DNA from: Ancylobacter koreensis
GTDB lineage: Bacteria; Pseudomonadota; Alphaproteobacteria; Rhizobiales; Xanthobacteraceae
Assembly (NCBI RefSeq): GCF_023016525.1
Contig: NZ_JALKCG010000002.1
Location: 500,001 to 564,000 of the forward strand
Reading direction: 5' to 3'
Length of the DNA: 64,000 nucleotides
The notes under the pieces were generated by a model. That model searched no databases. It was not told where the DNA came from and worked only from the letters and a program-made list of their open reading frames with translations. The translations under genes were made by a program, and so were the position numbers. Each line of letters starts with the position of its first letter. Positions within the stretch are counted from its first letter, which is position 1. Below, one piece after another: positions 1 to 64,000 of this stretch.

Positions 1-27
1 GCCGATAGAAGCGAAACCTGCGGGCAT
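1..27 (-). CDS. gpsA: Partial gene start, probable glycerol-3-phosphate dehydrogenase
   Basis: Only the first nine codons are in the window (M-P-A-G-F-A-S-I-G). The ATG at 27-25 shares its A with the last base of the tsaD stop codon (TGATG), so the two genes are translationally coupled and leftward. In many alphaproteobacteria the gene directly after tsaD is gpsA, and the visible residues fit the start of its Rossmann strand. The identification rests on gene order and a very short peptide, so it is tentative. Confidence 0.45.
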
Positions 28-1118
28 CAGCCGGCCGCGCCCGGCAGCGGGGCGCCCGGCGCGGAGGAATTGGCGCCCTCGACTTCGCCGAGCGGCCACC
101 GCGCGCGCGGCGCCGTGCCGAGATCGTCGGTCAGCCCGCGCGCCAGCCGCTCGGCACCGGCCCAGGCGATCATCGCGCCATTGTCGGTGCACAGTTCCGG
201 CGGCGGCACGGCGAGGCGCGTGCCGGCATCGGCCGCCACCTTGTGCAGCACCCGGCGCACCGCCTGGTTGGCGCCGACGCCGCCGGCGAGCACCAGCGCG
301 TTCGGCTTGAGGCCCTTCTGCAGCATCAGCCGCAGCGCGCAGCGCGTCCGGTCGGCGAGGATGTCGACGATGGCGGCCTGGAAGGAGGCGCACAGATCGT
401 TCACGTCCTCGTCCGACAGCGGGGCGATCTTCAGCGCTTCCTGCCGCACGGCGGTCTTCAGGCCGGAGAGCGAGAAATCCGGCACCGGCTTGCCGTGCAG
501 CGGGCGAGGCAGGGCGAAGCGCGAGGCATCGCCCTTCAGCGCCGCGCGCTCCACCTCCGGGCCGCCGGGATAGGGCAGGCCGAGCATCTTCGCCGTCTTG
601 TCGAAGGCCTCGCCGATGGCGTCGTCGATGGTGCCGCCGAGCTTGGTGTACTCGCCGATGCCGGTGACGGCCACGAGCTGGGTGTGCCCGCCCGAGACCA
701 GCAGCAGCAGGAAGGGGAAGGGCACCTTGTCGGTGAGCCGCGCGGTGAGCGCGTGCGCTTCCAGATGGTTGACCGCGATCAGCGGCTTGTTCGCCGCCAG
801 CGCCAGCGCCTTGGCCGTGGTGAGCCCGACGATGACGCCGCCGATCAGCCCCGGCCCGGCGGCGGCGGCGATGCCGTCGACCTGCGCCAGCGTGATGCCG
901 GCCGAGCGCAGCGCCAGCGCGATCAGATGGTCGAGGATCTCCACATGGGCGCGGGAGGCGATCTCGGGCACCACGCCGCCATATTCGGCATGCGCCTCGG
1001 TCTGCGAGCGCACGACGTTGGACAGGATGGTGCCCGAGCCGTCGCCGCGCCGGCGCACGATGGCGGCGGCGGTCTCGTCGCAGGTGGTCTCGATCCCGAG
1101 GAGGAGAAGATCGCTCAT
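27..1118 (-). CDS. tsaD: tRNA N6-threonylcarbamoyladenosine (t6A37) transferase TsaD
   Basis: 363 aa, normal length for the Kae1/TsaD family. TsaD transfers the threonylcarbamoyl group from TsaC-made threonylcarbamoyl-AMP to A37 of ANN-decoding tRNAs, with TsaB and TsaE, in the cytoplasm. Visible signatures: N-terminal [12 protein letters not shown], the metal-binding HLEAH motif (His118 and His122), VSGGHTQL, and a C-terminal VLAGGVGAN followed by [10 protein letters not shown]. The start is the ATG at 1118 ([10 protein letters not shown]), which matches the family. An upstream in-frame ATG at 1169 would add 17 unlike residues and nearly reach hemC. It is divergent from hemC, with 62 bp between the starts. 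The AT-rich TATAAA 10-15 bases upstream may be promoter material. The C-terminal ~15 residues are a species-specific tail. Confidence 0.97.
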
Positions 1119-1180
1119 TGACTTTATATGGTTGGACAGTGATCTGAACCGGCATCGAACCGCTAGCACCGCAGGACCGC

Positions 1181-2110
1181 ATGACGCAATCGCTTCCCCG
1201 ACTCCGGCTCGGCACGCGCGGCAGCCCGCTGGCGCTCTGGCAGGCGCATGCGGTGCGCGACGCCCTCCTGAAGGCGCATGGCTGGCCGGCCGAGGCGGTG
1301 GAGATCGAGGTGATCCGCACCACCGGCGACGCCATTACCGACCGCGCGCTGTCGGAAGCGGGCGGCAAGGGGCTTTTCACCAAGGAGCTGGAGGAGGCGC
1401 TGCTGGAGCGGCGCATCGACCTCGCGGTGCATTCGGCCAAGGATATGGCGACGCGCCTGCCGGACGGGCTGCACCTCGTCGGCTATCTCCCCCGCGCGGA
1501 TGTGCGCGACGCGCTCATCCTGCGCGAGGGCGCCTCGCTCGCGGACCTGAAGCCGGGCGCCAAGGTCGGCACCGCCTCGCTGCGCCGCGAGGCGCAGCTG
1601 CGCCGGCTGCGGCCGGACCTTCAAGTGTCGCTGCTGCGCGGCAATGTGCACACGCGGCTCGCCAAGGTGGAGAGCGGCGAGTTCGACGCCACGCTGCTGG
1701 CGCTGGCCGGACTTGCCCGTCTCGGTCTCACCGAGCGGATCAGCGCGCTGCTCGACGTCGCCGATTTCCTGCCCGCCGTCGGGCAGGGGGCGGTCGCCAT
1801 CGAGACGCGGTTCGGCGACCTCGCGGTGGATTCGCTCGTCGTGCCTGTCGTGTGCCCGGCGACCGGCCTCGCGCTCCGCGTCGAGCGCGCCTATCTCGGC
1901 GAGCTTGACGGCTCCTGCCGCACGCCCATCGGCGGACTGGCGGAAGTGACCGGGGACGAGATCCGCTTCCGCGGCGTCGTGCTGTCTGCCGACGGCACGC
2001 GCTATTACGAGATCGTGCGTTTCGGGCCGAGAAACCGCGCGCTGGAGCTGGGCGTGACCTCGGGCCGGGAGATGCGGGCGATGGTGCCGCCCGAATTGCT
2101 GCCGCACTGA
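1181..2110 (+). CDS. hemC: Porphobilinogen deaminase (hydroxymethylbilane synthase)
   Basis: 309 aa. Polymerises four porphobilinogens to hydroxymethylbilane in haem/cobalamin synthesis, using a covalent dipyrromethane cofactor. The N-terminus [15 protein letters not shown], the catalytic region [14 protein letters not shown] (Asp88), the arginine-rich [17 protein letters not shown], and the cofactor attachment GSCRTPIGG (Cys246) are all intact. It is the first gene of a rightward block: hemD starts one base after its stop. Divergent from tsaD. Confidence 0.98.
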
Positions 2111-2111
2111 G

Positions 2112-2813
2112 ATGCGCGTGCTGGTGACACGCCCGCAGCCGGACGCGCAGGCGACCGCCGCGCGGCTGGCGGCTGCCGGCCATCAGTCGATCGTCGATCC
2201 GATGCTGGCGGTCGAGGCGATCGCGGACGCGCGCCTGCCGGACGGGCGCTTCGACGCGGTGGTGCTGACCAGCGTGAACGGGGCGCGGCTGCTCGGCCGC
2301 CGATCCGAATTCGAGGCCATCGGCGCGCTGCCGCTTTACACCGTCGGCCATCGCACGGCGGCGGCGGCGGATCACTCCGGCCCGATGCATATCGCTGGCG
2401 GAAACGGCGCGGCACTGGTCGGGCTGCTGCGCGCGACGCTCCCGCGTGGCGCGCGTCTGCTGCATGTCGCGGGCGAGGAGCGGGCGGTCGATCTCGGTGC
2501 GGCACTGGCGGGCGATGGCATCCACACCGAACTTTTCGTGATCTACCGCACCGTGCCGGCGCGGGCGCTGGCGGCGGCGACGCTGGCGGCGGCGGCGGCC
2601 GGCGCCATCGACGCGGCTTTCCATTTTTCCCCGCGCACCGCCGCCACGCTGGCGGCGCGGGCCAGCGCAGCCGGGGCCTCGGCGCATTTCCGCCACATCC
2701 GCCATCTGTGCTTCTCGGCCAATGTCGCCGCGCCGCTGGCGGCCGAGGGATGGCGGACGGAAGTTGCGGCGGCACCGACCGAGGAGGCGCTGTTCGCCCT
2801 CATCGCCCGGTAA
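2112..2813 (+). CDS. hemD: Uroporphyrinogen-III synthase
   Basis: 233 aa. Cyclises hydroxymethylbilane with inversion of ring D to uroporphyrinogen III. HemD sequences are poorly conserved; support comes from the start MRVLVTRPQPDAQATAARLAAAGH, the two-lobe length, the C-terminal half with FHFSPRTAATLAA, and position one base after hemC, the usual alphaproteobacterial order. Very Ala-rich. The stop lies 94 bp before the next gene. Confidence 0.93.
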   Translation: MRVLVTRPQPDAQATAARLAAAGHQSIVDPMLAVEAIADARLPDGRFDAVVLTSVNGARLLGRRSEFEAIGALPLYTVGHRTAAAADHSGPMHIAGGNGAALVGLLRATLPRGARLLHVAGEERAVDLGAALAGDGIHTELFVIYRTVPARALAAATLAAAAAGAIDAAFHFSPRTAATLAARASAAGASAHFRHIRHLCFSANVAAPLAAEGWRTEVAAAPTEEALFALIAR

Positions 2814-2907
2814 ACCATCCCAGCCTCCCGAGGTTGCGGCGCGGGGACAGGCGGTCTATCCCGGAACCGGGGCCGGTCCGGCGCTTTATCGAGGTAGAGG
2901 TAGGGAC

Positions 2908-4359
2908 GTGGCGAACGACGATTCGAACAAGGGCGCTGAGGACAAGCCGGAAGCGGGCGCGAAGGCGCCCCGCCGGAAGCCGCCGACGCTTGATCTTTCC
3001 GCGCGCGACGTAACCCCGCCCGAGGATGCCAAGACGGATGCCGCGCCGGCGCCGGATGGCGTTTCCGATGTGCCGCCCCCTGTCACGCCGGTGCCCGACG
3101 ACGCGGCGACCGCCGCCACCGCGTCCGACACGCCGCCGCTGGTGGACGAGACCCCGCCCGATGCCGCCGCCCCCGCCACCGAGCCGACCGGCGAGCCGCC
3201 GGTGCCGCCGGCGAAGCGCCCGGCGCGCCAGCTCGGCGTGTTCGGCGTCATCGTCGCGGCGCTGGTCTCCGGCGTGCTGGGCGGGGCGGTGGCGCTCGCC
3301 GTGGTCTCCACCTTCTACAGCGCCGAGGACAATATCGACGCCATCACCGAGCTGGAGGCGCGCGCGGTGGATCTGCGCCAGCGCGTCGAGACGCTGGAGG
3401 CGCGGGGCGAGGCGTCGCCGGCCGGCGAGGCGACGGCCGCCGCGAGCGGCCCCACGGCGCCGGACGAACTCGCCGTGCGGCTCGATGCGCTGGAAAGCGG
3501 GCTCGACGCGCTCGGCCGCAAGGTCGACACGCTGCCGGCCCCCGCCGCTCCGGCCTCTGACGGCGCCCCTGCGGCCGAGGTGACGGCGCTGGCCGGCCGC
3601 CTCGACGCGCTGGAGCAGAAGGCCGCCTCCGCGCCGGCTCCCGCGCCTGCCGCCTCGCCCGAAGACGTTGCCGCCGTCGCCGCGCGTATCGGCGCGCTGG
3701 AACAGCGCGTCGCGTCCATTCCCGCCCCCTCCCCGGCGGCGTCCCCGGCCGATGTCGAGGCGGCGCAGGCGCGCATCGCCGCGCTGGAAGGCAAGCTCGC
3801 CGCCATGGCCGAAAGCCAGCGCGCCAGCGGGCAGGGCGCCGCCCAGCTCGTCGCGCTCGCCTCGCTGCGCGATGCCGTGGCTGCCGGCCGGCCTTTCGCC
3901 ACCGAACTGAAGGCGGCCCGCGTGCTGCTTGGCGAGGAAGCCGCCCCGCTGGCGGCGCTCGATCCGGTCGCCAATGCCGGCTTCGGCGACGGCCCGGCGC
4001 TCGCCGCGCGCCTCAAGGCCGCGACCGCCCCGGCCGCTGTCGCCGCGTCGCCCGCTCCCGCTGCCGGTACCTCGACCGTCGAGGGTGTCGTCGAACGGCT
4101 GTGGAACAGCGCGCAGAATCTCGTCGTCATCCGCCGCGCCTCCGGCACCTCGGGCGATCCGCGCCTCAGTGAGGCCGAGGCGGCGCTGGCGCGTGGCGAC
4201 TATGCCGGCGCGCGCACCGCACTCGCCGGCGCGCCGGAAGCCGACCGCGCCGCCGTCCAGCCGGTGATCGCGGCCCTCGATGCGCGGCAGGCGGCGCTCG
4301 ACGCCATTGCCGGCCTCAATCAGCGCGTGCTCGCCACGCTCGCGGGAGGTGCCCAGTGA
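2908..4359 (+). CDS. Mitofilin/Mic60-like inner-membrane coiled-coil protein
   Basis: 483 aa from a GTG start at 2908 preceded by GAGG/TAGGG. The first ~105 residues are an acidic Pro/Ala-rich cytoplasmic segment, followed by one membrane helix at about 108-136 (LGVFGVIVAALVSGVLGGAV), then a long periplasmic region of repeated LxxRVxxLE and RLDALE segments broken by Ala-Pro linkers (coiled coil), and a conserved helical C-terminal domain with the shape of mitofilin. Known biology: alphaproteobacterial Mic60 is encoded in the haem cluster beside hemD and hemY-type genes and has been linked to inner-membrane invagination and envelope contacts. Here the position is exactly that. Its stop overlaps the next start (GTGA). 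An earlier in-frame ATG exists at 2722, but it lies inside hemD. Confidence 0.85.
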   Translation: MANDDSNKGAEDKPEAGAKAPRRKPPTLDLSARDVTPPEDAKTDAAPAPDGVSDVPPPVTPVPDDAATAATASDTPPLVDETPPDAAAPATEPTGEPPVPPAKRPARQLGVFGVIVAALVSGVLGGAVALAVVSTFYSAEDNIDAITELEARAVDLRQRVETLEARGEASPAGEATAAASGPTAPDELAVRLDALESGLDALGRKVDTLPAPAAPASDGAPAAEVTALAGRLDALEQKAASAPAPAPAASPEDVAAVAARIGALEQRVASIPAPSPAASPADVEAAQARIAALEGKLAAMAESQRASGQGAAQLVALASLRDAVAAGRPFATELKAARVLLGEEAAPLAALDPVANAGFGDGPALAARLKAATAPAAVAASPAPAAGTSTVEGVVERLWNSAQNLVVIRRASGTSGDPRLSEAEAALARGDYAGARTALAGAPEADRAAVQPVIAALDARQAALDAIAGLNQRVLATLAGGAQ

Positions 4360-5978
4360 TCCGCCTCGTCGTCTATCTCCTCGTCCTCTCCCTCGTCGCC
4401 TTCGGCATCGCCTGGCTCGCCGACCGGCCCGGCTCGGTGGTGATCGACTGGCAGGGCTGGCAGATCGAGACCAGCATCCTCGTCGCGGCGAGCGCGCTGC
4501 TGGCGCTGCTGGCGGCAACCATCCTGCTGTGGACGCTGGTGCGCCTCATCGTCCGCTCGCCGGACATCATCGCCTTCTCCTGGCGGGCGCGCCGGCGCAA
4601 CCGGGGCTGGAGCGCGGTGACGCGCGGCCTCGTCGCGGTCGGCTCGGGCGACGCCATCGGCGCGCGCCGCGCCGCCAACGATGCCGAACGCTTCCTCGGC
4701 CGCGAGCCGCTGGCCCAGCTTCTCGCCGCGCAAGCGGCCCAGCTTTCCGGCGACGCCGCCGGTGCCGAGGCGGCCTTCCGCGAGATGACCCAGACGCCCG
4801 CGACGCGCCTGCTCGGCCTGCGCGGGCTGCATGTCGAGGCGCGCAGGCGCGGCGATGCCACCGCGGCCCTGCTCGCCGCCGACGAGGCCGCCCGCCACGA
4901 GCCGGGCCTCGCCTGGGCGGCGGATGCGGTGATCGAGGCGCGCTGCCTTGCCGGCGACTTCGCCGGGGCGCTCGCCGTGCTGGAACGCGAGGCGGCCCAT
5001 GGCGGGCTGGAGCGCGCCACCCACCGCCGCCGCCGCGCCGTGCTGCTGGCGGCGCAGGCGCAGGCGCTGGAACTCTCCGAGCCGGCGACGGCGCGCGAGC
5101 GGGCGCTGGAGGCCACCCGCCTCGCGCCGACGCTGGTGCCGGCCGCCGATATCGCCGGGCGCCTGCTCGGCGCGGCGGGCGACGCGCGCAAGGCCGCCAA
5201 GATCCTGGAGACCGCCTATGCGAGCACGCCGCACCCCGATCTCGCCGACACCTATCTGCACCTGCGGCCGGGCGATTCCTCGCGCGAGCGGCTCAAGCGC
5301 ATTCGCACCCTGACCTCGCGCATGCCGGCGCACCCAGAGAGCGCCATGGTGCTGGCGCGCGCGGCCATCGACGCGCAGGAGTTCGATGTCGCCCGCACCG
5401 CGCTGGCGCCGCTTCTCGGCGATCCGACGCAGCGGGCCTGCCTGCTGATGGCGGAGCTGGAAGCCGGCGAGAGCGGCGATGTCGGCAAGGCGCGCGAATG
5501 GACCGCCCGCGCCGTGCGCGCCCAGCGCGATCCTGCCTGGGTGGCGGACGGCGTAGTGGCCGAGGCGTGGGGGCCGGTGTCGCCGGTCACCGGCAAGCTC
5601 GACGCCTTTGAATGGAAGCTGCCGCCGGGCGTCGCTACGACGCCGATGCTGGAGAACGAGGCCGAGCGCGTGAAGGCGGCCATCGCCGCCGCCATCGAGG
5701 CGCGGCCGGAGCCCGTGGCGCCGGTGGTGGACCTTACCCCCGACGAGCCATCGCCGAGCCTTGCCCCCGATAGCGAGGCGCGGGACCTTCCGGCGAAGGA
5801 GACGCCGGTCGAGATCGAGCCTTCGCGGCCGGTGAGTATTCCGGTGGCGAAGCCCGCGCCGGCAGCACCTGCGGCGGCGCCGGTGGTGGCGATGCCGCAT
5901 CTGCCGGACGATCCCGGCCCCGAGGGCCCGTTCGCCGACGAGGCCGGCAGCCGGCCGCGTCCGCCCTTCGGGGTGTGA
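4356..5978 (+). CDS. hemY: HemY-type TPR inner-membrane protein (Orf52-like)
   Basis: 540 aa, GTG start overlapping the previous stop by four bases. Two N-terminal membrane helices (about 3-22 and 40-62) around the motif RPGSVVIDWQGWQIETS mark the HemY N-terminal domain. The rest is TPR-like helical repeats ending in a low-complexity Pro/Ala tail of ~130 residues. Despite the name no porphyrin-oxidising activity is established for this family. In alphaproteobacteria the partner gene next to Mic60 is called Orf52. Coupling to the mitofilin gene suggests they act together in envelope organisation. The transcript probably ends at the hairpin at 6023-6048. Confidence 0.88.
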   Translation: MIRLVVYLLVLSLVAFGIAWLADRPGSVVIDWQGWQIETSILVAASALLALLAATILLWTLVRLIVRSPDIIAFSWRARRRNRGWSAVTRGLVAVGSGDAIGARRAANDAERFLGREPLAQLLAAQAAQLSGDAAGAEAAFREMTQTPATRLLGLRGLHVEARRRGDATAALLAADEAARHEPGLAWAADAVIEARCLAGDFAGALAVLEREAAHGGLERATHRRRRAVLLAAQAQALELSEPATARERALEATRLAPTLVPAADIAGRLLGAAGDARKAAKILETAYASTPHPDLADTYLHLRPGDSSRERLKRIRTLTSRMPAHPESAMVLARAAIDAQEFDVARTALAPLLGDPTQRACLLMAELEAGESGDVGKAREWTARAVRAQRDPAWVADGVVAEAWGPVSPVTGKLDAFEWKLPPGVATTPMLENEAERVKAAIAAAIEARPEPVAPVVDLTPDEPSPSLAPDSEARDLPAKETPVEIEPSRPVSIPVAKPAPAAPAAAPVVAMPHLPDDPGPEGPFADEAGSRPRPPFGV

Positions 5979-6018
5979 TCCGCGCCGGCCTCCGCCCGCG
6001 CGGCGGCGGGACAAGCGC

Positions 6019-6048
6019 AAAAAAAAGCGCGCCATGCGGCGCGCTTTT
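6019..6048. terminator. Intrinsic terminator, strongest leftward
   Basis: GCGCGCC-ATGC-GGCGCGC stem (6027-6044) flanked by A8 on the left and TTTT on the right. Read leftward it has a U8 tail, ideal for ending the small RNA or cobT. Read rightward it has four U and may also end the hem block. Confidence 0.8.
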
Positions 6049-6197
6049 CGACCCGTTCAGGGGTCCCCGCCAGAGGCCGACCGCTCGTCAGGCGGCCGGA
6101 GGGTATGAGACGGCCGGAGTACATCCGTCCTGACCGTCGTCCATCCGGCGAGGCGCTGACGAAGCGCCAGCTTGCCGGAAGCCCTGTTCTGGCTGGG
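6019..6197 (-). ncRNA. Candidate ~180-nt structured small RNA
   Basis: No coding gene is credible here. On the minus strand a promoter-like pair (TTGAAA, 18 bp, TATAGG; 6233-6204) is followed about 180 bases later by a strong intrinsic terminator with eight U. The predicted transcript has a long-range closing stem (GCCAGA near 6192 with TCTGGC near 6073, extended by CCC/GGG), an inner hairpin TCCGGC...GCCGGA containing GCTGGC-GCTTC-GTCAGC, a second arm GTCAGG...CCTGAC, and a 3' hairpin GACCC-CTGAAC-GGGTC before the terminator. The length resembles 6S RNA but the branched shape does not clearly match, and 6S normally sits elsewhere in alphaproteobacteria. Ends are approximate. It could also be the cobT 3' UTR. 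Confidence 0.5.
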
Positions 6198-6203
6198 TTG
6201 AAA

Positions 6204-6233
6204 CCTATATGGGGGCCGCCCGGCGGGTTTCAA
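6204..6233 (-). promoter_or_regulatory. Promoter-like element for the small RNA candidate
   Basis: Minus-strand -35 TTGAAA (6233-6228) and -10 TATAGG (6209-6204) are separated by 18 bp. The expected start is near 6197. No coding sequence lies downstream on this strand before the terminator. Confidence 0.5.
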
Positions 6234-6273
6234 GGGCGAAGACGCGACGATTGCCGGCAACGCTATGTGCCGC

Positions 6274-6402
6274 CGTCATCCTGGACGGCCGCAGGCCGAT
6301 CCGGGAACGCGGGCAAGGGTGGGAGCGGGCTGGAGGACGATCCCGGCTCCCGCTTGGCTCGGCCGGGATGACGACCTTTTCAGCCTTCGGCCGGGATGAC
6401 GT
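6274..6402. repeat. Dispersed palindromic repeat, family B copy 1
   Basis: Left arm CGTCATCCTGGACGGCCGCA...GATCCGGGA and inverted right arms ending GGCCGGGATGACG (two copies of that end, near 6374 and 6400). The same unit occurs near 34180, 38954 and 50078. It sits between the small RNA promoter and the cobT stop. No gene is seen in 6234-6408. Confidence 0.75.
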
Positions 6403-6408
6403 CTTTTC

Positions 6409-8355
6409 TCAATGCACCTTCATGGTCGGCAGCGCGACGGCGCCCGTGCGCGGCGCCCGCGCTGCGGGGCGTGCGGGCTGCGGCGCCGCGCGCGAGGCGC
6501 GCTCGCTGAACAGCTCGGCGAGCTTGTCGGTCATTGCCCCGCCGAGTTCCTCGGCATCGACGATGGTGACGGCGCGCTTGTAGTAGCGCGTCACGTCATG
6601 GCCGATGCCGATGGCGATCAGCTCGACCGGGGACTTGTCCTCGATCTGCTGGATCACCCAGCGCAGGTGCCGCTCCAGATAATTGCCCGGGTTCACCGAG
6701 AGGGTGGAATCGTCCACCGGCGCGCCGTCCGAGATCATCATCAGGATGCGGCGCGATTCATTGCGCGCCAGCAGGCGGTTATGCGCCCAGTCGAGCGCCT
6801 CGCCGTCGATGTTCTCCTTCAGGAGCCCCTCGCGCATCATCAGGCCGAGATTGCGCCGGGCGCGGCGCCAGGGGGCGTCGGCGGACTTGTAGATGATGTG
6901 GCGCAGGTCGTTCAGCCGGCCGGGCGCGCCCGGCTTGCCGGCGGAGAGCCAGGCTTCCCGCGCCTGTCCGCCCTTCCACGCCTTGGTGGTGAAGCCGAGG
7001 ATCTCGACCTTCACGCCGCAGCGCTCCAGCGTACGTGCCAGAATGTCCGCACAGGCGGCGGCGACGGTGATCGGGCGCCCGCGCATCGAGCCGGAATTGT
7101 CGAGCAGCAGCGTCACCACCGTGTCGCGGAAGTCGGTGTCGCGCTCGCGCTTGAAGGACAGCGCCTGCATCGGGTCGGTGATGATGCGGTGCAGGCGCGC
7201 CGGATCGAGCAGGCCCTCTTCGAGGTCGAACTCCCAGCCCCGGTTCTGCTGCGCCATCAGCTTGCGCTGAAGCCGGTTGGCGAGGCGCGCGACGATGCCG
7301 GAGAGGTGCACGAGCTGCTTGTCGAGATAGGCGCGCAGCCGCGCCAGTTCCTCGGGATCGCACAGCTCATCGGCGTTCACCGTCTCGTCGAAGCGCGGCG
7401 TGAAGGGGTGGTACTCCGGCGGGCGCGGCTCGGCCGGCGTAGCGTTCTGCGGCCGCCAGGGCTCGGACGAATCGTCGGATTCGCCCAGCTCCGCGTCGTC
7501 GGACAGCTCGGAGTTCGGCTGGTCCTGCTGCTCCTCGGATTCTTCCGGATTCTGGTCGGAGGCGAGATCGGTGTCGACCTCGGTCTGGCCCTCGGCGTTC
7601 TCGTCCTCCTCGGAATCCGCGCTCTTGCCGGAATCCTCCTCGCGGGTGTCGTCCGCCTCGGTGGAGGGGTCGTTGTTCTCGTCGAAGGGGGCGATGTCCT
7701 CGCCCATGCCGAGTGAGGACAGCAGGTCGCGCATCGCCTCGGCGAAGCGGGTCTGGTTGTCGGCCGAGCCGGCCAGTTCGTCGAGCGCGGCGGCGCCGTG
7801 CTCCTCGATGAAGCCGCGCCACAGATTGACCATCTCGCGCGCCGCCGCCGGCGGGGCCATGCCGGTCATGCGCTCGCGCAGCATCAGCGAGAGCGCATGC
7901 TCCATCGGTGCGTCCGAGCGGTCGGCGAGGTTGGCGAAATTGGCCTTCTGGTAGCGGTCCTCCAGCATGGCCGAGAGGTTCAGCGCCACGCCGTCCATGC
8001 GCAGGGCGCCGAGCGATTCGCAGCGGGTCTGCTCGGCCGCCTCGAAGGCGGCGCGCGCCTGCTGGCCCATCGGCACGAGCCGCTGGTGCACCTTGGGGTC
8101 GTGGCAGGCCATGCGCAGCGCCATGGAATCGGCATGGCCGCGCATGATGGCGGCGTCCTGCTTCGACATGCGGCGCGCCGGCTCGGGCAGGCGGGCACGG
8201 CCATCCGCATAGCCCGGCTTCTCCGAGCCGAAGGTCACGTCGATCTCGCGATTGCCCGCGATGGCGCGCAGGCAGCCGGTGACGGCGCGCTTGAGCGGCT
8301 CGGTCGGGGCTTCCTTGGGCGGCGTGCGGGTGGTGCGGTTCGAGGTGGTGGACAT
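6409..8355 (-). CDS. cobT: Cobaltochelatase subunit CobT
   Basis: 648 aa, family-typical length. With CobS and CobN it forms the ATP-dependent aerobic cobaltochelatase that inserts Co(II) into hydrogenobyrinic acid a,c-diamide. Domains: a helical N-terminal region, a strongly acidic stretch at about 210-305 rich in E/D/S/Q, then a C-terminal von Willebrand A domain with an intact MIDAS motif DNSGSMRG near residue 420 and [12 protein letters not shown] later. It lies 79 bp downstream of cobS, in the same direction. cobN is not in this window. No cobalamin riboswitch was recognised upstream of the pair. Confidence 0.97.
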
Positions 8356-8434
8356 GGCAAGCCTTGAATGTTGGGCATCGCCCGCCCCGCAGGGACCGGT
8401 GTGTGCCGGTCGGCGGGGCGAGAGGAGACGTCGC

Positions 8435-9418
8435 TCAGGACATGACGACGTTGACGGCCGACTCGGTCAGTTCCTTGCCGAAGCAGCGCTGGTAGAACTC
8501 GGCCACCAGCGGACGCTCCAGCTCGTCGCACTTGTTGAGGAAGGTCACGCGGAACGAGAAGGCGAGGTCCTTGAAGATCTCGGCGTTCTCGGCCCAGGTG
8601 ATCACCGTGCGCGGGCTCATCACGGTCGACAGGTCGCCATTGATGAAGGCCTGACGGGTGAGGTCGGCGAGGCGCACCATGCGGGCGGCGACGTCGCGGC
8701 CTTCCGGCGTTTGCAGGTTCTTGGCCTTGGAGACGACGATGTCGACCTCCTTGTCGTGCGCCAGATAGTTCAGCGTGGTGACGATCGACCAGCGGTCCAT
8801 CTGCGCCTGGTTGATCTGCTGGGTGCCGTGATAGAGGCCGGTCGTGTCGCCGAGGCCGATCGTGTTGGCGGTGGCGAACAGGCGGAAGGCGCCGTGCGGG
8901 CGGATGACGCGGTTCTGGTCGAGCAGGGTCAGGCGGCCGGCGCTTTCCAGCACGCGCTGGATCACGAACATCACGTCCGGGCGCCCGGCGTCGTATTCGT
9001 CGAACACCAGCGCGACGTTGTTCTGGTAGGCCCAGGGCAGGATGCCGTCGCGGAACTCCGTGACCTGCAGCCCGTCCTTCACCACGATGGCGTCCTTGCC
9101 GATCAGGTCGATGCGGCTGATGTGGCTGTCGAGATTGACGCGCACGCAGGGCCAGTTGAGGCGGGCGGCGACCTGCTCGATATGGCTCGACTTGCCCGTG
9201 CCGTGATAGCCGGTGACCATGACGCGGCGGTTATGGGCGAAGCCGGCGAGGATGGCGAGCGTGGTCGGACGGTCGAACAGATAGTCGGGATCGACCTCCG
9301 GCACGTAGGCGTCCGGCTCGGCATAGGCCGGAACCTCGAGATCGACGTCGATGCCGAAAACCTGGCGGACCGAGACCTTCATGTCCGGCAACGCGGGCGC
9401 TTGCGTGGGGGCAGTCAT
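8435..9418 (-). CDS. cobS: Cobaltochelatase AAA+ subunit CobS
   Basis: 327 aa AAA+ ATPase of the MoxR-related chelatase group. It forms hexameric rings with CobT that drive CobN. Walker A is [10 protein letters not shown] near residue 66-75, Walker [11 protein letters not shown] near 135-144, and the sensor region [13 protein letters not shown] is present. The N-terminal segment ([20 protein letters not shown]) is typical of CobS. First of the cobS-cobT pair; the J-domain gene ends 51 bp upstream, so all three may be co-transcribed. Confidence 0.97.
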
Positions 9419-9469
9419 TCTTCCTCCGTTGCCGCGAAGACGAACCGCGGGCTTGTCTGCGATGCGGGC

Positions 9470-10090
9470 CTAGCAGAAGCCCGCGCTCTTGAGATGATTA
9501 TAGGCCTGGATCACGTCGCGCAGGCGGTCCTCGGTCGAATTGTCGCCGCCATTGGCGTCCGGGTGGTATTTCTTCACCAGAAGCTTGAAGCGGGCCTTGA
9601 TCTCCTCGGCGGTGGCCGAGGCCTCGACGCCGAGGGATTCGAAGGCGCGGCGCTCCGCGTTGCGGATCATCCGGCTCTCGCGCTCGGGCTCCGGCTCGGG
9701 GCGCGCGCGCCCGCCCATCTCTCCGAACATGCCGAAGGGATCGCCCATATCCTCGGTCGAATGGCGCCGGGCGTGCTCGGAGGCGCGGCCCGAACCGCCG
9801 CGCGAGCCCATCTTCCAGGTTGGGCGATGGCCGGTCAGCGCGTCCCTCTGGTAGGCCGCGACGGCGTCGTCGCCCATGCCGGAGAAGTAGTTGTAGGACT
9901 GATTGTACTCGCGCACGTGGTCGAAGCAGAAGCGCCAGAACTGGCCCTCATGCTGCCGGCCCTTCGGCGCGCGATGCGTCGCGGCGTTGGCGCAGCCCGC
10001 CCATTCGCAGGACGGGCCTTCCACCTTCACGCGGCGATCACGGTCCGGCTTGACGCGGATGCGATCGAATATGGGGGAGTCGAGCTTCAT
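9470..10090 (-). CDS. J-domain (DnaJ-like) co-chaperone
   Basis: 206 aa. The J domain is C-terminal (about residues 145-206) and holds the HPD triad in KKYHPDANGGD, so it should stimulate an Hsp70 such as DnaK. The N-terminal part (CEWAGCANAATHRAPKG...FCFDHVREYNQSYNYF) has paired cysteines and is the conserved alphaproteobacterial form found before cobS. The start is the ATG at 10090 (MKLDSPIFDRIRVK). A longer in-frame reading to 10216 would run into the bolA promoter. Its client is unknown, and the cobST neighbourhood is a conserved association rather than proof of a cobalamin role. Confidence 0.9.
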   Translation of the reverse strand: MKLDSPIFDRIRVKPDRDRRVKVEGPSCEWAGCANAATHRAPKGRQHEGQFWRFCFDHVREYNQSYNYFSGMGDDAVAAYQRDALTGHRPTWKMGSRGGSGRASEHARRHSTEDMGDPFGMFGEMGGRARPEPEPERESRMIRNAERRAFESLGVEASATAEEIKARFKLLVKKYHPDANGGDNSTEDRLRDVIQAYNHLKSAGFC

Positions 10091-10199
10091 GACCGGACGA
10101 TTATGCTGATGCGGGCACAGGTATACAAGAAACCGGTGGGCGTCACCGCCCCGGCCGACGATATTGACGGGCCCGCGCCCGCGGCGTACCGCAACGGGC

Positions 10200-10511
10200 A
10201 TGAGCGCAAACCCCATTGCCGAGAACGATGACGCCCCCGACGCCGTGACCGCCGCGCTGGCCCGTATCCGGACCGCGCTCGGCGAATTGTCCCCCTCCCG
10301 TCTTGAGCTTGAGGACGAGAGCCACCGGCACGAAGGCCATGGCGGGCACCGTCCCGGTCAGCTCACCCATCTGCGCGTGCGCATCGAGGCCGAGGCGTTC
10401 CGCGGCCAGTCGCGCCTCGCCCGCCACCGCGCGGTCAATGCGCTGCTCGCGGGCGAGATCGCGCGCGGCCTGCACGCCCTCGCGATCGAGGCGAAGGCGC
10501 CGGGCGAGTAA
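10200..10511 (+). CDS. bolA: BolA family protein
   Basis: 103 aa. BolA proteins partner monothiol glutaredoxins through a shared [2Fe-2S] cluster and act in iron-sulfur trafficking and stress morphology. Visible family features: LELEDESHRHEGHGG followed by THLRVRIEAEAFRGQSRLARHRAVNALL, with the RHRxV signature and the ligand histidine in the HRHEGH loop, and a C-terminal helix ending HALAIEAKAPGE. It is divergent from the J-domain gene (109 bp apart). A start at 10164 is possible but weaker. Confidence 0.95.
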   Translation: MSANPIAENDDAPDAVTAALARIRTALGELSPSRLELEDESHRHEGHGGHRPGQLTHLRVRIEAEAFRGQSRLARHRAVNALLAGEIARGLHALAIEAKAPGE

Positions 10512-10772
10512 GCCGTCCGTCAGGACGGGAACGGCAGGTTCAGGAAGACATGTCGCCAATATGGGCGCGGCGGGCGGAAATTCCAGCCGGTCGGCGCATC
10601 GCGGCACCGCGCCGCAAGCATGGCGCAGGTCGAGGCCGGCCACTGACGGAGATGCACGCAGAAATAGAAATGTAGATAGACTAAATCTAAAAGGGTATTA
10701 CTCTGTGCCTGCAATCATGGCTAGCGGGCTCGGACGGGCTGCCGCCCGCCGCCCGCCGAAGGGGGCAGGGCG
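10512..10772. other. Intergenic region before the haem peroxidase
   Basis: 261 bp without a convincing gene. Bases about 10660-10705 are clearly AT-rich against the surroundings and probably hold the peroxidase promoter, but no clean -35/-10 pair can be assigned. Confidence 0.4.
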
Positions 10773-12497
10773 ATGGCACATCACGGCGTGAAGGCGACCT
10801 TCACTATTGAAGGCGAGACACAGATCGTTCAGGGCAAGGAACTGGGCACGCCGGAGGCGGGATTTCGCTTCGGGCGGCTGTTTCCCCAGCTTCCGGCGTT
10901 CCGCCCGATGGACGGCGCTCTGGCCAAGCTGGGCGAGCGCATCACCTTCGAGCCGGCCGAGGGCGAGCCGCCCCTGCCGCGCGCCAATTCGCAGATTCCG
11001 GCCGGCTACACCTATTTCGGCCAGTTCATCGACCATGACATCACCCGCGACGGCACGCAGGGCCGCGTGGAGGACACGCCCGAGCAGCCCGACGACAGCG
11101 TGCTGCAGGTCCGCTCGCCGCGCCTGGATCTCGACAGTCTCTACGGCCACCCGGAAGGGCGGCTGGAGGTGCTCTACGATGTCGACGATCCCACCCTGTT
11201 CCGCATCGGCACGACGACGCCGCTGCCGGGGTTCGGGCAGACGGCGGCCGGCGACCCGGTGGGCGCCGGGCACCCCAATGACCTGCCGCGCGTCGCCTTC
11301 GGCGCGGAGGCCGGCAAGCCGCTGATCGGCGACGACCGCAACGACGAGAATCTCGTCGTCGCACAGCTCCACCTCGCCTTTCTCAAGTTCCACAACAAGA
11401 CCGTCGCCGCGCTGCGCACCCTGTCGCCGGACGACAGCGCGGAAGAGATTTTCAAAAGGGCGCGCATTCTCGTCACCTGCCACTACCAGTGGCTGGTGCT
11501 CGACGACTTCGTGCGCCGCATCGTCGATCCGCGCATCTTCGAGGCGGTGCTCGGCGTGCCGGCGCTGCCGCTGGCCGGCGGCACGCTGAAGCTCGATCCG
11601 CTGTTCTTCCGCGTCACCGGCTACGAGACCCCGGCCATGCCGCTGGAATTCTCGGTCGCCGCCTATCGGCTCGGCCATTCCATGGTGCGCGCCGGCTACG
11701 CATGGAACCGCTTCTTCCAGGGCCCGGGCGACGGCCAGACCACTTTCGGCGCCGCAACGCTGCGCCAGCTCTTCCACTTCACCAACACGTCCGGCGGGCT
11801 GGGCAAACCCGACAATACCGCCGCCGCGCCGGCGAACGGCTTCGTCACGCTGCCCAGCAACTGGATCGTCGACTGGCACCGCTTCTTCGACTTCTCGGAC
11901 GCCATCGCCGATCCGCCGGCGCCGCGCTTCGCGGTGGCGAACAGCATCGACACCCGCATCGCCGGCGAATTGGGCCGGCTGCAGGGAGGCGGCGGCAATC
12001 TCGCCGTGCGCAACCTGATCCGCGGATCGCGGCGCGGATTGCCGGCCGGCCAGGACGTCGCCGCGCTGATGGACCAGGCCGGCGGCCTGGCGGGCGACGC
12101 GCCGCTCACGCCGGCGCAGGTCCTCAAGGCCGTGCCGCCGGCCGGCGACCCGGTGCTGCTCGGCGACAACAAGGCGCTGCGCGAGCACGAGTTCGATGTG
12201 AAGACGCCGCTCTGGTACTACATTTTGCGCGAGGCCGAGCTGGCCGGCGGCGAACATCTGGGGCCGGTGGGCAGCCGCATCGTGGTGGAGACCTTCGTCG
12301 GCTTCATCCGCGCCTCGGTGACCTCGATCTTCAACGCCGACGTGGCGCCCGCCGCGCTCGCCAACCCGCACAAGGCGGGCACGCTGGAGGTGTTCTCACC
12401 GGTCACGGGCTCGCCGCTGCGCACGCCGGCCGGCGAGCCGATCACCACGGTGGCGCACCTGCTGGCCTTCGTCGACGACCTCAACCCGCTCGGCTAG
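10773..12497 (+). CDS. Animal-type haem peroxidase (peroxidasin/cyclooxygenase superfamily)
   Basis: 574 aa, a single catalytic domain and no signal peptide. Haem-binding landmarks match mammalian peroxidases: YFGQFIDHDITRD supplies the distal Asp87-His88 pair, GDDRNDENLVVAQLHLAF gives the catalytic Arg189 with Glu192 at the same three-residue spacing as Arg239/Glu242 of myeloperoxidase, and YRLGHSMVRAGY gives proximal His302. The Asp/Glu pair predicts ester-linked haem. Substrate is unknown; bacterial relatives oxidise halides or organic substrates with H2O2. It stands alone: bolA precedes it, and the convergent corC-like gene follows after 40 bp. Confidence 0.93.
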   Translation: MAHHGVKATFTIEGETQIVQGKELGTPEAGFRFGRLFPQLPAFRPMDGALAKLGERITFEPAEGEPPLPRANSQIPAGYTYFGQFIDHDITRDGTQGRVEDTPEQPDDSVLQVRSPRLDLDSLYGHPEGRLEVLYDVDDPTLFRIGTTTPLPGFGQTAAGDPVGAGHPNDLPRVAFGAEAGKPLIGDDRNDENLVVAQLHLAFLKFHNKTVAALRTLSPDDSAEEIFKRARILVTCHYQWLVLDDFVRRIVDPRIFEAVLGVPALPLAGGTLKLDPLFFRVTGYETPAMPLEFSVAAYRLGHSMVRAGYAWNRFFQGPGDGQTTFGAATLRQLFHFTNTSGGLGKPDNTAAAPANGFVTLPSNWIVDWHRFFDFSDAIADPPAPRFAVANSIDTRIAGELGRLQGGGGNLAVRNLIRGSRRGLPAGQDVAALMDQAGGLAGDAPLTPAQVLKAVPPAGDPVLLGDNKALREHEFDVKTPLWYYILREAELAGGEHLGPVGSRIVVETFVGFIRASVTSIFNADVAPAALANPHKAGTLEVFSPVTGSPLRTPAGEPITTVAHLLAFVDDLNPLG

Positions 12498-12537
12498 GTG
12501 CCATCGGCCGGCAGGCTTCGCCGCGCGGGCCGAACGT

Positions 12538-13422
12538 CTAGCGCGCCTCCGGCGTCTGCCGGGGGCGGGTCGCGCGCAGCGGCACGACGCGCAGCAGGGT
12601 GACGCGGTTGCGCTGCTTGCGCATCACCTGAAAGCGGAAGCCGTGGAAGATGAAGGCCTGTCCCGGCTCGGGGATGATGCGCGCCTCGTGGATGACGAGG
12701 CCGGCAACGGTGGTCGCCTCCTCGTCCGGCAGGCCCCAGCCCATGGCGCGGTTGAGGTCGCGGATCGGCACCGAGCCCTCGACGCTGACCGAGCCGTCCG
12801 GATGCCGGCGGGCGCCGGTGAAGGCCTTGTCGTGCTCGTCGGAGATGTCGCCGACGATCTCCTCGAGGATGTCCTCCAGCGTCACGAGGCCCATCACCTC
12901 GCCATACTCGTCGACGACGAGGGCGAAATGCTGCTTGCGGCGGCGGAAGGCCTTGAGCTGGTCGGTGAGCAGGGTGACGTCGGGCACGAACCAGGGCGGC
13001 CGGGCGATGGTGCCGACGTCGAGCCGGTCGATCTCGTTGCCGAGCGCCTGAAGCTCGCGCAGCAGGTCCTTGGCGTGCAGCACGCCGACAATGTTGTCCG
13101 GCGTGTCGCGCCACAGCGGCAGGCGGGTGTGCGGGGAAGCCAGCACCTCGCGCACGATGTCGGCGGGCGGCTGGCCGGCGTCGAGCGTCGCCATCTTGGT
13201 GCGATGGACCATGATGTCGGAGACTTCGAGCTCGCGCAGGTTCAGCAGGCCCTCGATCATGGCGAGGTCGTCGCCCGCGATGCCGGCGGCGCGGCGCAGC
13301 GCGTCGAGCGCGAGGCGCAACTCGTCGGCGGGCTCGTCCGCCGGCGCGGGCTGCGGCGGGCGTGCCGGCGGACGCGGCTTCAGCCAGCGGCCGAGGCCAT
13401 GGAGCGCCGGCGCCCGGCTCAT
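12538..13422 (-). CDS. CorC/HlyC-type CBS-pair transporter-associated protein
   Basis: 294 aa. Two CBS domains (about 70-125 and 135-190; SDIMVHRTKMATLD and FALVVDEYGEVMGLVTLEDI) are followed by the CorC_HlyC domain (about 205-280). It lacks the membrane DUF21 region of full-length hemolysin-C/MpfA transporters, so it resembles soluble CorC, which is linked to Mg/Co efflux. The older 'hemolysin' label has little support. Third gene of the leftward aroK-aroB operon, starting 7 bp after the aroB stop. Confidence 0.92.
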   Translation of the reverse strand: MSRAPALHGLGRWLKPRPPARPPQPAPADEPADELRLALDALRRAAGIAGDDLAMIEGLLNLRELEVSDIMVHRTKMATLDAGQPPADIVREVLASPHTRLPLWRDTPDNIVGVLHAKDLLRELQALGNEIDRLDVGTIARPPWFVPDVTLLTDQLKAFRRRKQHFALVVDEYGEVMGLVTLEDILEEIVGDISDEHDKAFTGARRHPDGSVSVEGSVPIRDLNRAMGWGLPDEEATTVAGLVIHEARIIPEPGQAFIFHGFRFQVMRKQRNRVTLLRVVPLRATRPRQTPEAR

Positions 13423-13429
13423 CGGCGCC

Positions 13430-14593
13430 TCACGGGTGGGGAGCCCCGGCGCGCTCGGAATCGAGGAAGGTCCGCACGGCGGCGGGCTCCACGTCGCGGG
13501 CGATGAAGCTCTCGCCGATACCGCGGGCGAGGAGGAAGGTGAGCGCGCCGCGCGAGACCTTCTTGTCCTGCGCGATCAGCTCCATCAGCCCGTCCGTGTC
13601 CGGCAGCTCGCCGGGAATGTCGGCGATGCGGGTCGGCAGGCCGACGGTGCGCAGATGCGCGGTGACCCGCTCGGCGTCGGCCGCTGCGCACAGGCCCTGC
13701 CGGGCGGAGAAGCGGAAGGCCTGGGCCATGCCGATGGCGACCGCCTCGCCATGCAGAAGGCGCTGCGAGAAGCCCGCGCCCGCCTCCAGCGCATGGCCGA
13801 AGGTGTGGCCGAGATTGAGCAAGGCGCGGTCGCCGGTCTCCTTCTCGTCGCGGGCGACCACGGCGGCCTTGGAGGCGCAGCTTGTGGCGATGGCCTCGAT
13901 GCGGGCCGGGCCGCCGCCGAACACGTCCTGCCAGCGGCGCTCCAGCCAGCCGAAGAAGGGGGCGTTGTCGATCAGCCCGTATTTCGCGACCTCGGCATAG
14001 CCGGCGCGGAACTCGCGCAGCGGCAGCGTGTCGAGCGCGAGGCTGTCGGCCAGCACGAGGATCGGCTGGTGGAAGGCGCCGACGAGATTCTTGCCGTGGC
14101 GCGAATTGATGCCGGTCTTGCCGCCGACCGAGGAATCGACCTGCGCCAGCAGGCTGGTCGGCGCCTGCACGAAGTCGACGCCGCGCCGCAGCGCCGCCGC
14201 CGCGAAGCCGGCGAGATCGCCGACCACGCCGCCGCCCAGCGCCAGCACGAGGTCGCGCCGCTCGATGCGGGCGGCCAGCAGCTCGTCGACCACCTGCTCG
14301 AAGACGTGGAAGCTCTTCGACTTCTCGCCCGGCTCGATGACGATGGCGGTGGGAGACAGCCCCGCCTGCCTCAGCGACGCCTCGACCGGGCCGAGATGGC
14401 GCTCGGCCACGTTGCGGTCGGTGACGATGCCCACGCGCGCGCCGGCGCGAAGCGCCGCGATGCGTGCCCCGGCCTCTTCCAGCAGGCCGGGGCCGATCAC
14501 GATGTCGTAGGAGCGCTCGCCAAGCCCGACGCGGAGCTGGGTGACGTCACTGGTGAGTGTGGCGGCGGGCGGTTTGGCGGCGGCTTCGGTCAC
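13430..14593 (-). CDS. aroB: 3-Dehydroquinate synthase
   Basis: 387 aa from a GTG start at 14593 that overlaps the aroK stop by four bases (GTGA). Converts DAHP to 3-dehydroquinate, step two of the shikimate pathway, using NAD and a divalent metal. Typical blocks are VLALGGGVVGDLAGFAAA, QAPTSLLAQVDSSVGGKTGI, AGYAEVAKYGLI, LLNLGHTFGHALE and LLHGEAVAIGM (metal ligands Glu and His present). The open frame continues upstream through aroK in another phase, which is not coding for AroB. Confidence 0.97.
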   Translation of the reverse strand: MTEAAAKPPAATLTSDVTQLRVGLGERSYDIVIGPGLLEEAGARIAALRAGARVGIVTDRNVAERHLGPVEASLRQAGLSPTAIVIEPGEKSKSFHVFEQVVDELLAARIERRDLVLALGGGVVGDLAGFAAAALRRGVDFVQAPTSLLAQVDSSVGGKTGINSRHGKNLVGAFHQPILVLADSLALDTLPLREFRAGYAEVAKYGLIDNAPFFGWLERRWQDVFGGGPARIEAIATSCASKAAVVARDEKETGDRALLNLGHTFGHALEAGAGFSQRLLHGEAVAIGMAQAFRFSARQGLCAAADAERVTAHLRTVGLPTRIADIPGELPDTDGLMELIAQDKKVSRGALTFLLARGIGESFIARDVEPAAVRTFLDSERAGAPHP

Positions 14594-15195
14594 GTCTCGT
14601 CTCCCGACTGCGGCGGGGCGAGATGGCGCGTCAGCGCCTCGATCACCTCGTCGACCATGATGTCCTGCGGCACATCGTGCGACGTCACGGTGACGTCGGC
14701 GAGCGCGTAGACGGGGTAGCGCAGGTCGATCAGCCGGGCGAGCGTCGCCTCGGGATCGCCGTTCTTCAGCAGCGGGCGGTCGTCGCGCCGGCGCACGCGG
14801 CGCAGCAGCACGTCGAGCTCGGCCTTCAGCCAGACGGACAGGGCGTTGCGCGAGATGGCATCGCGGGTCTCGCCGTTCATATAGGCGCCGCCGCCGGTGG
14901 CGAGCACCATGGGGCCGGTCTCCAGCAGGCGGGCGATCACCTTCTTCTCGCCGTCGCGGAAGGCGGGCTCGCCGCGATGCTCGAAGATCTCGGGAATGCT
15001 CATGCCGGCCGCCTGCTCGATCTCGATGTCGGCATCGGCGAAGGGTAGGGCGAGGCGGCGGGCGAGGCGCTTGCCGACTGAGGACTTGCCGGCGCCCATC
15101 ATGCCGACGAGCACGATGGAACGCGTGCTCAAAAGCGCGCGCAGCCCCGCCGCCTTCTCGTCCTGTTCGATGTCCGCCGTCATCTCGCCGGTCAC
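14590..15195 (-). CDS. aroK: Shikimate kinase
   Basis: 201 aa from a GTG at 15195 preceded by GGGAG (8-base spacing); an ATG at 15183 (197 aa) is the alternative. Phosphorylates shikimate at the 3-hydroxyl. Walker A GMMGAGKSSVG, substrate-binding FADADIEIEQ and FRDGEKKVI, and ATGGGAYMN are intact; the lid RRRDDRPLLK is present. First gene of the aroK-aroB-corC operon. Apparent upstream extension to 15582 has no family match and would cross the divergent small gene. Confidence 0.96.
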   Translation of the reverse strand: MTGEMTADIEQDEKAAGLRALLSTRSIVLVGMMGAGKSSVGKRLARRLALPFADADIEIEQAAGMSIPEIFEHRGEPAFRDGEKKVIARLLETGPMVLATGGGAYMNGETRDAISRNALSVWLKAELDVLLRRVRRRDDRPLLKNGDPEATLARLIDLRYPVYALADVTVTSHDVPQDIMVDEVIEALTRHLAPPQSGDET

Positions 15196-15363
15196 GGCCC
15201 CAGCTCCCGCTCCGTCGCGGACTAGCACCCGCGCGAGGCCGACGCAATGCAAGCGCGTGCCGCGAAATACCGGCGGGGACGGGCGATTGCTTCCGTCCGG
15301 CCGCCCAAAGGCCTTAGGATCGCGCAGACCGGATTTTCCCGAATCGCGCAGGGCCGCCTCTTC

Positions 15364-15507
15364 ATGCCGAGCCTCATCCGCCTTCTCGTCATTCTCGCCG
15401 TGCTCGGCGGCATCGGCTATGGCACGCTGTGGGCCTTCGCCAATCTCGTGCAGCCGCATGCGCGCGAGATGAGCGTCGTCGTGCCGGCGGACCGTTTCGC
15501 CAAATGA
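15364..15507 (+). CDS. Small conserved membrane protein upstream of xerD
   Basis: 47 aa. One membrane helix (LIRLLVILAVLGGIGYGTLWAFA) followed by QPHAREMSVVVPADRFAK. Similar tiny proteins occupy the aroK-xerD gap in many Hyphomicrobiales, which supports it being real. They are sometimes mislabelled as histidine kinases but carry no such domain. Start chosen at the ATG 15364, next to the helix. It ends 10 bp before xerD, so the two are probably co-transcribed. Function unknown. Confidence 0.75.
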   Translation: MPSLIRLLVILAVLGGIGYGTLWAFANLVQPHAREMSVVVPADRFAK

Positions 15508-15517
15508 GCGCGCCGCC

Positions 15518-16501
15518 ATGAGCGCGCCGGCGCGCGCCTTCCTCGACATGATGGCCGCCGAGCGCGGGGCGGGCGCCAACACGCTCGGTGCCTATGGCCG
15601 CGATATCGAGGATTATGAGGGCTTTCTTGTAGGGCAGGGCGTCGACCCGCTGGCGGCCGGCACCGAGCACATCCGCGCCTATCTCGCGGAACTGTCGGTG
15701 CGTGGGCTCGCCGGCGCCAGCGTGGCGCGCCGGCTCTCGGCGCTGCGCCAGTTCCACCGCTTCCTCTATGTGGAGGGCCATCGCGGCGACGACCCCGCCG
15801 CCGTGCTGGAAGGCCCGCGCCGCACGCGGCCGCTGCCCAAGGTGCTCTCGGTCGAGGAGGTCTCCACGCTGATCGCAACCGCGCATGCGCGCACCGCCGA
15901 GGCGGTTCCGAGCTTCGGGGAGGCGGCGCGGCGGGCGCGTGTCGCCTGCTTCATCGAGCTGCTCTACGCCACGGGGCTGCGCGTCTCCGAGCTCGCCGCG
16001 CTGCCGGCCTCGGCGGCGAGCGCGAAGGGCGAGGCGATCATCGTGCGCGGCAAGGGCGGGAAGGAGCGGCTGGTGCCGCTCGGCGAGGCGGCGAAAGCGG
16101 CGATGCGCGCCTATCGCGCGGCGCGCGAGCGCGAGGCGGCGGCGCGCGCCGCCGCGAAGGCCGGAAAGGCGGCGATGACGAGCCGGGGCGGCACAGGGGA
16201 GGCGCGCTGGCTGTTCCCTTCCGCTGCGGCGAGCGGCCACATCACCCGCCAGCAGGTCGCGCTCGACCTGAAGGACCTCGCCCTAGCCGCCGGGCTCGAT
16301 CCGGCCCGGCTCTCCCCGCATGTGCTGCGGCACGCCTTCGCCAGTCATCTCTTGGCGCATGGCGCGGACCTGCGCATCGTGCAGACTCTGCTCGGCCACT
16401 CCGACATCTCGACCACGCAGATCTACACCCACGTGCTCGACGAACGGCTCAAGAGCCTCGTGCGCGACCTGCATCCGCTCGGCGAAGGGGGCGAGGATTA
16501 A
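15518..16501 (+). CDS. xerD: Site-specific tyrosine recombinase XerD
   Basis: 327 aa. Works with XerC at dif to resolve chromosome dimers at division under FtsK control. N-terminal SAM-like core-binding domain (about 5-95), then the catalytic domain with [11 protein letters not shown] (Arg), [11 protein letters not shown] (Lys), [12 protein letters not shown] (HxxR), [14 protein letters not shown] (His and nucleophilic Tyr). A basic/Ala-rich insert of ~25 residues (around 200-230) lengthens it relative to the ~300-aa norm. No mobile-element features flank it, and position beside aroK is the housekeeping locus. Confidence 0.96.
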
Positions 16502-16617
16502 GCGCGTTTGCGCGCTTGCCTTGACGTCGCCACCCTCTCGGGGCAGCTTCCGCCCGATTTCGCGGGCCGCCCGTCCGGGCCGGTCCCCCTCCCAGTGAGC
16601 CGGTTCACCGATTTACG

Positions 16618-17571
16618 ATGCGCAGTTACCTCGATTTTGAGAAGCCCGTTGCCGAGCTCGAAGCCAAGCTCGAAGAACTGCGCGCCATGGCGGCGCAGGG
16701 CGATGCGGTCGCCATCGGCGACGATATCGCCCGCCTCGAAGCCAAGGCGCAGGATGCCCTCGTCCAGCTCTACGCCAATCTCTCACCCTGGCAGAAGACG
16801 CAGGTCGCGCGCCACCCCTCGCGCCCGCACTTCAACGATTATTCCCGCGAGCTGTTCGACGAGTTCGACCCGTTGGCCGGCGACCGCAAGTTCGGCGACG
16901 ACCACGCGATTCTCGGCGGCCTCGCGCGCTTTCGCGGCCGGCCGGTCTGCGTGATCGGGCAGGAGAAGGGCTCGACCACCGAGACCCGCATCAAGCACAA
17001 TTTCGGCATGGCGCGTCCCGAGGGCTACCGCAAGGCGGTGCGCCTGATGGAACTCGCCGACCGTTTCGCCCTGCCGGTGATCTCGCTGGTCGACACCGCC
17101 GGCGCCTTCCCCGGCCTCGACGCCGAGGAGCGCGGGCAGGCCGAGGCGATCGCCCGCTCGACCGATGCGTGCCTGTCGCTCGGCGTCCCGAATGTTGCCG
17201 TCATTATCGGCGAGGGTGGTTCGGGTGGCGCCATCGCCATCGCGACGGCGAACCGGGTCCTCATGCTCGAACATTCGATCTACAGCGTGATCTCGCCCGA
17301 AGGCGCGGCCTCGATCCTCTGGCGCGACACCGCCAAGGCGCAGGAAGCCGCCGTCAACATGAAGATCACCGCGCAGGATTTGCTTCGCTTTCATGTGATC
17401 GACGGCGTGATCGCCGAGCCGGCGGGCGGCGCGCATCGCGACCCGCGGGCGGCGATCACGGCGACCGGCGACGCCATCGAGGCGGCGCTGGGCGAACTGG
17501 AAGGGCTCGACGCGGCGGCGCTGCGCAAGGCGCGCCGCGAGAAGTTCCTCGCCATCGGCCGGAACCTGTGA
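16618..17571 (+). CDS. accA: Acetyl-CoA carboxylase carboxyltransferase alpha subunit
   Basis: 317 aa. With AccD transfers carboxyl from biotin-BCCP to acetyl-CoA, giving malonyl-CoA for fatty acid synthesis. Conserved [22 protein letters not shown] start, [65 protein letters not shown] and [15 protein letters not shown]. Start is the ATG at 16618. It is 116 bp after xerD and may have its own promoter. Confidence 0.98.
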
Positions 17572-17749
17572 CCGGCTGACGCGAGGCTCACGACCCGCCG
17601 CCTCCGGGCGTCGGCGCAGGAGCGTGCCGGGCAGGAGACGGACAGAACGGGCATTGCTGGTATGCGGGCACGGGATTGCCGCCCGCTCCGGTGATGTATA
17701 ACGCTTGCGTCGTGAGCCGCCCGGGGCGGGCGTCGTTGGGGAGTGTCGG

Positions 17750-19564
17750 GTGAAGGGTCCGGGGTTTTCGAACCTTTGGCGCGCTTGGGCCGGAACCGGC
17801 ACCGTGGCCGGCTGGCGCGGCGTCCTGCTGGCCGGCGCCACGGCGCTGGTGCTCGCCGGCTGCAACGCCAATGACGGCGTCTCGCCCATGTCCAAGGCGA
17901 ACAAGAGCCTCTCGCCGCAGACGCTGGCCCTGATCCAGCAGAAGGGCATGGAGAAATCCAGCCCCATCGTCGTGCGCATCTTCAAGGAAGAATCCGAGCT
18001 GGAGGTCTGGAAGGAGACCACCGGCGGCGAATACGCGCTGCTGAAGACCTACCCGATCTGCCGCTGGTCCGGCGAACTGGGGCCGAAGGTGAAGGAAGGC
18101 GACCGGCAGGCGCCGGAAGGCTTCTACACCATCACCCCGGGCCAGATGAACCCGAACTCCAGCTACTACCTGTCGTTCGATCTCGGCTTTCCCAACGCCT
18201 ATGACCGCGCATGGGGCCGCTCCGGCAGCAATCTGATGGTGCATGGCGACTGCTCCTCGCGCGGCTGCTACGCCATGACCGACGAGCAGGTGCAGGAGAT
18301 CTTCGCGCTCGGCCGCGAGAGCTTCTTCGGCGGGCAGCGCTCCTTCCAGGTGCAGGCCTATCCGTTCCGCATGACGGCGGACAACATGGTGCGCCACCGC
18401 AACAACCCGAACCTCGCCTTCTGGAAGATGCTGAAGGAAGGCAGCGACGTGTTCGAGCTGACCAAGGCGCCGCCGCAGGTCGGCTATTGCGGCAAGCGCT
18501 ACGTGTTCAACGCCACGCCGGTCGACCCCAGCCAGAAGCTGCAGGCTTCCGCGCCGTGCCCCGACTACACCCAGCCGGAAGGGCTGGCCGAGGCGCTCGC
18601 CGCCCGCCAGCGCGAGACCGACACGCGCATCGCCAGCGCCGGCGCGCTGCAGCCCGCCGCCCCGATCAAGACCGGCAAGGACGGCGGCATGCACAAGGTG
18701 TTCATCGCCAAGCTGGAGAATCCCGAGCTTTCCGCGCCGGGCTCGCTGCCGGCGGTGGTGAAGCCGCCGGGCAGCGACTACGGCGTCGCCACCAACGAGC
18801 CGGCCCCGGCCGAGAGCATCGCGCTCGCCACGGCCGACACGGTGACGGAGGCGAGCGCCGCCACCGGCGTGCCGCTGCCGGCCCCGCGTCCGGCCGACGC
18901 ACCGGGCGGCCCGCGTACCGCCGTGGCGGCGGCCACGCCCGCGCCCGCCGCGCCGAGCCTGTTCAGCTTCTTCGGCGGCGGCTCCTCCACGCCGCCGACC
19001 ACGGCACCGGCTGCGACGGCACCGGGAGCCGCGCCCGCCACCCCGCCGCCGGCACCCGCGACGCAGGTCGCCTCGCTGGATTCCGGCGGCTTCTTCGACG
19101 GGCTGAAGAACCTGTTCGGCGGCAGCACGCCGCCGGCCCCGACGCCCACCACTCAAGCCACGGCACCGGGCGCCGATGCCGCCGCCGAGGTGCCGGTTCC
19201 ACCGGTCCGGCAGGCGCCCGCTCCCGCGCCTTCGGCCCGCCCGGCTGCCTCGGCCGCGACGGCGCCCGCCCCGCGCGCCAATCCCGCGCCGGCGCCGCAG
19301 GCCTCCACTGCCCGCCCGGCGGCCCCGACCTCCGCTTCCGCGCCGCCCCCGTCCGCCGGCGTCGTGCCGCGCCAGACCCATCCCGGCTATGGCACCAGCA
19401 CCAGCACGGCTGCCACCCCGCCGGCAGCGGCGACCGGTACGAACGGCGCCGGCCCGGCGCTGCGCCCCTCCGTCACCTCGCAGAACGAGGCGATCTACGG
19501 CACGCAGGCGCTGCCCGGCGCCACCATCCTGACGCCCGGCAGCTTCTCCTCCAGCGTGCAGTAG
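17750..19564 (+). CDS. YafK/DpaA-like L,D-transpeptidase-family lipoprotein
   Basis: 604 aa from a GTG preceded by GGGGAG. An N-terminal helix ends in lipobox LAGC (Cys38), predicting a lipoprotein. The YkuD catalytic fold follows (about 60-260) with LMVHGDCSSRGCY, giving His165 and nucleophile Cys173. The domain order and the RSGSNLMVHGD context resemble YafK (DpaA) of E. coli, which cleaves the peptidoglycan-Lpp link rather than cross-linking. The last ~300 residues are Ala/Pro/Thr-rich and disordered, with one short motif (SLFSFFGGGSS, FFDGLKNLFGG) repeated. Substrate here is inferred. Confidence 0.88.
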   Translation: MKGPGFSNLWRAWAGTGTVAGWRGVLLAGATALVLAGCNANDGVSPMSKANKSLSPQTLALIQQKGMEKSSPIVVRIFKEESELEVWKETTGGEYALLKTYPICRWSGELGPKVKEGDRQAPEGFYTITPGQMNPNSSYYLSFDLGFPNAYDRAWGRSGSNLMVHGDCSSRGCYAMTDEQVQEIFALGRESFFGGQRSFQVQAYPFRMTADNMVRHRNNPNLAFWKMLKEGSDVFELTKAPPQVGYCGKRYVFNATPVDPSQKLQASAPCPDYTQPEGLAEALAARQRETDTRIASAGALQPAAPIKTGKDGGMHKVFIAKLENPELSAPGSLPAVVKPPGSDYGVATNEPAPAESIALATADTVTEASAATGVPLPAPRPADAPGGPRTAVAAATPAPAAPSLFSFFGGGSSTPPTTAPAATAPGAAPATPPPAPATQVASLDSGGFFDGLKNLFGGSTPPAPTPTTQATAPGADAAAEVPVPPVRQAPAPAPSARPAASAATAPAPRANPAPAPQASTARPAAPTSASAPPPSAGVVPRQTHPGYGTSTSTAATPPAAATGTNGAGPALRPSVTSQNEAIYGTQALPGATILTPGSFSSSVQ

Positions 19565-19753
19565 GCGCGAGTATGGACCACGCCGGAAGGCGATCGGGCA
19601 TGCGCGGCCCCGTAAGGGGCTCATGAAGCACGCACTTGCGATGTGGCGTCAGGATCGCCATTATCCCGACAGGGCTAGTGTTTCTGTCGCTTCGAGGTGT
19701 TCATCATGAAGCCGCTTCCACCGCTTACGGTCTGATCGCGTCGTATCGTCCGA

Positions 19754-20356
19754 CTACCATCTGAGGCTCAGCCCGGTCAGGTGCCAGAGCACGCTTCGCG
19801 ATGTCAGGCGTCTGTGCTCGTTCTCCAGAATGTCCAGCAACGCCGGCATTTGTGAGAATAACTCTTCGAAAACGTCCGAGATATTACGGAGTGCGTTGAG
19901 TTTTCTCTCGGCGCTCAGTTCCTTGAACGCACTGTTGTGCATCCCTTTCAGCGACGCAATGAGAAGCGCATAAGTGTCGTAGAATTCGACGACCTTATTG
20001 AAGGCGTCAGGATTCAGGAAGAATGGAAGCCGTTCTGCATTGCCGTCGAAGACGATATTCTTGCCGTCGCCAATAGAGATGTAGGGATAATATGTGGCGG
20101 ATTCTTCAATCCGCTTTGCGAATAAATTCGTCGAAACGGCGTTTGAAAACGTAACGCGATGAGAGCTGTTGGTCTTCTGGATGCTCTTGATCTCGTCAAT
20201 GAGGCCGGTGACAAGTACGCTTCGTTCACGCAGGGCGCCGCGTAGCTTGAAAAACCCGGTAAAGAGCTGCTGAAGGACGTAGATGGCCGCAGGATAGATC
20301 AGGAAGCGGGTGGTGTCATCGATCCCGCTTCGTGCCACCTCGTTCACATCAGACAC
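19754..20356 (-). CDS. Orphan membrane-anchored protein of unknown function
   Basis: 200 aa. I do not recognise the family. One probable membrane helix lies near residues 17-36 (RFLIYPAAIYVLQQLFTGFF); the rest looks soluble and helical, with many K/E/N/S and a C-terminal ISDVFEELFSQMPALLDILENE. Codon and base use is clearly AT-richer than the neighbours (many ATA, AAT, TTT, AAA), which suggests recent acquisition. It lies downstream of and collinear with secA (88 bp), with a 9-bp hairpin directly before its start, and converges with the transpeptidase gene. No partner gene suggests a toxin-antitoxin or defence operon. Confidence 0.7.
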   Translation of the reverse strand: MSDVNEVARSGIDDTTRFLIYPAAIYVLQQLFTGFFKLRGALRERSVLVTGLIDEIKSIQKTNSSHRVTFSNAVSTNLFAKRIEESATYYPYISIGDGKNIVFDGNAERLPFFLNPDAFNKVVEFYDTYALLIASLKGMHNSAFKELSAERKLNALRNISDVFEELFSQMPALLDILENEHRRLTSRSVLWHLTGLSLRW

Positions 20357-20360
20357 AACA

Positions 20361-20387
20361 GCCTCCGCGCGCGATACACGCGGAGGC
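20361..20387. terminator. Hairpin between secA and the orphan gene
   Basis: Perfect inverted repeat GCCTCCGCG...CGCGGAGGC with a 9-base loop. Read leftward it is followed by TGTTGTGT, a poor U tract, then the ATG of the orphan gene at 20356. It may be a weak secA terminator or a structured leader of the orphan gene. Confidence 0.5.
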
Positions 20388-20444
20388 TATCAATTCTAGG
20401 ATTAGATGCAACCCTGAGGAGGCGTGACGCCTGCCGCCGGCCGC

Positions 20445-23240
20445 TCAGACGAAGCGGCCGTGGCAGTGCTTGTATTTGAGGCCGGAGCCGCAGGGGCAGG
20501 TCTCGTTGCGGCCGACGCGGCCCCAGGTCGAGGGATCGTTGGGGTCGCGGCGCGGCGCGCCGGCATCCTCGGACGGAGCCAGCGTCGCCTCGGCGGTGAG
20601 CTCGGCATCGGCGAGCGCGAACTCGTCCTCGCCGGTGGCGGCGTCGATGTGGTGGGCGACCATCGGAGGGACCTCCTCCGGCGGCGGCGCCGTCATCACC
20701 TCGACGCGCATGAGCTGCGCCGTGACCGCCTCGCGCAGGTTCGAGAGCATCGCCTCGAAGAGCTGGAAGGCCTCGGACTTGTACTCGTTCAGCGGGTCGC
20801 GCTGGGCGTAGCCGCGCAGGCCGATGACCTGGCGCAGATGGTCGAGCGTGACCAGATGCTCGCGCCAGAGGTGGTCGAGCGTCTGCAGCAGGATCGACTT
20901 CTCGACATAGCGCATGATCTCCGGGCCGTATTTGGCAGCCTTGGCGGCCATCGCCTCGTCGGCCCGGCGCTGGATGCGCTCGCGCATCTCCTCGTCGGCG
21001 ATGCCTTCTTCGGCGGCCCATTCCTTGACCGGCAGGTCGAGCCCGATGACGCGGCGCAGTTCCTCGGCGAGGCCTTCGGTGTTCCACTGCTCGGGATAGG
21101 CGTTGGGCGGCACGTATTTGACGACGAGATCCTCGATGACGCCATGGCGCATCTCGACGACGGTCTCGGCGACGTCCTCGTCCTGCATCAGCTCGACGCG
21201 CTGCTCGAAGACCACCTTGCGCTGGTCGTTCATCACATCGTCGTATTTCAGCAGGTTCTTGCGGATGTCGTAATTGCGCGCCTCGACCTTCTGCTGCGCC
21301 TTTTCCAGCGCGCGGTTGATCCAGGGATGGACGATCGCCTCGCCCTCCTTGAGGCCGAGCTTCTGCAGCATGCCGTCGAGCCGGTCCGACCCGAAGATGC
21401 GCATCAGGTCGTCTTCCAGCGACAGGAAGAAATGTGAGTGGCCGGGGTCGCCCTGACGGCCGGAGCGGCCGCGCAGCTGGTTGTCGATGCGCCGGCTCTC
21501 GTGGCGCTCGGTGCCGATGACGTAGAGGCCGCCGGCTTCCAGCGCCTTGGCCTTCAGCGCCACGACCTCGTCGCGGATGCGCTTCTCGGCGGCGGCGCGC
21601 TGCTCGCCCTCGGGCAGGCCGTCGAGCTCGTGGGAGATGCGCATGTCGGCGTTGCCGCCGAGCTGGATGTCGGTGCCGCGGCCGGCCATGTTGGTGGCGA
21701 TGGTGATGGCGCCGGGAACGCCGGCCTGCGCGACGATGTAGGATTCCTGCTCGTGGTGGCGGGCGTTGAGCACCGCGAACACCTTGTCGTCCGCCTTGCC
21801 CTGGTCGCCGTCATACAGGCCCCGGAAGGCGTCCGGGTCGGAGAAGTCCTTCTGCTTGAAGCCGCGCTTCTTCAGCAGTTCGGCGAGCAGCTCGGACTTC
21901 TCGATCGAGGTGGTGCCGACCAGCACGGGCTGGCCGCGCGTCTTGCACTCGTCGATCAGCTCGATGATGGCGTTGTATTTCTCGGTGGCCGTCCGGTAGA
22001 CCTCGTCGTCGTCGTCGATGCGCTTGACCGGCAGATTGGTCGGGATCTCGATGACTTCGAGATTGTAGATGTCCTGGAACTCCGCCGCCTCGGTGTTGGC
22101 CGTGCCGGTCATGCCGGCCAGCTTCTCGTACATGCGGAAATAGTTCTGGAAGGTGATCGAGGCCAGCGTCTGGTTCTCGGGCTGGACCTGCACCCGCTCC
22201 TTGGCCTCCAGCGCCTGATGCAGGCCCTCGGAATAGCGCCGGCCCGGCATCATGCGGCCGGTGAACTCGTCGATGATGACGACCTCGCCGTTGCGCACGA
22301 TGTAGTCCTTGTCGCGCTGGAACAGCGTGTGGGCGCGCAGCGCCTGGTTGACGTGATGGACGACCGAGACGTTCTCGATGTCGTACAGGCTCTCGCCCTT
22401 GAGCAGGCCGGCGTCGCGCAGCAGGGTCTCGATCTTCTCCATGCCCGCTTCGGTCATGGCGACGGAACGCTGCTTCTCGTCGACCTCGTAATCTTCCTTC
22501 GACAGCTTGGGGATATAGGTGTCGATGGTGTTGTAGAAGTCCGAGCGGTCGTCGAGCGGGCCGGAGATGATGAGCGGCGTGCGCGCCTCGTCGACCAGGA
22601 TCGAGTCCACCTCGTCGACCACGGCGAAGAAGTGCGGGCGCTGCACCATCTGGTTCAGCTCGTACTTCATGTTGTCGCGCAGATAGTCGAAGCCGAGCTC
22701 GTTGTTGGTGGCATAGGTCACGTCGCAGGCATAGGCCGCGCGGCGCTCATTGTCGTCGAGCCCGTGATGGATGATGCCGACGGTGAGGCCGAGGAAGCGG
22801 TAGACCCGGCCCATCCATTCGGCGTCGCGCTTGGCGAGGTAGTCGTTGACGGTGACGACGTGCACGCCCTTGCCGGTGAGCGCGTTGAGATAGACCGGCG
22901 AGGTGGCGACCAGCGTCTTGCCTTCGCCCGTGCGCATCTCGGCGATGCCGCGCTCGTGCAGCACCATGCCGCCGATGAGCTGGACGTCGAAATGGCGCTG
23001 GCCGAGTGCGCGTCGGGCAGCCTCGCGCACCGTGGCGAAGGCCGGTACCAGCAGGTCGTCGAGCGTGGCGCCGTTGGCGAGTTGCTCGCGGAAGGCGACG
23101 GTGCGGGCGCGCAACTCGTCGTCGCTGAGCTTCAGAAGCTCGGGTTCGAGCGCATTGATGGCCGCGACCTTGGGCTGGTAGCCGCGCACGCGGCGGTCGT
23201 TGGCCGATCCGAAGAGCTTTCGCGCGAGAGCGCCGAGCAT
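20445..23240 (-). CDS. secA: Preprotein translocase ATPase SecA
   Basis: 931 aa. ATP-driven motor that pushes unfolded preproteins through SecYEG. Walker [12 protein letters not shown] (near 102-112), [41 protein letters not shown], the NBD2 motif [16 protein letters not shown] and [24 protein letters not shown] are intact. The C-terminus has the zinc/SecB-binding motif [14 protein letters not shown], so SecB-dependent targeting is expected. Its promoter lies about 220 bp upstream. Confidence 0.98.
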
Positions 23241-23460
23241 GAGGCTTCCAATCCGTGTCCGCCAGGAGCAGGTATCGGACGGACGGTGACGGGCCGCCGC
23301 GTCCTCGTGTGCAAGGCCCGGCGCGGTCGCGCGGTCGCCAGCCTCATCGAGACGCCATTTGCGGCCGAAATGGGTCTGCCGGGCCGCGCCGCCGCGAACC
23401 GCTTGCGGGTTCTTGCGTCACATAAATGCGAGTACCGGGGAGGTCTCGCACCGCGTGCCA

Positions 23461-23489
23461 CACTTATGAACGGGTTTGGGGGTTGTCAA
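23461..23489 (-). promoter_or_regulatory. secA promoter
   Basis: Minus-strand TTGACA (23489-23484), 17-bp spacer, TAAGTG (23466-23461). This predicts transcription from about 23454 and a ~210-base leader before secA. Rightward, TAATAAT near 23579 may be the -10 of the isomerase gene, but no good -35 is seen. Nothing else was recognised in 23241-23678. Confidence 0.65.
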
Positions 23490-23678
23490 TCGCGTGCCGG
23501 ACGACAGTTTCGCCCCGTAGCGGGGGCGCACGCGCCGGTCGTCGACGCGCCCGTCGGCGCCTGCCATCGCCGCGGCTGTAATAATACGCATCGGCGGTGC
23601 TACGCGCTTGCAACCTGAACCCGGCTGGGCCAGCTTTCGCCGCCCACAGCGGACAACCGCCATTTGAGGAACGACCCA

Positions 23679-24671
23679 ATGAACCGTCATCGCCCGCACG
23701 CCGCGACCAAGGCTTCCGTTCGCCCCGCCGCCGGCCTGCTGCGCGCCGGCCTTCTCGCCGCCCTGCTTGGCACGGCTCTCGTCCCGGCCCTGCCGGCGCT
23801 GGCGCAGGACGCCGCTGCTCCCGCCGCCCCCGCCGCGGCGCAGGGCGACGACCCGGTGCTCGCCACGGTGAACGGCACGCCGATCCGCCGCAGCGATGTC
23901 GCCGCCGCCGCCGAGGAACTGGCGCCGAACCTGCCGCCGCAGATCCAGGGCCCTGCTCGCGACGAATATGTGCTCGGCTTCCTCATCGACCTCACCGCGA
24001 TGGCGCAGTCCGCCGAGGCCGACAAGCTCGACCAGACCCCGGCCTTCCAGCAGCAGCTCGCTTTCATCCGCAAGCGCGTGCTGATGCAGGCGGCGCTGGA
24101 GAAGGCGACCAAGGCCGCCATGACCGACGCCGCCCTCAAGCAGACCTATGAGGAGGCGGTGAAGCAGCAGAAGCCGGAGGAGGAGGTGCACGCCCGCCAC
24201 ATCCTGTTCCGCGCCGAGGCCGGCGACAAGGCGGCGTCCGACGCCGCCGAGAAGAAGGCCAAGGACGTGCTGGCGCGCATCAAGAAGGGCGAGGACTTCG
24301 CCAAGCTGGCCGGCGAGCTGACCGAGGACCCCTCGGGCAAGCAGGACGGCGGCGATCTCGGCTTCTTCGTGAAGGACCAGATGGTGCCGGAATTCGCCGA
24401 TGTCGCCTTCGCGATGAAGCCGGGCGAGGTTTCCCAGCCGGTGAAGACCCAGTTCGGCTGGCACATCATCAAGCTGGAGGAGAAGCGCGAGAAGCCGGTG
24501 CCGACCTTCGACGAGGTGAAGCCGCAGATCGAGCAGTTCCTCGCCCAGAAGGCGCAGGCCGAAGCGGTGCAGAAGGCCCGCGAGGCGGCGAAGGTCGAGA
24601 AGACCGCCGCCGCTCCCAGCCCGAGCGACCTGACCACCAAGCCGGCCGAGGCGCCCAAGCCAGCGCAGTGA
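23679..24671 (+). CDS. Exported parvulin-type peptidyl-prolyl isomerase
   Basis: 330 aa, ATG at 23679 preceded by GAGGA at 8-base spacing. Signal peptide: basic n-region then LLAALLGTALVPALPALA, cleavage expected near AQDAA. A SurA-like chaperone segment (about 60-150) is followed by the rotamase domain: EVHARHILFR, GKQDGGDLGFF, MVPEFADVAFAMKPGEVSQPV, TQFGWHIIKLEE. Likely a periplasmic folding factor for outer-membrane proteins, related to PrsA/SurA. A C-terminal Ala/Lys/Pro tail follows. Located divergently from secA, so both export steps are neighbours. Confidence 0.94.
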   Translation: MNRHRPHAATKASVRPAAGLLRAGLLAALLGTALVPALPALAQDAAAPAAPAAAQGDDPVLATVNGTPIRRSDVAAAAEELAPNLPPQIQGPARDEYVLGFLIDLTAMAQSAEADKLDQTPAFQQQLAFIRKRVLMQAALEKATKAAMTDAALKQTYEEAVKQQKPEEEVHARHILFRAEAGDKAASDAAEKKAKDVLARIKKGEDFAKLAGELTEDPSGKQDGGDLGFFVKDQMVPEFADVAFAMKPGEVSQPVKTQFGWHIIKLEEKREKPVPTFDEVKPQIEQFLAQKAQAEAVQKAREAAKVEKTAAAPSPSDLTTKPAEAPKPAQ

Positions 24672-24728
24672 TCCCCGCGCAGTGATCGCCCGCGCGGTGA
24701 TCGCCGCGCCCGTCCGTTGAGCATGGAG

Positions 24729-24759
24729 AGGCCCCGGAACGAAGGCTCCGGGGCCTTTT
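24729..24759 (+). terminator. Intrinsic terminator after the isomerase gene
   Basis: AGGCCCCGGA...TCCGGGGCCT stem with an 8-base loop and a following T4 run. Confidence 0.85.
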
Positions 24760-24892
24760 CACGTGCATCGTCCCGCTTCATCGGCCGTCTTGCGGATGTC
24801 GCCCATCTCGGGCACATCGGTTCGGCCGTTTCCCGCCGAAGAATCCCGCCAAGAATTCCGCCAAGAATCCCTCGCGCAGCCGAGTTCCCGCC

Positions 24893-26131
24893 ATGGCCCA
24901 CGACGCTCCCGTCTCCCCCCTCGCGCCGAAGAAGGTGCCTGACGTCGGCCCCGTCGCCGGCGTGCGCTTCGCCACCGCCGAGGCGGGCATCCGCTATCGT
25001 GACCGTACCGACGTGCTGCTGCTGGCGCTCGATGCCGGCACCACGGCGGCGGGCGTGTTCACCAGGTCGAAGTGCCCCTCCGCGCCGGTCGAATGGTGCC
25101 GGGCGGTCCTGCCGCACGGTCTGGCGCGCGGCCTCGTGGTGAATTCGGGCAACGCCAACGCCTTTACCGGCAAGAAAGGCCGCGAGGCGACGGCGCTGAC
25201 CGCGAAGATCGCGGCGAAGGCGCTGGGCTGCCGCGAGGACGAGATCTATCTCGCCTCCACCGGCGTGATCGGCGAGCCGCTCGACGCCACCAAATATGAG
25301 GGCGTGCTCGACGCGACCGCGACGCGCCTCGCGCCGCTGCCGTGGATCGACCCGGCGAAGGCGATCATGACCACGGACACCTTCCCCAAGCTCGCCACCG
25401 CCAAGGTGAAGATCGAGGGCGTCGAGGTGACCATTGCCGGCATCGCCAAGGGCGCCGGCATGATCGCGCCCGACATGGCGACGATGCTGTCCTTCGTCTT
25501 CACTGACGCCGCCATCGAGGCGCCGGCATTGCAGGCGTTGCTCTCCAAGGGCGTGACTGACAGCTTCAACGCCGTGACCATCGACGGCGACACTTCGACC
25601 TCCGACACGCTGCTGCTGTTCGCCACCGGCGCTTCCGGTGCGCCGCGCATCGCCGACGCGAAGGACCCGCGCCTCGCCCGCTTCCGCCGCGCGCTGACCG
25701 GCGTGCTGGCGGACCTTGCCGAGCAGGTGGCCCGCGACGGCGAGGGCGCCCGCAAGCTGGTGCGTGTCAACGTCACCGGCGCGGTGTCGAAGAAGTCCGC
25801 CCGGCGCATCGCCATGTCGATCGCCAACTCGCCGCTGGTGAAGACGGCGGTGGCCGGCGAGGACGCCAACTGGGGCCGCGTCGTCATGGCAGTGGGCAAG
25901 GCGGGCGAGCCGGCCGAGCGCGACCGGCTGACCATCTCCTTCGGCCCGATCCGCGTGGCGCACGAAGGCGCGCGCGATCCCGCCTATGACGAAGCTGAGA
26001 CCTCCGCCTACATGAAGAATGAGGTGATCGACATCACCGTCGACATCGGGCTCGGGCGCGGCAGCGACCGCGTGCTGACCTGCGACCTCACCAAGGAGTA
26101 TGTCGCCATCAACGGCGATTACAGGTCGTGA
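24893..26131 (+). CDS. argJ: Bifunctional glutamate N-acetyltransferase / amino-acid acetyltransferase ArgJ
   Basis: 412 aa. Transfers acetyl from N-acetylornithine to glutamate (recycling branch of arginine synthesis). The protein self-cleaves at the conserved [14 protein letters not shown]; Thr197 becomes the N-terminal nucleophile of the beta chain. Also visible: [31 protein letters not shown] and [12 protein letters not shown]. Whether it also uses acetyl-CoA cannot be read from sequence. The leader contains a short repeated CGCCAAGAAT element near 24835-24872. mutT begins 10 bp after the stop. Confidence 0.97.
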
Positions 26132-26141
26132 GGGCGGGGTC

Positions 26142-26552
26142 GTGAAGCTCGTCCTCGTCGCCGCCGCCGCGCTTGTCGACGCCGACGGGCGCGTGCTGCT
26201 GACCGAGCGGCCCGAGGGCAAGTCGTTGGCCGGCCTCTGGGAGTTTCCCGGCGGCAAGGTCGAGCCGGGCGAGCGGCCGGAGGACTGCCTGATCCGCGAA
26301 CTCGCCGAGGAGCTCGGCATCGAGGTCAAGGAGCCGTGCCTCGCCCCGCTTACCTTCGCCAGCCACACCTATGAGAGCTTCCAGCTCCTCATGCCGCTGT
26401 GGATCTGCCGGCGCTGGGAAGGCACGCCCACCGGTCGCGAAGGCCAGCGGCTCGCCTGGGTGAAGCCGGGCAAGCTGCGCGACTATCCGATGCCGCCGGC
26501 CGACGAGCCGATCATCCCCGTCCTGCTCGACCTGCTGGGTCCCGGCCGGTAG
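26142..26552 (+). CDS. mutT: 8-oxo-dGTP diphosphatase MutT (Nudix)
   Basis: 136 aa from the GTG at 26142, 10 bp after argJ, with AGGGCGG upstream; an ATG at 26100 inside argJ is the alternative. Hydrolyses 8-oxo-dGTP to prevent A:T to C:G transversions. A complete Nudix box GGKVEPGERPEDCLIRELAE-ELGI is present, preceded by LTERPEGKSLAGLWEFPG, which is characteristic of MutT. The argJ-mutT arrangement is common in alphaproteobacteria. Confidence 0.94.
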   Translation: MKLVLVAAAALVDADGRVLLTERPEGKSLAGLWEFPGGKVEPGERPEDCLIRELAEELGIEVKEPCLAPLTFASHTYESFQLLMPLWICRRWEGTPTGREGQRLAWVKPGKLRDYPMPPADEPIIPVLLDLLGPGR

Positions 26553-26601
26553 GCACGTCCCGGCCTGCGCGCGCTTTCGTGATGAGGCTTGTCTTGCGTG
26601 T

Positions 26602-26619
26602 CTACCTACCAGAAGGTAG
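26602..26619. promoter_or_regulatory. TetR operator 1, upstream of its own gene
   Basis: Palindrome CTACCTACCAGAAGGTAG, extendable to an 8-bp perfect inverted repeat GTCTACCT/AGGTAGAC (26600-26621). It lies between a possible -35 TTGCGT (26594-26599) and -10 TAGACA (26617-26622), as expected for repression. A 15/18 identical site lies at 27254. Confidence 0.7.
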
Positions 26620-26627
26620 ACACAGGA

Positions 26628-27206
26628 ATGACCAGCGCACGCACCACGTCCGACGCCATTCTCGACTGCGCCCAGTCACTGATCGTGGCGGGCGGCTATA
26701 ACGGCTTCAGCTATGCGGACATCGCCGAGGTCGTCGGTATCCGCAAGGCGAGCATCCATCACCATTTTCCGGCCAAGGCCGATCTCGTGCGCGCGCTCGT
26801 CGCCCGCTACCGGCGCGAGGCCGAAGAGGGGCTCGCCGCGCTCGAACAGCACGTCGGCGACCCGGCCGCGCGGCTCGCCGCCTATCTCGGCTACTGGGAA
26901 GCGTGCATCGCCGAGGCGCGCGCGCCAATCTGCCTCTGCGCGCTGCTCGCCAGCGAATTGCCCGTCCTGCCCGATGTAGTGGCGAGCGAGGTGCGGGGCC
27001 ATTTTCGCACGCTGGCAGCGTGGCTGGCGGCAACGATGGAGCGCGGCGCGGCCGAAGGCGGCCTGCACCTGAGCGATCCTGGCCCTGTCGAGGCGGAGTT
27101 GTTCATGGCGAGCGTGCACGGCGCCATGCTGTCGGCCCGCGCCTATGGCGATCCCGCCATGTTCGGCACCATCACCCGCCCCCTGCTGCACCGTCTGGCC
27201 GGCTGA
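26628..27206 (+). CDS. TetR/AcrR-family transcriptional regulator
   Basis: 192 aa, ATG at 26628 immediately preceded by AGGA. N-terminal helix-turn-helix at about 25-60 (GFSYADIAEVVGIRKASIHHHFPAKADLV), then a ligand-binding domain with a cysteine pair in APICLCALLASELPVLPD, similar to YcdC/NemR-like repressors that sense electrophiles, although that role is only suggested. The predicted transcript would be almost leaderless. Its operator recurs before the next gene, so it probably represses itself and that gene. The inducer is unknown. Confidence 0.9.
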   Translation: MTSARTTSDAILDCAQSLIVAGGYNGFSYADIAEVVGIRKASIHHHFPAKADLVRALVARYRREAEEGLAALEQHVGDPAARLAAYLGYWEACIAEARAPICLCALLASELPVLPDVVASEVRGHFRTLAAWLAATMERGAAEGGLHLSDPGPVEAELFMASVHGAMLSARAYGDPAMFGTITRPLLHRLAG

Positions 27207-27253
27207 AAAGGCCTCGGAAGAGCCCGCCCGACGTCAAACGTCGTCCTTGTCGC

Positions 27254-27271
27254 CTACCGATCAGTAGGTAG
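27254..27271. promoter_or_regulatory. TetR operator 2, upstream of the small membrane gene
   Basis: CTACCGATCAGTAGGTAG, matching operator 1 at 15 of 18 positions including both CTACC/GGTAG arms. It sits between a possible -35 TTGTCG (27247-27252) and -10 TAGTTA (27269-27274). Confidence 0.65.
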
Positions 27272-27296
27272 TTACGCATCCACAAAGGAAAATCCC

Positions 27297-27776
27297 ATGT
27301 TCGGCATCTCCCCCCTCGGCTGGCTGCACACACTCGGCAGCCTGCCGGCCATTCCTGCCATGCTCTACATGTTCGCCCGCTACGGCCGGATCGTGCCGCG
27401 CTCCGTAGCGGGGACGATCTATCTGGTGGCGATGCTGATCGGCGCGGCCAGCGTCTTCCTCGTCACCCACCAGCCGGCCGGCTTCGTCATCGGGGCGGTG
27501 ACGCTCCTGCTCCTGCTCGTCGGCTACACGGCCGGAGGTATCGGCGCGCTCGGGCGCGCGGCGCGCTATGTCGAGACGGTGAGCCTGAGCCTCACCGCCT
27601 TCCTGCTGATGCTGCCCACCGTCACCGAGGTGCTGCGCCGTGTGCCGGACGGCCATCCCTTCGTCACCTCGCTCGACGCGCCGCTGCTGCGCGGGGCGCA
27701 GGCGGGGCTGCTCGGGGTACTGGTGGTCGGGCTGGCGGTGCAGATCGTCGTCCTGCGCCGTTCGCGCCCGGCCTAA
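27297..27776 (+). CDS. Small four-helix membrane protein, TetR-regulated
   Basis: 159 aa with four predicted membrane helices (around 10-27, 38-56, 62-82 and 138-155). I do not recognise a named family. The conserved-looking start GWLHTLGSLPAIPAMLYMFARYGRIVPRS has features of the DUF2306-like and other small integral-membrane groups but no decisive motif. AAAGGAAAATCCC precedes the ATG. Operator 2 upstream suggests the TetR protein controls it, perhaps as a response to a toxic compound. Convergent with the methyltransferase gene; the two 3' ends overlap by four bases. Confidence 0.75.
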   Translation: MFGISPLGWLHTLGSLPAIPAMLYMFARYGRIVPRSVAGTIYLVAMLIGAASVFLVTHQPAGFVIGAVTLLLLLVGYTAGGIGALGRAARYVETVSLSLTAFLLMLPTVTEVLRRVPDGHPFVTSLDAPLLRGAQAGLLGVLVVGLAVQIVVLRRSRPA

Positions 27777-28660
27777 CCGCCGCCGGGCAACTTGCCTTCG
27801 GGCACCTTCAGGGCATCCGCCAGCCGGGCCTTGGCGGAACCGGGGCGCAGCGGCTTCTGCTGGCTCTCATGCGGCGCCCAGCCGGAAACCCAGGCGATCT
27901 CGAAGGTCGCGCGCAGCCGTCCGTCGGCATCGGCGAAACGCTCGGCATAGACCTCGAACAGCCGCGCCAGCGTCTTGCGCAGCAGGGGGGTGCGGCGGCG
28001 ATGGGTCAGCGGATTGGCCGCGCCCATGCGGCGCAGGTCGTGCAGCAGGGCGAGCGGATCGCCATAGCGCACCACCACGCGGTCCACGTCGGTCACCGGC
28101 AGGGCGAGTCCGGCGCGCTGGAGCAGGCCGCCGAGGTCGCGCAGGTCGGCGAAGGGCGCCACGCGCGGGGAGATGCCGCCCAGCGTGTCGCTCTCGGCGA
28201 TGGCGAAGGCCTCGCGCAGCTCGGCCAGCGTGCCCGAGCCGAAGAAGGCCGCGAGCAGCAGCCCGTCTGGCCGCAGCGCGCGGCGGATCTGCGCCAGAGC
28301 GCCGGGGAGGTCGTTTACCGTCTGCAGCGCCAGCGCCGAGACCACGAGATCGAGCGATTCCGGCGCGAAGGGCAGCACCTCGGGGTCCGCGACGGCATCG
28401 ACGTCGGCGCGCTCGGCCGGGCCAAAGGCGAACAGCCGGCCGATCATGTCGGAGCCGGCGAGTGCGTCGCGCAAAGCGGGCGTCGGGGTGCCGAGATCGG
28501 CGGCGATCGCGAAGCGGCGCTTCACCGCGGCGAGCCGGTCGGCGAGGTCCTCGGCCACCCGGTCGAGCAGAAAGGTCTCCGATCCCAGCGCCAGCGCGCG
28601 GCGGCGCCGGGCGGCCAGCGCGCGGGCGTCGAAGACGTCGAGCGGATTGAAACCAGACAT
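27773..28660 (-). CDS. SAM-dependent methyltransferase, BioC/NDUFAF5-like
   Basis: 295 aa class I methyltransferase. AADLGTPTPALRDAL corresponds to a SAM-binding loop I that is degenerate compared with the usual GxGxG; LDLVVSALALQTVNDLPGALAQIRRALRPDGLLLAAFFG is the characteristic post-I to motif IV/V stretch. A BioC-type fold next to comF and grxC is a standard alphaproteobacterial arrangement, and related proteins include mitochondrial NDUFAF5, which hydroxylates a complex I subunit. A role in biotin synthesis is not supported by context. Divergent from comF. Confidence 0.85.
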   Translation of the reverse strand: MSGFNPLDVFDARALAARRRRALALGSETFLLDRVAEDLADRLAAVKRRFAIAADLGTPTPALRDALAGSDMIGRLFAFGPAERADVDAVADPEVLPFAPESLDLVVSALALQTVNDLPGALAQIRRALRPDGLLLAAFFGSGTLAELREAFAIAESDTLGGISPRVAPFADLRDLGGLLQRAGLALPVTDVDRVVVRYGDPLALLHDLRRMGAANPLTHRRRTPLLRKTLARLFEVYAERFADADGRLRATFEIAWVSGWAPHESQQKPLRPGSAKARLADALKVPEGKLPGGG

Positions 28661-28802
28661 GGGATGCTCCTCGGGCGAGAGGCATAAGCCCGCCGCTACG
28701 CCGGGTCAAAGCCGGCAGCGCCGTGCGGGGGCGATGTTCCCGATGACATGTCGCCGGAGCGGGTGGCGCGGGCGTGGGGCCTGCGTGCTAGGCTCGGCGC
28801 CC

Positions 28803-29654
28803 ATGGATATCTCCCGGCCCTCCGATCCCGCGCTGGAAGGCGCCGCCCTGCCGCTGGCCGTGCGGGCCGGCGCCCTGGGCCGCCATGTGCTGCGCAGGCT
28901 CGCACGCGGGGCGGTCGATCTCGCCCTGCCGCCGCTCTGCATGGCCTGCCGGGCGGCGGTGGAGGAGCCGGGCTGCCTGTGCGCGCGCTGCTGGAGCCGG
29001 GTCGGCTTCATCGAACGCCCGTTCTGCGACCGGCTCGGCACGCCGCTGCCGCATGATTTCGACGCCGCCGAGGGGCCGGCGGTCTCCGCCGCCGCGCTGA
29101 CCGATCCGCCGGCCTATGGACGGGCGCGGGCGGTGGCGCTGTTCGGCGATGTGTCGCGCGACCTCATCCACGCGCTGAAATATGCCGACCGGCTCGACGT
29201 CGCCGCCCCGCTGGCGCGGATGATGGCACGGGCGGGGGCGGACATCCTCGCGGATGCCGACGCGCTGGTTCCCGTGCCGCTGCATGGGCTGCGGCTGTGG
29301 CGGCGGCGTTTCAACCAGTCGGCGGCGCTGGCGCAGGGCATCGGGCGGGCGGCCGGGGTGCCGGTGCGGTCCGGCTGGCTGGCGCGCCGGCGCGCCACCA
29401 CCCCGCAGGTCGGGCTCGACCGGCAGGACCGGGCCCGCAACGTCGCGGGCGCCTTCGCCGTGCCGGAGGCGGCACGCGGCGAACTGGCCGGCCGGCGCGT
29501 GGTGCTGGTCGACGACGTGCTGACCACCGGCGCCACCATCGACGCCTGCGCCAAGGCGCTTGCCCGCGCCGGCGCGGCGCGGGTCGACGTGCTGGTGTTC
29601 GCGCGGGTTGTTGACGGGCGGGTTGTTGACGGGGAGGCCGCGCCCATATCATAG
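28803..29654 (+). CDS. comF: ComF-family phosphoribosyltransferase-like protein
   Basis: 283 aa. The N-terminal region has a zinc-ribbon-like cysteine set (CMACRAA...CLCARCW) and the C-terminal half a PRTase fold with the PRPP-loop VVLVDDVLTTGATIDAC. VPVPLHGLRLWRRRFNQSAALA is a ComF hallmark. In competent bacteria ComF helps DNA uptake; in alphaproteobacteria its role is unclear. Start is the ATG at 28803; the frame is open further upstream, but that part opposes the methyltransferase gene. grxC follows after 39 bp. Confidence 0.93.
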   Translation: MDISRPSDPALEGAALPLAVRAGALGRHVLRRLARGAVDLALPPLCMACRAAVEEPGCLCARCWSRVGFIERPFCDRLGTPLPHDFDAAEGPAVSAAALTDPPAYGRARAVALFGDVSRDLIHALKYADRLDVAAPLARMMARAGADILADADALVPVPLHGLRLWRRRFNQSAALAQGIGRAAGVPVRSGWLARRRATTPQVGLDRQDRARNVAGAFAVPEAARGELAGRRVVLVDDVLTTGATIDACAKALARAGAARVDVLVFARVVDGRVVDGEAAPIS

Positions 29655-29693
29655 CCATCACCGCCGCGAAGCAGCGCGCAGAGGTCGCAAGCG

Positions 29694-29951
29694 ATGTCGC
29701 AGATCGAGATCTACACCACCTATTCCTGCCCCTATTGCCACGCCGCCAAGAACCTGCTGGCACGCAAGGAGGTGGAATTCACCGAGATCAACGTCACCGG
29801 CGATCCCGTCGCCCGCTCGGCCATGTCGAGCCGGGCCAACGGGCGCACGAGCGTGCCGCAGATCTTCATCGACGGCCGGCATATCGGCGGCTGCGACGAC
29901 CTCTACGCGCTGGAGGAAGCCGGCGAACTCGACGCGCTTCTGGCGAGCTGA
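29694..29951 (+). CDS. grxC: Glutaredoxin 3 (dithiol)
   Basis: 85 aa. Classic CPYC active site in TTYSCPYCHAAKNLL, TSVPQIFIDGRHIGGCDDLYALE for glutathione binding. Reduces protein disulfides and mixed glutathione disulfides. Twelve bases separate it from the nitrilase gene, so both are likely in one transcript. RBS not optimal (GAGGTCGC). Confidence 0.97.
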   Translation: MSQIEIYTTYSCPYCHAAKNLLARKEVEFTEINVTGDPVARSAMSSRANGRTSVPQIFIDGRHIGGCDDLYALEEAGELDALLAS

Positions 29952-29963
29952 AAGAGCAGACGC

Positions 29964-30878
29964 ATGACCACCGTCCCCGTCGTCCCGCCGCTCGGCAGCC
30001 CCTTCCGCGCCGCGCTCGTGCAGATGCGCACTGCCAAGAGCGTCGCCGCCAATATCGAGGCGGCCTCGGCCCTCATCCGGCAGGCAGCGGCCGAGGGCGC
30101 GAGCTATGTGCAGACGCCGGAAATGACCGGCACGATGGAGGAGAACCGCGAGGCGCTGTTCAGGGTGCTGCACGCGGAGGAGGACGACCCGGCGCTGGCC
30201 GCCTTCCGCGCGCTCGCCGCCGAGCTGAAGATCCACCTGCATATCGGCTCGCTGGCGGTGAAGGCGAGCGAGCACCGCGCCGCCAACCGTTCCTACCTTC
30301 TGGCGCCGGACGGCTCCATCGCCGCGCGCTACGACAAGATCCACATGTTCGACGTCGATCTGCCCAATGGCGACGTCTACCGCGAATCCAACGCCTATCG
30401 GCCGGGCGAGCTCGCCGTGCTGGCGGAGCTGCCGCAGATAAGGCTGGGCTTCGCCATCTGCTACGACCTGCGCTTTCCCGCGCTGTTCCGCGCGCTGGCG
30501 GAGGGCGGCGCCGGCCTCATCACCGTGCCGGCGGCCTTCACCCAGTCCACCGGCGAGGCGCACTGGCACGTATTGCTGCGGGCGCGGGCGATCGAGACCG
30601 GCTCCTTCGTGCTCGCCGCCGCGCAGGGCGGCACGCATGAGAACGGCCGCAAGACCTTCGGCCACAGCCTGATCATCGACCCGTGGGGCACCGTGCTCGC
30701 CGAGGGCGGCACCGAGCCCGGCATCGTCGCCGCGGAGATCGACCCGGCCAAGGTCGCGGCGGTGCGCGCGCGCATTCCCTCGCTCGCCAACGGCCGCCGC
30801 TTCGAGCTGCTGGCGCCGGGCGCGGAATCCCGGCTGCACCTCGTCGCCTCGCGCGAGGGGGCGGGCGGCGCGACATGA
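29964..30878 (+). CDS. Carbon-nitrogen hydrolase (Nit1/Nit2-like, probable deaminated-glutathione amidase)
   Basis: 304 aa nitrilase-superfamily enzyme. Catalytic triad: Glu53 in VQTPEMTG, Lys in ARYDKIHMFDVD, Cys in GFAICYDLRFPALFR. The KIHMFDVDLP and CYDLRFP contexts match the Nit1 branch, which hydrolyses deaminated glutathione, and the location beside grxC fits glutathione metabolism. Its TGA is inside the ATGA overlap with the DUF1178 gene. Substrate is inferred from subfamily and context. Confidence 0.92.
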   Translation: MTTVPVVPPLGSPFRAALVQMRTAKSVAANIEAASALIRQAAAEGASYVQTPEMTGTMEENREALFRVLHAEEDDPALAAFRALAAELKIHLHIGSLAVKASEHRAANRSYLLAPDGSIAARYDKIHMFDVDLPNGDVYRESNAYRPGELAVLAELPQIRLGFAICYDLRFPALFRALAEGGAGLITVPAAFTQSTGEAHWHVLLRARAIETGSFVLAAAQGGTHENGRKTFGHSLIIDPWGTVLAEGGTEPGIVAAEIDPAKVAAVRARIPSLANGRRFELLAPGAESRLHLVASREGAGGAT

Positions 30879-31357
30879 TCCTCTACCGCCTGACCTGCGC
30901 CCGCGCGCACGAATTCGAGAGCTGGTTCCGCGATTCCGCCGCCTTTGACGGCCAGCGTGCGGCGGGGCTCGTGACCTGCCCCGTCTGCGGCTCACCGGAT
31001 GTCGACAAGGCGCTGATGGCGCCGGCGCTCGGGCGCGGCACCCGCAAGGGAGCGCCGGAAGCCGAGCCGGCAGCCACGCCGTCGGCGCCGGTTCCTGCTC
31101 CGTCTCCGCAGCCGGTGGCGCTGATGTCGGAGAAGGAGCAGCAGCTCCGCGCGATGCTGCGTGCGGTGCGCGCCCATGTGGAGGCGAATTCCGACTATGT
31201 GGGCGAGGACTTCGCCACGCTCGCCCGCCGCATGCACGAGGGCGAGGAGGAGGCGCGCGCCATCCATGGCGAGGCCAGCGCCGACGACGTGCGGGCGCTG
31301 ATCGAGGACGAGATCGAGATTCTTCCGCTCCCCGTCCTGCCCGACGAGCGGAACTGA
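30875..31357 (+). CDS. DUF1178 family protein
   Basis: 160 aa. N-terminal MILYRLTCARAHEFESWFRDSAAFDGQ and VTCPVCGSPDVDKALMAP give the signature of DUF1178, with a single C-x-x-C zinc-knuckle-like pair near 36-39. The middle is Pro/Ala-rich. The C-terminal part (HVEANSDYVGEDFATLARRMHEGEE) is the second conserved block. Overlaps the nitrilase stop by four bases (ATGA), so translation is coupled. Function unknown; the Nit-DUF1178 pairing is conserved in alphaproteobacteria. Confidence 0.92.
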   Translation: MILYRLTCARAHEFESWFRDSAAFDGQRAAGLVTCPVCGSPDVDKALMAPALGRGTRKGAPEAEPAATPSAPVPAPSPQPVALMSEKEQQLRAMLRAVRAHVEANSDYVGEDFATLARRMHEGEEEARAIHGEASADDVRALIEDEIEILPLPVLPDERN

Positions 31358-31361
31358 CGCG

Positions 31362-31817
31362 ATGGGCGCGCGGGCGGGATCGTCGCTTGGCCGCTCGCGC
31401 GCGACGATGCCGGCCCTCGCCCTGCTGGCTCTCTCCCTCATCAATCCCGCCGGCGCGAGCGCGCAGACCACGGGTGGACCGGCGACGAAGACCGCGCTCT
31501 ACGAGCTGGGTGGCCGCGAGCCCTACCGCACCGCCTGGAAGCACCTCACCGCCCCGGTGGTGCGCCATGAGCGCTGGCTCAAGGGCGTGCGCGGCGTGTG
31601 GTCGCCGGCGCAGAATGTGACGGCGGAGGGTGCGAGCTTCCACGTGTTCTACTTGTGCAAGCCGACCGACTGCGCGCATTACAAGATCACGGTGATCTTC
31701 GGGCCGGAGGGGCGCCACGCCTATGGCGCGCTCTACACGCCGGCGGGCACGCAGCTTCTCGGGGCGCCGGCCGAGCCGGTGCGCCGGGTGCTGCTCAAGG
31801 CGCTGCACCCCGGCTAG
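31362..31817 (+). CDS. Exported Ivy-like (inhibitor of vertebrate lysozyme) protein
   Basis: 151 aa. Signal peptide with basic start then PALALLALSLINPAGASA. The mature part contains YLCKPTDCAHYKITVIFGP; CKPxDC is the disulfide loop that inserts into the lysozyme active site in E. coli Ivy (CKPHDC there). The surrounding WKHLTAPVVRHERWL and YGALYTPAG also fit. Here His is replaced by Thr, which may alter potency or target. It follows DUF1178 by 4 bp and may be co-transcribed. The start at 31362 is used; 31407 is possible. Confidence 0.75.
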   Translation: MGARAGSSLGRSRATMPALALLALSLINPAGASAQTTGGPATKTALYELGGREPYRTAWKHLTAPVVRHERWLKGVRGVWSPAQNVTAEGASFHVFYLCKPTDCAHYKITVIFGPEGRHAYGALYTPAGTQLLGAPAEPVRRVLLKALHPG

Positions 31818-31830
31818 CGGTAGCGGCCGC

Positions 31831-32463
31831 TCAGCCGCCGGCGGCGGCGCCCGGCGCGGGGCTTGCCACAGGCGCCGGGGCCGGCGCTGCCATGACCTTC
31901 TGGATTTCCGGCAGCAGCTTTTCCGTCAGCCCGCGCTCGTCGAGCGGGCCGATGAACTTGTAGGCGATGCGCCCGTCGCGGCCGATGACGAAAGTTTCCG
32001 GCACGCCGTAGACGCCCCAGTCGATGGCGGTGCGCCCATTGGCGTCGACGCCGACGGCGGCATAGGGATTGCCGAAGCGGCCGAGGAAGCGGCGGGCGTT
32101 CTCGGCGTCGTCCTTGTAGTTGAGGCCGACGAGGCGGAAGCCCGGCATCTTCGACAGCGCGACGAGGAAGGGGTGCTCGTCCCGGCAGGGCACGCACCAG
32201 GAGGCGAAGACGTTGAGCACCGTCACCTCGCCCGTGAGGCCGGCGGAGGTGAGGCCCGGCACGGCGGCGCCGTCGCGTGCCAGCCCGTCGAGCGGCGGCA
32301 GGTCGAGCGCGGGGGCTGGCCGGCCGATCAGCGCCGAAGGCACGCGCGAGGGATCGCCCGAGAACAGCCGGCCGTAGAACAGCGCCGCCAGCGCCAGAAA
32401 CGCGATCAGCGGCAGCAGCACGAGCAGCCGGCGGCGGCCGGGGGAGGGGATGGTCTCGCTCAT
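31831..32463 (-). CDS. ccmG: Cytochrome c biogenesis thioredoxin CcmG/DsbE
   Basis: 210 aa. Membrane-anchored periplasmic thioredoxin; helix at about 12-32 (LLVLLPLIAFLALAALFYG), then a TlpA/DsbE fold with active site FASWCVPCRDEHP and the cis-Pro loop YGVPETFVI. It reduces apocytochrome c or CcmH cysteines before haem ligation. A Pro/Ala tail (~20 aa) is added. Last of the leftward ccmC-ccmD-ccmG set; its start is 10 bp from the ccmD stop. Converges with the Ivy-like gene (13 bp). Confidence 0.95.
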   Translation of the reverse strand: MSETIPSPGRRRLLVLLPLIAFLALAALFYGRLFSGDPSRVPSALIGRPAPALDLPPLDGLARDGAAVPGLTSAGLTGEVTVLNVFASWCVPCRDEHPFLVALSKMPGFRLVGLNYKDDAENARRFLGRFGNPYAAVGVDANGRTAIDWGVYGVPETFVIGRDGRIAYKFIGPLDERGLTEKLLPEIQKVMAAPAPAPVASPAPGAAAGG

Positions 32464-32473
32464 CGCGGCTTCC

Positions 32474-32644
32474 TCACGCCTCGGGGGTGCCGGCCGAACG
32501 GCGGCGCACGCCGCGCGCCTCCAGCTCGCCGAGCTGGCGGCGCACCAGGCGCCCGTCGAGCACGGTCCACAGCGCCAGTGTGCCGAGGACGAGCGCGCTC
32601 ACGCCGTAGCAGGCGAGGATGAAGCTGCCGTGCTCGCCGAGCAT
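32474..32644 (-). CDS. ccmD: Haem exporter accessory protein CcmD
   Basis: 56 aa. One helix (GSFILACYGVSALVLGTLAL) followed by a basic amphipathic segment (LDGRLVRRQLGELEARGVRRRS). CcmD binds the CcmC-holoCcmE complex and helps release holo-CcmE. Too small to stand out by length, but position between ccmC and ccmG and composition are diagnostic. It starts 10 bp after the ccmC stop. Confidence 0.9.
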   Translation of the reverse strand: MLGEHGSFILACYGVSALVLGTLALWTVLDGRLVRRQLGELEARGVRRRSAGTPEA

Positions 32645-32654
32645 TCAGGCCCCC

Positions 32655-33389
32655 TCACGCATAGGCGGCCTCGGCGGCGGCACGCGCTTCCAGCACGCGC
32701 AGGCGGCGGCGGTAAATCTCGTTGCGCATCGCCGCCATGTGCAGGGCCAGCATGAGCAGGGTGAAGCCGACGGCGCAGATCATCAGCGGCCAGAGCAGGC
32801 TGGAATGGATGGTCGGCCCGTCCATGCGGAACACCGAGGCCGGCTGGTGCAGTGTGTTCCACCAGTCGACCGAGAACTTGACGATCGGCACGTTGACGAA
32901 GCCGACGAGGCTGAGCACGGCGGCGGCGCGGCCGGCCTGGTTGGGGTCCTCGATGGCCGAGCGCAGCGCCAGCAGGCCGAGATAGAGCAGCAGCAGCACC
33001 AGCATGGAGGTGAGCCGCGCGTCCCAGACCCAGTAGGTGCCCCACATGGGCCGGCCCCACAGCGAGCCGGTGACGAGGCACAGGAAGGCGAACACCGCGC
33101 CGATAGGCGCCATCGCCTTGTGCGCGACATCGGCCAGCGGGTGGCGCCAGACGAGGATGCCGAGGGCGGAGAGCGCCATCAGCGAATAGCCGAACATGGC
33201 CAGCCACGCGAAGGGCACGTGGATGTACATGATCTTCACCGTCTCGCCCTGCTGGTAGTCGGATGGGGCGCGGAAGGCGAGGAAGAAGCCGACGGCGAGC
33301 GTCGCCAAAGCCAGTGCGGTGAGCCATGGCAGCACGCGCCCGGAAAGAGCGAGGAAGCGGGTAGGGTTGGCAAGGTCCATCAGCGCCAT
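32655..33389 (-). CDS. ccmC: Haem lyase/transfer protein CcmC
   Basis: 244 aa, six membrane helices. Contains the tryptophan-rich periplasmic signature WGRPMWGTYWVWDARLTS and the flanking His residues in IMYIHVPFAW and GPTIHSSLLWPL, which bind haem and load it on CcmE. First gene of the leftward ccmCDG set. ccmA and ccmB, which often precede it, are not adjacent: the next gene upstream is a rightward DUF930 gene. Confidence 0.96.
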   Translation of the reverse strand: MALMDLANPTRFLALSGRVLPWLTALALATLAVGFFLAFRAPSDYQQGETVKIMYIHVPFAWLAMFGYSLMALSALGILVWRHPLADVAHKAMAPIGAVFAFLCLVTGSLWGRPMWGTYWVWDARLTSMLVLLLLYLGLLALRSAIEDPNQAGRAAAVLSLVGFVNVPIVKFSVDWWNTLHQPASVFRMDGPTIHSSLLWPLMICAVGFTLLMLALHMAAMRNEIYRRRLRVLEARAAAEAAYA

Positions 33390-33511
33390 GGCGCGGTTCT
33401 AATCCGCCCGGGCGTGGCCGGCAACACGCCCGGCCTGCGTCACTTTACGGATACGGGCCACAGGATGGTCACAAGTGGACGATTGAACGGAGCGAGCTTA
33501 AAGGGAATCGC

Positions 33512-33928
33512 ATGACACTGGCATCTTCCACCGCCCTGCGCGCCGCCCTCGCCGCTCTCGGCCTTTCCGCTCTCGTCCTTCCTGCGGGTGCCGCCCATGC
33601 CCGCTCCAATGATGAGGTGATGATGAAGCTCGAACCTTCCGAGCGCATCGAGCAGCGCTGCAATTCGCGGGCGATGGGCGAGGTCGGGCGCGACAACAAG
33701 GGCATGCACCCGGACGAGCTGGTCGCCTATGCCTATCGCGATCCGGTCATAAAGGGCTGGAAGATCAAGGCCTCCGGCGCCGCCATCCGCAGCGGCAACA
33801 CCTGGTACCACATCGCCTACGAGTGCGAGACGCAGAACGAGGGGATGGACGTGAAGAGCTTCTCCTACAAGCTCGGCGCGGCGATCCCCAACGAGGAATG
33901 GGGCGCGCACTACCTCGTGGGGCAATAG
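33512..33928 (+). CDS. Exported DUF930 family protein
   Basis: 138 aa with signal peptide (ALRAALAALGLSALVLPAGAAHA). The mature region LEPSERIEQRCNSRAMGEVGR, ELVAYAYRDPVIKGWKIKASGAAIRS and WYHIAYECETQNEGMDVKSFSYKLG matches the conserved blocks of DUF930, two cysteines likely forming a disulfide. Restricted mainly to Hyphomicrobiales. Function unknown. Divergent from ccmC (122 bp). Confidence 0.82.
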   Translation: MTLASSTALRAALAALGLSALVLPAGAAHARSNDEVMMKLEPSERIEQRCNSRAMGEVGRDNKGMHPDELVAYAYRDPVIKGWKIKASGAAIRSGNTWYHIAYECETQNEGMDVKSFSYKLGAAIPNEEWGAHYLVGQ

Positions 33929-34026
33929 GGCGCCCCTGGCACGGCGACATCCCGCCGTGGCGTGCGTCGAACCATCCGTCTTCCGGACGGCTCCATGTGC
34001 AATCCCGTCATGTCCACCCAGAGCCC

Positions 34027-34128
34027 CGTCATGGCCGGGCTTGACCCGGCCATCCACGGCTTATTCGGCAAGAGCGTGGCGCGCCCGCACCCAAGTCGTG
34101 GATCCCCGGGTCAAGCCCGGGGATGACG
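34027..34128. repeat. Dispersed palindromic repeat, family A copy 1
   Basis: Arms CGTCATGGCCGGGCTTGACC...(34027-34058) and the inverted CGTGGATCCCCGGGTCAAGC...(34097-34128). Same unit at 37682 and 40396. It lies in the 397-bp gap 33929-34325, which contains this and a family B copy but no gene. Confidence 0.8.
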
Positions 34129-34179
34129 GGGTGAGGGTGGCAGGCCGGCGCGGCGGGCCATTCCGTCATCCGCTTGGTC

Positions 34180-34283
34180 CGTCATCCCGGACGGCCGGTA
34201 GGGCCGATCCGGGATCGCGTGCCGAAGACGACGCGCTCTCTGTGGACGATCCCGGCTCTCCGCTACGTTCCGGGCGCGATGAC
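34180..34283. repeat. Dispersed palindromic repeat, family B copy 2
   Basis: Left arm CGTCATCCCGGACGGCCGGT...GATCCGGGATCGCG; right arm GACGATCCCGGCTCT...GCGATGACG. Positioned 3' of pyk (convergent side). Confidence 0.8.
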
Positions 34284-34325
34284 GATGGAATTCCCACGGG
34301 ATGATCGATGCGCGGTTGCCCCTGC

Positions 34326-35837
34326 CTACCAGGACTTGAGCGCGCGCAGGGTGGGGGTCTTCTTGTCGAGATGGTCCGACATGCGCGAGAGCAGGCGGTC
34401 GAGCAGTTCGATCGCCTCGCGCACCGCCGGGCCCTTGTTGAGCATCACGCATTCGGCGCGGGCGGCCATGGCGGCGTCGGTCATCTCGCCGCGCGAAGGG
34501 ATGCCGTCGCGCACGAGGTCCTCCAGCACCTGCGTCGCCCAGATCGCCGGCACGGCGGCGGCCTCGCAGATCCACAGGAGTTCCTCCTGCATCTCGGCGA
34601 GCCGCTCGAAGCCGATCTCGGCGGCGAGGTCGCCGCGCGCGATCATGACGCTGAACGGGCCGCGGCGGGCGGCGCGGGCGATGAGGTCGGGCAGGTTCGT
34701 CACCGCCTCGGGGCGCTCGATCTTGGCCATCAGGCCGAGCGGGCGCGCGCCGCGGCCGTGCTTGTCGAGCGCGGCGTCGAGCAGGTCGAGGTCCTCCGGC
34801 CGGCTGACGAAGGAATAGCCGATCAGGTCGGCGCATTCGATGATGGTGGCGAGGTCGGCGTCGTCCTTGGCGGTGAGCGGGGAGAGGCCGAGTGCGGTGT
34901 CGGGCAGGTTGATGCCCTTCTCGGGCTTCAGCTTGGTGCCGTCGGGCCGCGTGTGGAGGATGCGCAGGATCGCCTCGGCACCGTTCTCGCCCTCGCCGAC
35001 GCTCTCCACCACCGCCTCGACCTTGCCGTCGTCGTAGCGCACGCGGTGGCCGACCGCGAGCCGGGTGACGATCTCCGGCAGCGAGACGGCGGCGCTGAAG
35101 CGGGCGGTCTCGTCGACATGGGGCTTGCCCTTGGCGACGAGGCGCAGCGTGTCGCCCGGCAGCAGCCGGCCCTCGGGCTTGCCCTTCTTCATGGGCAGCA
35201 CGGCGCCGGTGCGGATCTTCGGGCCGGCAATGTCCATCAGCACGGCGATGGGCCGTCCGACCGCCTCGCCGGCGGCGCGCACATGCCCGGCCATGGCGCG
35301 CCACGCTTCGGCGTCGTCATGGGCGCAGTTGATGCGGGCGACGTCCATGCCGGCGCGGGCGAGCTCCAGCACGAAGTCGGGCGCCCCGGCGGCCTCGCCC
35401 GGCAGCGTCACCATGATGCGGGTGGGACGGTCGGCCGGTTCCGGACCAAGCGAGGCGAGGCTGGCCGCGTCGAGGCGGGCCTCGCCGGCGAAGAAGTTCG
35501 CCACGTCCGGCGCGGGATAGGGCGCCGGGCGGCCGGCGAGCGCGGCAAGCGCCACGAGCACGGCGTCGAGCGTCGGCAGCACGCGGCTTTCCAGCCGGCC
35601 CAGCGAGGACAGGCCGCGCCGCATGAGCTGGCGTTGGAGCGGGCGCAGCTCGTGGCGGCGCAGGGCGAGATAATGGGCCAGATTCTCCAGCGCTGCGTCC
35701 TCGCGCCCGTCCTCGCGGAAGAAGCGCTCCTTCAGCGGGGCGGCCTCCTCGATCACAGCGGCGCGCAGGGACAGCAGGGTCTGGAACAGGGCCGCGTCGT
35801 CGCTGGCGGCCTCGCCGGTGGAGATCGGATCGTGCAT
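34326..35837 (-). CDS. Pyruvate kinase-like protein, C-domain lacking
   Basis: 503 aa. The (beta/alpha)8 pyruvate kinase core runs from about residue 135 to the end: RINCAHD, MDIAGPKIRTG, GKGEGENG-like B-domain region, KGINLPDT, LMAKIERPEAVTNL (Lys of KIE), VMIARGDLAAEIGFE, WATQVLEDLVRDGIPSRGEMTDA and AECVMLNKGP. The allosteric C-terminal domain of normal enzymes is absent, while ~130 N-terminal residues (SLRAAVIEEAAPLKERFFREDGREDA and so on) are extra and helical. The MLNKGP motif replaces MLSGET. Catalysis is plausible but not certain; it could instead be a regulatory or PEP-binding homologue. Divergent from ffh. Confidence 0.8.
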   Translation of the reverse strand: MHDPISTGEAASDDAALFQTLLSLRAAVIEEAAPLKERFFREDGREDAALENLAHYLALRRHELRPLQRQLMRRGLSSLGRLESRVLPTLDAVLVALAALAGRPAPYPAPDVANFFAGEARLDAASLASLGPEPADRPTRIMVTLPGEAAGAPDFVLELARAGMDVARINCAHDDAEAWRAMAGHVRAAGEAVGRPIAVLMDIAGPKIRTGAVLPMKKGKPEGRLLPGDTLRLVAKGKPHVDETARFSAAVSLPEIVTRLAVGHRVRYDDGKVEAVVESVGEGENGAEAILRILHTRPDGTKLKPEKGINLPDTALGLSPLTAKDDADLATIIECADLIGYSFVSRPEDLDLLDAALDKHGRGARPLGLMAKIERPEAVTNLPDLIARAARRGPFSVMIARGDLAAEIGFERLAEMQEELLWICEAAAVPAIWATQVLEDLVRDGIPSRGEMTDAAMAARAECVMLNKGPAVREAIELLDRLLSRMSDHLDKKTPTLRALKSW

Positions 35838-35932
35838 GGTCGTCGCCCTGTTCCGTGGATGGCGGGGCGACGCTAGAATGGCGCTGTTACGCGCCTGTGA
35901 CCTCCGTAGTCCTGCGGAAGGCGGCGCAAAGC

Positions 35933-35961
35933 TTGACTTTGCGGCGGGCGGCGCCTAACAA
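35933..35961 (+). promoter_or_regulatory. ffh promoter
   Basis: TTGACT (35933-35938), 17-bp spacer, TAACAA (35956-35961); start expected near 35968, giving a ~136-base leader. The leader holds a CCGGAC...GTCCGG hairpin (36000-36017) and a CGCCCGA...TCGGGCG hairpin (36025-36053). Confidence 0.6.
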
Positions 35962-36103
35962 CCCGCCATCCTCGCATCACCCGCGAGCCGTCCCGCCGCC
36001 CGGACCCGTGAGTCCGGAGGCTAACGCCCGACAGCGCGATGCGCCCTCGGGCGGCAATCGGCTTTGCGGGTGTCTCCGCGCGGAAAGGGAGCCGAGCGAA
36101 CGC

Positions 36104-37660
36104 ATGTTCGATTCATTGACCGACCGCCTCGGCGGCATATTCGACCGGCTGAAGAAGCGCGGCGCGCTCTCCGAGGCCGATGTCGGCGAAGCCATGCGCG
36201 AGGTGCGCCGGGCGCTGATCGAGGCCGACGTGGCGCTCGACGTGGTGCGCTCCTTCACCGACCGCGTGCGCACCCGCGCCGTGGGCGCCGAGGTCATCAA
36301 GTCGGTCACGCCCGGCCAGATGGTGGTGAAGATCGTCAATGACGAGCTCGTCGCCATGCTCGGCTCCGACGCCAAGCCGATCGACCTCGACGCCGCCCCG
36401 CCTGTGCCGGTGCTGATGGTCGGCCTGCAGGGCTCGGGCAAGACCACCTCCACCGCCAAGATCGCCAAGCGCCTGACCGAGCGCGGCAACCGCAAGGTCC
36501 TGATGGCCTCGCTGGACACCCGCCGCCCGGCGGCGATGGAACAGCTCGCCACGCTCGGCCAGCAGGTCGGCGTCGCCACCCTGCCCATCATGGCGGGCCA
36601 GAGCGCCGTGCAGATCGCCCGCCGCGCCATGGAGGCCGCCCGCCTCGGCGGCTACGACGTGGTGATGCTCGACACCGCCGGCCGCGTCACGCTCGATGAG
36701 GCGCTGATGGCCGAGGTCGCCGAGGTCAAGGCGGCGACCAACCCGCACGAGGTGCTGCTCGTCGCCGACAGCCTCACCGGCCAGGACGCGGTGAACACCG
36801 CCAAGGCGTTCGACGGCCGCGTCGGCCTCACCGGCATCGTGCTGACCCGCGCCGACGGCGACGGGCGCGGCGGCGCCGCGCTCTCCATGCGTGCCGTCAC
36901 CGGCAAGCCGATCAAGCTGCTCGGCACCGGCGAGAAGATGGACGCGCTGGAGGATTTCGATCCCCGCCGCGTCGCCGGCCGCATCCTCGGCATGGGCGAC
37001 GTGGTGTCGCTCGTCGAGAAGGCGGTCGAGAACCTCGACGCCGAGAAGGCGATGGCCGCCGCCGAGCGGATGCGCAAGGGCCAGTTCGACCTCGACGATC
37101 TGCGCATGCAGCTCGACCAGATGGAGAAGCTCGGCGGTCTCGGCGGGCTGATGGGCATGCTGCCGGGCGTCGGCAAGATGAAGAACCAGCTCGCCGCCTC
37201 CGGCATGAATGACGGCGTGATCAAGCGGCAGAAGGCGGTCATCGATTCGATGACGAAGAAGGAGCGGCGCAACCCGAAGCTCCTCGACGCCTCGCGCCGC
37301 AAGCGCATCGCGGCCGGCTCCGGCACCAAGGTCGAGGACGTCAACCGGCTGATGAAGATGCATCGCCAGATGGCGGACATGATGAAGGCGATGGGCGCGC
37401 AGGCCGGCAAGCGCGGGCCGATGGCGGGCCTCGCCTCGATGTTCGGCCTCGGCGGCGGGGGCGGCATGCCGAGCCCCGAGCAGATCAAGCAGATGGCCGA
37501 GAAGATGCCGGGCGGTCTTGGAGGCGGTCTGGGGGGCGGTGGCGGTTTGCCGCCGAACTTCCCCGGCAAGTTGCCCGGGCTTCCCGGCGGACTTCCCGGA
37601 ATCGGAACCAAGCCGGGCGGGCTTCCCGGCCTGCCGGGCTTCCCGGGGAAGAAGAAGTGA
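36104..37660 (+). CDS. ffh: Signal recognition particle protein Ffh (SRP54)
   Basis: 518 aa. NG GTPase domain: GLQGSGKTTSTAKIA (G1), DTRRPAAMEQL, DTAGRVTLDE (G3), LTRADGDGRGGAALS (G4/G5 region); then the Met-rich M domain that binds 4.5S RNA and signal peptides (SGMNDGVIKRQKAVIDSMTKKERRNPKLLDASRRKRIAAGSG). Start MFDSLTDRLGGIF at 36104 matches the family; the frame is open further up, but no RBS or homology. The C-terminal ~80 residues are a long Gly/Pro/Met-rich tail, longer than usual. First gene of the ffh-rpsP-rimM-trmD-rplS block. Confidence 0.98.
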   Translation: MFDSLTDRLGGIFDRLKKRGALSEADVGEAMREVRRALIEADVALDVVRSFTDRVRTRAVGAEVIKSVTPGQMVVKIVNDELVAMLGSDAKPIDLDAAPPVPVLMVGLQGSGKTTSTAKIAKRLTERGNRKVLMASLDTRRPAAMEQLATLGQQVGVATLPIMAGQSAVQIARRAMEAARLGGYDVVMLDTAGRVTLDEALMAEVAEVKAATNPHEVLLVADSLTGQDAVNTAKAFDGRVGLTGIVLTRADGDGRGGAALSMRAVTGKPIKLLGTGEKMDALEDFDPRRVAGRILGMGDVVSLVEKAVENLDAEKAMAAAERMRKGQFDLDDLRMQLDQMEKLGGLGGLMGMLPGVGKMKNQLAASGMNDGVIKRQKAVIDSMTKKERRNPKLLDASRRKRIAAGSGTKVEDVNRLMKMHRQMADMMKAMGAQAGKRGPMAGLASMFGLGGGGGMPSPEQIKQMAEKMPGGLGGGLGGGGGLPPNFPGKLPGLPGGLPGIGTKPGGLPGLPGFPGKKK

Positions 37661-37681
37661 CGGCCCGACAAGACTTCACGC

Positions 37682-37762
37682 CGTCATGGCCGGGCTTGAC
37701 CCGGCCATCCACGAATTGCTGACCGCGAGGCGTGGATCCCCGGATCAAGTCCAGGGATGACG
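37682..37762. repeat. Dispersed palindromic repeat, family A copy 2
   Basis: CGTCATGGCCGGGCTTGACC...(37682-37713) and inverted CGTGGATCCCCGGATCAAGT...(37731-37762), placed between ffh and rpsP. Confidence 0.85.
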
Positions 37763-37809
37763 GAAGAAACAAGACGAAAAGAAACCAGGTAACCGAAAGG
37801 AAATCCCGA

Positions 37810-38184
37810 ATGTCCCTCAAGATCCGTCTCGCCCGTGGCGGCGCCAAGAAGCGCCCCTATTACCGCATCGTCGTCGCCGACTCGCGCTCGCCGCGTGATG
37901 GCCGCTTCATCGAGAAGATCGGCACCTTCGATCCGCTGAAGCCCAAGGACGCCGCCGACCGCTTCGTGCTCGACGTCGAGAAGGCCAAGGCCTGGCTCGC
38001 CAAGGGCGCGCAGCCGACCGACCGCGTCGCCCGCTTCCTCGATTCGCTGGAACTGGTGAAGCGCGCCCCCCGCAACAACCCTGAGAAGGCCGTGCCCGGC
38101 AAGAAGGCGCAGGAGCGCGCTGCCGAGGCCGCCAAGGCCGCCGAAGCCGCTGCCGCCGCTGCTGCGGCTCCCTCGGCCGAGTGA
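37810..38184 (+). CDS. rpsP: Small ribosomal subunit protein bS16
   Basis: 124 aa. [26 protein letters not shown] and [17 protein letters not shown] identify bS16. An Ala/Glu/Lys tail extends it by ~40 residues, a common alphaproteobacterial feature. Start at the ATG 37810 after AAAGGAAATCCC. The open frame continues upstream only into the family A repeat. Confidence 0.98.
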
Positions 38185-38229
38185 GGCTTGCGCCGGTGGT
38201 GTCGGCCCGAGCGGCCGACGCCTTCGGCG

Positions 38230-38352
38230 AAGTCTTGCGCTGGGTCCCGGCTCGGCGCTCCGCCTTTGGCGTCGCTGGTCCGGGACACGCGGACCCGCTT
38301 CGTTTCCCGGACAAGCTGTGCGCAGCACGGCGCAGCTCCGGGATCCGGGAGA
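38230..38352. repeat. Palindromic intergenic repeat, family C
   Basis: GGGTCCCGGCTCGGCGCTCC...TGGTCCGGGAC followed by TTTCCCGGACAAGC...CTCCGGGATCCGGGA: two imperfect palindromes of the type widely dispersed in Hyphomicrobiales. Fills most of the 218-bp rpsP-rimM gap. Confidence 0.55.
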
Positions 38353-38402
38353 AAACAGCGCCTTAGGCGTGTCTCGGATTCTTCTTGCCGCGAGACTGCT
38401 CC

Positions 38403-38945
38403 ATGCCGAACGACCGCGTTCTCCTCGCCCGCATCGGCGCGCCGCACGGCGTGCGCGGCGAGGTGCGGCTGTTCGTCTTCGCCGAAGACCCGTCCGCGCT
38501 CGGCGACTACGGCCCGCTGACCGACGAGACGGGCAAGCGCGTCTTCAAGCTGAAGGCGCTGCGCCCGGCAAAGGACCATTTCGTCGCCCGCATCGAGGGC
38601 GTCGATACCCGCGAGGCGGCCGAGGCGCTGACCAATGTCGGCCTCTTCGTCGCCCGCGACCTCCTGCCCGCGCCGGAGGACGAGGACGATTTCTACCATG
38701 CCGACCTGATCGGCCTCGCCGTGGTCACGCTGGAGGGCGCGCCCTTCGGCACGGTCGTCGCGGTGCATGATTTCGGCGCCGGCGACATCATTGAGGTGGC
38801 CCCGGCCGAGAAGGGCAAGACGCTCATGCTGCCCTTTACCAAGGCGGTGGTACCGAGCGTCGACCTCAAGGCCGGCCGTCTCGTCGTCGACGCGGGTGAG
38901 TGGGCGAGGGAAGAAGCGCCTCCGCCGGACGCCGACCGGAGTTAG
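38403..38945 (+). CDS. rimM: Ribosome maturation factor RimM
   Basis: 180 aa. N-terminal RimM domain ([25 protein letters not shown]) and C-terminal PRC barrel ([37 protein letters not shown] ... [21 protein letters not shown]). Helps 30S head assembly and binds uS19. Start is the ATG at 38403 ([12 protein letters not shown]). Confidence 0.97.
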
Positions 38946-38953
38946 AACGACGC

Positions 38954-39046
38954 TGTCATCCCGACCGAAGGCGAAGCCGCAGAGCCGGGATCGCTCTCAA
39001 ATTTCACACGATTCCGGTCCGGCCCCGCAGGCCGTCCCGGATGACG
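38954..39046. repeat. Dispersed palindromic repeat, family B copy 3 (degenerate)
   Basis: TGTCATCCCGACCGAAGGCG...GAGCCGGGATCG (38954-38993) and an inverted end GTCCCGGATGACG (39034-39046), located in the rimM-trmD gap. Confidence 0.65.
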
Positions 39047-39063
39047 AGGCGAGAGATCAACCC

Positions 39064-39783
39064 ATGTGGCGCGCCTCTGTTCTCACCATTTTCCCCGAGA
39101 TGTTTCCCGGCCCGCTCGGCCTGTCGCTGGCGGGGCGCGCGCTGGCGCAGCAGGCGTGGGGCCTTGAGACCGTCGATCCGCGCGAGTACGCCACCGACCG
39201 TCACCGCTCGGTCGACGACACGCCGGCGGGCGGTGGGCCGGGCATGGTGATGCGGGTCGACGTGCTGGCGCGTGCCATCGACGCGGCGGCTCCTGAAGGC
39301 GACACGCGCCCGCGCCTGCTGATGACGCCGCGCGGCGCGCCGCTGACGCAGGAGCGCGTGCGCGCGCTCGCCGCCGGGCCCGGCGCGGTGATCGTGTGCG
39401 GGCGCTTCGAGGGGGTCGACGACCGGCTGGTCGCCGCGCGCGGGCTGGAGGAAATCTCCGTCGGCGACGTCGTGCTGTCGGGCGGGGAGATCGGCGCGCT
39501 GGTGCTTCTCGATGCCTGCGTGCGGCTGCTGCCGGGGGTGATGGGCCATCCCGAATCGGGCACCGAGGAGAGCTTCTCGGCCGGGCTGCTGGAATACCCG
39601 CAATATACCCGCCCGCAGAGCTTCGAGGGGCTGGAGATTCCCTCCGTCCTTACCAGCGGCGATCACGCCAAGGTGGCGCGCTGGCGCCGTGAGCAGGCCG
39701 AGGCGGCCACCCGCGAGCGCCGGCCGGACCTGTGGGCCGCTTTTCAGGCCGCGCATGACCGTTCTGCGACGAAGGGGGAATGA
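39064..39783 (+). CDS. trmD: tRNA (guanine37-N1)-methyltransferase TrmD
   Basis: 239 aa SPOUT methyltransferase, forms m1G37 to prevent +1 frameshifting. Motifs: [69 protein letters not shown] and [12 protein letters not shown] (SAM-binding trefoil knot). Start [13 protein letters not shown] at 39064, just after the repeat. The gap to rplS is 109 bp. Confidence 0.97.
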
Positions 39784-39892
39784 CAAGCGGCCCCACTTCG
39801 CGTATAGGGCGCGCCGTCACTATGAACTGACAACAGCAATATGCGGACGGTCGGGTCCACGGACACCGCCGATCTCGCCTGAGGTGATCAAA

Positions 39893-40303
39893 ATGGTCGA
39901 TATCATCAAGGAGCTCGATGACGAGCAGGCCGCCAAGCTGGCCGAAATCCGGGCGATCCCCGATTTCCAGCCGGGCGACACCGTCATCGTCAACGTGAAG
40001 GTGAAGGAAGGCGAGCGCTCGCGCGTTCAGGCCTATGAAGGCGTGGTGATCGCCCGCAATGGCGGCGGCATCAACGAGAGCTTCACCGTCCGCAAGATTT
40101 CGTACGGCGAGGGCGTCGAGCGCGTGTTCCCGCTCTACTCGCCGAACATCGACAGCCTGAAGGTTATCCGTCGCGGCAAGGTGCGCCGCGCCAAGCTCTA
40201 TTACCTGCGCGACCGTCGCGGCAAGTCGGCCCGTATCGCCGAGCGCCAGGACAAGAACGCGGTCAAGGGCAAGAAGGGCGCCGCCCCGGTCGCCGCCGAG
40301 TGA
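39893..40303 (+). CDS. rplS: Large ribosomal subunit protein bL19
   Basis: 136 aa. [49 protein letters not shown] and the [41 protein letters not shown] block identify bL19. Start [17 protein letters not shown] Lys/Ala tail is added. Last gene of the block, followed by a terminator. Confidence 0.98.
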
Positions 40304-40325
40304 TCCGCATCGCACCGATGCACTG

Positions 40326-40354
40326 AAAAGGCCGGGGCATGCCCCGGCCTTTTT
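40326..40354 (+). terminator. Intrinsic terminator after rplS
   Basis: GGCCGGGGCATGCCCCGGCC perfect palindrome flanked by A4 and T5. Confidence 0.9.
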
Positions 40355-40395
40355 GTTTGATCGACTGAGGACGGCAGGCGTTTCCGACACCACCA

Positions 40396-40484
40396 CGTCA
40401 TGCCCAGCCTTGGGCCGGGCACGCTTCGGCGGAGACGACGGGCAGGCAAGACGTGGATGGCCGGGTCAAGCCCGGCCATGACGT
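40396..40484. repeat. Dispersed palindromic repeat, family A copy 3
   Basis: CGTCATGCCCAGCCTTGGGC (40396 on) and inverted ACGTGGATGGCCGGGTCAAG...CATGACGT (40451-40484), between the rplS terminator and the SDR gene. Confidence 0.75.
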
Positions 40485-40532
40485 TGTTCCGGAGGCTTCA
40501 CGTCCGAGAGGGCGCCCCTCAGGTCACTGTGC

Positions 40533-41288
40533 TCAGATAGCCTGCCCGCCGGAGACCTCGATGCGCTGGGCGGTGACCCAGCGATTATCCGCCGACAAGA
40601 GGCTCGCGACCATCGGGCCGATATCGTCCGGCACGCCGACGCGCCCGAGCGCGGTCATGTTGGCGAGGGCCTTGTTGATCTCCGGATTGTCGCGCACCGC
40701 TCCGCCGCCGAAATCGGTCTCGATGGCGCCCGGCGCGACCGTATTGACGGCGATGCCGCGCGGGCCGAGCTCCTTGGCCATATAGCGGGTGAGCACCTCC
40801 ACCGCGCCCTTCATCGCGGCATAGGCGGCGTAGCCGGGATAGGCGAAGCGCGTGAGGCCGGAGGAGAAATTGATGATGCGTCCGCCGTCGGCGATCAGCG
40901 GCAGCAGCGTCTGCGTCAGGAAGAACACGCCCTTGAAGTGCACATCGACCAGCCGGTCGAACTGCGCCTCGGTGGTCTCGGCGAGGGAGGCATGGTCGCC
41001 GTGGCCGGCATTGTTGACGAGGTGGTCGATGCTCTCGCGGCCCCACACCTCCTTGAGCGTGGCGCGCAGCCGGTCGGCGAAGTCGGGGAAGTCCGCCACC
41101 TTGCCGGTGTCGAGCTGCAGCGCGGCGGCCTTGCGGCCGAGCGCTTCGATGTCGGCGACGACGGCCTGCGCGTCCTCGGCGCGGCTGTGATAGGTGAGCA
41201 CGACGTCCCCGCCGTGACGGGCGACGGCGAGGGCGGTGTTGCGGCCGAGGCCGCGGCTGCCGCCGGTGATGAGGGTGATGGTGGTCAT
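40533..41288 (-). CDS. Short-chain dehydrogenase/reductase (SDR)
   Basis: 251 aa classical SDR. ITGGSRGLGRNTALAVARHG is the TGxxxGxG NAD(P)-binding loop, NNAGHGDHA the NNAG motif, FSSG the catalytic Ser, and YAAMKGAVE the YxxxK. The divergent AraC regulator (134 bp) probably controls it: an SDR opposite an AraC_N-type activator is a frequent oxidative or aldehyde response pair. Substrate unknown. Confidence 0.9.
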   Translation of the reverse strand: MTTITLITGGSRGLGRNTALAVARHGGDVVLTYHSRAEDAQAVVADIEALGRKAAALQLDTGKVADFPDFADRLRATLKEVWGRESIDHLVNNAGHGDHASLAETTEAQFDRLVDVHFKGVFFLTQTLLPLIADGGRIINFSSGLTRFAYPGYAAYAAMKGAVEVLTRYMAKELGPRGIAVNTVAPGAIETDFGGGAVRDNPEINKALANMTALGRVGVPDDIGPMVASLLSADNRWVTAQRIEVSGGQAI

Positions 41289-41422
41289 GTCGGTCTCCTG
41301 TCGGGGTGGATGAGCAAAGATATGGACGTCGCGCGGCGCCGGCGGTTGCCGGAAGGCCGCGATTTCTTGCCTGATCCTCCAAAGCTGCTTTCCTCACCGC
41401 CGGGCTGGGCTATCATGAAGGC

Positions 41423-42310
41423 ATGACAGAGCTGCTCGACATCATGGACCGGCATGGCCGGCTGCACGCCGATGCGAACGGGATCGTGACGACGGCGATT
41501 CCCGGCGTCAGTTTCTTTCGCGTCACCGCCCCCACGGGCGGCACGCACGCCATCGCCCGGCCTCTCGTCTGCCTGGTGGTTCAGGGCGCCAAGCAGGTGA
41601 CGATGGGCACGCGCGAATTCAGCTTCGGTGCGGGCGACTCGCTGCTCATCACCGCCGACGTGCCCATTGTGAGCCACATCGTCCGGGCCAGCCACGCCTC
41701 GCCTTATGTGTCGCTGGTGCTGGAGCTCGATGCGGCGGTGATCGCCGAACTGCTGCTGGAGATGGGGCCGGCCCCGGTGGGCGATGTCGAGCCGGTGAGG
41801 GTCGAGCCGACCGACGCCGAGGTGGCGAGCGCGGCGCTGCGGCTCATGAGCTTGCTTGATCGTCCGGCCGCGCTGCCGGTGCTGAAGGACCAGCTCCTGC
41901 GCGAGATCCATTACTGGCTGCTGGCGGGCCGGCATGGCGCGGCGATCCGCCGGCTCGGCTGGCCGGACGGGCATGCGCGCCGCGTGGGGCGGGCCATCGC
42001 GCTGCTGCGCGCCGATTTCGCCCGGCCGCTGCCGGTGGAGCGGCTGGCGGCGGAGGCGGGGATGAGCGTCTCCGCCTTCCACCAGCATTTCCGCGCTGTG
42101 ACCTCGCTGTCGCCGCTGCAGTTCCAGAAGCAGCTCCGGCTCATCGAGGCGCGCCGGCTGATGGTGGGAGAGGGCATGGCGGCGAGCGGCGCGGCCTTCG
42201 CGGTCGGCTATGAGAGCGTGCCGCAGTTCACCCGCGAATATGGCCGGCTGTTCGGCCAGCCGCCGGTGCGCGACATGAAGAGTGCGCGGCAGAATATGCG
42301 CGCGGCCTGA
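41423..42310 (+). CDS. AraC-family transcriptional regulator (AraC_N type)
   Basis: 295 aa. N-terminal AraC_N (cupin-like) domain (RPLVCLVVQGAKQVTMGTREFSFGAGDSLLIT...SPYVSLVLELD) and a C-terminal HTH_18 pair (ERLAAEAGMSVSAFHQHFRAVTSLSPLQFQKQLRLIEARRLM; AVGYESVPQFTREYGRLFG). Divergent from the SDR gene. Effector unknown. Confidence 0.92.
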   Translation: MTELLDIMDRHGRLHADANGIVTTAIPGVSFFRVTAPTGGTHAIARPLVCLVVQGAKQVTMGTREFSFGAGDSLLITADVPIVSHIVRASHASPYVSLVLELDAAVIAELLLEMGPAPVGDVEPVRVEPTDAEVASAALRLMSLLDRPAALPVLKDQLLREIHYWLLAGRHGAAIRRLGWPDGHARRVGRAIALLRADFARPLPVERLAAEAGMSVSAFHQHFRAVTSLSPLQFQKQLRLIEARRLMVGEGMAASGAAFAVGYESVPQFTREYGRLFGQPPVRDMKSARQNMRAA

Positions 42311-42337
42311 GACGGCGCGCCACGCCTTGCAGGCGGC

Positions 42338-42589
42338 TCAGCAATCCTTGACGTGACGTACGCGCGTATTGGTCTGCTGCTCGACGATGAGCGTCCCGTC
42401 GCCGAGCATCGCGGCCTGCATGACGGTGGCGAATTCGGGCTTGCGCAGCGGGCAGGTGATCAGCGAGGCCTTGGCCGGGGCGCTTTCCGGCGCCGGTGCC
42501 GCCGGGCTTATCTCGACGCGGTTATGCGCCTCGACGGCGATGAAGGCCCCGGCGGTGGCAAGGATCAGGAGGATGTCGGTCGCGCGCAT
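42338..42589 (-). CDS. Small exported or anchored protein, unknown
   Basis: 83 aa. N-terminal helix (ATDILLILATAGAFIAVEA) as signal or anchor, then a Pro/Ala linker and a soluble part with two Cys (ITCPLRKPEF ... VKDC) that could pair. No family recognised. High GC3 supports coding. Convergent with the AraC gene (27 bp). Confidence 0.6.
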   Translation of the reverse strand: MRATDILLILATAGAFIAVEAHNRVEISPAAPAPESAPAKASLITCPLRKPEFATVMQAAMLGDGTLIVEQQTNTRVRHVKDC

Positions 42590-42607
42590 CGCTCACTCCG
42601 TTCGCGC

Positions 42608-42659
42608 ACCCAACGTAACGCAGCGTTTTGCGCTGCGCTATATCGTAATGACGTTGGGT
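42608..42659. repeat. Nested palindrome in an AT-rich patch
   Basis: Outer 9-bp inverted repeat ACCCAACGT (42608-42616) / ACGTTGGGT (42651-42659), with an inner hairpin CGCAGCG-TTTTG-CGCTGCG (42619-42637). The following ~60 bp are AT-rich. It lies 19 bp upstream of the 83-aa gene (leftward). May be an operator or a decayed mobile repeat. The gap 42590-43114 holds this and a doubtful small open frame. Confidence 0.55.
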
Positions 42660-42822
42660 AAAATTGCCTGAAAAGAGAGGTGAGGCGGCGGAAATACTGG
42701 ATAATACATTATTTCAGATGAGGTTCCGGGAGCTTGCGCTTCACGCGCTCGTGCGCCGTCAGGACGTTGGGCGACGCCTGCGGCCGATTGTCCGGCGCGG
42801 CGAGACTTGCTAGAAGGGTTCC

Positions 42823-43023
42823 ATGATGACGAAGGGCACGAGCAAGGCGGCGAATGGCTGCGCGCGGAACGGCGTTTGCGCCGGTGCGCCCGCCGTGGCG
42901 CGCCCGGAGGCCCGCCGCCGGCTGCCGACGACCATCGGTTTTGCCGCCGTGCCCGACCATGTGCGCCTGCCCGCGCGTTTCTTCGGCCGTTTCACCGCCT
43001 GCGCGGTGGCCGGGCTTAGCTGA
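42823..43023 (+). CDS. Doubtful small open frame before leuC
   Basis: 66 aa, ATG at 42823 with AGAAGGG about 5 bases upstream. GC3 is high, as in the true genes, but composition is Ala/Arg/Pro-rich, with no hydrophobic core or homology I can recognise. Could instead be leuC leader. Listed only as possible. Confidence 0.22.
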   Translation: MMTKGTSKAANGCARNGVCAGAPAVARPEARRRLPTTIGFAAVPDHVRLPARFFGRFTACAVAGLS

Positions 43024-43114
43024 GCGCCGCCCGGAGCATCGCGCCACGGCGCCCCGCTCCCGGCTGCGCTGCCGAGCCCCGACATCCCCCTTTTCCTTCA
43101 AGTGAGACGCCGAG

Positions 43115-44536
43115 ATGAGCACGTCCGCTCCCCGTACCCTGTACGACAAGATTTTCGACGACCATGTGATCGACCGTCAGGAAGACGGCACCTGCCTGCT
43201 CTATATCGACCGCCATCTCGTGCATGAGGTGACCAGCCCGCAGGCCTTCGAGGGTCTGCGCGTCGCCGGTCGCCGGGTGCACGCGCCGTCGAAGACGCTG
43301 GCCGTGGTCGACCACAACGTGCCGACCACCGACCGCCGCTTCGGCATCGACGATCCCGAAAGCCGCACCCAGGTCGAGACGCTGGCCGAGAACGCCCGCG
43401 ACTTCGGCATCGAGTATTTCAACGAGCTCGACAAGCGCCAGGGCATCGTCCACGTGATCGGGCCGGAGCAGGGCTTCACCCTGCCGGGCACGACCATCGT
43501 CTGCGGCGACAGCCACACCTCGACGCATGGCGCCTTCGGCGCGCTCGCCCATGGCATCGGCACCTCGGAGGTGGAGCATGTGCTCGCCACCCAGACGCTG
43601 ATCCAGAAGAAGAGCAAGAACATGCGGGTGTCCGTCGACGGGAAGCTGCCCGAAGGCGTGACCGCCAAGGACGTGACGCTCGCCATCATCGGCGCCACCG
43701 GTACCGCCGGCGGCACCGGCTACGTCATCGAATATGCCGGCGAGGTGTTCCGCAACCTGACGATGGAAGGCCGCATGACGGTCTGCAACATGTCCATCGA
43801 GGGCGGCGCGCGCGCCGGCATGGTGGCGCCCGACGAGACCACCTTCGCCTATGTGAAGGACCGCCCGCGCGCGCCGAAGGGCGCGGCGTGGGACGCGGCG
43901 CTGCGCTACTGGGACACACTGCGCACGGATGAGGGCGCCTTCTTCGACAAGGAGATTCGTCTCGACGGCGCCGCGCTGCCGCCCATCGTGTCCTGGGGCA
44001 CCAGCCCGGAGGACGTGATCTCGGTGGAAGGGCTGGTACCCGATCCGGACATGATCGAGGACGCCGACCGGCGCGAGGCCAAGAAGCGCGCGCTGGCCTA
44101 TATGGGCCTGTCCGCCGGCACGAAGATCACCGACATCGCCATCGACAAGGTGTTCATCGGCTCCTGCACCAATGCCCGCATCGAGGACCTGCGCGCCGCG
44201 GCCAAGATCGTCGCCGGCCACAAGGTGCGCGAGGGCGTGGCGGGCATGATCGTGCCGGGCTCGGGGCTGGTGAAGCTGCAGGCCGAGGCCGAGGGGCTGG
44301 ACGCGATCTTCCGGGCTGCCGGTTTCGACTGGCGCGAGCCGGGCTGCTCCATGTGCCTGGCCATGAACGCCGACAAGCTCGGCCCGGAGGAGCGCTGCGC
44401 CTCGACCTCGAACCGCAATTTCGAGGGCCGGCAGGGCCACAAGGGCCGCACGCATCTCGTCTCCCCCGCCATGGCGGCGGCGGCGGCGATCGCGGGGCAC
44501 TTCGTCGACGTGCGCCGCTGGCCTTACGCGGTGTGA
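43115..44536 (+). CDS. leuC: 3-Isopropylmalate dehydratase large subunit
   Basis: 473 aa, aconitase superfamily. With LeuD isomerises 2- to 3-isopropylmalate. Cluster and substrate regions: [79 protein letters not shown]; the three [4Fe-4S] Cys are in GSCTN and CSMC. ATG at 43115 after AGTGAGACGCCGAG. leuD is ~1.3 kb downstream with three unrelated genes between. Confidence 0.98.
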
Positions 44537-44593
44537 GCCGCCGAACGGCGACCCGGCCCGGAAGGGGCGGGGTCGCCGGTCGCCGGTCGCGCG

Positions 44594-45022
44594 TCAGGCG
44601 CAGCCATATTCGCGAACGTAGCGGTAGTGCATCGGCGGCCCGACGCGCACGAGGCGGAAGCCGCACCGGTCCCCGGACGTGTTCAGGCCGAAGCCGTAGT
44701 CGTCGTAGGGGAAGCCGAAGAACCCGTAGCCATAGCCATAACCGTCATGATGGTAGACGTTGCTGAACGGCACGCCGTGGAAGAAGCCGCCATGCGGGTA
44801 GAAGCCTCCGCCATCGTGAAAGCCGCCGCCATGGAAGCCGCCGCCAACGTTTCCTCCGTAGCCTCCATCATGGAAGCTGCCGCCTCCGAAGCCGCCGCCC
44901 ATGTGGCCGCCACCACCGCCCCCGCCATGCGCGGAAGCGGCGCCGACGCCGGCGGCCAGGAGCGAGAGCGCGAGAAGGCCGGTCTTGAGCGCGCCGGCCA
45001 GGCGCGGTTTGCTGAGTGTCAT
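44594..45022 (-). CDS. Exported Gly/His/Tyr-rich small protein
   Basis: 142 aa. Signal peptide (LKTGLLALSLLAAGVGAASA), then long HGGGGGGGHMGGGFGGGSFH-type repeats with many His, Phe and Tyr, and a C-terminal cysteine-bearing domain (SGDRCGFRLVRVGPPMHYRYVREYGC) with two Cys. Composition suggests a metal-binding or surface-associated low-complexity protein. No family name. Leftward, against leuC and divergent from the small membrane gene. Confidence 0.72.
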   Translation of the reverse strand: MTLSKPRLAGALKTGLLALSLLAAGVGAASAHGGGGGGGHMGGGFGGGSFHDGGYGGNVGGGFHGGGFHDGGGFYPHGGFFHGVPFSNVYHHDGYGYGYGFFGFPYDDYGFGLNTSGDRCGFRLVRVGPPMHYRYVREYGCA

Positions 45023-45180
45023 TTTCGTCGTCCTCGGTATGAAGGACGTCGCCCACAGTTGATGTGGAGAGCCGACGGCGCGTTGGCTCGGCTTCTGACG
45101 CTGGGGGAGGCGCGCACGGGGGTGCGAATCGGCAAATACGGGACGCAGGCGGCGCCGCGATGGCGCGGGGAGGTGCCGGC

Positions 45181-45315
45181 GTGAGGGGCGATCCGTTCTG
45201 GGAACCGCCGCCGGACGACCCCATGGAGCGATGGGGACGCCGCATCGGGCGCGGCCTCGCCATCGTGGCGGGGCTCGTGCTCGCCTATTATCTGTTCGCG
45301 ACCTATCTCAGGTGA
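45181..45315 (+). CDS. Small membrane protein
   Basis: 44 aa from a GTG at 45181 preceded by GGGGAGG. Soluble start RGDPFWEPPPDDPMERWGRRIGRG, then one helix LAIVAGLVLAYYLFATYL. It ends 4 bp before the metalloprotease gene, so they are likely one unit. An ATG at 45160 would give 51 aa. Function unknown. Confidence 0.6.
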   Translation: MRGDPFWEPPPDDPMERWGRRIGRGLAIVAGLVLAYYLFATYLR

Positions 45316-45319
45316 GCCG

Positions 45320-45733
45320 ATGAGCATGAGCGCAGACTGGCTGAAGCGGGGGGCGCCCTCGCTGGCGGAAATGGAGGCGATGGCCGAGGAGGCCTATGCC
45401 CGGCTGCCCGAGGAATTCCGCGCGCTCTGCGGCAACCTCGTCATCCGGGTGGAGGATTTCCCGACCGACGAGGTCCAGAAGGAGATGGAGGCGGAGACGC
45501 CGTTCGACCTTCTGGGCCTGTTCCAGGGCATCGGGCTGGCGCAGGGCTACGAACTGGCGACCGGCATGCTGCCCAACATGATCTTCCTCTACCGCCGCCC
45601 GATTCTTGACTACTGGGCGGAGAACGAGGAGACGCTAGGCGACATCGTCACCCATGTCCTGGTCCACGAGATCGGCCACCATTTCGGTCTCTCCGACGAC
45701 GACATGGAGCGGATCGAGGAGGAGGCGGGCTAA
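45320..45733 (+). CDS. Minimal metallopeptidase (MMP-like, PF06262 type)
   Basis: 137 aa. The zincin motif HEIGHHFGLSDDDMERIEEE near the C-terminus is complete (HExxHxxGxxD), and the short N-terminal fold (SLAEMEAMAEEAYARLPEEF ... VIRVEDFPTDE) matches this small protease family. Cytoplasmic, no signal peptide. Substrate unknown. Start ATG 45320. Confidence 0.92.
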   Translation: MSMSADWLKRGAPSLAEMEAMAEEAYARLPEEFRALCGNLVIRVEDFPTDEVQKEMEAETPFDLLGLFQGIGLAQGYELATGMLPNMIFLYRRPILDYWAENEETLGDIVTHVLVHEIGHHFGLSDDDMERIEEEAG

Positions 45734-45750
45734 CGGCCCCGCCTCGAAAC

Positions 45751-45804
45751 GGAATTTGACGGACGCAGGCGCGTCCAGGAATTTGACGGACGCGGGCGCG
45801 TCCA
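45751..45804. repeat. Tandem 27-bp repeat with hairpins, leuD leader
   Basis: Two adjacent 27-bp units (45751-45777, 45778-45804) that differ at one base. Each begins GGAATTTGAC and contains a GGACGC-NGGC-GCGTCC hairpin. They end 13 bp before the leuD ATG. Confidence 0.85.
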
Positions 45805-45817
45805 GGAGATGTGAGAG

Positions 45818-46423
45818 ATGGACAAGTTCACCACGCTGACCGGCGTCGCCGCGCCGCTGCATCTGGTCAATGTCGACACCGACATGATCATCCCGAAGCA
45901 GTATCTGAAGACGATCAAGCGCACCGGCCTCGGCAAGGGGCTGTTCTCCGAGATGCGCTATCTGGAAGACGGCTCGGACAATCCCGATTTCGTGCTCAAC
46001 AAGCCCGCCTACAAAGGCGCGCAGATTCTGGTCGCCGGCGACAATTTCGGCTGCGGCTCCTCGCGCGAGCACGCGCCCTGGGCGCTGCTGGACTTCGGAA
46101 TCCGCTGCGTGATCTCCACGTCTTTCGCCGACATCTTCTACAACAACTGCTTCAAGAACGGCATCCTGCCGATCACCGTCACCCATGAGCAGCTCGCCGC
46201 GCTGTTCGACGACGCCGCGCGCGGCGCCAATGCGAAAATCACGGTCGATCTGGAGAGCCAGACCATCACCGGCCCGGATGGCGGCTCGATCTCCTTCGAC
46301 ATCGACCCCTTCCGCAAACATTGCCTGCTGAACGGGCTGGACGATATCGGCCTCACCCAGGTGAAGGCGGACAAGATCCATTCCTTCGAAGGCAAGCTCG
46401 CCGAGGAGCGCCCCTGGGCCTGA
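45818..46423 (+). CDS. leuD: 3-Isopropylmalate dehydratase small subunit
   Basis: 201 aa. Swivel domain of isopropylmalate isomerase. Conserved [42 protein letters not shown] and [33 protein letters not shown]. Separated from leuC by an unrelated small-gene set, and followed by RidA. Confidence 0.98.
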
Positions 46424-46442
46424 GGCCGGCAAGGCACGCCCT

Positions 46443-46475
46443 CTCGTCGTCCCGGCTTCGCCTGGGCCGGATGAC
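46443..46475. repeat. Family B remnant
   Basis: TCGTCGTCCCGGCTTCGCCT...GGCCGGATGAC between leuD and the RidA gene; a short decayed copy of the B unit. Confidence 0.4.
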
Positions 46476-46491
46476 ACCAAGGACAAATCCC

Positions 46492-46893
46492 ATGGCCGAG
46501 CGCCGCCTCATCTCCTCCCATTCCGCCTTCGAGGCGGTGGCCGGCTATTCGCGCGCGGTGGTCGACGGCGACGACATCTTCGTCTCCGGCACCACCGGCT
46601 ACGACTATGCCCGGATGGAGCTGCCCGAGGACCTTCTCGCGCAGACCCATGGCTGCTTCCGCAACATCGCGGCCGTGCTGGAACAGGCCGGCGCCGGGCT
46701 CGATGACGTGGTGCGCGTGCGTTACATCGTGTCCCGCGCCGAATATGCCGAGGCGGTGTTCCCGATCTTCGGGGAGTATTTCGCCCGCGCCCGCCCCGCC
46801 GCCACGCTCATCGTCGCCGGGCTCCTCCAGCCGGAGATGAAGATCGAGATCGAGGTAACCGCGCGCCGCCGCCGGCCCGCGCCGGCGGGCTGA
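46492..46893 (+). CDS. RidA/YjgF-family protein
   Basis: 133 aa. Hydrolyses reactive enamine/imine intermediates (2-aminoacrylate in true RidA). The family residues GYSRAVVDGDDIFVSGTTGYD, QTHGCFRNIAAVLEQAGAGLDDVVRVRYIV and the arginine of ARPAATLIVAGLLQPEMKIEIEV (substrate Arg, then Glu) are present, although the sequence is nearer an Rid7-like subgroup than E. coli RidA. It follows leuD, fitting protection of branched-chain amino acid enzymes. Confidence 0.9.
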   Translation: MAERRLISSHSAFEAVAGYSRAVVDGDDIFVSGTTGYDYARMELPEDLLAQTHGCFRNIAAVLEQAGAGLDDVVRVRYIVSRAEYAEAVFPIFGEYFARARPAATLIVAGLLQPEMKIEIEVTARRRRPAPAG

Positions 46894-46966
46894 CCATTTT
46901 TCAGCTTTACAGCCGGGCGTTCCCAAGATGGAATCGTTGAAAACGAGAACATCCGGGAGACGCCCC

Positions 46967-47308
46967 ATGTGCCACATCTTCGCGGGCCAGCCGCCCGAAA
47001 CCTATGAGAGCCAGACCCGCTCGGTGCGGATCGGCGGCCATTCGACCTCGATTCGCCTTGAGGCCGCCTTCTGGACCGTGCTCGAGGACGTCGCCGCCCA
47101 TCAGGGCATGAGTCTGGGCAAATTCGTCACCAAGCTGCATGACGAGGTACTGGACCTGCATGGCGAGGTGCGCAACTTCGCCTCGCTGCTACGCTGCTCC
47201 TGCCTCATCTACCTCGCCGAGGTGCGCCCTGCCGGCGTCGCGCCCGCCCATGCCCGCGACCGCTATCTCTGCGAGAGCACCCGGCTGCATCTGCAGGCGG
47301 CCGAATAG
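46967..47308 (+). CDS. Ribbon-helix-helix domain protein (RHH_4)
   Basis: 113 aa. Core RSVRIGGHSTSIRLEAAFWTVLEDVAAHQGMSLGKFVTKLHDEV is the alphaproteobacterial RHH_4 DNA-binding domain; then RNFASLLRCSCLIYLAE. Start ATG 46967 has GGGAGA six bases upstream; an ATG at 46928 adds 13 residues. Role unknown, possibly a small transcription factor. Confidence 0.87.
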   Translation: MCHIFAGQPPETYESQTRSVRIGGHSTSIRLEAAFWTVLEDVAAHQGMSLGKFVTKLHDEVLDLHGEVRNFASLLRCSCLIYLAEVRPAGVAPAHARDRYLCESTRLHLQAAE

Positions 47309-47349
47309 GCCGGGCATCCGCCTGCGGCGTGCCTTCCGCTCCGAAAAAG

Positions 47350-47366
47350 CACATCGTGGTGATGTG
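47350..47366. promoter_or_regulatory. Palindrome upstream of the glyoxalase/dehydrogenase set
   Basis: CACATC-GTGGT-GATGTG inverted repeat, about 95 bp upstream of the glyoxalase gene. Could be an operator. No other copy was found in this window. Confidence 0.4.
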
Positions 47367-47460
47367 TTAGCAGCGTACCACCTGCGCTTCTCCCCGAGGC
47401 CTAGCATCCCCGATATCGGCGGCATTCCCGCCGCGACGGGGTTCAAGGCCGGAGGAACAG

Positions 47461-47856
47461 GTGGCGAAGGCCATTCATTCGATGATCCGCGTGCTCGACG
47501 AGGCGCGCTCGGTTGATTTCTATTCGCGAGCCTTCGGGTTGAAGGTGGCGACGCGGCTGCCGTTCGACGGCTTCACGCTGGTCTATCTGCGCAATGACGA
47601 GGCCGACTTCGAGGTCGAGCTGACGGTCAATCACGGCCGCACGGAGCCCTATGCGCTGGGCGACGGCTACGGGCACATCGCCTTCGTGGTCGACAATCTC
47701 GACGCGGAGCATGCCCGCTTCGTCGAAGAAGGGCTCTCGCCCAACCCCGTCAAGGAATTCTTCCACGAGGGCGCGCTGCTCGCGAAGTTCTTCTTCGTAT
47801 CGGACCCCGACGGATACAAGATCGAGGTGCTGCAGAAGCACGGCCGATACCGCTGA
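47461..47856 (+). CDS. Glyoxalase I-type lyase (lactoylglutathione lyase family)
   Basis: 131 aa, GTG start with GGAGGAACAG upstream. VOC fold: HSMIRVLDEARSVDFYSRAFGLKV, FEVELTVNHG, GYGHIAFVVDNLDAEHARF, and EVLQKHGRYR provide the four metal ligands His, Glu, His, Glu. Likely isomerises methylglyoxal-glutathione hemithioacetal. It precedes the dehydrogenase genes by 79 bp; gloB (glyoxalase II) is at 62 kb. Confidence 0.87.
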   Translation: MAKAIHSMIRVLDEARSVDFYSRAFGLKVATRLPFDGFTLVYLRNDEADFEVELTVNHGRTEPYALGDGYGHIAFVVDNLDAEHARFVEEGLSPNPVKEFFHEGALLAKFFFVSDPDGYKIEVLQKHGRYR

Positions 47857-47935
47857 CATACGCCTGCGGTGCCGCTGCGGACGCCAATCTGCGCGGTATC
47901 GAATAACGAATACATAAGAAGTCCGGGAGGATACA

Positions 47936-48472
47936 ATGCCAACACTGATCGACAGGCGAGGTGTGTCCCGCCGCGCGGTGCTCACGGGCATCGGCGCGGC
48001 CGGCGCCCTCATGGTGAGCGGCGCCGCCGTGCTCAGCCCGCGCGAGGCGTGGGGGCTGGAAGTGGCGGCGCTCAAGCCGGAGACGATGCGCACGCTCATC
48101 GTCATGGCGCGCGACATCTATCCGCACGACAAGGTGCCGAACCGCTTCTACGCCGTGGCGATGAAGCCCTATGAGACGGATGCCGCCAAGGACCCCGCGC
48201 TCAAGGCGCTGGTCGAGAACGGCGTGACGACGCTCGACACGCTCGCCATGGCGAAATACGGCGTGCCCTATGCCGATGTCGGCTGGGAGGAGCATCGCGT
48301 CGCGTTGCTGCGTGGCATTGAGGACAGCGCTTTCTTCCAGAAGGTGCGCGGCGGCCTCGTGGTCGGCCTCTACAACCAGGAGGAGGTGTGGCCGATCTTC
48401 GGTTACGAGGGCTCCTCGGCCGACAAGGGCGGTTATATCGACCGCGGCTTCAACGACATCGTCTGGCTCTGA
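47936..48472 (+). CDS. Gluconate 2-dehydrogenase subunit 3-like (GMC small subunit), Tat-exported
   Basis: 178 aa. Tat signal peptide: SRRAVLTGIGAAGALMVSGAAVL with RR in the n-region. The remainder (LKPETMRTLIVMARDIYPHD ... WEEHRVALLRGIEDSAFFQKVRGG ... YEGSSADKGGYIDRGFNDI) matches the subunit 3 family. Escorts and exports the FAD subunit, which has no signal of its own. RBS GGGAGG. 15 bp before the catalytic gene. Confidence 0.9.
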   Translation: MPTLIDRRGVSRRAVLTGIGAAGALMVSGAAVLSPREAWGLEVAALKPETMRTLIVMARDIYPHDKVPNRFYAVAMKPYETDAAKDPALKALVENGVTTLDTLAMAKYGVPYADVGWEEHRVALLRGIEDSAFFQKVRGGLVVGLYNQEEVWPIFGYEGSSADKGGYIDRGFNDIVWL

Positions 48473-48487
48473 GGGGAGAACGCGATC

Positions 48488-50059
48488 ATGGCTGCACCCT
48501 TCGATCTCAACGATGATTCCGTCGTCGTCATCGTCGGCTCCGGCGCCGGCGGCGGCACGCTCGGCACCGATCTCGCGCTCAAGGGCATCAAGGTGGTGAT
48601 CCTTGAGGCCGGCGAGCGCCACAACATGGAGGACTTCGTCAACAACGAGTGGGACAGCTTCGCCCAGCTCGCCTGGAAGGACATGCGCACCACCTCCGGC
48701 TCCTGGCGCGTGCACAAGAACTTCCCCAATTTGCCGGCCTGGATCGTCAAGGCGGTGGGCGGCTCCTCGGTGCACTGGGCCGGCGCCTCGCTGCGCTTCC
48801 AGGAACACGAGTTCAAGACCCGCTCGACCTATGGCGACCTCGACGGCGCCAACCTGCTGGATTGGCCGATCACGCTGAAGGAGATGGAGCCCTATTACGC
48901 CCGCGCCGAGGACCGCATGGGCGTGACGCGGACCAACGGCATTCCGGGCCTGCCGGGCAACAACAACTTCAAGGTGTTCGAATCCGGCGCCACCAAGATC
49001 GGCTACAAGGAAGTCTCGACCGGCCACATGGCCATCAACTCGCAGCCGCGCAACGACCGCGGCGCCTGCCAGCAGATCGGCTTCTGCTTCCAGGGCTGCA
49101 AGTCGGGCGCGAAATGGTCGACGCTGATCGCCGAGATCCCGCGCGGCGAGGCGACCGGCAATCTCGAAGTGCGCCCGCAATCCATGGTGCAGAAGATTGA
49201 GCACGACGCCTCGGGCAAGGTGACGGGCGTCGTCTATGTCGACAAGGACGGCAAGACGCAGCGCCAGAAGGCCCGCATCGTCGCGGTGGCCGGCAATTCC
49301 ATCGAGAGCCCGCGCCTGCTGCTCAACTCCGCCAGCGCGATGTTCCCGGACGGGCTCGCCAACTCCTCCGGCCAGGTCGGGCGGAACTACATGCGGCACA
49401 TGACCGGCTCGGTCTATGGCGTGTTCGACAAGCCGGTGCACATGTATCGCGGTACCACCATGGCCGGCGTGGTGCGCGACGAGGCGAAGAACGACACCAA
49501 GCGCGGCTTCGTCGGCGGCTACGAGATGGAGACGCTCTCGCTCGGCGTGCCCTTCATGGCCGCCTTCCTCGATCCCGGCGCGTGGGGCCGCTCCTTCACC
49601 TCCGCCATGGACGGCTATGTGAACATGGCCGGCATGTGGCTGGTGGGCGAGGACATGCCGCAGGAGACCAACCGCGTCACCCTCAACATGGACGTGAAGG
49701 ACCAGTACGGCCTGCCGGTGGCGGACGTGCATTTCGACGATCATCCCAACGACGTCGCCATGCGCAACCACGCCTACCGGCAGGGCGCGGCGGTCTACGA
49801 TTCGGTCGGCGCCATCCGCACCCTGCCGACCCCGCCCTATCCCTCCACGCATAATCTCGGCACCAACCGGATGAGCGAGAAGGCCCGCGACGGCGTGGTG
49901 AACCGCAACGGCCAGACGCACGACATCAAGAACCTGTTCGTTTCGGACGGCAGCCAGTTCACAACCGGCGGCGCGGAGAACCCGACGCTCACCATCGTGG
50001 CGCTGGCGATCCGCCAGGCGGAGTTCATCGCCGGCGAGATGGGCAAGGGGACGATCTGA
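48488..50059 (+). CDS. FAD-dependent GMC oxidoreductase, catalytic subunit
   Basis: 523 aa. N-terminal Rossmann VVVIVGSGAGGGTLGTDLA, LEAGERH, the FAD covering segment GGSSVHWAGASLRF, CQQIGFCFQGCKSGAKWS with a C-x5-C-x3-C cluster, and the C-terminal GMC catalytic THNLGTNRMSEKAR plus GGAENPTLTIVALAIR. The Cys cluster suggests, but does not prove, a [3Fe-4S] site as in FAD glucose dehydrogenase. A cytochrome c subunit is not encoded next to it, so the electron acceptor is uncertain. Substrate could be a sugar, polyol or alcohol. Exported by piggyback on the Tat small subunit. Confidence 0.92.
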   Translation: MAAPFDLNDDSVVVIVGSGAGGGTLGTDLALKGIKVVILEAGERHNMEDFVNNEWDSFAQLAWKDMRTTSGSWRVHKNFPNLPAWIVKAVGGSSVHWAGASLRFQEHEFKTRSTYGDLDGANLLDWPITLKEMEPYYARAEDRMGVTRTNGIPGLPGNNNFKVFESGATKIGYKEVSTGHMAINSQPRNDRGACQQIGFCFQGCKSGAKWSTLIAEIPRGEATGNLEVRPQSMVQKIEHDASGKVTGVVYVDKDGKTQRQKARIVAVAGNSIESPRLLLNSASAMFPDGLANSSGQVGRNYMRHMTGSVYGVFDKPVHMYRGTTMAGVVRDEAKNDTKRGFVGGYEMETLSLGVPFMAAFLDPGAWGRSFTSAMDGYVNMAGMWLVGEDMPQETNRVTLNMDVKDQYGLPVADVHFDDHPNDVAMRNHAYRQGAAVYDSVGAIRTLPTPPYPSTHNLGTNRMSEKARDGVVNRNGQTHDIKNLFVSDGSQFTTGGAENPTLTIVALAIRQAEFIAGEMGKGTI

Positions 50060-50077
50060 GCGGACCTTCCCACAGGC

Positions 50078-50142
50078 CGTCATCCCGGACGGCCGCAGGC
50101 CGATCCGGGATCGCTGCCCAACAGGGGCGCGATCCCGGCTCC
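50078..50142. repeat. Dispersed palindromic repeat, family B copy 4
   Basis: CGTCATCCCGGACGGCCGCA...GATCCGGGATCG and a right arm GCGATCCCGGCTCC, directly after the GMC stop. Confidence 0.8.
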
Positions 50143-50144
50143 CC

Positions 50145-50177
50145 GACGCCGGCAGCTCGCTGCCGGCGTCTTTCTTT
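50145..50177 (+). terminator. Intrinsic terminator after the GMC gene
   Basis: GACGCCGGCAGC-TC-GCTGCCGGCGTC perfect 12-bp stem, then TTTCTTT. A partial duplicate of its 3' half, CGCTGCCGGCGTTTTTCTTT, follows at about 50200-50219. Confidence 0.85.
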
Positions 50178-50332
50178 CTCCGTCACCGCGCCGGCCGCCC
50201 GCTGCCGGCGTTTTTCTTTTGCCGCCCCGGCCGGCGCGCGGCTTGCCAGCGCGGGCGCCAGCCATTAGCACTCCCTCGCCGGGCCGAGCGGCCGGTAAAG
50301 ACGCTTCACGAACAGGCGCGCGCGAGGATTCC

Positions 50333-51442
50333 ATGGCCACCCACAAGCTTCTCCTTCTCCCCGGCGACGGCATCGGCATCGAGGTGATGGCCGAGGTGAA
50401 GCGGGTCATCGACTGGCTCGACACGCGGGGCGTTGCCTCCTTCGCAATCGAGGAGGACCTCGTGGGCGGCGCGGCCTATGATTCCTGCGGCCAGCCGATC
50501 TCCGAGGAGGCCATGGCCAAGGCCTTCGCTGCCGACGCTATCCTGCTCGGCGCGGTGGGCGGCCCGAAATGGGCGAATGTGCCTTATGAGTGCCGTCCCG
50601 AGGCGGGCCTGCTGCGCCTGCGCAAGGACCTGCAGCTTTTCGCCAATCTGCGCCCGGCGGTCTGCTATCCCGCGCTCGCCGATGCCTCCAGCCTCAAGCG
50701 CGAGCTTGTCGAAGGGCTCGACGTCCTGATCGTGCGCGAACTGACCGGTGGCGTCTATTTCGGCGAGCCGAAGACCATCAGCGACCTCAGTGACGGCCAG
50801 AAGCGCGCCATCGACACCCAGGTCTACGAATCCTACGAGATCGAACGCATCGCCCGCGTCGCCTTCGAGCTCGCCCGCACCCGCCGCAACAAGGTGGTCT
50901 CCACCGAGAAGCACAACGTCATGAAGACCGGCGTGCTGTGGAAGCAGGTGGTGAGCGAGGTGCACGGCGCGGAGTTTGACGACGTGGTGCTGGAGCATCA
51001 ACTCGCCGATTCCTGCGGCATGCAGCTTGTGCGCGCGCCCAAGCAGTTCGACGTCATCGTCACCGACAACCTGTTCGGCGACATCCTCTCCGACGTCGCC
51101 GCCATGCTGACCGGCTCGCTCGGCATGCTGCCCTCCGCCTCGCTCGGCGCGGTGGAGGAAGTGTCCGGCCGTCGCCGCGCGCTCTACGAGCCGGTGCACG
51201 GCGCCGCGCCCGACATCGCCGGCAAGGGCCTTGCCAACCCGATCGCCATGGTCGGCTCGCTCGCCATGGCGCTGCGCTATTCCTTCGGCCTCATCGAGGC
51301 GGCCGACCGGGTTGAGGCGGCGATCGCCGGCGTGCTGGCCGGCGGCTTCCGCACCAACGACATCTTCTCGGAAGGCATGACCCGCGTCGGCACTTCCGGC
51401 ATGGGCGACGCGCTGCTGGCTGAGCTGGACAAGGCGGTCTGA
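50333..51442 (+). CDS. leuB: 3-Isopropylmalate dehydrogenase
   Basis: 369 aa. Oxidatively decarboxylates 3-isopropylmalate with [88 protein letters not shown] and [18 protein letters not shown] are all intact. Start ATG 50333 after GCGAGGATTCC. It completes leuCDB in the window, but far from leuC and leuD. Confidence 0.98.
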
Positions 51443-51480
51443 GCGGATCGCCCTCGGCGCTTTCTGGTTCCCAAAACGAC

Positions 51481-51507
51481 AAAGCCCGGCGCGAGCCGGG
51501 CTTTTTT
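51481..51507 (+). terminator. Intrinsic terminator after leuB
   Basis: AAAGCCCGGC-GCGA-GCCGGGCTTT stem with a T6 run. Confidence 0.9.
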
Positions 51508-51531
51508 CGTAGGCGGGCCGGTGAGGCGGGC

Positions 51532-51804
51532 TCAGTAGCCCGGCAGATCGAAGCGGCTCGGCAGCGGCCAGCGGATGCCGGTGATGGAGCTGTCACTGCC
51601 ATATTCGGCATAACGCGGCGTGATCAGCTCGACATAGTTGAGGTCACGGCTGGTGCCGGGCTTCACCACCGGACCGGGATCCAGATAGGAGCGCGGCGGC
51701 ATCTTGCGGATGATGATGCGCGTCTCCTGCGCCTGTGCCGGAACGACCGCAGCAATGGCGGCACCCGCGACGAGGCCGGCAAGGATCATGGGGGCGACAC
51801 GCAT
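51532..51804 (-). CDS. Small exported protein, unknown
   Basis: 90 aa. Signal peptide MILAGLVAGAAIAAVVPAQA, cleavage before QETRIIIRKMPPRS. The mature part (SYLDPGPVVKPGTSRDLNYVELITPRY) is a conserved-looking 65-residue domain without Cys. Leftward, converges with leuB. The Hyphomicrobiales contain similar short secreted proteins of unknown role. Confidence 0.72.
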   Translation of the reverse strand: MRVAPMILAGLVAGAAIAAVVPAQAQETRIIIRKMPPRSYLDPGPVVKPGTSRDLNYVELITPRYAEYGSDSSITGIRWPLPSRFDLPGY

Positions 51805-51901
51805 TTAAACCTCCCGTACGGCGTTCCGAGTCGGACAACACGACCTGACGCCACGATAACATATGGTTGGAACTTATCGTTCCGTCGAGATGAGGGAAGT
51901 A

Positions 51902-52843
51902 CTAATTCCGCCTCGCGGCGACGAAATAAGCCGCTTCCACGAGAAGTGTTGCCGCCGTGCCGAACCCGGCCAGCGCTTCTTCGGCCTCGCGGACCAGCCT
52001 GGCGAGCTCGGCCCGCGCGCCGTCCACGCCCAACTTGCCGACCAGCGTCGCCTTGCCGGCGGCGGCATCCTTGCCCACCGCCTTGCCCACCGTGCCGGCC
52101 TCGCCCTCGACGTCGAGCAGGTCGTCGGCGATCTGGAAGGCGCGCCCGACCGCGCGGGCGTAGCGGTCGAGGGCGTCGCGCCCGGCATCGTCGGCGCGGC
52201 CGAGCAGGGCGCCGGCCTCGCAGGCCTGCCGCAGCAGCGCGCCGGTCTTCATCGCCTGAAGCTCGATGATCGCTTCGGCCGGGAGGTCGAGCGGGGCGCC
52301 GTTGGCGAACCGGCCCTCGGCGGCGAGGTCGAGCATCTGCCCGCCGATCATGCCGGCGACACCCGCCGCGCGGGCGAGGCTCCCCACCAGTGCGATGCGC
52401 ACCTGCGCGTCCGGGCCGGCCTCCTCGCGGGCGAGAATCTCGAAGGCGAGGGTCAGCAGGCCGTCGCCGGCGAGGATGGCGGTCGCCTCGTCATAGGCGC
52501 GATGCACCGTCGGCTGGCCACGGCGCAGGTCGTCGTCGTCCATGGCGGGCAGGTCGTCATGCACCAGCGAATAGCAGTGGATGCATTCGAGCGCGGCGGC
52601 GGCCGGCAGGGCTTTGGCGTGCGGCACGCCGAACAGAGCCGCGCTCTCCACCACGAGGAAGGGGCGCAGCCGCTTGCCGCCCGCCAGCGTCGCGTGTCGC
52701 ATCGACGCCGCCAGCCGCTCGCCCGGCCCGCCGCTCGCCGCGATGGCGGCGTCGATATAGGCGGCGACCTCGCCGGCCGTGCGGGCAAGCGCCCCGGAGA
52801 GCGCGAGCGTGCGGGTATCGTCGGGAGCGTCGTCGTCGGGCAT
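51902..52843 (-). CDS. ispA: Farnesyl/geranyl diphosphate synthase (polyprenyl synthetase)
   Basis: 313 aa. First Asp-rich motif DDLPAMDDDDLRRG, second DDLLDVEG; KRLRP and the lysines GKATLVGK bind diphosphate. The chain-length region CYSLVHDDLPAMDDDD has the two-residue insert between Asp pairs that typifies the bacterial FPP synthases. Makes isoprenoid precursor for undecaprenyl phosphate and quinones. Leftward, next to divergent mtgA (128 bp). Confidence 0.95.
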   Translation of the reverse strand: MPDDDAPDDTRTLALSGALARTAGEVAAYIDAAIAASGGPGERLAASMRHATLAGGKRLRPFLVVESAALFGVPHAKALPAAAALECIHCYSLVHDDLPAMDDDDLRRGQPTVHRAYDEATAILAGDGLLTLAFEILAREEAGPDAQVRIALVGSLARAAGVAGMIGGQMLDLAAEGRFANGAPLDLPAEAIIELQAMKTGALLRQACEAGALLGRADDAGRDALDRYARAVGRAFQIADDLLDVEGEAGTVGKAVGKDAAAGKATLVGKLGVDGARAELARLVREAEEALAGFGTAATLLVEAAYFVAARRN

Positions 52844-52971
52844 GGGGCGACCTGTTGGCGAACCGCCGCTTCCGTGCCCGAGCGGGCGGGCGGGGTCAAG
52901 CCGCTGGACCCCGCGCGGTTCGGCGTGCGGTCGACCGCGCCCGCCCCGCCCGCTAGAGTGCCGTGTCGGGG

Positions 52972-53658
52972 ATGAGGGCGTGCGGCGGAATGGGGCGGTT
53001 TTGGCGATGGGTGTGGAAGGTGGCGCTGGCCCTCGGGCTGGCCCCGCTTGTCCTCACGCTTCTCTATAATATGGTGCCGGCGCCCTCGACGCTGATGCTG
53101 GCGCGCTGGGTGACGGGCCAGACCGTGACGCGCGACTTCGTGCCCTTCGACGCCATCTCCCCGGCCCTGGTGCGCTCGGTGCTCGCCTCCGAGGACGCCC
53201 GTTTCTGCCAGCATATCGGCGTCGACATGGTGGAACTGCAGAACGTGATGGACAGCGCCGAGGAGGGCGAGCCCTCGCGCGGCGCCTCCACCATCACCAT
53301 GCAGCTCGCCAAGAACCTGTTCCTGTGGAACGGGCGCAGCTACATCCGCAAGGGGCTGGAGATGCCGCTGGCGCTCTACATCAATCTGGTGATGTCGAAG
53401 CGCCGCCAGCTGGAGCTCTATCTCAACATCGCGGAATGGGGGCCGGACGGCGAGTTCGGCGCCGAGGCCGGCGCCCGCCGGGCCTTCGGTGTCGGGGCGG
53501 GCGATCTTTCCGCCCGTCAGGCCGCGCTGCTGGCGGTGACGCTGCCCAACCCCTACCGCCGCAATCCCGCCAAGCCGGGCCGGGGGCTGAACCGGCTGGC
53601 GAGCAACCTTCAGGCGCGGTTGCCGCGCGAGGGCCCGGAGCTGACCGCCTGCCTCTAG
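52972..53658 (+). CDS. mtgA: Monofunctional biosynthetic peptidoglycan transglycosylase
   Basis: 228 aa from the ATG at 52972 (a GTG at 52963 and an ATG at 52990 are alternatives). One N-terminal helix ([18 protein letters not shown]), then a GT51 domain: [22 protein letters not shown] (catalytic Glu), [17 protein letters not shown], and [15 protein letters not shown]. Polymerises lipid II into glycan strands without a transpeptidase domain. Divergent from ispA; both serve lipid-linked wall synthesis. Confidence 0.95.
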
Positions 53659-53814
53659 AGCTTCGTCGCGCGAGGTCTGAGGATGCTCCGCGACAGAATT
53701 GCGTCAGCCTCTTCCGCTCGCGCATATGAGTCTGTATAAGCCGCCACTCGAATTACGCACGAGTCCGGCGCCGGCCCCGCCTTGGGGTGTGAGAAGCCGG
53801 TACAGGAGAAGACG

Positions 53815-54000
53815 ATGGCCGTTCCGAAGAAGAAAACCAGCCCGTCGCGTCGCGGCATGCGCCGTTCCGCCGATGCCCTCGCCAAGCCGACCTATATCGA
53901 GGACAAGGATTCGGGCGAGCTGCGCCGTCCGCACCACCTCGACCTGAAGACCGGCATGTACAAGGGCCGCCAGGTTCTCAAGGTCAAGACCGAGGCCTGA
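53815..54000 (+). CDS. rpmF: Large ribosomal subunit protein bL32
   Basis: 61 aa. [22 protein letters not shown] with [17 protein letters not shown] identifies bL32 of the alphaproteobacterial, Cys-free type. ATG at 53815 after AGGAGAAGACG. No plsX or yceD partner is beside it. Confidence 0.98.
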
Positions 54001-54046
54001 TCGGCTGCGGCGGCTCCATGTCGCCGGCCTGCCTCAGCCTGCATGG

Positions 54047-54070
54047 AGCCGGCCCCTCGGGCCGGCTTTT
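54047..54070 (+). terminator. Intrinsic terminator after rpmF
   Basis: AGCCGGCCC-CTC-GGGCCGGCT with T4. A wider inverted repeat GGCTCCATG/CATGGAGCC (54012-54050) precedes it. Confidence 0.85.
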
Positions 54071-54225
54071 CTGCGTCGACGTCCGTCCGCGAAAGCGGAG
54101 GTGTCACCGCCCGGTAACCATGCCGGCGGTATCGGACGGCGCGCGCGGTGCGGAAACCGGCCACCGCTTACCGGGGTGGCGGAATGGTGCTAGTTTTTCC
54201 CGGCGTTCGGGTGGGAGCTTGAGGC

Positions 54226-55452
54226 GTGCGTAGCGCGGGCGGTTATGGGCGCCGGGTCATCATCTGGCTCTTCGTGGCGGTTTTGGCCGGCCCGGTTCTG
54301 GCCGGCTGCGCCTCGCGCCCCGGCGACGACGCGCTGACCGCCATTCCCGAGCATGTGCCCGGGGCGAAGGAGCACGTCATCCTTGTCGCCTCGTCGCGGG
54401 CCCGCGACGAGCGGCCCGGCGTGTTCTACAGCGGCGAACGCACGCAGGCGCTGAGCTTCGCGCGGGTCGAGATCACCGTACCGCCCACCCATAAGCCGGG
54501 CATGGTGGAGTATCCCACGCGCGGCGTGGCCAATCCCGCCACCGACATGGCGGTGCGCGAGGCGGTCTATCGCGACACCGAGAAGGAATTCCTCACCGAT
54601 CTGAAGGCCGAGCTGGCGCGCCGGCCGGTGGGGCAGAAGCAGGCGGTGATCTTCGTGCACGGCTACAACACGCGCTTCTCCGAGGCGCTGTACCGCATCA
54701 CCCAGATGGCCGAGGATTCGAAGTCGCCTTCGGTGCCGGTGCTGTTCACCTGGGCCTCGCGCGGCGACGTCGCCGACTACGTCTACGACAACAACAGCGC
54801 CACCGCGGCCCGCGACCGGCTGGAGGAGACCATCCGCCTCGTCTTCGACAGCGGCGCCGAGCAGGTGACGATCCTCGCTCATTCCATGGGCAACTGGGTG
54901 ACCGTGGAGGCGCTGCGGCAGATCCAGATGTCCGGCAAGCGCCTGCCGCCGGAGAAGATCGGCAACATCATCCTCGCCGCGCCCGATATCGACGTCGACG
55001 TGTTCAAGACCCAGCTCAAGCGCTTCGGCAAGCCGGCCAAGCCCTTCATCGTCATCGTCTCGCGCGACGACAAGGCGCTGGCCTTCTCCGACTTCATCGC
55101 CGGCGACAAGCCGCGCCTCGGCGCCTACACCAACGATGCCGAGCTGGTGGAACTCGGCGCCCTCGTCGTCGACATGTCCGGCGTGAAGTCGCTGGACGAT
55201 CTCAACCACGGCAAATTCGCCCAGCTCGCCGGCATGGCGCCCGAATTGCGCGGCATGGTGGCGCGTGCGCAGGGATCCAAGGCGGCCGGCAATATCGAGG
55301 TGGCCGGCATCAAATTCTCGGGTGTCGACCGGCTGAACCCGGGCCAACTCGCGGCCGATGCACCGCAATCTGCGGCCTCTGCTACGGCGTCCGGGCAGGT
55401 CGTCGACCCCAGCGCGCCCGTGGTCGCCGCCGGCGTCGCCCCGCTGCACTGA
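54226..55452 (+). CDS. DUF900-type alpha/beta hydrolase lipoprotein
   Basis: 408 aa, GTG start. Lipobox VLAGC near residue 27. Hydrolase fold (about 95-330): VIFVHGYNTRFSEALYRITQM (oxyanion), VTILAHSMGNWVTVEAL with the Ser nucleophile in AHSMG, and AAPDIDVDVFK. The N-terminal region ILVASSRARDERPGVFYSGERTQALSFA is the conserved start of this family. C-terminal ~90 residues are Ala-rich linker. Substrate unknown. Confidence 0.9.
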   Translation: MRSAGGYGRRVIIWLFVAVLAGPVLAGCASRPGDDALTAIPEHVPGAKEHVILVASSRARDERPGVFYSGERTQALSFARVEITVPPTHKPGMVEYPTRGVANPATDMAVREAVYRDTEKEFLTDLKAELARRPVGQKQAVIFVHGYNTRFSEALYRITQMAEDSKSPSVPVLFTWASRGDVADYVYDNNSATAARDRLEETIRLVFDSGAEQVTILAHSMGNWVTVEALRQIQMSGKRLPPEKIGNIILAAPDIDVDVFKTQLKRFGKPAKPFIVIVSRDDKALAFSDFIAGDKPRLGAYTNDAELVELGALVVDMSGVKSLDDLNHGKFAQLAGMAPELRGMVARAQGSKAAGNIEVAGIKFSGVDRLNPGQLAADAPQSAASATASGQVVDPSAPVVAAGVAPLH

Positions 55453-55569
55453 GGCCGATTGCCGCGCGGACGGCCGTCGGAATCGCGGGGCTCCTTAACG
55501 AAAAGGTGGCTGGCTTGCCGCTAAGCGTCCGCACAATGTTTTCGACGCCTGTGAATGCGGGGAACCCTT

Positions 55570-57297
55570 ATGCCGAGGCCTGAGACGGCGGCCCCGATCG
55601 ACATCGAGACGAAGGACGCCCTTCTGCCGGAGACGGTGGCCGGCGCCGTGCAGGCGCTCGGCAAGGCGGCCTATGTCTGGACGCTCGACGACGACCGCCT
55701 GCGCTGGAGCGCCAATGTCGGCGACGTACTCGGGCGCGAGCGCCTGCCGCTTGCGGGGTCCGGCGCCGACTACCAGACGCTGATCGAGGCCGGCTCGGGC
55801 GCCACGCGCCAGGAGGCCGCGCTTGCCGCGCTGGACTTCGACATCGTGCCCGGCGCCGACCCCAGCGCGCGCTATTTCGAGACCGTCTACTGCCTTGCCC
55901 TGCCGCCCGGCGGCCGCCAGCGGCGTCTGTGGGTCGAGGATCGCGGTGTCGCCTATTTCGACGCGGGGGGCATGCTTCAGCGGGTGGAAGGCTTGCTGCG
56001 CCGGCTCTCGGTCGGCCGTCCGGTGCGCATCGCCGCCGATCTCGGCGTCGAGCCGAAGACCGACCGCCAGCGTCTCTCGGGCCTGCTGGAGGAGCATCTT
56101 GCGCGCGGCTATCGCGAGGATGGCGAATTCGGCTTCGCGCTGGTGGGCATCGATCAGCTCGGCACGCTCAACGACGCGTTCGGATTCATGGTCGCCGACG
56201 AGGTGATCGACGTCGTGTGGATGCGTCTGCGCGGCCAGCTCGGGGAGGGCGAGGAGATTGCCCGCTTCTCGGGGAGCAAGTTCGGACTGCTGCTGCGGGC
56301 CGGCTCGGGCGAGGAACTGGCCGGCGTGATGCGCCGCTTCCTGTCCACCGTCAACCTGTCCGCCCCGCGCACCAGCGCGGGCGCCGTGGCGGTGACGATC
56401 TCGGCCGGCGGGCTGGTGGCGCCGCGTCAGGCGCGCACCGTCTCCGAGATCTTCTCCCATGCGCAGGACGCACTGCGGCGGGCGCGGCGCAATGCACGCG
56501 GTTCGCTGGAGATCTACACGCCTTCGCTCGACCGGGCCGCCGAGCGGCACGCCAATGTGCGCTTCGCCGACGAGATCGTCCGCGCGCTGGGGCAGGACCG
56601 GGTATCGCTCGCCTACCAGCCGATCGCGCATGGCGGCAGCCGCGAGGTGGCGTTCCACGAATGCCTCGCCCGCATCACCGGGCGCGACGGGCGGGTTTTC
56701 GATGGTGGAACGGTGATCCCGACGGCCGATCGCTTCGGCCTGACCCGGCTGCTCGACTGCCGCTCGATGACGCTGGCGCTGGCGGCGCTGCGCGACAACC
56801 CGGCGCTGCGCCTCTCGGTCAACGTCTCGCCGCCCTCCATGCACGACGCCAGCTGGCTGGAGATCGTCGAGGAGGGCGCGCGCGAGGGGCTCGGCACGCG
56901 CCTGGTCGTCGAGATCACCGAATCCTCCAGCATCCCCGACATGGAGGCCATGGGCTCGCGCATCGCCTGGCTGCGCGACCATGGCTGCCGGGTGGCAATG
57001 GACGATTTCGGCGTCGGCTACACCTCGTTCCGCAACCTGCGCAGCCTGCATGTCGACATGCTGAAAATCGACGGCAGCTTCATCTGCACCATGATGCAGT
57101 CCGAGGACGACCGCAGCTTCGTGCGCATGCTGCTCGACCTTGCCGGCCAGCTCGGCATCGAGACGGTGGCGGAATGGGTGCTCGACGAGGCCACGGGGCG
57201 CCAGCTCGTCGAATGGGGCTGCACCTATCTTCAGGGCGAGCTGATCGGCCTGCCGGCGGAAAGCCCGGTGCCGCTGGACGGCGCCTTCGAGAACTGA
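55570..57297 (+). CDS. EAL-domain phosphodiesterase with degenerate GGDEF
   Basis: 575 aa; ATG at 55570 (an ATG at 55555 adds five residues). PAS-like N-terminal (about 25-130), then a GGDEF fold whose signature is SGSKF instead of GGDEF, so cyclase activity is unlikely. The EAL domain (about 310-565) has ECLAR in place of EALLR, NVSPPSM, EITESSS, DDFGVGYTSFRNL, KIDGSFI, ETVAEWV and YLQGE. The metal ligands Glu, Asn, Glu, Asp-Asp, Lys and Glu can be matched, so c-di-GMP hydrolysis remains plausible. Confidence 0.9.
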   Translation: MPRPETAAPIDIETKDALLPETVAGAVQALGKAAYVWTLDDDRLRWSANVGDVLGRERLPLAGSGADYQTLIEAGSGATRQEAALAALDFDIVPGADPSARYFETVYCLALPPGGRQRRLWVEDRGVAYFDAGGMLQRVEGLLRRLSVGRPVRIAADLGVEPKTDRQRLSGLLEEHLARGYREDGEFGFALVGIDQLGTLNDAFGFMVADEVIDVVWMRLRGQLGEGEEIARFSGSKFGLLLRAGSGEELAGVMRRFLSTVNLSAPRTSAGAVAVTISAGGLVAPRQARTVSEIFSHAQDALRRARRNARGSLEIYTPSLDRAAERHANVRFADEIVRALGQDRVSLAYQPIAHGGSREVAFHECLARITGRDGRVFDGGTVIPTADRFGLTRLLDCRSMTLALAALRDNPALRLSVNVSPPSMHDASWLEIVEEGAREGLGTRLVVEITESSSIPDMEAMGSRIAWLRDHGCRVAMDDFGVGYTSFRNLRSLHVDMLKIDGSFICTMMQSEDDRSFVRMLLDLAGQLGIETVAEWVLDEATGRQLVEWGCTYLQGELIGLPAESPVPLDGAFEN

Positions 57298-57369
57298 GGC
57301 GCGCGGACCCGCAGGGCCGGCGCCATCAGGGCGCCGCGCCCAGCCTCTTCATCGGGCTACCGGAAACCG

Positions 57370-57942
57370 TCAGTCCTTCTTGCCGCTGTCGCCGAGGCGG
57401 TCGAGCCGCTTCTGCATCTCGGCGACCTGGCGGCGCAGCTCGTCGAAATCGTCGGCCGGCGCGGCGGCGGGTGTGCCCGGTGTTTCCTCGGCCCGGCCAT
57501 TGGGCAGGAACATCTTGAAGGCGCGGTCGAACATCTCGATGTTGCGGCGCACCTGCTCCTCCATGATGCCGAAGCCGCCGACTCCGAAGCCCTTGGAGAA
57601 ATGCTCGCGCAGGTTGCCCTGCTCCTTGGTGAAGTTCTCGATCGACATGTCGAGATAGCGCGGCACCAGCATCTGCATGCTGTCGCCGTAGAAGCGGATG
57701 ATCTGCCGCAGGAAGTTGATCGGCAGCAGGTTCTGGCCCTTGCCTTCCTGCTCGAAGATGATCTGCGTCAGCACCGAATGCGTGATGTCGTCGGAGGACT
57801 TTGCGTCATAAACGACGAAATCCTCGCCGTTCTTCACCATCTGCGCGAGATCTTCCAGCGTCACATAGGTACTGGTGCCCGTATTGTAGAGACGGCGGTT
57901 CGCGTACTTCTTGATGGTGACGGGTTCGTTGGATTTTGCCAT
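57370..57942 (-). CDS. phaR: PHB synthesis repressor PhaR
   Basis: 190 aa. PHB_acc_N DNA-binding region ITIKKYANRRLYNTGTSTYVTLEDLAQMV and following FVVYDAKSSDDITHSVLTQIIFEQE; then PHB_acc repeats and a C-terminal coiled coil FDELRRQVAEMQKRLDRLG. Represses phasin and its own genes until PHB granules titrate it. ATG at 57942 (MAKSNEPVTIKKY). Divergent from phaA (240 bp gap). A TTGACA near 58072 may be the phaA -35, but no -10 is clear. Confidence 0.95.
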   Translation of the reverse strand: MAKSNEPVTIKKYANRRLYNTGTSTYVTLEDLAQMVKNGEDFVVYDAKSSDDITHSVLTQIIFEQEGKGQNLLPINFLRQIIRFYGDSMQMLVPRYLDMSIENFTKEQGNLREHFSKGFGVGGFGIMEEQVRRNIEMFDRAFKMFLPNGRAEETPGTPAAAPADDFDELRRQVAEMQKRLDRLGDSGKKD

Positions 57943-58089
57943 TGTGATCCGGTCGCCTTGGTCGTTTCCCATTGAAAACACTAGGACGTTTCCCGCCGCC
58001 CGGCTACAGGAATTGTTGCAGCTGCGCACACGCTCCCGCAGCGGCGCCGAACGCATAAAAATACCCCGCCATTGACATGGATCACTTGA

Positions 58090-59361
<1,272 letters not shown>

Positions 59362-59510
59362 CCGCCGGGCGGTTGATGGGCTTCAGGCACAGCCCGCGGG
59401 CGCTGTGACAGGCTGCGACGACAAGGCGCCGGTTCCGCCTTGCCGTCGCGTCAAAACGACGTACAAGCCGTCGACGTTCCCGGGTCAAGGGACGCACAGG
59501 GGGGAGTGAG

Positions 59511-60236
<726 letters not shown>

Positions 60237-60279
60237 GATTCATCCGATCAGGCCGGCGTCGGGCGGACAGGCCGCCCGG

Positions 60280-60531
60280 CTACTTGATCGAGATCACCTT
60301 GCCGTCGACGGCGTTGATCTCGATCTCCAGCTTCTTGCCGGCGGCGTCGAGGCCCTCCGCCTCCCATTTGGACACGCCCTTCTCGTGCTCGTGCTCCAGC
60401 TTGGCGACCACCGCCATGCCATTGGCGCGCACGATCACCAGCGCCTCGTCGATGCCGATGGCGGCCTGCTGCGCGAAGGCGGGGGAGGCGAGGACGAGGG
60501 CGGCGGCGAGAGCGGGCGTCAGGCGCGTCAT
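60280..60531 (-). CDS. Exported PepSY-domain protein
   Basis: 83 aa. Signal peptide TRLTPALAAALVLASPAFA, then one PepSY unit (GIDEALVIVRANGMAVVAKLEHEHEKGVSKWEAEGLDAAGKKLEIEINAVDGKVISI). Probably a small periplasmic protease-inhibitor-like or metal-response protein. ATG at 60531. Converges with phaB. Confidence 0.87.
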   Translation of the reverse strand: MTRLTPALAAALVLASPAFAQQAAIGIDEALVIVRANGMAVVAKLEHEHEKGVSKWEAEGLDAAGKKLEIEINAVDGKVISIK

Positions 60532-60713
60532 GGGACAACTCCTCGGGTGAGCCGGAACCGGTTGCCGGAGCGTAAGACGGGCACTCGGGCGCGTCCACAA
60601 GCATGGCGGATGACCGGCGGCGGATAGCGCGCCCATGCTTGGCGGAAGGGCGCGCAGCGGCCATAAGAGGCCGCTCTGAATTACCGGCCATCCTCGTTCA
60701 CTGGTTCGCCCGC

Positions 60714-61592
60714 ATGTCCCGCCCGCTTTCCTCCCGCGCCGCCACCTTCATCGGCTTCACCGCGATCCTGCTGTGGTCGGCGCTGGCGCTCGCCACCTCT
60801 TCGACCGGCAAGGTGCCGCCCTTCCTGCTCACCGCGCTCACCTTCGCCATAGGCGGGCTGGTGGGCATCGCGGCGGCGCTGGCGCGCGGGGTAGGGCTGT
60901 CCGTGCTGCGCCAGCCCTGGCCGGTGTGGGTGCATGGCGTGGGCGGGCTGTTCGGCTACCACTTCTTCTATTTTTCGGCGCTGAAGCTGGCGCCGCCCGC
61001 CGAGGCCGGGCTCATCGCCTATCTCTGGCCGCTGCTCATCGTGCTGTTCTCCGCCTTTCTGCCGGGGGAGAGGCTGCGCCCGGCCCATATTGGTGGGGCG
61101 CTGATGGGGCTGGCCGGCACAGTGGTGCTGCTCGGCGGGCGGGCCGGCGGCTTCGGCTTCGCGCCGGAATATGTGCCGGGCTATCTGGCGGCGGCGCTGT
61201 GCGCGGTGATCTGGTCGGTCTATTCGGTCGCCTCGCGGCGCTTCGCCGGCGTGCCGACCGAGGTGGTGGCCGGCTTCTGCCTCGCCACCGCCGCGCTGTC
61301 GGCGCTGTGCCACGCGCTGTTCGAGCCGGCCATCTGGCCGGTGGGGGGCGGGGAGTGGCTGGCCGTGCTGGCGCTCGGCATCGGGCCGGTGGGCATCGCC
61401 TTCTACACCTGGGACATCGGCATGAAGCGCGGCGACATCCGCCTGCTGGGCGTGCTCTCCTATGCCGCGCCGGTGCTGTCCACGCTGCTGCTGGTGGCCG
61501 CCGGTTTCGCGGCGCCGAGCCTGTCGCTCGGCCTCGCCTGCGCGCTGATCGTCGGCGGGGCGGCGGTGGCGACGCTGCTCGCGCGACGTTGA
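60714..61592 (+). CDS. DMT-superfamily (EamA) transporter
   Basis: 292 aa, about ten membrane helices in two EamA halves. GKVPPFLLTALTFAIGGLVG and YHFFYFSALKLAPPAEAGLIAYLWPLLIVLFSA match the YddG aromatic amino acid/metabolite exporters. Start ATG 60714. Ends 4 bp from the convergent cupin gene. Confidence 0.92.
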   Translation: MSRPLSSRAATFIGFTAILLWSALALATSSTGKVPPFLLTALTFAIGGLVGIAAALARGVGLSVLRQPWPVWVHGVGGLFGYHFFYFSALKLAPPAEAGLIAYLWPLLIVLFSAFLPGERLRPAHIGGALMGLAGTVVLLGGRAGGFGFAPEYVPGYLAAALCAVIWSVYSVASRRFAGVPTEVVAGFCLATAALSALCHALFEPAIWPVGGGEWLAVLALGIGPVGIAFYTWDIGMKRGDIRLLGVLSYAAPVLSTLLLVAAGFAAPSLSLGLACALIVGGAAVATLLARR

Positions 61593-61596
61593 CCCC

Positions 61597-62037
61597 TCAG
61601 CCCGGCGACCAGCCGGGCGCGGCCAGTTCGAAGCCGGAGAATTCGAAGCCGGGCGCCACGGTGCAGCCGACCAGCGTCCAGTCGCCGAGGCTGCGCGCCG
61701 CCTGCCACGCACCCTGCGGCACCACACGCTGGGGCTCTTCCCCATTGGCGAGATCGGGGCCGAGGTGCAGCGTCTCGACCGGCCCCATGTCCGAGCCGGC
61801 GAGGGTGAGCTCCAGCGGCGCGCCGGCGTACCAGTGCCAGATCTCCACCGCGTCGACGCGGTGCCAGTGCGAGCGCTCGCCGGCCGCCAGCAGGAAATAG
61901 ATCGCGGTGGACGCCGAGCGTCCGTCGGCGCCGCGCCGTGGATCGCGGAACATCTCGCGGAAATGCCCGCCTTCCGGGTGCGGCGTCAAGCCCAGCCGGG
62001 CGACGATCTCGGCGGCCGTGAGCGTGCCGGCCGTCAT
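61597..62037 (-). CDS. Cupin DUF985 family protein
   Basis: 146 aa. Conserved LGLTPHPEGGHFREMFRD, STAIYFLLAAGERSHWHRVDAVEIWHWYAGAPL and FELAAPGW mark cupin_5/DUF985. His residues in SHWHRVDAVEIWHWY may bind metal or sugar. Function unknown. 24 bp after the gloB stop, same strand. Confidence 0.93.
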   Translation of the reverse strand: MTAGTLTAAEIVARLGLTPHPEGGHFREMFRDPRRGADGRSASTAIYFLLAAGERSHWHRVDAVEIWHWYAGAPLELTLAGSDMGPVETLHLGPDLANGEEPQRVVPQGAWQAARSLGDWTLVGCTVAPGFEFSGFELAAPGWSPG

Positions 62038-62061
62038 CGCGCGTGGACCATGCCGGCCTCC

Positions 62062-62835
62062 TCAGCCCTTGAAGCTGTTCTTCAGGCTGCGCAGCTCGGT
62101 GAACACCGCGCCCGGCTCCGCGCCGGCCAGTCCGATGCGCTCGGCCAGTTCGGGGTCGTCGGCGTGCAGGAAGGGGTTTGTCGCCTTCTCCGCGCCGATG
62201 GTGGTCGGCAGGGTAGGCTGGCCGGCGGCGCGCTGCTTCTCCGCCACGTCGAGGCGGGCGGCGAGCTCGGCATTGTCCGGCTCGACCGAGACCGCGAAGC
62301 GCCCGTTCGAGACGGTGTACTCATGCCCGCAATAGACCGAGATGTCGTCGGGCAGGGCACGCAGGCGTGAGAGCGATTCCCACAGCACCGGCGGGTCGCA
62401 TTCGAAGGGGCGGCCGCAGCCGAGCACGAACAGCGTGTCGCCGGAGAACAGAAGCCGTTCCTCCTCGAACAGGAAGACGATGTGCCCCTTGGTGTGGCCG
62501 GGCGTCTCCAGCACGCGGCCGACGAGGCTGCCGACGGCTACCGGGTCGCCGTCCACCACCGCCACGTCGAGGCCGGGAATGGTCTCGCGCTCGGCGCGCG
62601 GGCCGACCACTGTGGCGCCGTAGCGCTCCTTCAGCGCCAGCACGCCGGCGATGTGGTCGGTGTGGTGGTGGGTGACGAGGATATGGGTGAGCGTCCAGTT
62701 CTCGCGCTCCAGCGCGGCGAGGATCGGCGCCACCTCCGGCGCGTCGACGACGGCGGTCGCCTCCGTGACCGGATCGTGCAGCAGCACCGCGTAATTGTCG
62801 GCGAGGCAGGGAATGAGCCGCAGTTCGGCCGCCAT
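62062..62835 (-). CDS. gloB: Hydroxyacylglutathione hydrolase (glyoxalase II)
   Basis: 257 aa. Metallo-beta-lactamase fold: THHHTDHIAGV (Zn/Fe ligands), PGHTKGHIVF, FSGDTLFVLGCGRPFE, YCGHEYT. C-terminal glutathione-binding region with NPFLHADDPELAERIG. Hydrolyses S-lactoylglutathione to lactate. Partner of a glyoxalase I at 47.5 kb. Transcribed with the cupin gene. Confidence 0.97.
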   Translation of the reverse strand: MAAELRLIPCLADNYAVLLHDPVTEATAVVDAPEVAPILAALERENWTLTHILVTHHHTDHIAGVLALKERYGATVVGPRAERETIPGLDVAVVDGDPVAVGSLVGRVLETPGHTKGHIVFLFEEERLLFSGDTLFVLGCGRPFECDPPVLWESLSRLRALPDDISVYCGHEYTVSNGRFAVSVEPDNAELAARLDVAEKQRAAGQPTLPTTIGAEKATNPFLHADDPELAERIGLAGAEPGAVFTELRSLKNSFKG

Positions 62836-62953
62836 GATGTTCCTCGGGATAGGATCGCCTCGGAAAAGAACGAGCGGCCGGGCCGCCCGCTTTCCACTCT
62901 AATGCAAGGCCGCCGCGCTCGCAGCGGCGATCTTCAGCCGCGCGCCGGCACCG

Positions 62954-63472
62954 TCACCGGCATTCCTGCGCGGCGCGGTCGATGGCGGCGGAGATGCCGT
63001 TCAGCGAATAGCTGTCCGTGGTGACATTGCCGCGCACCGAGGTGCTCTTCACCACCACGTCGCGGCCCTTGCGCAGCGCGTCGACGAGGCGGGTCTCCTC
63101 GGCGACGTTGCGCACCCAGGCTCCGGTGCCACGGGTGTAGAGGTCGAAATTCGCCGGGCCGATGGTCAGGGTGGCGTCGGTGCCTTCCTTGAGCGGGAAG
63201 CCCATGACAACGCTGACCTCGCCCTTCACATTCTCCGCCGTGCGGGTCGAGATGAAGAAATAGGCGGGGTCGCGGCTGAGGCCTGCCGGCAGGCGGGTCT
63301 TGGGCTGGGCGAGGGCGTAGCAGATCTTGCCGCTGCCGCTGGTATCGACATAGACGCCCCAGTCGCCGAACTGGCCGACAAGTTTCGGCGCCGCCTGTGC
63401 GCTGGCGCCGGACGCGCTCATGAATGCCAGTGCCAAGCCGGCAAGTGCCGCGCGCACGGTGCGTCGTGCCAT
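62954..63472 (-). CDS. Invasion-associated locus B (IalB)-like exported protein
   Basis: 172 aa. Signal peptide RRTVRAALAGLALAFMSASGASA, then the IalB core KLVGQFGDWGVYVDTSGSGKICYALAQPKTRLP ... RDPAYFFISTRTAENVKGEVSVVMGFPLKEG ... YSLNGISAAIDRAAQEC; two Cys may pair. Common in non-pathogenic Hyphomicrobiales, so invasion is not implied. ATG at 63472. Confidence 0.92.
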   Translation of the reverse strand: MARRTVRAALAGLALAFMSASGASAQAAPKLVGQFGDWGVYVDTSGSGKICYALAQPKTRLPAGLSRDPAYFFISTRTAENVKGEVSVVMGFPLKEGTDATLTIGPANFDLYTRGTGAWVRNVAEETRLVDALRKGRDVVVKSTSVRGNVTTDSYSLNGISAAIDRAAQECR

Positions 63473-63669
63473 GGTCTCTGTCCTCCGTGTCGTCTGCCGC
63501 GATGCGGTCCGCATTGATTCTCCGTTCAGCCGCCACAGGGATATCCGCCCCGTCCGCCCCTGTGAACCCTTGGTGCCGGAATGCGGCGCCTTTGCCGATC
63601 AAATGCCCGCAGGCGAACGGCGAATTGAGGGCATGGTGAATGAATTCTTAACCAACCTGCGCCATCGGG

Positions 63670-64000
63670 CTACCGCGGGGCGGAGGTAGCCCCGGCGGAG
63701 GCGGCAGGTCCGGCGGAGGGGTCGCCGGCGGTATCCTCGCGCAGGCGTGCCAGCGCGGCACGGGCCGCCTCGCGATGGGCGGGGGTAATATGGCTGGCCA
63801 GCAGGTTGAGCGCCGTGGCGAGCACTGCCGCGTCGTCGGTGAAGCCGATGCCGAGCAGGAGGTCGGGCAGGGCATCGGAGGGCAGCACGAAATAGGCGAG
63901 GGCGCCGAACAGCAGCGCGCGCACGCGCACCGGCGTGCGGCTGTCGAGCGCGCAGTAATAGGCGGCGGCGGCATCGTCGGCGAAAGGAATGCGGCTGGCG
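63670..64000 (-). CDS. DUF1232/YkvA membrane protein, 5' truncated
   Basis: The window cuts the start; 109 codons are visible before the stop. YYCALDSRTPVRVRALLFGALAYFVLPSDALPDLLLGIGFTDDAAVLATALNLLASHI is the DUF1232 core. A GTG at 63930 inside the domain is not the true start, because the frame upstream continues the family motif. A Gly/Pro/Ala tail follows. Function unknown. Confidence 0.9.
   Translation of the reverse strand, partial: ASRIPFADDAAAAYYCALDSRTPVRVRALLFGALAYFVLPSDALPDLLLGIGFTDDAAVLATALNLLASHITPAHREAARAALARLREDTAGDPSAGPAASAGATSAPR

Follow-up and report, generated by a model that had tools for sequence, protein, structure and literature searches.

A candidate small RNA with an RpoH-type promoter and an invariant hairpin loop between hemY and cobT in Ancylobacter

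The locus, its promoter and its terminator

The window analyzed here, a stretch of 64,000 nt from Ancylobacter koreensis, holds a gap between two convergent genes, a hemY-like gene that ends at 5978 and cobT, which ends at 6409. An initial annotation had placed a candidate small RNA on the minus strand of this gap, and inspection of the sequence located every promoter, stem and terminator element that it named. The features of the locus are as follows, in window coordinates.

4356-5978, plus strand: hemY-like TPR gene (TIGR00540, E 1.5e-24, but under the family cut-off)
6409-8355, minus strand: cobT (TIGR01651, over the family cut-off)
6019-6199, minus strand: putative RNA gene of ~180 nt, its start placed from the promoter and its end from the terminator
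6229-6234, minus strand: -35 box CTTGAA, framed one base earlier than the TTGAAA (6233-6228) of the initial annotation
6207-6213, minus strand: -10 box CCCATAT, RpoH-type, 15 nt after CTTGAA (TATAGG, 18 nt after TTGAAA, in the initial annotation)
6019-6048, minus strand: intrinsic terminator present in the sequence, GCGCGCC (6044-6038) and GGCGCGC (6033-6027) followed by U8 (6026-6019)

The letters of the promoter originally read as TTGAAA-18-TATAGG are present, and they read better as the RpoH-type CTTGAA-N15-CCCATAT than as a sigma-70 promoter. The putative RNA gene thereby carries a promoter of the type that marks RpoH-dependent sRNAs, and control by the heat-shock sigma factor (RpoH) would be the natural reading. 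Within the window, the pattern CTTGNA-N15-CCYATMT has one exact match, located at the RNA promoter, and two matches when one mismatch is allowed, vs. 0.24 expected by chance. Among 51 core copies, a count in which one Kaistia copy was entered twice (L058, cut short, and L082), a loose promoter pattern occurred in 34, with CTTGAA as the -35 box in 23, CTTGCA in 5, CTTGCG in 3, CTTGTA in 2, CTTGTC in 1 and CTTGAC in none. The form CTTGNN-N15/16-CC(C/T)AT(A/C/T)T was found in 29 of the 51, and five more had it with weaker -10 letters only. The loose pattern was missing from the other 17, which include four tandem second copies and some that are off by one base. Judged by eye, one second copy in Kaistia (L290) apparently has another promoter.

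Heat-shock genes of the genus served as a yardstick. HSP20 loci, examined at 30 of 33 places, carried CTTGC(G/A)-N15/16-(CCTATCT, CCTATTT or CCCATAT) in 18 of the 30, namely in 18 of the 23 that fall in the two better-scoring groups and in none of the seven in the weaker third group. A CTTG-box promoter was detected by pattern at 11 of 30 groES loci (in 17 genomes), and all 11 read CTTGAC, which we take to be the setting of CIRCE repeats. The ends of the -35 boxes differ, with the RNA having mostly CTTGAA and the HSP20 genes mostly CTTGCG. Since the -10 boxes of RpoH-like and CTTGAC promoters are alike, the assignment to RpoH turns on how the -35 box ends. According to the accessible parts of the respective sources, RpoH1 sites of Sinorhizobium meliloti read CTTGAA-N15-16-CCTATAT (PMC4843759; PMC8844928), and in R. 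etli the RpoH-like cTTGaa-N16-CgATaT stands against the SigA-type cTTGAc-N16-cnATAA (PMC4167512). The parts available of PMC3616915 and PMC3441632 contain no written-out consensus.

A simple promoter and terminator scan reported neither element of the RNA, the promoter probably because it belongs to a type other than sigma-70 and the terminator probably because the stem continues into the U tract. Terminators of a similar type occur in many relatives, and in several others a U-rich terminator has no clear form. At seven loci (L042, L043, L049, L056, L067, L072, and L287), the 3′ end is a second conserved hairpin that may serve as a terminator. Its stem letters in the copies outside Ancylobacter are CCCGUAG or CCCGCAG on one side and GCCGGAG or CCCGGAG on the other; this hairpin was not seen in Ancylobacter and had no Rfam match.

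Fold, kissing loops and the invariant loop

The 184-nt transcript has a predicted minimum free energy of -97.7 kcal/mol vs. -78.5 (sd 4.3) for shuffled sequences (z -4.4; 0 of 200 as good). In its architecture, P1 and P2 close a junction that bears three arms. The initial annotation had the closing stem, the GACCC/GGGTC hairpin and the GC stem with U8 right; its two inner arms give way to three, of which two are predicted to kiss. The elements of the fold are listed below.

6188-6193, minus strand: P1 5′ strand GCCAGA, pairing with 6069-6074; 5/5 modeled pairs change on both sides somewhere
6069-6074, minus strand: P1 3′ strand TCTGGC, partner of the P1 5′ strand
6182-6185, minus strand: P2 5′ strand AGGG, pairing with CCCT at 6100-6103; two-sided changes in 4/4 pairs, 83-88% of cells paired
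6100-6103, minus strand: P2 3′ strand CCCT, partner of the P2 5′ strand
6142-6181, minus strand: arm 1, with apical loop TTCGTCA (6157-6163); two-sided changes in 12/12 pairs
6107-6139, minus strand: arm 2, the core hairpin; two-sided changes in 10/13 pairs
6118-6128, minus strand: invariant apical ACGGATGTACT of arm 2, in 30/30 genus copies and in all rows of alignments A3 (37) and A4 (33)
6077-6099, minus strand: arm 3, with apical loop CTGACGA (6085-6091); two-sided changes in 7/8 pairs
6157-6162, minus strand: kissing strand UCGUCA (arm 1 loop), pairing with UGACGA at 6085-6090
6085-6090, minus strand: kissing strand UGACGA (arm 3 loop), partner of 6157-6162
6050-6065, minus strand: small hairpin GACCC (6065-6061) / GGGTC (6054-6050), in the sequence and in the minimum-energy fold

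Comparison among relatives strongly supports the predicted closing stem and three-arm fold. Alignment A1, which comprises 28 of the 30 genus copies (L025 and L031 were omitted on account of long insertions) and was not fitted to the structure of the model, gave a 44-pair consensus fold with two-sided changes in 18 pairs. Alignments A3 (37 copies) and A4 (33 copies) consist of chosen representatives from 35 and 30 sources, respectively, and were fitted to the structure of the model, so that their pair counts lean toward it; in addition, four of the 33 copies in A4 were found by the covariance model itself. With that bias, standard pairs filled 94.2% of cells in A3 vs. 37-45% in slid controls, with two-sided changes in 37 of 44 pairs, and 92.2% of cells in A4 vs. 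36-44%, with two-sided changes in 40 of 44. A broad alignment, A2, was discarded, as it contained five antisense matches and the viral-contig sequence L096. The covariance analysis suggested by the initial annotation thus yielded compensatory changes in related genomes, and its proposal of a free-standing small RNA, complete with promoter and terminator, gains comparative support. Among the aligned genus copies, the stretch of the GACCC/GGGTC hairpin varies.

Six bases in the apical loop of arm 1 can pair with six in that of arm 3 (UCGUCA/UGACGA in the window), and the pairing is kept with other letters as ACGUCA/UGACGU in L067, L079, and L280 and as GCAUCA/UGAUGC in L072; the strands of L290 (AUGUCA/UGACAA) retain five of six pairs. 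Over nine hand-picked copies, a set outside which lie the contact-free L042, L043, and L286, 50 of 54 pairs were Watson-Crick, and 576 of 362,880 re-pairings equaled this value; an earlier test on seven copies was weaker (288 of 5,040). The contact was absent from the two aspS-rnd copies of Kaistia tested (L042 and L043) and from L286, and arm 1 of L042 and L043 instead bears four-base loops of the GNRA type. Since these copies do without it, the kissing contact is not obligatory. Covariation thus indicates that the two loops form a 6-bp kissing helix in most, but not all, of the lineages tested.

The apical loop of arm 2, ACGGAUGUACU (6128-6118), is identical in every aligned copy, and the longest invariant stretch of the RNA is confined to this one apical hairpin rather than spread over a junction. 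Beneath the loop lies a stem of three pairs whose middle pair is C-G, not G-C, in L280 and L286. The invariance was in part selected for, since most copies outside the genus were found via the core letters; free of this selection are the genus copies, found by blastn, and L280, L286, L287, and L290, found by the covariance model, which itself favors the loop. Conservation of the loop on a covarying stem suggests that it is the working part of the molecule.

Occurrence and comparison with known RNAs

A blastn search with window positions 6012-6236 retrieved homologues in all 30 genomes of the genus, and all 30 copies adjoin both hemY and cobT. This conservation, together with the strong covariation, shows that the feature is more than chance, and it looks like a real, undescribed small RNA that would be transcribed from its own gene. 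Four of the 30 genomes (G004, G011, G017, and G022) have a tandem second copy; these second copies (L020, L022, L025, and L027) lie ~255-295 bases away, and none of them shows the promoter pattern.

Outside the genus, the RNA is sporadic. Searching named genomes for the core gave 33 stretches. Ancylobacter records account for 17 of these, and the search also hit Kaistia, Prosthecomicrobium pneumaticum, Microvirga rosea, Chthonobacter rhizosphaerae, and records named Bosea and Mesorhizobium. When 297 genomes of the order were searched with a covariance model built from 37 copies, 15 of them, representing 8 of 122 genera and seven families, had the RNA (E<=0.01), under strict filters by which weak matches are lost. 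The window itself matches model R2 with 136.9 bits at 6066-6197. With the first covariance model, the other genera of the family (59 genomes) gave no match better than E 0.595. Both aspS and rnd are seen at eight of 12 non-genus loci, rnd at one whose other side is out of view, and neither at three (the gene names were checked for L042 and L043). Since other lineages carry it at other loci, the RNA does not appear to serve one neighbor. An ancestral site next to rnd was considered and rejected, as 30 rnd loci of the order, from 29 other genomes and the window's own and including some rnd genes that are not beside aspS, had neither core letters nor a match to R2 (E<=0.5). At the level of the class, the exact 16-mer core was present in two of 385 genomes, that of the window and one other. 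Taken together, the searches of the order, the class and the rnd loci indicate an RNA that is patchy within one order and changes its genomic place. The sole class-level match outside the genus (L094, genome G701) has the core hairpin at 1464-1570, again with the bulged A and here flanked by a stem of 8 bp; it falls within a reading frame that presumably encodes a polyphosphate kinase.

Plasmid or phage origin found no support, as no homologue was present in 50,697 phage records and a single partial match of 33 bases was found in 72,556 plasmids. The core 16-mer also occurs in seven viral contigs, for six of which only the flanks were read. In the remaining sequence (L096, 7138-7154, IMG/VR contig 3300017700_000880), the same core hairpin stands on a different 6-bp stem. 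It lies in a gap ahead of phrog_206, the head scaffolding gene of a phage-like contig, and is followed by a terminator-like hairpin. Model R2 scored this sequence at 31 bits, within the range of coding look-alikes (30-32), and the core with fewer than two mismatches was absent from 79 other contigs that have a related capsid gene. Two matches to the one-mismatch pattern (L080 and L088) look like chance by eye.

The absence of a known-RNA assignment in the initial annotation was borne out, since no family of Rfam 15 scores above its gathering cut-off at the locus. At E<=10, the top-ranking match, Leu_leader with 20.5 of the required 50 bits, falls in the terminator region and is a terminator look-alike. 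Searches of 12 and of 7 loci of relatives against Rfam returned tRNAs as the only matches. Elsewhere in the window, the ffh sRNA (RF01793, 49.3 bits, 36010-36061, plus strand) is the sole Rfam match. 6S RNA (RF00013) is also a free-standing structured RNA, yet each of the 30 genus genomes encodes it separately, with a single model match per genome that sits elsewhere (G000:C12:351816-351972 in the window's genome). CsrB/RsmZ RNAs show a GGA-containing hairpin loop to a protein, and the core of the Ancylobacter RNA holds GGAUGU, which we take to resemble a CsrA SELEX site. A CsrA sponge was nevertheless rejected, as CsrA was found in none of 15 carriers and none of 14 other genomes in a search whose control was positive in 3 of 14 known genomes. 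Likewise, Y RNA was rejected, with Ro60/TROVE protein in none of 16 carriers and in 2 of 14 non-carriers (control positive in 1 of 14 known genomes).

Interpretation and rival explanations

We propose that an independent gene at this locus encodes a structured RNA of ~180 nt. Its transcription would start from a promoter of its own of the RpoH (sigma-32) type, probably upon heat or protein-damage stress, and end at the intrinsic terminator. The closing stem and the contact between arms 1 and 3 would fix the molecule as a scaffold on which the arm-2 loop is displayed as its functional part, and this loop may bind in trans to a partner, most likely a protein recruited or titrated by the RNA during stress. 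We assign this reading a probability of roughly one half. The comparisons show the conservation, the fold, the covarying kissing contact, the unchanging loop and the promoter match; transcription, RpoH dependence and action in trans are what we infer from them, and that the partner is a protein is our guess. One conserved protein is favored over many mRNAs, given that the stems covary from family to family but not a single letter of the loop changes.

A different use of the loop is the main rival to this reading, and we regard it as possible but doubtful. Here, the RNA would be a trans-acting antisense sRNA whose unpaired loop CGGAUGUAC is an mRNA-pairing seed, probably with Hfq on the U-rich tail, and target mRNAs would be expected to share a GUACAUCCG-like site. 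The RNA's own promoter and U8 terminator would suit such a regulator, as would the tandem or second copies in several genomes, which recall sibling sRNAs, and the order offers a precedent in AbcR2, described in the accessible part of its source as an RpoH1-dependent trans sRNA (PMC8844928). However, a seed has no need of a three-arm kissing scaffold, a loop invariant over seven families would require every target to retain its site, and a clear U-rich terminator is missing in several relatives. An improbable alternative is a ligand-binding or catalytic RNA in which the kissing-loop scaffold forms a pocket around the invariant loop. A complex tertiary fold with an invariant 11-nt segment is what such an RNA might look like, but the longest invariant stretch is limited to a single apical hairpin and does not extend over a junction, and the Kaistia copies tested dispense with the kissing. 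Output as a riboswitch is excluded, since no single downstream gene is conserved across lineages.

Still less credit is due to a role in cis, as a leader of rnd in Kaistia or a 3′-UTR product of cobT in the window. The Kaistia copy does lie just upstream of rnd and in line with it, and the window's RNA lies downstream of cobT, also in line. Nevertheless, no in-line gene comes next downstream in Ancylobacter, where hemY is convergent, the RNA has a promoter and terminator of its own, and the same RNA is found at unrelated loci elsewhere. A diverged 6S or other housekeeping RNA, to which a free-standing gene well conserved in the genus might point, is already contradicted by the separate 6S gene in 30 of 30 genomes, by the lack of a fitting Rfam family and by its rarity in the order (15 of 297 genomes), and we give it next to no weight.

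Returning to the RNA as a stress-induced scaffold for a trans partner, we tentatively suggest, at appreciably lower confidence, that it may represent a new class of RNA driven by the heat-shock sigma factor, in which a kissing scaffold presents an 11-nt loop, the same in seven alphaproteobacterial families, to a conserved RNA-binding protein. If true, the stress response would include an RNA component that works through a protein distinct from both CsrA and Ro60. The family is well supported, unmatched by Rfam 15, distinctive in fold and carried by culturable soil and water bacteria; its RpoH-type promoter offers a testable condition (heat shock) and its invariant loop a testable part.

Small RNAs driven by stress sigma factors have precedents, including the RpoH-dependent SorY (RF02651) and CcsR of Rhodobacter sphaeroides, and the SorY model scored 14.6 bits at the locus vs. 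a cut-off of 111. AbcR2 of S. meliloti presumably differs from the Ancylobacter RNA in fold. According to PMC8844928, this alphaproteobacterial sRNA has a promoter that fits the RpoH1 consensus CTTGAA-N16-CCTATAT, and it acts via anti-Shine-Dalgarno motifs. The Rhizobiales-1 motif of Weinberg 2010, a table entry in PMC2864571, is a candidate RNA of the same order that has no Rfam accession, and its identity with the present RNA is neither shown nor excluded. Literature searches by core letters and by genus plus RNA terms returned nothing on the RNA, which is weak evidence of absence given that few subscription journals were covered. Next to the RNA, on the side of cobT, positions 6260-6410 of the window contain repeated CATCCCGGCCGA-like units that, judged by eye, are probably an intergenic repeat.
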